The notes beneath the pieces are model-generated. The model did not search any database. It was not told the DNA's origin and worked only from the letters and a program-made list of their open reading frames with translations. A stretch of 25,925 nucleotides of DNA, from positions 1-25,925 of the IMG/VR virus record IMGVR_UViG_3300035182_000301; one strand, given 5' to 3'. This document shows positions 1-25,925 of this stretch, in pieces. Made by a program: the position numbers and the translations under genes. Every line of letters starts with the position of its first letter. Positions within the stretch are counted from its first letter, which is position 1. This stretch comes from a virus.

Positions 1-198
1 GAAACAAACAAATTGCGTTCCTGCCCGAATTGCGGGAACACGATAAAGCGTGGAGCCAGCGAGAGTTGGCCTCATTATGCCCTAAAAACCGCGTGCTCGA
101 CAAAGTGCGCGGCACTTATCAGGCATGCAAAGGAGCGCGACGCCGAGAACGCAGGACGCGCATTGGAAATGGCAATCAAGAAATGGAGGGTAGCATGA
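1..198 (+). CDS. Small zinc-finger protein, possibly 5'-partial
   Basis: The reading frame is open to the left edge of the window, so the true start may lie outside it; the first internal start is a TTG at 13, giving 61 residues. Counting from that TTG, cysteines occur as CPNC (residues 4 and 7) and, about 20 residues later, as CSTKC (28 and 32). This four-cysteine layout is that of a small zinc ribbon, so a nucleic-acid or protein contact role is likely, but I recognise no specific family. The C-terminus is a basic and acidic helix. The stop codon overlaps the ATG of the next gene (ATGA at 195-198), which suggests co-translation in the early operon. Confidence 0.55.
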   Translation, partial: ETNKLRSCPNCGNTIKRGASESWPHYALKTACSTKCAALIRHAKERDAENAGRALEMAIKKWRVA

Positions 199-431
199 AA
201 ATGAATTGGAACGATTGGTTGCTCGGCGCCGTCGTGGTAGCACTGATATGTTCGGCGCTGGAGATTATCTACCTGGTAGACATATACGCATCTACCGCTG
301 ACTCTGCGGCTCGCGCAGTACACCGCGCAGATGTTGCCGAGCAGGCGCTGGTGGCATGTCTGAACAAACGCCCAATCGTGGGCGACGATAGGACGGTAAC
401 GTTCTGTGAACCAATAACAAACAATCTGTGA
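195..431 (+). CDS. Small membrane protein, one N-terminal helix
   Basis: A 78-residue protein starting at ATG 195, which overlaps the preceding stop and has a GGAGGG ribosome binding site at 186-191. The frame is open further upstream, but only this start has a ribosome binding site. Residues about 8-28 form one hydrophobic helix (LLGAVVVALICSALEIIYLV), followed by an alanine-rich helical stretch and a polar tail with two cysteines. The overall form is that of a small phage inner-membrane protein. I recognise no family and propose no function. It sits between the zinc-finger protein and the AlpA-type regulator in the early operon. Confidence 0.6.
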   Translation: MKMNWNDWLLGAVVVALICSALEIIYLVDIYASTADSAARAVHRADVAEQALVACLNKRPIVGDDRTVTFCEPITNNL

Positions 432-443
432 AGGAAAATGATC

Positions 444-680
444 ATGACAACACAAAAAGACCAAGTCGCAACACAAGCTCGCCACCTTATTAGCCGAAGG
501 GATGTAGTAATGGCTACTCGCATCAGTCGGTCAATGATCTATCTCAAGCTCGACCCCAATTCAAAACAGTACGATCCAGATTTTCCCAAGCCGGTGCAGG
601 TCGGGTTAAGATCGGTTGGCTGGTATTCGGATGAAATCCAGAACTGGATCGACACCCGCCCTCGCGCAAATTCTGCCTAA
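444..680 (+). CDS. AlpA-family DNA-binding regulator
   Basis: The protein carries a helix-turn-helix of the AlpA/excisionase (MerR-like winged helix) type across almost its full length: LISRRDVVMATRISRSMIY, then DFPKPVQVG, then VGWYSDEIQNWIDTRP. The FPKPVQ and W-x3-EI-x-NW-I pattern is diagnostic of AlpA proteins, which are phage or satellite transcriptional activators or excisionase-like factors. I prefer ATG 444 (78 residues) to ATG 438, because the AAGGA at 431-435 is 8 nt from 444 but only 2 nt from 438. The stop codon lies in the loop of a strong inverted repeat (656-690). It may regulate the early operon or an excision step, but no integrase is visible in the window. Confidence 0.85.
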   Translation: MTTQKDQVATQARHLISRRDVVMATRISRSMIYLKLDPNSKQYDPDFPKPVQVGLRSVGWYSDEIQNWIDTRPRANSA

Positions 681-690
681 GCGAGGGCGG
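656..690 (+). promoter_or_regulatory. Perfect 10-bp inverted repeat over a ribosome binding site
   Basis: CCGCCCTCGC (656-665) and GCGAGGGCGG (681-690) are exact reverse complements separated by 15 nt. The loop holds the AlpA stop codon and the right arm holds the purine-rich GAGGGCGG just upstream of ATG 695. No T-tract follows, so it is not a canonical intrinsic terminator. A translational switch that masks the ribosome binding site, or an RNA processing site, fits better; that role is inference. Confidence 0.6.
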
Positions 691-694
691 AATC

Positions 695-871
695 ATGGAC
701 GATCAAGAAGAACGGGATGATGGCGCACTGGAATGGTGGGAACAGGCTGGAAGACATCAGATTGGAGAATGGGAAAATGGAAACAAAAGAACAAACAAAA
801 CAGGAAGGACTGGCGCTACTTCGCGCGCCGTTCCCTCCGAATCAGATCAGCAGTCTACCGAAGCCAACTAA
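695..871 (+). CDS. Small acidic hypothetical protein overlapping the Rad52-like gene
   Basis: A 58-residue ORF starting at ATG 695, a few bases after GAGGGCGG. It begins MDDQEERDDGALEWWEQAGR, is acidic and tryptophan-rich in its first half, and becomes polar and low in complexity in its second half. Its last 95 bases overlap the start of the Rad52-like gene in another frame, and the quality of the second half drops there. It could be a real leader-like protein whose translation feeds the downstream start, or a chance ORF. No family is recognised. Confidence 0.4.
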   Translation: MDDQEERDDGALEWWEQAGRHQIGEWENGNKRTNKTGRTGATSRAVPSESDQQSTEAN

Positions 872-1487
872 GGCACAGACGGACGAAGTAAAGGCTAATT
901 TCAAGTCGGGTATTCGCTGCGTAATTTGCGGTGGGTGGCACCATCCGAAAGTGGTGCACCTGGACTACGTCGGACACGCGGCGCTTACCGACCGTCTGCT
1001 CGATGCAGACCCGTTCTGGACGTGGGAGCCATTGGCAATTGGAAATGATGGGTTGCCAGTCATTGATAAAGATGGCGGGTTGTGGATACGCCTCACAGTC
1101 TGCGGGGTGACACGGTTAGGATACGGAGACGCCCAAGGGAAGACAGGCGGTGACGCGATGAAGGAGCGCATTGGGGACGCGCTTCGGAACGCCGCAATGC
1201 GGTTTGGGGCCGCACTGGATTTGTGGCACAAGGGCGATTTACATGTCGCTACGGATGACGATGACGGGAATGTAGGCGCAAAGGCACCTACAAATAAGGC
1301 TAATCCTGAAAACGAGCGAGCCGCGCTTGCAAAAAAACTCAACGCAGCATCTCGGCGTGGTTCTGTCTCGCTACGTGACGCATGGGAAGCGCTGACTCCA
1401 GCGCAACGGCACGAAATGGCGGACATAAAAGATGATCTGAAATCCGCCGCTGCCATGCAAGACGAAGCGATCGCAACACAGGCTTGA
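777..1487 (+). CDS. Rad52-like single-strand annealing recombinase
   Basis: The protein has the hallmark blocks of a phage Rad52/22-type annealing family: LLRAPFPPNQISSLPKP (residues 14-30), HLDYVGHAALTDRLLDADP with WTWEPLA (61-87), GGLWIRLTVCGVTRLGYGDA (100-119), and KERIGDALRNAAMRFGAALDLW (129-150). Such proteins anneal complementary single strands during phage recombination and replication. Between blocks 1 and 2 lies CVICGGWHH...H (C48, C51, H55, H56, H61), a likely metal site. The C-terminal third is charged and probably flexible, as expected for partner binding. ATG 777 is chosen over an upstream ATG at 717 because GGAGA sits 8 nt before it; this gives 236 residues. It leads the recombination/replication group with Gp157 and the helicase. 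Confidence 0.8.
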   Translation: METKEQTKQEGLALLRAPFPPNQISSLPKPTKAQTDEVKANFKSGIRCVICGGWHHPKVVHLDYVGHAALTDRLLDADPFWTWEPLAIGNDGLPVIDKDGGLWIRLTVCGVTRLGYGDAQGKTGGDAMKERIGDALRNAAMRFGAALDLWHKGDLHVATDDDDGNVGAKAPTNKANPENERAALAKKLNAASRRGSVSLRDAWEALTPAQRHEMADIKDDLKSAAAMQDEAIATQA

Positions 1488-1503
1488 AAAAGGATATTGC
1501 ATC

Positions 1504-2010
1504 ATGAGTATCACTCTGTACGACATAGCAGACAAATACACGCAGGCATTCTACGCGCTGGCCGATTCTGATATCGACAACGAAACCATTGACGATACGC
1601 TGGAAGGACTCGAAGGAGAACTGGTAGAGAAGGGTAAAGCAGTTACCGCTTTCTGCCTCAACCTGGATGCCGAAATCGAGGCGATTATATCGGCAGAAAA
1701 GCGCATTTCCGCCAGGCGCAAAGCAATGGAGAACAAGCGCGACAGGCTAAAGGAATACCTGAAACAGAACATGGCGAGGTGCGGAATCAGCGAGATAAAG
1801 GCAAACGATGGATCGTTTGTTGCGAGGCTGTATATCGGGCGCGATGAGTCTGTTGTGATTGACGACGAATCGGCGATCCCGATGGATTTCAAGAGAGAAA
1901 TACCGGCCAGTTACGAACCGGAAAAAATGCTCATCAAGAAGGCGATAAATGATGGATTGGTGGTGCCTGGTGCGCATATCGATAAGAAAGACAGGCTGGA
2001 GATAAAGTGA
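1504..2010 (+). CDS. Siphovirus Gp157-like protein
   Basis: A 168-residue protein that matches the Gp157 family in layout. The N-terminus is a helical region (MSITLYDIADKYTQAFYAL). A long acidic and then basic coiled coil follows at about 40-90, with EIEAIISAEKRISARRKAMENKRDRLKEYL. The C-terminus is a compact beta domain with YIGRDESVVIDDES and IPMDFKREIPASYEPEKMLIKKAINDG. Gp157 proteins accompany phage annealing proteins and helicases; an early report linked the family to phage resistance in streptococci, but the biochemical role is not settled. It lies 16 bp after the Rad52-like gene, and its stop overlaps the GTG start of the helicase (GTGA), so the two are probably translationally coupled. 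Confidence 0.8.
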   Translation: MSITLYDIADKYTQAFYALADSDIDNETIDDTLEGLEGELVEKGKAVTAFCLNLDAEIEAIISAEKRISARRKAMENKRDRLKEYLKQNMARCGISEIKANDGSFVARLYIGRDESVVIDDESAIPMDFKREIPASYEPEKMLIKKAINDGLVVPGAHIDKKDRLEIK

Positions 2011-3392
2011 GTAACTATGTCGAGTTTCTGAAAGGCAAGACGTCAATGCACATCCAATCTGGCATTGATGTTGAACCTATACATGACGGCTTGTTCCCTC
2101 ATCAACGTGCGATGGTCAAATGGGCGCTTCGCCGTGGTCGTGCGGCAATCTTTGCAGATACCGGACTAGGCAAGACGCGCATGGAGATCAGTTTTGCCGA
2201 TACGTTGCATAAAACGATTGGGCGCAATGCGCTTATTCTGGCTCCATTGGCTGTTGCTTCCCAGACAGTCGAAGAAGGCGAAGCAATGGGCGTCTCCATT
2301 AACCATTGCCGTGATGATAGTGATGTGCGGGATGGCATTAACATCATCAACTATGACAGATTGCATTTGATCGACCCTGACAGGTTCGGCATCGTCATTC
2401 CTGATGAGTCCAGCATAATCAAGCATCAAACCGGCAAGACTTTTGCAACCATGCTGGAAATGTTCAGAAACACGCCATACAAGCTGCCATGCACAGCCAC
2501 GCCTGCGCCGAATGATTGGACTGAACTTGGAACGCATGCGGAATTTCTTGGGGTGCGATCTGCAACAGAAATGCTTGCGGAGTTCTTTGTCCATGATGGA
2601 GGAGACACATCGGAGTGGAGACTGAAAGGACATGCTCGTAAAGAATTCTGGCGATGGGTTGCATCGTGGGGTGCGCTTGTACGATCTCCATCTGATCTTG
2701 GTTTTGATGCAACTGCTTATAATCTTCCTCCTCTCAATGTCCACCAGCACACTGTAAGCAGCGATAGCAAACTTCTGGATGGTCATCTGTTCGCAACTGA
2801 GGCGCAAACGCTGATGGAGCGCAGAGAAGCCAGACGTAAAAGCCTATCTCAGCGAGTTAAGGCTTGCGCCGAGATCGTAAACGCGAATAGGGCACCGTGG
2901 ATAGTCTGGTGTGATTTGAATGCGGAGGGAGACGCATTACGCGCGGCCATTCCTGATGCTGTGGAAATCCGAGGGTCAGATGATTCTGACGCGAAAGAAA
3001 AGCGTCTGATTGATTTCGCGCATGGCAAGATTCGCGTGCTAATCACCAAGCCAAGCATCGCCGGTTTCGGATTGAACTGGCAGCACTGTTGCAATATGGC
3101 ATTCGTCGGGGTGACGGATTCCTATGAGGCATATTATCAAGCGGTCAGAAGATCATGGCGTTTTGGACAGAAGAATGCTGTAAATGTCCATATCTTCGCA
3201 TCCGAGCAGGAGGGGTCTGTGGTAAAAAACTTGGAGCGCAAGGAGAAGGACGCTCGCGCCATGGCCGACGCGCTTTCATCGGAAACGCTCGAAGCCATCA
3301 AAGAGAATATTCTGGGATTCAAACGCGAGACAAACACTTACAACACATCCGCGCAAATTGCGGTTCCTAATTTTCTGAGGATTGCATCATGA
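2007..3392 (+). CDS. SNF2-like DEAD/DEAH-box helicase
   Basis: A 461-residue superfamily 2 helicase with both RecA-like lobes complete. LFPHQ lies at 29-33, Walker A DTGLGKT at 51-57, the Walker B variant DESS at 133-136 (the form seen in phage SNF2-like helicases), and motif III TATPAPN at 163-169. Motif V is at 351-359 (IAGFGLNWQ) and the arginine-finger motif VI, QAVRRSWRFGQ, at 378-388. It should couple ATP hydrolysis to translocation on or remodelling of DNA in phage replication or recombination. The start is GTG 2007, overlapping the Gp157 stop. The stop overlaps the ATG of the methyltransferase, so the three genes form one translational unit. No inactivating change is visible. Confidence 0.92.
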   Translation: MSNYVEFLKGKTSMHIQSGIDVEPIHDGLFPHQRAMVKWALRRGRAAIFADTGLGKTRMEISFADTLHKTIGRNALILAPLAVASQTVEEGEAMGVSINHCRDDSDVRDGINIINYDRLHLIDPDRFGIVIPDESSIIKHQTGKTFATMLEMFRNTPYKLPCTATPAPNDWTELGTHAEFLGVRSATEMLAEFFVHDGGDTSEWRLKGHARKEFWRWVASWGALVRSPSDLGFDATAYNLPPLNVHQHTVSSDSKLLDGHLFATEAQTLMERREARRKSLSQRVKACAEIVNANRAPWIVWCDLNAEGDALRAAIPDAVEIRGSDDSDAKEKRLIDFAHGKIRVLITKPSIAGFGLNWQHCCNMAFVGVTDSYEAYYQAVRRSWRFGQKNAVNVHIFASEQEGSVVKNLERKEKDARAMADALSSETLEAIKENILGFKRETNTYNTSAQIAVPNFLRIAS

Positions 3393-4324
3393 ATGTCATC
3401 AATCAAACAGTAACAGAAGACTATGCGCTGTATCACGGCGATTCGTGTGAGGTAATGAAAGGCTTGCCGGATTCAAGCGTAGATTATTCAATATTCTCGC
3501 CCCCGTTCGCATCGCTTTACACCTATTCAAATTCTACCCGCGATCTCGGAAATTCAAGATCAGATGAAGAATTCTTCGCGCATTTCGACTTCATCATTCA
3601 GGAACTACGCCGGGTAATGAAGCCAGGTCATAACGTCAGCTTCCACTGCATGCTTATGCCCACCAGCAAGGAGCGCGATGGCTACATCGGCCTGAAAGAC
3701 TTTCGCGGTGATCTGATTCGCGCATTTCAGCGTCACGGCTTTATTTACGCCAGCGAGGTCTGCATCTGGAAAGATCCGGTGACGGCGATGCAGCGCACCA
3801 AAGCGCTAGGTTTACTGCATAAGACTATTAGGGGCAACGCAACCATGAGCCGTCAGGGCATCCCTGATTATCTGGTTACGATGCGAGCCCCGGGCGAAAT
3901 CGTCGATAGGGTGCGACACTACAGAGACGAAGCAGAACTGTCCGAAGTCTGCGAGGAAGAAGGGAAGGATTGCGCCACTCAGAGTTTAAACGTATTGCCG
4001 GTTCAGGAATGGCAGCAACTAGCCAGCCCGGTATGGATGGATATTAACCCCAGCGAAACGCTCCAGTATCGCAGCGCAAGGGACAATGAAGATGAGCGTC
4101 ATATATGTCCGTTGCAACTCCAAGTCATCGAGCGCGGCATAAAACTATGGACGAATCCTGGCGATGTGGTTTTTTCACCATTCGGAGGGATTGGTTCCGA
4201 GCCTGTAACTGCTCTACGCATGAAAAGAAAGGCCATCGCAATTGAATTAAAGGACAGTTACTACAAGCAGATGGTGCTGAATGTGCAGGCGGCGATGAAA
4301 GATACCGGAGACCTGTTCGCATGA
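3389..4324 (+). CDS. DNA methyltransferase of the N4/N6 (SPPF) type
   Basis: A 311-residue DNA amino-methyltransferase in the beta arrangement: the catalytic motif IV SPPF is at 37-40, and the AdoMet-binding motif I (FSPFGGIGSE, variant of DPFxGxG) follows near 262-271 with AIELKDSYY after it. SPPY/F is the usual catalytic tetrad of N4-cytosine enzymes, though N6-adenine activity cannot be excluded. The stretch at about 45-210 probably includes the target-recognition part. No restriction nuclease is adjacent, so it looks like an orphan phage methylase that protects phage DNA or marks replicated DNA. It is coupled to the helicase by an ATGA overlap, and its own stop overlaps the next ATG in the same way. 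Confidence 0.9.
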   Translation: MNVINQTVTEDYALYHGDSCEVMKGLPDSSVDYSIFSPPFASLYTYSNSTRDLGNSRSDEEFFAHFDFIIQELRRVMKPGHNVSFHCMLMPTSKERDGYIGLKDFRGDLIRAFQRHGFIYASEVCIWKDPVTAMQRTKALGLLHKTIRGNATMSRQGIPDYLVTMRAPGEIVDRVRHYRDEAELSEVCEEEGKDCATQSLNVLPVQEWQQLASPVWMDINPSETLQYRSARDNEDERHICPLQLQVIERGIKLWTNPGDVVFSPFGGIGSEPVTALRMKRKAIAIELKDSYYKQMVLNVQAAMKDTGDLFA

Positions 4325-4548
4325 GCCAAACGAAAACACATAGCCTTATTGAGTCGGCGACAAATATCTTAATCGGATACACCGTGGCGCTGGTTTCTCA
4401 ATTGGTAATCTTCCCGATGTACGGAATTAACATACCACTATCGGACAATATTGCTATCGGCGCGTGGTTCACTGTTGTTTCGCTGGTTAGGAGCTACGTT
4501 ATCCGGCGATGGTTTAACAAAATCACGGTGTCGGCATTGAAGCATTAA
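4321..4548 (+). CDS. Small two-helix membrane protein (DUF7220-like)
   Basis: A 75-residue protein starting at ATG 4321 within the ATGA overlap with the methyltransferase. It has a conserved-looking N-terminus (SLIESATNILIGYTVALVSQ), then IFPMYGINIPLSDNIAIGAWFTVVSLVRSYVIRRWFN. Two hydrophobic helices are visible at about 13-32 and 45-60, with a basic C-terminal end facing the cytoplasm. This layout is very common among small proteins next to phage methyltransferases and replication genes and I recall it as DUF7220, though I could not check. The function of the family is unknown to me. It closes the run of overlapping early genes. Confidence 0.75.
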   Translation: MSQTKTHSLIESATNILIGYTVALVSQLVIFPMYGINIPLSDNIAIGAWFTVVSLVRSYVIRRWFNKITVSALKH

Positions 4549-4564
4549 GAATTGAGGAAATAAC

Positions 4565-4591
4565 CATGTACCCAAAATACAGTAGTACATG
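4565..4591 (+). repeat. 7-bp inverted repeat, CATGTAC/GTACATG
   Basis: CATGTAC (4565-4571) and GTACATG (4585-4591) are exact reverse complements with a 13-nt AT-rich spacer. Each arm contains an ATG that opens a very short ORF (from 4566, 13 codons; from 4589, 26 codons). A small operator or an RNA hairpin over a start codon are both possible. It lies in the 142-bp gap between two genes. Confidence 0.4.
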
Positions 4592-4669
4592 CGACCTTTG
4601 TTCGTAGGACGCGCCGAGGTGGACGAATACAACCGGATTATGACGCGACGGACGTTTCCGGGACAGTAG
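4566..4669 (+). pseudogene. Very short or broken ORF in the gap after the small membrane gene
   Basis: After a GAGGAA ribosome-binding-like site, ATG 4566 reads MYPKYSSTCDLCS and stops at 4605-4607. A second frame from ATG 4589 reads MRPLFVGRAEVDEYNRIMTR and ends at the TAG at 4667-4669, 26 residues in all. The two pieces abut in different frames and could be the halves of a small CxxC protein broken by a frameshift, or one tiny real protein (4589-4669). Evidence is thin; nothing else is seen in this gap except the inverted repeat. Confidence 0.25.
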
Positions 4670-4690
4670 TGCCCTTAAGGAGAAATTGAA

Positions 4691-4903
4691 ATGAATGAGC
4701 AATGGAACTGGTTGATCGGACGCAAGTTGAGTCTCGGCGAAGTGATTGATGTTTCCGGCGAGTCGGCGACCGTACAGCATGGCGAGGATGAGACATGTAT
4801 CCTGCTGTGCGATCTTCTGAAGGATGATTACGAGGAGCACGACAGAATCGACCGTGGCCTAAACGATGCATTGGACACCGGCGAATGGGTATACCGTCCA
4901 TGA
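4691..4903 (+). CDS. Small acidic hypothetical protein
   Basis: A 70-residue protein with a clear AAGGAG ribosome binding site (4678-4683) ahead of ATG 4691. It begins MNEQWNWLIGRKLSLGEVID, followed by a short beta-rich stretch (VIDVSGESATVQHGEDETCILLCDLL) and a strongly acidic helical end. It has no membrane segment. I recognise no family. Its place at the end of the early operon suggests a small regulatory or host-directed protein, but that is inference from position only. Confidence 0.6.
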   Translation: MNEQWNWLIGRKLSLGEVIDVSGESATVQHGEDETCILLCDLLKDDYEEHDRIDRGLNDALDTGEWVYRP

Positions 4904-4949
4904 CATGAGGCGCATGAGTGTCCTAATGAAATCACACAAGGAGAATGAA

Positions 4950-5045
4950 ATGGACTTCCTGCTCGCGCTACTTTTCTGGTTTCTGGTGTCTATTCCAGTT
5001 GCCTTGTTTCTTGGATGGTTCATCAGTGCCGGAATGCGCGATTAG
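4950..5045 (+). CDS. 31-residue single-helix membrane peptide
   Basis: ATG 4950 follows a strong AAGGAG (4939-4944 region) at good spacing and reads MDFLLALLFWFLVSIPVALF, then LGWFISAGMRD and a TAG. Almost the whole peptide is one hydrophobic helix with an acidic N-terminus and a basic end. An in-frame ATG at 4914 would add 12 residues but has no good ribosome binding site. Many phages encode such peptides late in their early operons; the role is unknown. Its stop overlaps the stop codon of the convergent late operon. Confidence 0.6.
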   Translation: MDFLLALLFWFLVSIPVALFLGWFISAGMRD

Positions 5046-5368
5046 TAATATACGTACTTGTCCAATGCCACTGTTTCGGTAAGCCCTTGTGCGTCCGTCA
5101 TTATCACTTCGTAGTAGTACGTGCCATCAGCTTGTGTTGCCTGAGTCTGCGTTGGGGCGAATGTGACTTGGCCGTTTGTGGCGGGTGCAACGATTGTACC
5201 CGTCAGCGAATACAATAAATTGGTGCCGAGCGAGTCAGGCGCTTTATCGGTGGTGACGGTCATCACGAAGCTGCATCCGGTAATGTCGATCGGCAAGTTT
5301 GTGGACGAACTGATGATTGTCAGCAAGTCTTTGTGGGTGTTTCCCCGGCGGCGTTGGATAATTGACAT
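5042..5368 (-). CDS. Putative virion appendage protein, Ig-like/BppU-like
   Basis: A 108-residue protein and the last gene of the late operon. I chose ATG 5368 over the one at 5392 because AGGGG lies 5 nt before it. It opens with MSIIQRRRGNTHKDLLTI, then alternates beta strands: LPIDITGCSFVMTVTTDK, LLYSLTGTIVAP, GQVTFAPT, GTYYYEVIMTDAQG. This small all-beta domain resembles the N-terminal domain of baseplate upper proteins and similar phage proteins that bind appendages. The opening RRRGxTxKD plus PIDITG pattern recurs in phage appendage proteins. The gene ends in TAA at 5042-5044, directly against the + strand stop. Confidence 0.6.
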   Translation of the reverse strand: MSIIQRRRGNTHKDLLTIISSSTNLPIDITGCSFVMTVTTDKAPDSLGTNLLYSLTGTIVAPATNGQVTFAPTQTQATQADGTYYYEVIMTDAQGLTETVALDKYVYY

Positions 5369-5376
5369 GAGTGCCC

Positions 5377-5652
5377 CTAAATAAATACGCACGAAATGGC
5401 GGTAGATTGTGCATCAGGCGCATAAGCAGCGATAGCGCCGTCACTGGAATAAATGGCGGATATCGAGGTATCGTTGGCTACGGCGACTATCGGATCAGTA
5501 TTTACCGACGCGGAGACAGACGAGTCATTGACTATTCCTACGGCGTCGTGCACTAGAGCACTGCCGCCGCCAAGTCTCGGGTGAGTGAGTAAATCCCAAG
5601 CCGTGCCAGTAGCCAAGCTGGATGCTGCCAGAAGATTAGTCCACGCGCTCAT
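5377..5652 (-). CDS. Small hypothetical virion-associated protein
   Basis: A 91-residue protein starting at ATG 5652, which overlaps the preceding gene's stop as ATGA; the frame is open to 5667 but this start is better. It begins MSAWTNLLAASSLATGTAW and is rich in Ser, Ala, Val and Asp, with a repeating V-x-x-D-x-S-x-S pattern (VNDSSVSASVNTDPIVAVAN, then DTSISAIYSSDGAIAAY). This suggests a beta-structured, surface-exposed protein. No family is recognised. Its context is the appendage cluster at the end of the late operon. Confidence 0.55.
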   Translation of the reverse strand: MSAWTNLLAASSLATGTAWDLLTHPRLGGGSALVHDAVGIVNDSSVSASVNTDPIVAVANDTSISAIYSSDGAIAAYAPDAQSTAISCVFI

Positions 5653-6029
5653 TGTGTGTACGCCCACACCGCTGTGGCAATATCCGCAGGCGTTGCTCCA
5701 CCAGCGCCAATACTGGTAACTGCGTATGCAGCAGATTGTGTGCGTTCAATATATGCACCTGGTACTGGGTTGATTGTACAGTCCAAGTTTCCGCCGCGTA
5801 TAACCCAATTACCTGCCGGAAATTGAAGCGTCCATCCATTGATAAAAGCAACTGCGGGGAACACCGCCCCGCCACCCAGGCTGACTTCTTTATACGTATG
5901 TATTGGTGGGTAGATTATGGCATCCGCCCCGTCCTCGATATCGCGCAGCGCGAGGTGAAACGCCACCATATCCGTAATTGAGGCGTCCGAATGTACTATC
6001 CGGCTCGCAAAGTCTACCGTGAGAGACAT
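5649..6029 (-). CDS. Conserved phage virion appendage protein
   Basis: A 126-residue protein starting at ATG 6029 with a GGGATAGAGG purine run just upstream. Core features are ITDMVAFHLALRDIEDGADA (helix), IYPPIHTYKEVSLGGGAVFP, and INGWTLQFPAGNWVIRGGNL, then a beta region with CTINPVPGAYIERTQSAAYA. I recall very similar proteins next to large structural and tail-fibre genes in other phages, where they are annotated as hypothetical or virion proteins; no function is established to my knowledge. The last part (GGATPADIATAVWAYTQ) resembles short linker motifs in tail proteins. It is tightly packed between neighbours of the same cluster. Confidence 0.6.
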   Translation of the reverse strand: MSLTVDFASRIVHSDASITDMVAFHLALRDIEDGADAIIYPPIHTYKEVSLGGGAVFPAVAFINGWTLQFPAGNWVIRGGNLDCTINPVPGAYIERTQSAAYAVTSIGAGGATPADIATAVWAYTQ

Positions 6030-6039
6030 CCTCTATCCC

Positions 6040-7500
6040 TTAAACGTCAGCGTTGCGGATAGCGTTAACCGAGCCGCCAGTAACAGTTACCGGGAACGTG
6101 GTTTCAAAAGGCACAATAGGCGATGCCCCGCCGTTACGGACACGGACGCGCGCAGTAAAATCGGCCACATAGTTAAATGTCCCGCTTGACTCCGAAGTTT
6201 GCGATGTCTGCTTGTCAATATACGGGAACCAAACCGCCGCAGCAGAGTATCCGCCGGTTGGGATCGCGGGTGACAATCCAGATACAGTTGTGCCTGAGAT
6301 TCCGGTATAGGTATGAGGATTATTTGCGATGCGGATATATCCGTTTCCAGTAGCAACATCACCCGCAGGAGCGCCGGATAGCGTTAGCGTGGTGCTAGAG
6401 GCGCTTCCCGTGCCTGTGATGCCAGTGGATATGTTGAACCCGCCTGAGCCATTGTCTTTACCTATGAGGATGTAGTCAGTGGCCAGCAGATTCCCAGCGG
6501 ACACGGCGATAACGTTTGGTGGGACAACCGTTGTTCCGTCATCGCTTATCAGTTGGTAAGCCTGTAAATCCGCGCTATTTAGGCTGTTTACATCTATCCA
6601 CCAACCTTGCGCAGCAAAGAACTTGCCGCCAGATAGTGTACCAAAGGGAGCCGCTTGGACATCATTATATGCTGCATCCAGTTTCCGGTATTGCCACCCA
6701 GCCACACCGTTCAGCGTGGCAGTGCTGTTTTCATGGCAAGCCCATTGCAAAGCATGATACACCTCAGTCAGCCGAAGTGCTCCAGTCCAAGAAATCGTGC
6801 CTTTATATTGCTTGGTAACGCTTCCAAGAGTCTTAGTAACTGTGCCGAAGGTTAGCGTAACAACACCAGATGGTGTTGTAGAGGTGACGGTATTTGCGCC
6901 ACCGGTGTAATTTCCGACGGCCCTGGAAATATTGCCGTCAGCCGACACAGATAATGCCGCAACCTGTTCGGAACCAGCCGAACAGTCCACGTCGAAGTGA
7001 CTGAATGCATAACCCCACTCTCGGGACAGTACGGTAACAATGCCCGAGTTGATTAGAGCGCCTGCGGTTTTAACCTTAAACAACGCCCTAATTGGCCCTG
7101 CAGGCCACCACTTGGTGCCAGAATTATACTTGGCGCCATTCTGCACAACGTAGTGACTGCGGCCCGTCAAACCAGAGCCGATGGTATTGATGCCGGTATA
7201 TAGCTCAGCCCCACTTCCTTGCTCAACGGAACCAAAGTTAAAGCGCTGGCTAGTTAAGGAGTCAATGTTAATGCCATTCAAGAGCGTCAGCGCCGACGGC
7301 CTGAGCGTGTTACGCTTACCAGCAAGCTCCGAAGGCACAGCACCTAAGATAGAGACGTTATCGTCAGCGGTTACATTCGGATTATCGGCGAGGTCTTGCA
7401 ACCACGCATGTAGATCGAGCACCGAATAAACGGACGTTCCTGCTACACTGCGCAAGTCCCCGTTTGTGGCTATACTAAAATCTGTTGCGTTTATAGACAC
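6040..7500 (-). CDS. Large structural/appendage protein
   Basis: A 486-residue protein starting at GTG 7500, with AGGAG 8 nt upstream. The N-terminal part has a short helical domain (VYSVLDLHAWLQDLADNP), then RPSALTLLNGINIDSL, LTSQRFNFGSVEQGSG and ELYTGINTIGSGL. The rest is beta-rich and Gly/Thr/Ser-rich: a Trp-containing module at about 290-330 (GKFFAAQGWWIDVNSLNSAD) and repeated Ig-like strands to the end (FTARVRVRNGGASPIVPFET). This modular, all-beta build is that of phage fibres, spikes or head decorations. No catalytic motif is visible. It is co-transcribed with five other appendage-like genes. Confidence 0.6.
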   Translation of the reverse strand: MSINATDFSIATNGDLRSVAGTSVYSVLDLHAWLQDLADNPNVTADDNVSILGAVPSELAGKRNTLRPSALTLLNGINIDSLTSQRFNFGSVEQGSGAELYTGINTIGSGLTGRSHYVVQNGAKYNSGTKWWPAGPIRALFKVKTAGALINSGIVTVLSREWGYAFSHFDVDCSAGSEQVAALSVSADGNISRAVGNYTGGANTVTSTTPSGVVTLTFGTVTKTLGSVTKQYKGTISWTGALRLTEVYHALQWACHENSTATLNGVAGWQYRKLDAAYNDVQAAPFGTLSGGKFFAAQGWWIDVNSLNSADLQAYQLISDDGTTVVPPNVIAVSAGNLLATDYILIGKDNGSGGFNISTGITGTGSASSTTLTLSGAPAGDVATGNGYIRIANNPHTYTGISGTTVSGLSPAIPTGGYSAAAVWFPYIDKQTSQTSESSGTFNYVADFTARVRVRNGGASPIVPFETTFPVTVTGGSVNAIRNADV

Positions 7501-7511
7501 AGTGTCTTCTC

Positions 7512-7913
7512 CTAATCAAGCTGTTGGTCGATATACAAGCTGGCCGATCCTACGATTGCCATCTGACGTGTTTCATAGGGTTTATAGTAGGGTGCCGTAG
7601 TTCCTTGTCGAACCTTAATCCGTAGATCATTCTTCGGATCGCCGGATTGATACACCCCTAAATTTATGAGCTGCGTCGTGCTTGCTGCTACTCCAAAGAA
7701 TAGTTGCTGCCCCGTGCTGTAAGCCTCAACGGATATTGCTGAACCCACTACCAGATTGGTTAGCGTCAACGCAAAGTTGCCAATAGAGTCTGTAGGAAGA
7801 CGCCCGTTTGAGACAGCCACCCCTCCGCCAACAGTAAATGGCCCCCTGGTGCTTGGAACTGATAGCGCGTTCGCGTAGCTAAAGTTCATCGGGGCGAATA
7901 CAGCGTTAGCCAT
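7512..7913 (-). CDS. Hypothetical beta-rich virion protein
   Basis: A 133-residue protein starting at ATG 7913, which overlaps the preceding stop (TAATG). It is beta-rich and lacks membrane or coiled segments: FTVGGGVAVSNGRLPTDSI, ALTLTNLVVGSAISVEAYST, QLFFGVAASTTQLINLGVY, DLRIKVRQGTTAPYYKPYET. It ends SLYIDQQLD. The pattern suits a small structural subunit or connector of the large appendage proteins on either side, but I recognise no family. The next gene starts 11 bp downstream. Confidence 0.55.
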   Translation of the reverse strand: MANAVFAPMNFSYANALSVPSTRGPFTVGGGVAVSNGRLPTDSIGNFALTLTNLVVGSAISVEAYSTGQQLFFGVAASTTQLINLGVYQSGDPKNDLRIKVRQGTTAPYYKPYETRQMAIVGSASLYIDQQLD

Positions 7914-10108
7914 TATGTAATGCTTGTGTCAGGGTCGATAAACAGCACTTGCTGCACGTTTGCTACTGATGTCCCAATATGCACCTGAGCGATGATCTCG
8001 CATCCAGAAGCCATGTCATGTCCCGCTGGAGTGCTTAGCACGAATTTATACCTGTCAAAATTGATCGTCCCGCCAGATATAAATGTTGCTTTGGTTCCAT
8101 TCCACGTTGACCATCCGGTGTTCGTCGATGGTGTTAATGCTGCGGCAGGGAAAATCTGGCGAGTCGTTAAGTACACGGCCCGTCCACTGGTGTCAGTGTA
8201 ATTCAGCTCCATCCAAAGATTGCTGGTATCAATCCCAGATAGTGTGTCGTTTAGCAGATATTCCAGGGTAATTGTTCTTGCCCCATTAGCGAGCGAATTG
8301 ATCTTCGATATGCGTGGGCTAGAGTGCGGTCTACCTGTTGATGTTTGGCCTGGAATTGTGCTGGAGAGGAATTTAATGCTCCAAGGGGTCACCCCGTCAA
8401 GCAGCGTAGCACTAAGCGTTGGAAAGCCCAGCCCAGAAATCCAGTCGCTCTTGCCGCGTAGGGTGTTTATCTGGAAATCTCTGGTTGCAGCGCTAGAAAA
8501 TATTGATACTGTTCGGTACAGGGTGTTGTTAATACTGTTTGCATACGCTGATGCGATTGGATCAAACGCAAAAGCATTGCCGAGATCAGCATTGATAATC
8601 AAGATGTTGCCATTCCCTATACCGCTGGGGCTTATTACTGATTTAGAGCCAACGAGACAGTTGATAGCTTTAATCCCATTGATGAATAGATCATTGTTTG
8701 TATTATTAGAACAATTTATCAGTCCTGTGTGCGGTGCAGTTGCCCCAGAATTGTCAAATACAAGGTTACGGATCGTTGCTGAGCAGTAAGCGATCCCCAA
8801 GTCGTATATGTAATGTGACGTATTGCTGAACGACATAAAAATATCGTCAAACATAACACCTGTGCCCGCATCTGCCGAGGTAGAAACAGTTAATTGTGCA
8901 TAAATGCCAGTATTGCTTTGGTAGTCGGTGTAAAATCCTACACCTTTCGCGTAACAATTATTTGAAAAAGTCCAGACAAAATATGCATTATTAGTTATAG
9001 CGGAGTTTGTGTTATGGAATTGTAAATTAGGTAGCCCTGTTGAATTTACTTTCCCGATAATTCTTGTGGCTTTGTGGCTAACCAGGGAAAGTGAGTGAGC
9101 TAGGCTATTATCGGGAACCCAATTAACTCTAAACACTGGATCGGGCGCGTCAGCGTTCCAAGCTGGGACATTAGTCCCATCATCAAAAATGATATTGGTC
9201 GGTAGCGCCGCCGTGCTAAAAGTTGTCGGTGGGGCTAAATAGTAATTCGAGTTGTAGCAATACAGAATCTTATTAGAGCGCACATAAACGTTGTCTCCAG
9301 GATACACCGACCCAAGAAACGGTTGCGTCGCTCCAAATAACCCGTAGTTTGCAACAGCAATGGCGCTGGGCCACATGACATAGGTATTGAACAACCATCC
9401 CCATGCGCCGGATGCCCCACCCGCAAACTGTACTACAGTAGGCGCGGTGCCCCACCCTGACGAAGAGATCGCCATATAACTGTTGTTTGCATAGTTCGCG
9501 TTGATACTGCCCTGGCGGGTCATGATATTGACGACTGATCCGCTTGCAGATGCAAATATAACGTTACGCAATTGCGTGAGCGTTGCCGAAACATTCGCAC
9601 CAACCGCACCAGTTGCAGCATTGAGCGCGGTCGCAATATTCGTCGCCTGGGCATTAACGTCTGAGCCTACGTTAAACTGCGTAGACGTGGCGCCGGAAGA
9701 AACCGCAGTGAGTGTTACCCCTGCAATGGTTATGGTATTTCCTGCTGCGGCTACAGCATTTATTGTCAACGAAGCCAGTGCTGGGGTTGCCTTTCCTGTA
9801 GCAAGGCCGTCACCATCTTGAGCAACACCCCAAGCAGGCATTGCTATACTCGGATTGCCATTCGTGCTTGTTAGTGTCGTGCTCGATAAGGTAAACGAGT
9901 TATTGAGGTTATAGGTTCCCGCTCCTCCCAGCCCAGTACCAAGCGACGTGATAAAAGTACCAGCAGGCACACCGACACCAGTTACAGCCGAACCAACACC
10001 GATAATACCTGATGTCACCGCGGACACGGTTAAGGTGTAGTTAGAAACAGAGCCAGTAAATGTCGAGTTTATGGCGTACAGATAATGGTCGAGATACTTG
10101 TTAGCCAT
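7913..10108 (-). CDS. Large fibre- or spike-like virion protein
   Basis: A 731-residue protein, the largest in the window. Residues about 16-80 form a module (FTGSVSNYTLTVSAVTSGII, GVGSAVTGVGVPAGTFITSLG, AGTYNLNNSFTLSSTTLTST) that recurs in phage tail-fibre and structural proteins. Next comes a segment rich in Ala and Thr (about 110-220), then a long stretch of Asn/Ser/Tyr-rich short strands that looks like a right-handed beta-helix, and a C-terminal beta domain. The middle of the gene is visibly richer in A+T than the tail genes upstream. A receptor-binding or head-fibre role is possible. The start overlaps the preceding gene by 8 bp. Confidence 0.65.
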   Translation of the reverse strand: MANKYLDHYLYAINSTFTGSVSNYTLTVSAVTSGIIGVGSAVTGVGVPAGTFITSLGTGLGGAGTYNLNNSFTLSSTTLTSTNGNPSIAMPAWGVAQDGDGLATGKATPALASLTINAVAAAGNTITIAGVTLTAVSSGATSTQFNVGSDVNAQATNIATALNAATGAVGANVSATLTQLRNVIFASASGSVVNIMTRQGSINANYANNSYMAISSSGWGTAPTVVQFAGGASGAWGWLFNTYVMWPSAIAVANYGLFGATQPFLGSVYPGDNVYVRSNKILYCYNSNYYLAPPTTFSTAALPTNIIFDDGTNVPAWNADAPDPVFRVNWVPDNSLAHSLSLVSHKATRIIGKVNSTGLPNLQFHNTNSAITNNAYFVWTFSNNCYAKGVGFYTDYQSNTGIYAQLTVSTSADAGTGVMFDDIFMSFSNTSHYIYDLGIAYCSATIRNLVFDNSGATAPHTGLINCSNNTNNDLFINGIKAINCLVGSKSVISPSGIGNGNILIINADLGNAFAFDPIASAYANSINNTLYRTVSIFSSAATRDFQINTLRGKSDWISGLGFPTLSATLLDGVTPWSIKFLSSTIPGQTSTGRPHSSPRISKINSLANGARTITLEYLLNDTLSGIDTSNLWMELNYTDTSGRAVYLTTRQIFPAAALTPSTNTGWSTWNGTKATFISGGTINFDRYKFVLSTPAGHDMASGCEIIAQVHIGTSVANVQQVLFIDPDTSIT

Positions 10109-10523
10109 TTAGGATCGTCTCCATTTCTGTCTTGGTTATGAGGCCAAGAGCAACATATAACGACAGAATCTGAGAAATGGATGCATCATCCAGGTTAATT
10201 GAAGACGCAGCTTTGAAATCTTCTAGCCCTGATCTTACGTCGCGCTTCTGATCCGCCGTCAGTAGTGTGCTCGACTCAAACGTAGCATTGAATTCGTCCA
10301 CATAAGGGCGCGCGGCATCAGGGAATAGCCGTCTGAACTCCAGTTTCGTTAATATGCGTCTCCCGCCGTATACGGGCTGTGGCGTTTGCGCTACTGGTGC
10401 GTCGATAACTTCGGTGTAATCAAACAACGAGAACGGAAATAAGTCCAACTCAGTAAGGCTTTGAGCCTCAAAGCGATACTCTTCTTTCCCGGATGCTTTA
10501 TCTGTGACAGCAAATATGGGCAT
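10101..10523 (-). CDS. Putative phage virion-associated protein
   Basis: A 140-residue protein with AAGGGA ahead of ATG 10523. It begins MPIFAVTDKASGKEEYRFEA and carries a PVYGGRRILTKLEFRRLFPD motif near 50-70, then a helical C-terminal half (LTADQKRDVRSGLEDFKAASSI, IDDASISQILSLYVAL-like). The N-terminal "I/V-F-A-V-T-D-x-x-S-G" plus later "LTK-x-EFRRLF" arrangement is typical of small conserved phage proteins that precede large fibre or appendage genes. No experimental role is known to me. It opens the appendage cluster after the lysis block. Confidence 0.5.
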   Translation of the reverse strand: MPIFAVTDKASGKEEYRFEAQSLTELDLFPFSLFDYTEVIDAPVAQTPQPVYGGRRILTKLEFRRLFPDAARPYVDEFNATFESSTLLTADQKRDVRSGLEDFKAASSINLDDASISQILSLYVALGLITKTEMETILNG

Positions 10524-10538
10524 TATTCAAATCCCTTG

Positions 10539-10685
10539 TTATAGGCCACGCTGGTATCTCCATATCCATTGCCACATCATCCACGCCAGCTCGGTGTGCT
10601 TGTCTTGATAGGTGCAGCACGCACAGTCCGCTGGCTGCGTATTCAGGTCGTGCTTGGCGGCAAACCGGATGAATCCTTGTTGCAT
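10539..10685 (-). CDS. 48-residue Cys- and Trp-rich protein
   Basis: ATG 10685 reads MQQGFIRFAAKHDLNTQPAD, then CACCTYQDKHTELAWMMW, QWIWRYQRGL and a stop at 10539-10541. The content (CACC, many Trp, basic end) and typical codon use look protein-like, and it fills the gap between the DUF1353 gene and the next gene, with the same orientation. No clear ribosome binding site is visible. A competing TTG-started frame (10698 to 10498) runs into the neighbouring gene and looks like random sequence. I recognise no family. Confidence 0.5.
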   Translation of the reverse strand: MQQGFIRFAAKHDLNTQPADCACCTYQDKHTELAWMMWQWIWRYQRGL

Positions 10686-10698
10686 TGTAGTCTAGCAA

Positions 10699-11073
10699 TT
10701 AAGTGCCGAAATGCGAAGCGCCGCCCACCCGCACCCCGGCATAAATCAACCAGCGGCGCCATGCCGAGATGCCCGTAACGGCGCATGCTTCGAGCAGCAC
10801 CTTGTCGGCTAAAGCTCGCGGGAGCATCTCGGATTTATAAAGGTAATCGTGGATCACAGCGGCCTCTCGCGTCACCTCGCCAACCAGGAAAAACACAACC
10901 GGCAGCCTTGGGCAGCTTTCAAAGTCCGTAATCATCCCGGCTGGTGCTGTAATTGTCTGCGCTGCCACATCAGATTGATACACCAGCGGCGCGTCAAGAC
11001 GCCATGATCCGCGATATTCGTTTGAGGTATCGTTGATCAACGATACATCGAGTTCGGTTAGAAACTTACTCAT
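10699..11073 (-). CDS. DUF1353 family protein
   Basis: A 124-residue protein with the DUF1353 pattern: ITDFESCPRLP (residues about 48-58), AAVIHDYLYKS (about 71-81), then RALADKVLLEACAVTGISAWRR and a C-terminal LIYAGVRVGGASHFGT. DUF1353 proteins are widespread in phages, often close to lysis or tail genes; their function has not been shown, although the conserved D, S, H-D-x-L-Y residues suggest an enzyme active site. The start overlaps the lipoprotein stop (ATGA). It follows the holin-like and lipoprotein genes, so a cell-wall role is an attractive but unproven idea. Confidence 0.82.
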   Translation of the reverse strand: MSKFLTELDVSLINDTSNEYRGSWRLDAPLVYQSDVAAQTITAPAGMITDFESCPRLPVVFFLVGEVTREAAVIHDYLYKSEMLPRALADKVLLEACAVTGISAWRRWLIYAGVRVGGASHFGT

Positions 11074-11540
11074 GGCGCGGGAGCCTTTAGTCCTTGCCCA
11101 GAAGCCGGCGCCATCAGTTGTTGAGCGCCAAGCACTCCACCAGCGCCGACAGCAGCAGCACCAAGTCCTGGCGAAGCAAGAGCAGCACCGGCGGCAGGAA
11201 CAAGCGTAGGAAGTATTGGAGCGAGCGCAGCGGCTACAGCGGCTTTTGCCGCGGCATCAATCGCGGCCTGTGTAGCGCCAGCAGATATAGCTTGCCCCTC
11301 AAACGCCTTTGTTCCAGATTCCGCGACAGTCAGACTAATCACGCCATCGACGTTACGGTTTGCAGCAATATTCAGCGCCGCATATTCTTTACCAGATACG
11401 CCGTGTATCTCGCAGCATGTCACCGCGCCAGTTTTTGCGTCCACGATCGGAACGGCGTCAAATTTGGATACCCCTGCATATTGCAGACTGGCGCATCCTG
11501 ACAATGATATGAGTACGGCAAGCAAGATATAGGTTTTCAT
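11070..11540 (-). CDS. Phage lipoprotein of the lysis region
   Basis: The 156-residue product begins with a basic residue, a hydrophobic segment and the lipobox LSGC (Cys 16), with A and S after it, so it should be exported, lipidated and held in the outer membrane. Residues 24-80 form a small globular part containing CCEIHGVSGKEYAALNIA. The C-terminal half is alanine-rich and hydrophobic with Pro and Gly. Its location in the lysis block recalls outer-membrane spanins, but its length and the alanine-rich end are unlike typical Rz1 proteins. Starts and stops overlap on both sides (ATGA). Confidence 0.7.
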   Translation of the reverse strand: MKTYILLAVLISLSGCASLQYAGVSKFDAVPIVDAKTGAVTCCEIHGVSGKEYAALNIAANRNVDGVISLTVAESGTKAFEGQAISAGATQAAIDAAAKAAVAAALAPILPTLVPAAGAALASPGLGAAAVGAGGVLGAQQLMAPASGQGLKAPAP

Positions 11541-11752
11541 TGATTCGGCTCCTTTGTCTGGTCGTTTGGTGGTGGATGATTCGCTGAGAAATTTGTCACG
11601 GCGTGAATACCGAACACGGCACCAAGTCCGATCTTGATCCAGGTAATCAGATCATCAACCGGCGCTTTATAGGCAAGCACCAGAAAAGCCCACAGGCCGA
11701 ACATCAATATTCCGCCGATGAGCTTTTGGTTCTCGGTGATAAATTTGCTCAT
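11537..11752 (-). CDS. Holin-like two-helix membrane protein
   Basis: A 71-residue protein with two hydrophobic helices (about 11-29 LIGGILMFGLWAFLVLAYK and 35-55 LITWIKIGLGAVFGIHAVTNF), a short N-terminus and a polar, Pro-rich, charged C-terminal tail (NHPPPNDQTKEPNQ). Size, topology and position make it the best holin candidate here. Holins make pores in the inner membrane at the time of lysis. ATG 11752 overlaps the HNH gene's stop, and its own stop overlaps the lipoprotein start, so all three are probably translated together. Confidence 0.65.
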   Translation of the reverse strand: MSKFITENQKLIGGILMFGLWAFLVLAYKAPVDDLITWIKIGLGAVFGIHAVTNFSANHPPPNDQTKEPNQ

Positions 11753-12093
11753 GGCCGATTCCTCAATTTTTCACGCCACAGCGGAGAGTCGGATACAACT
11801 GAGCAGTTGTAACTGTGGAAATCCCCCAAATGCCCGAAAAACAGATGGCAATTGACACCGTTCTCATCCGATTCGCACAACGTGATTAAATTCTTATCGT
11901 CAAGCTCAAGTTCTGGGTGCAGGTGAAAAGGGAGAATGTGGTGCACTTCCAGGCTTTTCGTCCCGCCACAAACCTCACACTGCGGATGATCTGCCAGGTG
12001 CGCTTTCCTTGTGGCTGGCCATTCAGGCGACCGCGAAGCCGATAGTGGAGCCTTGCCTTTTACCGCGTCAACTATTCGTCGAAGTATCGCCAT
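11749..12093 (-). CDS. HNH endonuclease
   Basis: A 114-residue protein with a complete HNH fold: CEVC at 39-42, LEVHHILPFHLHPELELDD (HH at 51-52), NLITLC (Cys 73), and NCHLFFGHLGD (Cys 82, His 83). The four cysteines fit one structural zinc, and the first histidines fit the beta-beta-alpha-metal nuclease centre. I start it at ATG 12093, with GAGG at good spacing, rather than at 12171, which would overlap the P5-like gene. HNH enzymes in phages usually assist packaging, or are homing enzymes. Its place between lysis genes is less usual, since terminase is not in view. Confidence 0.8.
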   Translation of the reverse strand: MAILRRIVDAVKGKAPLSASRSPEWPATRKAHLADHPQCEVCGGTKSLEVHHILPFHLHPELELDDKNLITLCESDENGVNCHLFFGHLGDFHSYNCSVVSDSPLWREKLRNRP

Positions 12094-12115
12094 TTTCGCC
12101 TCATGTCGTCGTTGT

Positions 12116-12523
12116 TCATGCCAAATCCACCCCTGCCCGTATGATGTCAGGAGAGTATGGCACTCGGCCATTCTCGTGCCTAATGATGGCCGTCACCAGC
12201 CTCTCTAGCGTGTCCTTATTGCTGACGTTAATGATTTCATCGGGCTTTACTCCAACATCTTGAGCGACGGCCATGATGTAACTTTGCGTGTCGTTCTCAC
12301 TAGGCGGAGCGAATCGTTTGATGATCCCAGATATAGTCTTGAGGTTATGCTGGCGGTAATACGTCAGTAGCACGGTAGCCAACGCGCGGATGCCATATTG
12401 CGGCGTCTGGAAAGAGACAAACCGCGCATCGGTCTGCTGTTCGCACATCCCACGCCATTTCGTAGCGCTGCGTTCAATGTTTCCTGGATTGCAATTTGAT
12501 TCGCCTCGTGTCAGATCAATCAT
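12116..12523 (-). CDS. P5-like phage protein, possible cell-wall enzyme
   Basis: A 135-residue protein of the group that phage annotators often label structural protein P5. Visible pattern: NPGNIERSATKWRGM at about 12-26, FVSFQTPQYGIRALATVLLTYY at about 35-56, then IIKRFAPPSENDTQSYIMAV, and AIIRHENGRVPYS near the C-terminus. The opening NPGNI...W.G and later PPxENDT with HENG are conserved in the family. It lies in the lysis block, where no classic lysozyme, peptidase or transglycosylase is seen, so a muralytic role is possible but unproven. ATG 12523 has GGGGA 9 nt before it. Confidence 0.7.
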   Translation of the reverse strand: MIDLTRGESNCNPGNIERSATKWRGMCEQQTDARFVSFQTPQYGIRALATVLLTYYRQHNLKTISGIIKRFAPPSENDTQSYIMAVAQDVGVKPDEIINVSNKDTLERLVTAIIRHENGRVPYSPDIIRAGVDLA

Positions 12524-12550
12524 TCGTTTTCATCCCCGTTCGTCAATAGT

Positions 12551-12660
12551 TGCGTCCGTTAGCGTCCGTTAGCGGGCGTTAGCGGGCGTTAGCGTCCGTT
12601 AGCGGGCGCTCTCGGGCGCTATCGGGCGTTGTATGGCACTATCCGGCACTATCCGGCACT
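12551..12660. repeat. Tandem 10-bp repeat, eleven units
   Basis: Eleven consecutive 10-bp units starting exactly at 12551: two close consensus groups, AGCG(TC/GG)CGTT in the first units and ATCSGGCRYT in the later ones (agcgtccgtt, agcgggcgtt, atcgggcgtt, atccggcact). Units vary at only a few positions, mainly the TCC/GGG centre. The 10-bp period does not preserve a reading frame, and stops occur in both directions, so it is not coding. It fills the 178-bp gap between the XhlA-like gene and the P5-like gene. Confidence 0.85.
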
Positions 12661-12701
12661 CGGCGGCAGTGCGCGGCGGCTATCATAATCGGCGTAACTG
12701 T

Positions 12702-13088
12702 TCATTTCAGCACCGTGATCCCGAAGTGCGCCAATACAGCCCCAAAGACTGCTGCCATCCCGTAGCTCGCCATCATCCAGTAGAACCTTCTCTTGTCTTC
12801 CCGGACTTGGCTGAGATCGCGCTCGGCAATCTTTGCATATCGCTCAAGTCGCTCTTTCTCGGCCTTCTCGATGTCCTTTTGCAGATCGGTTATCCGGTTG
12901 TCGATTCGCTCGATCTGCTCGAAGGCCCGTTTGAGTGCAGCCCGGTCTTCGGCCTGTTGGATCGTAGCTTCGGCCAATCGGCGCATGTCTGTAGCAAGCT
13001 CTTTTAGCGTGCTGCGTATTTCGCGCGTTTGCTCTTCGAGCACGGTTAATCTGGTTTCGTGGGCGTGTATGCTGTTGTCGATTGGCAT
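12702..13088 (-). CDS. XhlA-like coiled-coil membrane protein
   Basis: A 128-residue protein. Residues about 10-95 are a long, charged heptad coiled coil (RLTVLEEQTREIRSTLKELA, then AALKRAFEQIERIDNRITDL and EKAEKERLERYAKIAERD). A single hydrophobic helix follows at about 103-125 (FYWMMASYGMAAVFGAVLAH). This coil-plus-C-terminal-anchor layout is that of haemolysin XhlA-type phage proteins, which assist holins in lysis. It is the first gene of the lysis block in the direction of transcription. Its stop codon overlaps an ATG, and that ORF ends after 18 codons and is followed by the tandem repeat, so the downstream gene has to restart from its own ribosome binding site. Confidence 0.75.
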   Translation of the reverse strand: MPIDNSIHAHETRLTVLEEQTREIRSTLKELATDMRRLAEATIQQAEDRAALKRAFEQIERIDNRITDLQKDIEKAEKERLERYAKIAERDLSQVREDKRRFYWMMASYGMAAVFGAVLAHFGITVLK

Positions 13089-13117
13089 GGTTCAGAATAT
13101 ATACAAGTGAAAGGCCG

Positions 13118-13139
13118 GATCACCCTTTTATGGGCGATC
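13118..13139 (-). promoter_or_regulatory. Hairpin between the fibre and lysis modules
   Basis: On the - strand RNA, GATCGCCC and GGGTGATC pair over 8 bp (one G-U) around a 6-nt A-rich loop. There is no T-run after the stem, so it is not a standard terminator. It lies in the 97-bp gap between the last fibre gene and the XhlA-like gene. RNA processing or a weak terminator are possible. Confidence 0.35.
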
Positions 13140-13208
13140 TGATGGCATCAGGCGGAAAAAGAAGTATTTGCCGCGCATATCCCAATTAGGAAACAAGTTG
13201 TGCAGCAC
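13128..13208 (-). CDS. Possible 26-residue basic, aromatic peptide
   Basis: A GTG-started frame reads MLHNLFPNWDMRGKYFFFRL then MPSDRP (first residue GTG). It overlaps the end of the preceding gene by 23 bases in another frame. The aromatic/basic content looks protein-like but the ribosome binding site is poor. It may be a real micro-ORF that fills the gap, or chance. Confidence 0.22.
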   Translation of the reverse strand: MLHNLFPNWDMRGKYFFFRLMPSDRP

Positions 13209-13557
13209 GACCTGCCGCCAGAACCGGAGAGTTTGCAGGGTTAGCGCTCAGATACGCCAGTCCGTCCACAACATCGTGATTGTCGGGCATGATAGGCACA
13301 CCACTCATCGCGGCTGCGTCGAGCATGTGCATAAAGTCGGCTACTACTGGATCGGTTGTGGCAAGCGCCCTTGCAGCGATTCTCTCCGCTCGCGTGAACC
13401 TATTCAGAAACTCGAATGGCGGGATACCCGTTACTACTGGCTGTGGTTGCGTTGCAGCTAAACGATAAAATGGATAGTGCTCGGCACAAAAATCTTCACT
13501 AGCTTCAATTGTATTGACTACATTGCCGTTTACTGCATCAAGGATTTCGTATCTCAT
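13186..13557 (-). CDS. Small fibre-associated phage protein
   Basis: A 123-residue protein starting at ATG 13557 within the TAATG junction with the glycine-rich gene. The beginning (MRYEILDAVNGNVVNTIEAS) and the second half resemble small proteins that follow phage and pyocin fibre genes: FEFLNRFTRAERIAARALAT, then DPVVADFMHMLDAAAMSGV, then VDGLAYLSANP. These conserved blocks (F-T-x-x-E-R-x-A, D-P-x-V-x-D-F) suggest an assembly or accessory role for the fibre, though I know of no experimental proof. It is mainly helical with no membrane segment. Confidence 0.6.
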   Translation of the reverse strand: MRYEILDAVNGNVVNTIEASEDFCAEHYPFYRLAATQPQPVVTGIPPFEFLNRFTRAERIAARALATTDPVVADFMHMLDAAAMSGVPIMPDNHDVVDGLAYLSANPANSPVLAAGRAAQLVS

Positions 13558-14516
13558 TAAAGGATCTCCAAAATTACTATACCATTGCCGCCAGCAAAAG
13601 ATGCCGCAACATAGCTAGCATTAGTATTGACGCAGCCGCCACCGCCAGCCCCTCTGCCGCCAGTGCCACCATAGAGGGTGCCGCTGTTGTTGGTTCCAGC
13701 ACCGCCTCCGCCGCCACCAAATCCTCCGCCGAAGCCGGTGAGGCTAGCGCCGCCTCCGCCGCCATCAGCGGAGGCGATGGCACCGTTGGAAGTACCGCCT
13801 CCACCAAATACAGGAATTGTGCTATAAGCTAATGCTGTAGGATAACCTGTTAAACCAAGTGCATTCGGTCCACCACCTGAACCAGTATTAGGCCCGCCTG
13901 CGCCTGCGCCGCCACCGCCACCAGAAGCCGCTATTGAAGATGCGAATGGGCTTGCTCCGCCACTCATATACCCATCATTTCCAACGCTCCCACTGGCAAA
14001 GGCTCCGAAACCAATGTTTATAGCTCCACCGCCTGTTGCGCCAGCACCAGAGTTGGACACAGTGACCGAACCGCTGCCGCCACCTGTTAGGTTCAAGTCA
14101 CCACCAGAAGCGGTCCCGCCAGAAGCGCCGGAAACAGAGCCAGCCGCTTGCAGTCCTCCTCCGCCGCCGTTGGCCGTCAAGGTCACAGAACCAATAACAA
14201 CAGTCGTATTTCCACCTGCATTACCATTTTCCGCAGCACCAGCAGCAGGAGAGACACCCGCACCACCAGCCCCAATCGTACAAACAATGGGTGTTCCTGC
14301 CGCAATATACATTTCTTTGATGCATGTACCGCCAGCCGCGCCACCGGAAGCAGCACATGGAGCAGCCGCTGACTTTGCCGCACCAGACCCGCCTGCCCCG
14401 ATTGCTGTAATACGATATATTCCAGAAATTTGTGCGGTAACGGTCCGGCTGATTGCTACATATATAGCCCGTCGACTTGTGCCGCCAGCACTAAGAAATT
14501 GTTTCAGATCACTCAT
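13557..14516 (-). CDS. Glycine-rich tail fibre tip or adhesin
   Basis: A 319-residue protein with extreme Gly/Ala/Ser content. A conventional beta segment comes first (residues 1-40, AIYVAISRTVTAQISGIYRI). Long glycine runs follow: GAGGSGAAKSAAAPCAASGG, ANGGGGGLQ, SGGGGGAGAGG, FGGGFGGGGGGAGTNN, GTGGRGAGGGGC. It ends with VILEIL. Such glycine-rich sandwiches occur in phage adhesins (for example the polyglycine type II helices of gp38-like tips) and in tail tips that bind receptors. It lies directly after the fibre gene, which supports a tip or adhesin role. Gly codons (GGN) make an antisense frame look like a proline-rich ORF. Confidence 0.7.
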   Translation of the reverse strand: MSDLKQFLSAGGTSRRAIYVAISRTVTAQISGIYRITAIGAGGSGAAKSAAAPCAASGGAAGGTCIKEMYIAAGTPIVCTIGAGGAGVSPAAGAAENGNAGGNTTVVIGSVTLTANGGGGGLQAAGSVSGASGGTASGGDLNLTGGGSGSVTVSNSGAGATGGGAINIGFGAFASGSVGNDGYMSGGASPFASSIAASGGGGGAGAGGPNTGSGGGPNALGLTGYPTALAYSTIPVFGGGGTSNGAIASADGGGGGASLTGFGGGFGGGGGGAGTNNSGTLYGGTGGRGAGGGGCVNTNASYVAASFAGGNGIVILEIL

Positions 14517-15824
14517 TTAGTAAATTCTCCATGTAGTTCCGTTGTAGACAAGGCCAAAGCTGATATTGTTGGTGGATACCGTCATATCCTCGGCGAGACC
14601 CATGATGGTGTTGCCGTTCCTGCCGATTGTCAGATTGTTCGTCCCGAACGCACCGCCATCGTCAGCAAATTCGACATAATTACCAGCCGTTGGCGATGCG
14701 GGGAGGGTAATCGCAAAGGCCCCGCCCGTTGTGTCGGATGCGATGCGGTTTCCTGATACGGCGGTGTAGCTTGCGGTCACGCGTATCCACTGCTGCCCAT
14801 TAATCGGTGCGAATGCGGCTTGCGCCTGCCCAAGGTTGATCGCGTGTCCGCTTTGCGTCGCCGCTTTCACCGGCAAACTTCCACCTGCCGTTGACACAAG
14901 CTCAAACGCTGTGGCCGCAGAGTTCACGCGCAGGATAGCGCCGTATCCTGCCGCCAGTTCGCCGCCCTGCATGACGGTCGCAGCAGGCCCATATATCGGG
15001 AGCGCAGCCAGCCCATTGATGGATAGCGTCGAGGCGCCAGTGTTTGTGGCCTTAATGTTCTGAATCGACACGATCATGCCGGATGTGTATGCGCTGATCG
15101 CAGGCTGCAGGTTCATCGCGTAGGCATTTACGCTTCCTACGTCCTGAGCGGTGATAGATGACGCGGTTTGTATCATCGACAGCAGGTTGCTGATGATCGG
15201 CGCGCTCGCCACGGGCGTGATGTTGGAAGATGTCACCGAAGATTGCCCGTTAGCCACCGTAACCACGGCAAGCGCCGTGTAGCCGGCATCGACAGTTGGC
15301 GTTGTCTGCGTGCCAGTTGTCGCGGATGCACCAGCTTTAATCTGCACCACGCACAGCCCCTGGCGCTGGGTATATTGCGCGGTTCCGCTGTTGTTCTGCC
15401 CACTTAGCGGCTGTGAAGGGTTCGCGGAGTTGAAATAAGGCAGAACGACAGGATTGGTGTCGCTGTCCTGATACGCAGCCTCGATCAGATAGTTGATCGA
15501 GTAACCTGACGTGGTTGGCGCGGGGGTGTTGAGAGTGGTCGCCTGCATCAACAATCCCTGCTTGACGATGCTGTCAGACGTGTCGGCAGGCAAGACGCCA
15601 TAAGCGGTCGAGTCAACGGGCTGGAAGCTGTAAATCTGCCCCGATCCGACCTGCACTGCCATAGACGCCGGGGCGGTGGGCGAAACTGCAAGCCCCTCAA
15701 TGATGGTGTTTGTGCCAAGCATGGCCTTGGCTAGTTTGCCCAGCCCGATCATGGTGGCGCGGTTAGCAAAGAGGAAGTCTGTGCTTCGGCCCTGCTCCTG
15801 CGTGTAAACAATAGGACGATCCAT
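14517..15824 (-). CDS. Tail fibre protein
   Basis: A 435-residue fibre starting at ATG 15824 with GGAG 6 nt before it. The N-terminal domain is of the baseplate-attachment type found in contractile-tail fibres (MDRPIVYTQEQGRSTDFLFA, then NRATMIGLGKLAKAMLGTNT, and LAVSPTAPASMAVQVGSGQI). The rest is beta-rich repeats such as GMIVSIQNIKATNTGASTLS, with GLAALPIYGPA and a C-terminal TLPASPTAGNYVEFADDGGA strand domain that could trimerise. It should bind the tail to the host surface together with the glycine-rich protein coded next. An intrinsic terminator just upstream separates it from the baseplate genes and probably sets its level. Confidence 0.82.
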   Translation of the reverse strand: MDRPIVYTQEQGRSTDFLFANRATMIGLGKLAKAMLGTNTIIEGLAVSPTAPASMAVQVGSGQIYSFQPVDSTAYGVLPADTSDSIVKQGLLMQATTLNTPAPTTSGYSINYLIEAAYQDSDTNPVVLPYFNSANPSQPLSGQNNSGTAQYTQRQGLCVVQIKAGASATTGTQTTPTVDAGYTALAVVTVANGQSSVTSSNITPVASAPIISNLLSMIQTASSITAQDVGSVNAYAMNLQPAISAYTSGMIVSIQNIKATNTGASTLSINGLAALPIYGPAATVMQGGELAAGYGAILRVNSAATAFELVSTAGGSLPVKAATQSGHAINLGQAQAAFAPINGQQWIRVTASYTAVSGNRIASDTTGGAFAITLPASPTAGNYVEFADDGGAFGTNNLTIGRNGNTIMGLAEDMTVSTNNISFGLVYNGTTWRIY

Positions 15825-15839
15825 TGTAGCTCCAGAAAT

Positions 15840-15862
15840 AAAAAAGCCGCACGAAGGCGACT
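15840..15862 (-). terminator. Intrinsic terminator before the tail fibre gene
   Basis: On the - strand, AGTCGC and GCGGCT (one T-G pair) form a 6-bp stem around CTTCGT, followed by six T. It sits in the 55-bp gap after tail protein I. The + strand shows it as aaaaaagccgcacgaaggcgact. It closely resembles the second hairpin in the sheath-tube gap. Confidence 0.72.
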
Positions 15863-15879
15863 AGGGAGAAATCTAAAAA

Positions 15880-16539
15880 TCAGGGCGTCACCGGCCCGTT
15901 TGCGATGCGCAGCCAAACCACCGTTCCGAGCGCCCGTGTACTCTCCACCGCAGCGATAATCGCGGCATCCGTGGTGCTGGTCGGTGTGTCGTTGCTCCAT
16001 GCGCCATAGGCGTCAAAGAATAGCCGCGCATCCCATTCACCAAGATCAACCGTGCCGCCCGTTGGCCGATAGGCTGTGACGAAAGATTGATATGGCATCG
16101 GGTCGCCCCATTTACCGAACGGCGAATCCCAGTAAAACATGCCATCCCACCCGCCAGAGTCGGTCGTATTGCTCGGCTCGAAAATCGTTGGCTTGTGGCC
16201 TGTAATCAAGGCAAGCACGGCGCCCATATCGGCGCGACGTGGGCCTTTTGCGAACAGGTTTCCCATGATGCGCGCTCGAAATGCGCCGTCCGTCTCGTTC
16301 GTCAAGCGAGGCAGAACACCGACTCCAAAGAAATCTTGGCTCACGATGTCCAAGAACGGGGCTGTTGCGGTTTGAATACGCGCCTGCATGGCTGCATAGG
16401 TGATCTGGTTGTAGATGTTGGCTTGCGCCCATGCCGTTCCAGATTGGATCGCTTGCACGTTGGTAGCATTGTCGCCAAACCAGCCGATGGGCAATCCCTG
16501 CTGCAAGCGCAGCAGCATGTCCTGAGAGTCACCAGTCAT
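15880..16539 (-). CDS. Tail protein I-like baseplate wedge protein
   Basis: A 219-residue protein in the Mu gp48/tail protein I position, between baseplate J and the fibre. It begins MTGDSQDMLLRLQQGLPIGW and has helical N-terminal half with TAPFLDIVSQDFFGVGVLPR and ETDGAFRARIMGNLF (about 60-95, a typical gpI-like block), then a C-terminal beta part with GWDGMFYWDSPFGKWG and Trp-rich ends. Such proteins attach the fibres to the baseplate wedge. ATG 16539 lies one base after the stop of baseplate J. Confidence 0.72.
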   Translation of the reverse strand: MTGDSQDMLLRLQQGLPIGWFGDNATNVQAIQSGTAWAQANIYNQITYAAMQARIQTATAPFLDIVSQDFFGVGVLPRLTNETDGAFRARIMGNLFAKGPRRADMGAVLALITGHKPTIFEPSNTTDSGGWDGMFYWDSPFGKWGDPMPYQSFVTAYRPTGGTVDLGEWDARLFFDAYGAWSNDTPTSTTDAAIIAAVESTRALGTVVWLRIANGPVTP

Positions 16540-16540
16540 G

Positions 16541-17650
16541 TCAGTTCACCGTTATCGCGCCGGGGACGATAACCGTTTGCACGTTTCCAGCAATATCTGC
16601 CGTTCCGCCATTGAGCAAAAGCTCCGTCGCGTCTGCCACGCCGGGGACGCCCCAGATGATCGCGTAGAGCTGCGAGTAGTTCAGTCCCGATCCCAAGGCC
16701 GTCTGCGCGATGAAGTCCTGCATCGCGGTTTGAACCGCTGGCGCGACTTGCGCATGGGTGTAGCCTGCCGCCGCCGTCACCGTGACAGAGATATTCGCAG
16801 CGAGTTGCGTTGCCGCATAGACGGCGAAATTGACCGACAAGGGGCGCACCGAATCGACCGCCGAATAGACGGCCTGCAGTGTCGTGGTGTTGTATGGCGA
16901 GATGATGACGTAGAAAAAGCCATTCTGAGTCTGACCATCAAGTGTCTGATTCTCGACGATGGAAAATTGCACGCCGAGTTGCAGAGCTTCAATCGCTGCG
17001 GCGGCGGATGCTTTAATGCCATCTCTCAGTCCGGCCAGGGTGAGCTGGAATCGCTGCAACAGCGCGGCGTCGCTCTCGGCGTTTTGGCCGTTTGTAAATG
17101 GTTGCGAATTCGTAACCGTATCGACACCGGACAATGCCCGCGCAATCGTGGTGATCGTGTTCGCGTTGACGTTCCCCTCCGCTCCTGGCGTGACGGCTTG
17201 CACGGTCGCATTCGCAGAAGCCGTGCCAGATGGGATGACATAGGAGTTCAATGTCGAATTCCACGCCGATTGCGTAGTATCCATAATGACAGTGAATTGC
17301 TGCGCGCCGTCCGTTGTCTGTAGCAACGTCCCCACCGGGATGACGGCTTGCGCCGTCGCGGTGTATCTGGAGAACGTCACGTTCCCTGTAGCTGCTATAG
17401 CTGGCTTGCGCGTCACGATGCCGAAATCGGCCATCCAGGAATCCAAATCCGCGCCCTGCGATGTGCTGGCTCGTGTTTCGGTCAGGACTTCTACGATCAT
17501 GCTTTGCAGCCACATAACCACGCCAGCATCGGCTTCGGCCAAAGCAAGCTCGGGGCTGCCCAGATTAAACGGCAAAGGGGACTGCGCCTGCGCAGCAGCC
17601 GCGATCTGTTGGACAACCTGCGCGAAAGTGAGAGTGTTCAGATTAGCCAT
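16541..17650 (-). CDS. Baseplate J-like protein (Mu gp47-like)
   Basis: A 369-residue protein of the baseplate J family. Conserved blocks are FAQVVQQIAAAAQAQSPLPF at the start, a DLDSWMADFGIVTRKPAIA block at about 65-84, ATGNVTFSRYTATAQAVIPV (90-110), VQAVTPGAEGNVNANTITTI (150-170), and SDAALLQRFQLTLAGLRDGI (200-225). The C-terminal beta region contains FYVIISPYNTTTLQAVYSAV and the LNYSQLYAIIWGVPGVADAT block. It forms baseplate wedges that surround the hub and trigger sheath contraction. Its start overlaps the GPW/gp25 gene by 8 bp. Confidence 0.92.
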   Translation of the reverse strand: MANLNTLTFAQVVQQIAAAAQAQSPLPFNLGSPELALAEADAGVVMWLQSMIVEVLTETRASTSQGADLDSWMADFGIVTRKPAIAATGNVTFSRYTATAQAVIPVGTLLQTTDGAQQFTVIMDTTQSAWNSTLNSYVIPSGTASANATVQAVTPGAEGNVNANTITTIARALSGVDTVTNSQPFTNGQNAESDAALLQRFQLTLAGLRDGIKASAAAAIEALQLGVQFSIVENQTLDGQTQNGFFYVIISPYNTTTLQAVYSAVDSVRPLSVNFAVYAATQLAANISVTVTAAAGYTHAQVAPAVQTAMQDFIAQTALGSGLNYSQLYAIIWGVPGVADATELLLNGGTADIAGNVQTVIVPGAITVN

Positions 17651-18020
17651 TGGCGATGTTGAAGCTCAGAGTTTGCAACTGTCCGCTTGGGCGGTAGTTG
17701 TATTGGATGGTCACGCCCAGCAGGTTAGGCTGCGCTGTGTCGAAAATGATTTTTGGCAACGGATTCGTGCCAACATCGGGATCGGTGAGGATCTGGCCAC
17801 GGAATTTCGCCTTGAGGGCGGTAAGGACAGCGGGAGACAATGCTGCTCCAACGTACTTACCGGCTCCGATACCATAAGTTGGATGCCAGATGTAATCCTG
17901 TGCGCTGGTAAGCAACACACGCAGCAGTCGCTGCGATACGCGGTCGACGCCGGTGGCAATCGCCACATCGCCATTTGGCGCGAGCTGAATGTCGTTTCCG
18001 TACCAGTGGGCGATGCTCAT
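17643..18020 (-). CDS. GPW/gp25-like baseplate protein (Mu gp46-like)
   Basis: A 125-residue protein with the gp25/GPW features: GNDIQLAPNGDVAIATGVDR, then QRLLRVLLTSAQDYIWHPTY with GIGAGKYVGA (about 30-60), and a C-terminal beta hairpin (LGVTIQYNYRPSGQLQTLSF). gp25-like proteins sit at the baseplate core, link it to the sheath and start sheath assembly. The start overlaps the stop of the spike gene (ATGA). Length matches Mu gp46-like members. Confidence 0.85.
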   Translation of the reverse strand: MSIAHWYGNDIQLAPNGDVAIATGVDRVSQRLLRVLLTSAQDYIWHPTYGIGAGKYVGAALSPAVLTALKAKFRGQILTDPDVGTNPLPKIIFDTAQPNLLGVTIQYNYRPSGQLQTLSFNIANG

Positions 18021-18634
18021 ACTATTGTGCTCGGGGTAGATGTGTTTCCGTTGCCGGTTGCCACGCCGCCGTGCGTGTGGCCGTCATAGGCGCTGCGCAG
18101 AGAGGCGATTGATCCATGTGCGCCGTTCATGTCGCTGATGTTCTGGCTGGCCTGCATGTTGCCATTCGTCTGCACGTTGCCATTGATCGTAGTGTTTGCG
18201 TTAATGGTGCACCCTCCTGGCGCGTTGAGCGTCATGGCGGCATTGGCCGTCATCGTCACATTACCGCCGTTGTCGAAGTGCAAGAGACTGCCGTTTTGGT
18301 GTTTAAGCAGCATTTCTCCGCTTGGGACGGATACGGGCGGCTTGGCCGTCGAGAAAGCGAACAGCGCAGCGACAGGGACTTGAGAGCTGCCCTCTTGGAA
18401 CAGGATCAGCACCTGCGCCCCGATCTCCGGCGCGAAGAATGCGCCCCAACTTGCGCCTACCCACGGCGATAGCAGCGGCATGAAGCCAGTCTCCACGCTT
18501 TCTGGCTCGATCACTGCCTTGATGGCGTAGGCTCCGGGATCGTAGGCTGACACGGTGCCCATGCGAGCCGTGAACGTCCCGGCGGCCTGAGCGCCCATGC
18601 GTTGCATCATTTGGTTGACAAGATGATTCATCAT
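18017..18634 (-). CDS. Baseplate spike protein V (Mu gp45-like)
   Basis: A 205-residue spike. Residues about 24-95 make the OB-fold domain (MGTVSAYDPGAYAIKAVIEP, then PLLSPWVGASWGAFFAPEIG, VLILFQEGS). From about 108 a beta-helix needle follows, with repeating strands (GNVTMTANAAMTLNAPGGCT, INANTTINGNVQTNGNMQAS). Near the C-terminus, DGHTHGG (H186, H188) is the HxH apex motif that binds iron in P2 gpV and Mu gp45 tips. A trimeric tip of this type pierces the outer membrane. ATG 18634 overlaps the hub stop; a second ATG at 18631 would also serve. Confidence 0.9.
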   Translation of the reverse strand: MMNHLVNQMMQRMGAQAAGTFTARMGTVSAYDPGAYAIKAVIEPESVETGFMPLLSPWVGASWGAFFAPEIGAQVLILFQEGSSQVPVAALFAFSTAKPPVSVPSGEMLLKHQNGSLLHFDNGGNVTMTANAAMTLNAPGGCTINANTTINGNVQTNGNMQASQNISDMNGAHGSIASLRSAYDGHTHGGVATGNGNTSTPSTIV

Positions 18635-19746
18635 GCCAGTACCGTAGAATTGGGCGAGTGGTTTTTCGCGTTGATGCTCATGGCAAAGCCGTTTTGTAAG
18701 TCCATCGTGCGATGTACCTGGAATGGGTAAAAGGGCTGGTCGAACACGCTGCCGGTGCCCTTGATGCGCACGATCTGGCCTTTGCTGGGCGCAATATCGC
18801 CCGGCATGTCTATCATCACGCGCAGTTCCTGTTTGCTGATCTCGGCCAGCAGCGCATTTGCTTTGGCCTGCGCGTCCGCGACAGTCAGCCCTGGGAATGT
18901 GTAGCTGAATACCTGTGCATCGCCGCCGATGGACTGGCTCATGCCGGGGCGTTTGCCAGCCAGCGCGGTTTTGACGTTCGGATGCGCTTTGGCTTGCACA
19001 GTGAACCCCTTGGCCTGCTTCGCGTTCCAGGATCGCACCTCCACTACGACGCCCTTGGCGACGGTCAGATTTCTGGCGAACATCAGGCGCACCACGTCTG
19101 TCTGTGTCGGCTGGCCAGGAATTGGGGCCTGCACGATGAAGTCATTGCTCCCAGGCTGTCCACCGGGGCCGAAAACCAATGTATCCATCTGCACATAGCA
19201 CACCCATCCGAGTTGCTGCGCCAGATAAGTGAGCAAATCCCACTGCGTTTCGTTCGTGGTCAGGTGGACATGATCCACGCTGTAGAAATGCCCGGCTTTG
19301 GTGTTCCCAGGAGTCGGCGTGATCTGCGCTTTCAGGCCGTTCTGCTGCGCCAGTTGAGCGGCAATCTGCGATGGCGTCAGGTTCTGCCACTTTTGCGGTG
19401 TTTTCTGATCAATAAAACGATGCGTCAGGTCGCGGCCTGAAAGGGTGATTGTATCGGCCAGCAGATCAATGGCGACTTGATCCACGTCTCCGTAAATCAT
19501 CGGCGTGAGTTCGTCGGATGTCCAGTTCTGCGGATCGGCGGGGAAACCCGCCCTGACTTCGGCCTGCATGGAGGTGTACGCCGCCCACTGAGGCCATGCC
19601 TGCGCCAGCGGATTGCTGCTGGCCGCCAGCACGATCTCGAACTCATCAGCCAAAAACATCGGGTTCGTGGTAACGATGCACGATACCGGGATAACCGGCT
19701 GGCCGCCCAGCATGACGCACCAGCGCGGAGAGCGTACTGCACTCAT
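18631..19746 (-). CDS. Baseplate hub protein (Mu gp44/P, gp27-like)
   Basis: A 371-residue hub protein. It carries a first domain with PVSCIVTTNPMFLADEFEIV and IYGDVDQVAIDLLADTITLS, a GRDLTHRFIDQKTPQKWQN loop at about 105-125, and NLTPSQIAAQLAQQNGL. Then TTNETQWDLLTYLAQQLGWV (about 165-190) and FARNLTVAKGVVVEVRSWN. These are the hallmarks of gpD/gp27-like hubs. It should link the tube to the spike and adapt three-fold to six-fold symmetry. The start overlaps the preceding stop (ATGA) and its end overlaps the spike gene. Confidence 0.87.
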   Translation of the reverse strand: MSAVRSPRWCVMLGGQPVIPVSCIVTTNPMFLADEFEIVLAASSNPLAQAWPQWAAYTSMQAEVRAGFPADPQNWTSDELTPMIYGDVDQVAIDLLADTITLSGRDLTHRFIDQKTPQKWQNLTPSQIAAQLAQQNGLKAQITPTPGNTKAGHFYSVDHVHLTTNETQWDLLTYLAQQLGWVCYVQMDTLVFGPGGQPGSNDFIVQAPIPGQPTQTDVVRLMFARNLTVAKGVVVEVRSWNAKQAKGFTVQAKAHPNVKTALAGKRPGMSQSIGGDAQVFSYTFPGLTVADAQAKANALLAEISKQELRVMIDMPGDIAPSKGQIVRIKGTGSVFDQPFYPFQVHRTMDLQNGFAMSINAKNHSPNSTVLA

Positions 19747-20768
19747 AGGCCACCATTCGCCACGGCCGGAGACTGTATTTGCAGCGTCATGGCCCCGGCA
19801 GGAAGATTCGGATCAGACAGTCCGTTGATCTTCGCAATCGACGGCCATAGTGTCGCGTCTCCGTACTGCTGGGCTGCGATGCTCTGCAAATTGCCGCCGT
19901 TGACCGCAAGCATCTTAGCCGATGCGCCCGGCAGACCTGCGGAAATGTTGGACTGCATGCGCCCCAGTACGGCACTCAGCGCATAGACCGGCTGCGCATT
20001 GGCAAAGCCCAAGTTCGCCGTGGTGAGCGACTGGATCGCCTGCGGTGTCGCGCCATTGAACACGCCCGAAGTCACCCCATTCACTGTGGCTGCCGCGTTA
20101 TCGACGCTACCCATCAACTGCTGAACGCGAGTCTGTGCTTGCGAAAGTGGATGCACAATTGCGGAGAGCGCTGATTGCGCCGTGGTCGTTGCCTGCTGAA
20201 TGCAAGATGTCGCGGCGGCAATCGGGGCCGTGACCGCTTCCACCACGCTGTTGAGCGACTGAACGGCGCTTGACACCGAACCGAGAAGTCCTGTCAATGT
20301 CGAATCGCCGATCAGATTACCCAGGCACGACGCGCTGGCCGTGTCATTGTTCAGCAGGGCGAGCAGCGATTCCTGCGGGGCCGATGTCTGCGCACTGGTG
20401 GTATCGCGCATCACTTCGATTGAGATCGAATAGCGAACATGCCACGGTTGCAGGTAGCTCGCCGAAAAGCGCGAAATCACGCCGACATAGGCGAACTCAT
20501 CCCATGAGAGCACCACAGCCGCGCCGCCCTGCCTTACAGTGTCCAGATACCTGGCGCGCTCGACGGCTGTTTGACCAAACAGGATGCCGTCCCACGCGAC
20601 AGGCGCGGGTTTTGCCCCGAGGGAATCAATCACGCGGTCGCCACCGATCAATTGGTGCACAGCCATTGCTTGCTCGCCACCCCATGCGACGGACTGCGGC
20701 AGCTCTACATCCTCAAAAGTGATGCTGCTGCCATCATTGGCAGTCAGAATGAATGCGATATCGGCCAT
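19743..20768 (-). CDS. Mu N-like tail/DNA-circulation protein with LysM-like end
   Basis: A 341-residue protein. The N-terminus (about 1-120) has VELPQSVAWGGEQAMAVHQL, GAKPAPVAWDGILFG, and AVVLSWDEFAYVGVISRFSA, and looks like the tube-like fold seen in baseplate tube adaptors. A long Ala/Thr/Ser-rich, probably helical linker follows (about 150-280). The end (about 295-335) matches LysM: LQSIAAQQYGDATLWPSIAK, then INGLSDPNLPAGAMTLQIQS. LysM domains bind peptidoglycan or glue tail parts. It lies between tape measure and hub, as does Mu N (called DNA circulation protein). One base separates its start from the tape measure stop. Confidence 0.75.
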   Translation of the reverse strand: MADIAFILTANDGSSITFEDVELPQSVAWGGEQAMAVHQLIGGDRVIDSLGAKPAPVAWDGILFGQTAVERARYLDTVRQGGAAVVLSWDEFAYVGVISRFSASYLQPWHVRYSISIEVMRDTTSAQTSAPQESLLALLNNDTASASCLGNLIGDSTLTGLLGSVSSAVQSLNSVVEAVTAPIAAATSCIQQATTTAQSALSAIVHPLSQAQTRVQQLMGSVDNAAATVNGVTSGVFNGATPQAIQSLTTANLGFANAQPVYALSAVLGRMQSNISAGLPGASAKMLAVNGGNLQSIAAQQYGDATLWPSIAKINGLSDPNLPAGAMTLQIQSPAVANGGL

Positions 20769-20769
20769 T

Positions 20770-22617
20770 TCAGCGCAGCGCCGACGTGAGAGACGGATTG
20801 TTCAAGCCAAGCCCCCACATGATCTGATTCGGGCCGGATGGTGGTTTGGCGGCAGCGGTTGCTTGCCAGTTTGTGACAGACTCTGCAACCTTTTTACCGT
20901 CCAGATGCACGTGTGTATGAATCTCATGCTGGCTTTTTTCTGGGCCGGGCGGCAAATAACGTGATGCCGCCATAATATCAGAATCAGTAATCGGAACACC
21001 CGACGCCATCTTTGGCGATCTCGTCATTGACGCCATTGTCGACGCCAGGCCAGTTTTTGGCGCAAGATTATTTGCCGCAACGTTTTCTGCGAAGCTGAGT
21101 GGCTTTTTCTGATCGCCCGTCAGCCATTTATAAGCACCATAAACCGCCGCCCCTGCGGCGGCAAGACCAGCAAGGACAAGCACCACCGGGCCGAGCGCCG
21201 TGGCAACAGCACCAGCGCCTGCGGCAAGCGCAGGGAACGCTATCGAAATAATGCCGAGCGAAGCGACGAAACTTGTAACCGTGCCGACTACTGCCAGCAA
21301 TGCCCCGATCGCAGCAAAGAATCCGACGAATAGTTTTAGCGCGGTTGGATGAGCTTGAGCGGTGTTGACGATGGATTGGATGAACTCAACGATTTTGGGT
21401 AGCACGGTTAAGATCAGGGGGACAAGCTGCAAGCCGACGACTGTTTTCAGCGCATTCATGCGGGCGTGAATCGCCTTTTCTTGCATGGAAGGCGACATCT
21501 TCATGATTTCGCTGTAATTGTTGATACCCTTGGTGTCTTCAATCAACTTGCGGTCGCGCTGGAATTTCCAGTATTGCTCGGCCATCTGCACGCCCATAAA
21601 GCCGGCGGTTCGATTCTGGAAAAGATAGCTGATCGCCTGAACCTGCGATTGTCGGTCGGTGATCCCTGCCTTTTGCAGCGCTGGCATTAGGTAGGACTGT
21701 ACCCAATCGACCGGGTTTGACATGAAATCACGCCATCCTTTGATTCCGCCAGGCTCGACACCGCGCATCATATGGCTCTTCGTCCAGACAACCTTGCTTG
21801 GGTCAACGAGTCCGAGTTTTTGGAACATGCCGAGCGATTTCTGCGCCACGGTGCCCTGCACAATAGCCGCATACATGGACATCAGCGGATTCCCTGGGCC
21901 GCCTGTAGCGCCGCCCGATCCACCGCGAGACTTCATTTCCTGAATCAGAGTCGGAAGATAAAACTCGATGAATTCTTTGCTCCACCCCTGCGCCGCCGTG
22001 CGTCCATATTTGACGGCAGAGAGATAATCCGCGGCCTGTACCTTTCCACCGGATGCGATGATGCCTTTAGTGATCGCGTCGGCATAGCTGTTGAACATTT
22101 CCGGCGTCTTGGTTGCACCGATCATTTCCAGCGTTTTCGCAATCTCATAGGACTGATCGCCTTTCAGCCCGGCGTTGTTCAACACGCCTTCCATCCTGAG
22201 CACGGTTGGCAAGTTTTTAATGGCGTCTGCGGTGTCTCCAAACACCATGCGCAGGTGCATAATTGTGTCCAGCGCCTCGGTCGGGCTGGACGTGGGCACA
22301 GACCGGCCCACCGCCCACGCGGCCTTTTCGGCTGAACGCATGTCAGAAGGCGTCAATCCCATCTGCTTCATGCGTGCGATGCGCTGCTGATACTGCATTG
22401 CGGCATCAATGGACGGCTTTAGGGACGCCAGGATGCCGACACCGGCAGTGGCTGCGCCAAGGCCAATGCCGCCTAGCGCCTTGAATCGCGCCATCTTCGC
22501 CTGTAAGGTATCCACCTCACGCGAAACGGTGCGAAAATGCCCGGACATTGCCAACAGCCCGGCTGTTACACCGTCCAGCAAGGACAGTTTTATGCCGATC
22601 TTGTATGCCTCGAACAT
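20770..22617 (-). CDS. Tail tape measure protein
   Basis: A 615-residue tape measure that sets tail length. The N-terminus (MFEAYKIGIKLSLLDGVTAG) is followed by helical, polar sequence with RIARMKQMGLTPSDMRSAEK. Hydrophobic segments at about 400-530 include LKLFVGFFAAIGALLAVVGT, GIISIAFPALAAGAGAVATA and VVLVLAGLAAAGAAVYGAYK. I start it at ATG 22617, with AGGA 6 nt before it, and not at 22650, because the extra 11 residues have no ribosome binding site. At the usual ratio of about 0.15 nm per residue the tail would be roughly 90 nm; that is an estimate. The facing + strand gene starts 11 bases from it. Confidence 0.88.
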   Translation of the reverse strand: MFEAYKIGIKLSLLDGVTAGLLAMSGHFRTVSREVDTLQAKMARFKALGGIGLGAATAGVGILASLKPSIDAAMQYQQRIARMKQMGLTPSDMRSAEKAAWAVGRSVPTSSPTEALDTIMHLRMVFGDTADAIKNLPTVLRMEGVLNNAGLKGDQSYEIAKTLEMIGATKTPEMFNSYADAITKGIIASGGKVQAADYLSAVKYGRTAAQGWSKEFIEFYLPTLIQEMKSRGGSGGATGGPGNPLMSMYAAIVQGTVAQKSLGMFQKLGLVDPSKVVWTKSHMMRGVEPGGIKGWRDFMSNPVDWVQSYLMPALQKAGITDRQSQVQAISYLFQNRTAGFMGVQMAEQYWKFQRDRKLIEDTKGINNYSEIMKMSPSMQEKAIHARMNALKTVVGLQLVPLILTVLPKIVEFIQSIVNTAQAHPTALKLFVGFFAAIGALLAVVGTVTSFVASLGIISIAFPALAAGAGAVATALGPVVLVLAGLAAAGAAVYGAYKWLTGDQKKPLSFAENVAANNLAPKTGLASTMASMTRSPKMASGVPITDSDIMAASRYLPPGPEKSQHEIHTHVHLDGKKVAESVTNWQATAAAKPPSGPNQIMWGLGLNNPSLTSALR

Positions 22618-22627
22618 GGAGATTCCT

Positions 22628-22870
22628 ATGAAAAATTGGCCGTTCCCCACGCAGGGGAATCAGCGTCCGTGGTGGCTGACGCCATTGGGTTTGTTTGCAA
22701 CGACTGCTGCCATCATCCTGGTGCCGATCATCCTGCTGCTGCTGGCGCTGACCGGGTTATTCGTTTGGGCGATGTGGAACAGCGGAGGCGTGGGAATGTT
22801 TATTGCCGCTTTCGTCGTGGTCGGACTGGTGTTCATTCTTGCGGCAATCTGGGCAGCGATGCGGTCTTGA
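22628..22870 (+). CDS. Two-helix membrane protein, antisense in the tail operon
   Basis: An 80-residue protein on the + strand, while everything around it is on the - strand. ATG 22628 is preceded by GGAGA at a 5-6 nt spacing. It begins MKNWPFPTQGNQRPWW, then a long hydrophobic stretch (about 19-48, LGLFATTAAIILVPIILLLL), and a second one (about 55-77, VGMFIAAFVVVGLVFILAAI). Codon use is of a real gene (CTG, GCG, ATC), and the - strand here holds only short broken frames. Its end overlaps the end of the gp10-like gene by 38 bp. Form resembles a holin or a moron-type membrane protein, but no family is recognised and the function is unknown. Confidence 0.6.
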   Translation: MKNWPFPTQGNQRPWWLTPLGLFATTAAIILVPIILLLLALTGLFVWAMWNSGGVGMFIAAFVVVGLVFILAAIWAAMRS

Positions 22871-23309
22871 TCGCGCCGCCCAGGAAGGCGATTTGCACGC
22901 TCTCGCCCACTAGCTTGAGCACGTCCTGCGTCTTGCGCGATGCCGCCAGTCCAAGCACAGAACGCGGCGGGATCGTGCGCGTACCCAACTCCTGATAAAC
23001 CATCACGTCACTATCTGATCCCACCACGGCCTCAAGGCCGTGGACTTCGCGCGAGATGGAATTGCGCAAGTCTCCCGTTCGCAGTAGCGGATCATTCGGG
23101 GTGAACCCTAGTCGCACGCGCTCTTGCTTGGTGGCGTCCTTGAGTTCCGCCCATGGCTGAAACGGCCCCATGTCAGATCGCTGATACGTTCCGATCTCGG
23201 CTTTGGCCTCGCGCTCAATAGCAGCCGCCGCGGCATCAAGGGCGATGGATGCCACCGCAGGGATCGCCCGCGTTTCCAACATACGGGCAAACTGCTTGAG
23301 TTCCATCAT
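22833..23309 (-). CDS. HK97 gp10-like tail completion/joining protein
   Basis: A 158-residue protein with the gp10-like arrangement: a first helix (MMELKQFARMLETRAIPAVA), then DAAAAAIEREAKAEIGTYQR, GPFQPWAELKDATKQERVRL with PNDPLLRTGDLRNSISREVH (the P-L-x-R-T-G-x-L-R-x-S-I signature), then DVMVYQELGTRTIPPRSVLG (a Y-x-E-x-G-T-R-x-x-P-x-R-x pattern) and a final helix. I start it at ATG 23309, overlapping the stop of the frameshift product, since the longer frame to 23378 is part of that product's region. Such proteins complete or join the tail and head. Its place before the tape measure is unusual. Confidence 0.8.
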   Translation of the reverse strand: MMELKQFARMLETRAIPAVASIALDAAAAAIEREAKAEIGTYQRSDMGPFQPWAELKDATKQERVRLGFTPNDPLLRTGDLRNSISREVHGLEAVVGSDSDVMVYQELGTRTIPPRSVLGLAASRKTQDVLKLVGESVQIAFLGGAIKTASLPRLPQE

Positions 23310-23814
23310 GGCTTGTCCTCGAAGCGCATCGTCTGGGTGTTGAACTTGTGTCCCTGAAACTCGCTGAAAATAACGCACATTGCAGCTCGTTCCACGTCAT
23401 CGAGATTCATCGCAACATCCCACGGTACGCCGTTGTTCACCAGCCAGAGCGCTTCCTTGATGGCCGTGAAGCCTAGGGCTTTTTTATAGCCTCTCCGGCG
23501 TCCTCTTGCCTGACAAAGTTCTGCTGGATACCTTTCGCAAGCGCTTCCAAACCTTCTTCGTCCAACTTCTGAATGGCTGCGTCCAATTCGCGCTGATTGG
23601 AGAAGTTCACCACCTCGCCATCAATGGACTGGAGATACAGCAGCGGCATGACCATTGAGAGATAAGTTTGATTGCTCGAAGCGTCCGCCCCAAGCATGCG
23701 AACGAGCTGGTACTGCGCCAGCACGTTAGGTTTCCGCAGCGTCAGCACGCGCCCACGCGCATCCGTCACTTGCGCGTCAGCACTCTTTGCCTGCACATCA
23801 ACGACTTTAGCCAT
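23306..23814 (-). CDS. Tail chaperone -1 frameshift product (GT-like)
   Basis: Ribosomes that slip back one base at A AAA AAG (23485-23479) read past the zero-frame stop. The product then has 112 residues from the short gene plus 57 new ones: ALGFTAIKEALWLVNNGVPW, then DVAMNLDDVERAAMCVIFSE and FQGHKFNTQTMRFEDKP, ending at TGA 23308-23306. The extension has a clear protein signature (VPWDVA...LDDVERAA), matching the second domain of phage tail chaperones, yet it has no start of its own. It should bind the tape measure and tube during tail assembly. The stop overlaps the gp10-like ATG, as expected for a functional unit. Confidence 0.85.
23473..23814 (-). CDS. Tail assembly chaperone, short form (G-like, Mu gp41-like)
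   Basis: A 113-residue protein in the position of Mu gp41, between tube and tape measure. The N-terminus (MAKVVDVQAKSADAQVTDAR) is beta-rich, followed by LTLRKPNVLAQYQLVRMLGA and a helical part with YLSMVMPLLYLQSIDGEVVN. The chain ends AGEAIKKP. It should coat the tape measure before the tube polymerises and be lost from the finished tail. ATG 23814 overlaps the tube stop (TAATG). The slippery heptamer lies five codons from the end. Confidence 0.85.
   Translation of the reverse strand: MAKVVDVQAKSADAQVTDARGRVLTLRKPNVLAQYQLVRMLGADASSNQTYLSMVMPLLYLQSIDGEVVNFSNQRELDAAIQKLDEEGLEALAKGIQQNFVRQEDAGEAIKKP
23479..23485 (-). promoter_or_regulatory. Programmed -1 frameshift site A AAA AAG
   Basis: On the - strand the codons are ATA AAA AAG CCC TAG, so the heptamer A AAA AAG is in the X XXY YYZ register. 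A AAA AAG is a very slippery sequence in bacteria. The stop TAG comes one codon after it. In the shifted frame reading continues for 57 codons. A small possible stem (AAGCC/GGCTT, loop CTA) overlaps its 3' edge; I see no strong pseudoknot by eye. Confidence 0.85.
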
Positions 23815-24248
23815 TAGGACACCTTCACGCGCTGCGATGCGACAACATCAACGGACTGGCCTACCTTATCGTCGCCCTTCCATGTGCCCATTTTGGTCGG
23901 CACGATCTGCACGCCGGTGTAGTGGTAGGTGTTCACGCTGCCGTCCACTTCGGATATGCTCTCCACGATGGTGCCGCCCGGGATTGTCGAGCCGTTGGCG
24001 TAGAAAGCAGCCTCGAAAGCCGCATAAAAATCATCAAGCTGCGAACTGTTGCGGTCGAATTGCAGTGTGCCTTTCCACCCCTGCGGGAATATCAAGTGTG
24101 TAGGCGTGCCATTTATCGGCACGATCATTTCGGTTTTTGTGACAGGCTCGAAAGACGCCTCGATCAAATTTATGGTGGAGACTTTGCCGTTTGGCAGCGT
24201 CATTTGCAGGCTGTAATCCCTGCCTGTGTTGAATCCATTTAGTGGCAT
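23814..24248 (-). CDS. Tail tube protein (Mu M-like)
   Basis: A 144-residue protein with the usual tail-tube layout: GRDYSLQMTLPNGKVSTINL and IEASFEPVTKTEMIVPINGT first, then HLIFPQGWKGTLQFDRNSSQ, LDDFYAAFEAAFYANGSTIP, and SISEVDGSVNTYHYTGVQIV, KMGTWKGDDKVGQSVDVVAS. This pattern (GW-x-G-x-x-x-x-R, then DGS, Y-x-Y-x-G-V) marks the Mu-like inner tube. Hexamer rings of it stack inside the sheath. GGAG lies 8 nt before ATG 24248. Two terminators separate it from the sheath gene, so its transcription probably depends on read-through or a promoter of its own. Confidence 0.88.
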   Translation of the reverse strand: MPLNGFNTGRDYSLQMTLPNGKVSTINLIEASFEPVTKTEMIVPINGTPTHLIFPQGWKGTLQFDRNSSQLDDFYAAFEAAFYANGSTIPGGTIVESISEVDGSVNTYHYTGVQIVPTKMGTWKGDDKVGQSVDVVASQRVKVS

Positions 24249-24267
24249 TTTCGGCGCTCCGAATATG

Positions 24268-24316
24268 AAAAAACCCGCACGCAGCAGGCATAAAAAAGCC
24301 GCATCGAAGTGCGGCT
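24268..24316 (-). terminator. Tandem intrinsic terminators between sheath and tube
   Basis: First in the direction of transcription: AGCCGCA and TGCGGCT (exact 7-bp stem, loop CTTCGA; + positions 24297-24316) followed by six T (24297-24292, one shared with the stem). Second: CCTGC and GCGGG (5 bp, one T-G pair, loop TGCGT; 24274-24288) followed by six T (24273-24268). Both have the standard stem and T-run. They lie after the sheath stop (24340) and before the tube ATG (24248). Confidence 0.85.
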
Positions 24317-24339
24317 GTGATATCTGAAATGGCTGTTAA

Positions 24340-25884
24340 TTACTGCGGCGAGTTGGATGTAACGGTCACGCTGCCGCCGCCTTCCATGTTCACGACAAAG
24401 AAGCGGACGGTGTTAAGATATTTAACCTTAACATCGGCCTGCAAGTATCCAAGCGCCACTCGGGCGGGTGTGTTATTGTTGGCGTCTACCTGCACGCTGA
24501 ACGCGCCTTGCGCCACGGGGTTGTTCGGGTCTCCAATCCACCCCTGCTGGTATTGCGACAGCAGGAATCCGTCGAGTCCACCCTTGACCTGTTTGCGCAA
24601 GTCGGCAGTCTGCGGCTGACCGACCACCGCACCGAGGGACGATTGCGCTAGGCTGAACGCCAGGTAATTCGTCATCTTGGTGTAGGTGTCATCGTTCTGC
24701 GTCGGATTGCTGGCCGTGTTCAGGCCAGTGCGCGCCGAGAAATACGGGCCGCCGGGGGAGTTCGCCGCCAGCACATCGAGCCTGGACGTAAACACCTGCT
24801 GAATCTCTGCGCTGCTGTAGGGAATCTGCGTCTGGCTGCGCTGCGTGGCAATCATCGTCGCCAGCGGCTTATTGAGGTTGCTGTAGGGCGGAATCAGCGA
24901 GGCGGACTGTGCGGCGCTCCATGTTGCGGGGGAAAGCATGCGCTGCACGCCGTTGTACGAGTCGTAGAAATAGCCCCAATCTCCCACCAGCACCTTGATG
25001 CCATAGCCGTCCACGCCAGCCGATACCAAAGCCGCGGCGCTGGCCGTGATGCTGGTGCTGGGCGGGTTCGCGGCATGGGCATATGCACCGATCTGCTCGG
25101 CAAAAGTAAGCATGCCAGGCCAGTGTGTCGAGGTGGTGTGATCCAGCAAAGTAAAGTTACTGGCATTGGAGCCGCGCAGCGCATACATGCCGGTGCGCGT
25201 GGTGCCGTCCGATCCAAGCAGCATCGTATCTGTCACGTTCGATGCGCCGTCCGAGCCGCCCGTCATGGTGTAGGCCGTGAGGTTGGGTGTGCCAGTTCCA
25301 GCGCCTGCGGCGGCGTGAACGATGGCAGACGGGCCGCGAACGCCATTCTGTCCGTTATTGACGGCATTCGCAGCGTTCACATACAGCGCGTTTCCTGAGC
25401 CGGTCAGATTGTCGAAGATTTCCTGGGTGTAGCCAGCGCGCTGAATAACCAACTTGTAGCTGTTCGCGGCGGTGCCGGTAGCAAACTGCGCGGTGATCGT
25501 GTTGCCAACGATGCCGGAATACAGGGCGGACAGAATCAGCGCTGCGACAGGCGTAGTTTCCGTGTCCATCATGGTCACGGTCGCGGCAACATCAGTGCCG
25601 TCCGTCACACGAACCGCGGCAATCTGCGTCACGCCCTCGCCGAATGCCAGCGTGCAAGCGGTTGCCAGATCATGCGATCGCACCGTCATGTTTCCCAGCG
25701 ACTGAGCGGCAGTCTGAGGAGATCCGATAACCATCGGCGCATTGACAGGCCCCCATGAAGCCACCCCGACCAGGCCGAGGATGCCGGTCGGGATGCCGTT
25801 GATAAGGATCGTACGCGGCGGAACGATGTTGACGTAGAGGTCGGGCGCTTGCGGCAGCGATTGGCCGAATTGATAAACTGGCAT
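24340..25884 (-). CDS. Contractile tail sheath protein (Mu L-like)
   Basis: A 514-residue sheath protein. The N-terminus MPVYQFGQSLPQAPDLYVNI, RTILINGIPTGILGLVGVAS and WGPVNAPMVIGSPQTAAQSL match Mu L-type sheaths. A variable surface domain sits in the middle (about 100-260). The conserved C-terminal part includes PLATMIATQRSQTQIPYSSA, PGGPYFSARTGLNTASNPTQ with NDDTYTKMTNYLAFSLAQSS (about 375-425), and VKVKYLNTVRFFVVNMEGG near the end. It stacks around the tube and contracts. AGGA is 7-8 nt before ATG 25884. The stop is followed by tandem terminators. Confidence 0.93.
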   Translation of the reverse strand: MPVYQFGQSLPQAPDLYVNIVPPRTILINGIPTGILGLVGVASWGPVNAPMVIGSPQTAAQSLGNMTVRSHDLATACTLAFGEGVTQIAAVRVTDGTDVAATVTMMDTETTPVAALILSALYSGIVGNTITAQFATGTAANSYKLVIQRAGYTQEIFDNLTGSGNALYVNAANAVNNGQNGVRGPSAIVHAAAGAGTGTPNLTAYTMTGGSDGASNVTDTMLLGSDGTTRTGMYALRGSNASNFTLLDHTTSTHWPGMLTFAEQIGAYAHAANPPSTSITASAAALVSAGVDGYGIKVLVGDWGYFYDSYNGVQRMLSPATWSAAQSASLIPPYSNLNKPLATMIATQRSQTQIPYSSAEIQQVFTSRLDVLAANSPGGPYFSARTGLNTASNPTQNDDTYTKMTNYLAFSLAQSSLGAVVGQPQTADLRKQVKGGLDGFLLSQYQQGWIGDPNNPVAQGAFSVQVDANNNTPARVALGYLQADVKVKYLNTVRFFVVNMEGGGSVTVTSNSPQ

Positions 25885-25906
25885 GATGATATCCTTTGGT
25901 TGTAAA

Positions 25907-25925
25907 TCAGATCAGCGCGCCCGAT
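25907..25925 (-). other. Possible 3' end of an upstream gene, running off the edge
   Basis: Upstream of the sheath gene the - strand has two candidate frames that end near the edge (one reading ...SGALI then TGA at 25909-25907). In Mu-like phages a short gene (DUF2635, gp38-like) precedes the sheath. Only a few codons are visible, so it cannot be identified. Confidence 0.2.

Follow-up and report, generated by a model that had tools for sequence, protein, structure and literature searches.

A short gene in a viral tail operon is overlapped at its end by an open reading frame that begins with no start codon of its own. The question raised by this locus is whether ribosomes join the two frames to make a second, longer protein, and what such a pair of proteins might do. 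The window considered here is the whole stretch of DNA that was analysed, comprising 25,925 nucleotides (IMG/VR virus record IMGVR_UViG_3300035182_000301, positions 1 to 25,925). We believe that the virus is very likely a phage with a contractile tail and that the gene encodes its frameshifting tail assembly chaperone, whose short and long products would arise from the slippery heptamer A AAA AAG.

The slippery site and its two frames

The following features were read directly from the sequence, and the long product is inferred from it by simple arithmetic.

23473..23814, minus strand: putative gene for the short (G-like) form of the tail assembly chaperone, with 113 codons and a TAG
23479..23485, minus strand: in-register slippery heptamer (A AAA AAG), separated from the zero-frame stop by one codon
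23473..23475, minus strand: zero-frame stop TAG that closes the short product
23306..23479, minus strand: -1 frame extension (putative T-like domain) of 57 codons, the first being GCC, followed by TGA (23308-23306)
23306..23814, minus strand: predicted frameshift product of 169 residues (112 + 57)

On the minus strand, the zero frame around the site reads ..GAG GCT ATA AAA AAG CCC TAG, and the short protein accordingly ends in ..GEAIKKP. The first -1 codon past the slip is GCC (23479-23477), and the 57 codons that start at 23479 encode ALGFTAIKEALWLVNNGVPWDVAMNLDDVERAAMCVIFSEFQGHKFNTQTMRFEDKP. This frame is already open 145 nt upstream of the zero-frame stop and ends in ..CCATGA, such that its TGA overlaps the start codon (ATG, 23309) of the gene that follows. 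The original prediction had placed an A AAA AAG in the correct register one codon from the stop, and this is exact to the base, as are the 57-codon open -1 frame, its end in the ATGA of the next gene and the 169-residue length of the long product. Equally accurate was the claim that the extension has no start of its own. No ATG, GTG or TTG precedes the extension domain in the -1 frame of the window, and the earliest in-frame GTG is codon 14, which falls within the domain.

We propose that most ribosomes would terminate at the TAG to yield the 113-residue short (G-like) protein, and that in a minority the two lysyl-tRNAs on A AAA AAG would re-pair one base back. Such slipped ribosomes would read 57 codons more and thereby produce a long (GT-like) protein of 169 residues that ends in a T-like domain. 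In the lambda model, the short form occupies the tape measure and the long form recruits the tube (PMC5009743). By analogy, many short copies and few long ones might line the tape measure protein, the recruitment of tube subunits might fall to the scarcer long form, and the chaperone copies would then leave. Extrapolating from lambda and P2, we would expect the two products to occur in a fixed ratio and each of them to be required.

Conservation of the site and constraint on the extension

The close relatives of the short gene comprise nine viral contigs, and in all of them (9/9) it is the -1 frame that encodes the extension. Their heptamers are A AAA AAG (six contigs) or A AAA AAA (three), and their zero-frame stops vary among TAG, TGA and TAA. 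A profile search with the extension alone provided 38 viral loci, and further loci in bacterial genomes were reached via phrog_20383, the family of the short gene, to give a family set of 115 loci in 59 clusters (75% amino acid identity). The extension lies in the -1 frame in 56 of the 59 clusters. When the site is aligned across these relatives, as the original prediction had suggested, it proves to have been kept or exchanged in 54 of the 56, each of which carries both an open -1 frame and an in-register X XXY YYZ within the overlap. The chance expectation, obtained by resampling the genes' own codons, is 0.68 clusters, and the pattern occurs in one cluster for either wrong register versus 54 for the correct one. 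Furthermore, most family members located by the short gene alone retain both site and extension.

Eight heptamer types are represented among the 54 clusters, namely A AAA AAC (26 clusters), G GGA AAC (16), A AAA AAG (4), A AAA AAA (3), A AAA AAT (2), and C CCT TTG, C CCT TTA and C CCA AAG (one cluster each). The heptamer abuts the zero-frame stop (0 nt) in 41 of these clusters, compared with greater average distances of 26-36 nt in other sets of phage chaperones (PMC10885494).

Selection on the extension follows the same frame. Its pN/pS in the -1 frame is 0.33, 0.41, 0.23 and 0.44 in four groups, versus 0.99-5.8 for the two alternative readings of these bases, and variation is greatest at third codon positions of the -1 frame. 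Purifying selection acts on the extension in no frame other than -1, and the original prediction of a coding extension is upheld by this constraint on its substitutions (pN/pS 0.23-0.44).

Some loci have a different arrangement. In L048 (4010-4147) and L049 the extension is equipped with an ATG that overlaps the stop codon of the chaperone, and it is an ATG-started overlapping frame in L050 and L105, in each case with no slippery heptamer. Judged by their sequences, these loci would represent a two-protein alternative to frameshifting. In another locus (L071) the chaperone is present and a recognisable extension is absent, and in L072 the extension is present and the heptamer is absent; these two are possibly decayed copies.

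Several explanations other than ribosomal frameshifting could be offered for the paired frames. The long product might result from transcriptional slippage, wherein RNA polymerase adds or drops an A in the run of six that is present in the window and that reaches seven in some relatives. However, several lineages preserve this arrangement of the two frames around C CCT TTG, C CCT TTA, C CCA AAG or G GGA AAC, which lack a long homopolymer, and heptamers of this kind argue against transcriptional slippage. In bacteria, this process has been reported for runs of approximately nine A or T (PMC5009743). Moreover, the X XXY YYZ register is preserved among relatives, and polymerase slippage has no need of register. 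We therefore view this possibility as very unlikely. The proposal that the extension is a separate small protein, translated from an initiation codon within its frame or through coupled reinitiation, draws on the ATG-started extensions of the four unusual loci noted above and on phage phiKX1, in which the extension is annotated as its own ORF. Nevertheless, the ORF called in phiKX1 has an in-register A AAA AAC upstream of its start, the domain in the window has no start codon ahead of it, and an ATG early enough for initiation is absent in 42 of the 56 clusters. Given that the 54 in-register heptamers are also unexplained by chance, we consider a separate protein to be highly improbable.

The frame break might also be attributed to a sequencing error or to a decayed gene. 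This candidate is refuted by the conserved relatives, in which the identical break is seen repeatedly, in numerous independent contigs and genomes whose stops and heptamers differ, and by the purifying selection on the extension frame, and we assign it next to no probability. Finally, the frameshift could be genuine and the pair could be something other than a tail chaperone. The window protein matches no chaperone family in Pfam, NCBIfam or PHROGs, and its structural match is modest, and both points favour this view. Against it stand the tube gene that adjoins the locus, the tape measure gene downstream, the frameshift architecture itself, the identity of the two best solved structural neighbours as chaperones, and a match of one family member to phrog_508, annotated as ‘tail assembly chaperone’. 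On balance, a different function for the pair appears very unlikely.

Protein folds and tail gene order

The assignment of the gene as a tail assembly chaperone draws on fold, gene order and comparison with known systems. Residues 7-111 of the short protein match phrog_20383 (function unknown; E 7.8e-29), a family that is also matched by 20 of 21 relatives. A tblastn search with the short protein directly against phage records gave no match, and comparison of a sequence profile with the PDB led to nothing. The AlphaFold model of the short protein has a pLDDT of 82, and its best solved structural neighbours are modest matches to YqbN (Z 5.6) and HK97 gp13 (Z 5.5), with Foldseek E ~0.3. Both of these proteins are tail assembly chaperones (PMC9603447), and the short product may have a chaperone fold.

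The extension is modelled as a small domain of three helices (pLDDT 91), and its conserved core is LVxNG[VI]PWDVA. No family in Pfam, NCBIfam or PHROGs was matched by this domain. Its structural neighbours were limited to a SAP domain (Z 3.0), and its best viral structural match was an uncharacterised 49-residue protein (E 0.07).

The position of the gene is consistent with a chaperone. The tail genes of the window are arranged in the order sheath, tube, two-frame gene, neck-like gene and tape measure, and the genes that flank the two-frame gene are as follows.

24340..25884, minus strand: tail sheath gene, with a weak Gp18 sheath domain match (E 3e-4)
23814..24248, minus strand: tail tube gene, matching phrog_12993 (no assigned function) and placed by synteny, between sheath and chaperone
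22833..23309, minus strand: tail-completion/neck1-like (HK97 gp10-like) gene, matching phrog_26 (E 3.4e-13)
20770..22650, minus strand: tape measure protein gene, matching phrog_28 (E 1.4e-20)

The window sheath has a homologue in the protein annotated as sheath in phage phiKX1 (35% identity, E 5e-59), and homologous sheath and tube genes are each located upstream in 108 of the 115 loci. The neck-like gene separates the extension from the tape measure gene in the window, and it is placed similarly in 44 of the 115 loci. Elsewhere in the window, an opposite block on the plus strand (438-4548) carries Sipho_Gp157, helicase and N6/N4 DNA methylase genes and is distinct from the minus-strand tail operon. 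A 731-residue protein with no Pfam match is encoded downstream of the baseplate genes (7913-10108, minus strand) and is possibly a tail fibre or adhesin.

Known chaperone pairs resemble this locus to differing extents. Phage P2, which likewise has a contractile tail, carries sheath, tube, chaperone with -1 extension (gpE and gpE+E') and tape measure in this order, and its slip occurs near the end of the short gene, as here. However, the P2 slip is annotated within T TTT TTG rather than A AAA AAG, and hhalign detects no similarity of P2 gpE or E' to either part (probability <1%). Mu gp41 and its frameshift product (Mu_56) share the tail gene order and positional role of the window pair, although Mu is annotated with a verified -2 shift whereas the window extension is in the -1 frame, and hhalign revealed no convincing similarity between Mu gp41 and the window protein. 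Unlike the window, with its neck-like gene, P2 and Mu have no gene between extension and tape measure. The lambda gpG/gpGT and HK97 gp13/gp14 systems also combine a short chaperone with a low-level -1 extension that adds a T domain (PMC5009743), and the structure of HK97 gp13 is among the nearest solved to that of the window's short product. In contrast to the phage considered here, lambda and HK97 have long flexible tails, and their sequences are unrelated at the level tested. Low mutual sequence similarity is the rule among tail chaperone genes (PMC5009743).

Homologous tube, chaperone and extension sequences are present in the Komagataeibacter xylinus phages phiKX1 and phiKX2, in which A AAA AAC stands in register at the stop. 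The two phiKX1 frames were deposited as separate hypothetical ORFs, and the word frameshift is absent from the paper on these phages (PMC8566455). The original prediction of a programmed -1 frameshift that generates a G/GT-like chaperone pair is supported by conserved sites with changing heptamers and stops, and also by frame-specific selection, gene order and the modest structural match.

A downstream RNA stem and the reach of the family

Sequences downstream of the site fold much more stably than their shuffles across the family (mean z -3.4, s.e. 0.28, 54 clusters), and a strong conserved stem is located 6 nt downstream in most relatives that use A AAA AAC or G GGA AAC. Among 40 sequences, 89.8% of stem cells are paired, versus 41-49% when the partners are slid, and double changes are seen in 17 cells versus 5.5 in shuffles. 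Wobble bases within the stem are mostly near-fixed (GGG in 34/40, GTG in 38/40), whereas most other fourfold sites vary. The stem of one locus (L113) is an almost perfect hairpin of ~21 pairs. By comparison, the A AAA AAG clade to which the window belongs has no such stem, and the window's own downstream sequence has no exceptional structure (z +1.0, +0.1 and +0.8); its slip rate is therefore possibly low. Across the family, the signal for a Shine-Dalgarno-like stimulator ahead of the site is marginal at most (mean excess -0.37, s.e. 0.21 kcal/mol).

Of the A-run sites, A_AAA_AAG slips most readily in E. coli, far above A AAA AAC and A AAA AAA (PMC5009743). We tentatively entertain the idea, to which we give somewhat less than an even chance, that the frameshift level is set by two exchangeable parts, site and stem, with the strong A AAA AAG used alone and sites that are weak in E. 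coli used together with a stem. If true, the family would provide a natural experiment that separates the contributions of site and structure on bacterial ribosomes.

The reach of the family extends well beyond the window. Representatives of phrog_20383 were found in 159 of 395 sampled genomes of the order that includes Pseudoroseomonas rhizosphaerae, and in 3 of 398 genomes from a phylum-wide sample; two of these 3 are also among the 395. Among 50,697 deposited phage records, the tail module is present in only phiKX1 and phiKX2. This distribution suggests that prophages of this type are very common in this bacterial order, or possibly that the copies represent domesticated tail particles. The kind of frameshift is itself known, and in the open-licence literature and other sources searched we found no description of the family, of the extension domain or of the diversity of its sites.

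With ordinary gene calling the short ORF is found, whereas the extension is overlooked or appears as a truncated ORF. What emerges from the joined frames is a large unannotated tail family that is common in acetic-acid-type bacteria. The phrog_20383 family, which is listed as unknown, gains a likely function in tail assembly as a chaperone, and a conserved extension domain that is in no Pfam or PHROG model is uncovered. Furthermore, the diversity of sites and stems within one family constitutes a comparative set for the study of bacterial -1 frameshifting.
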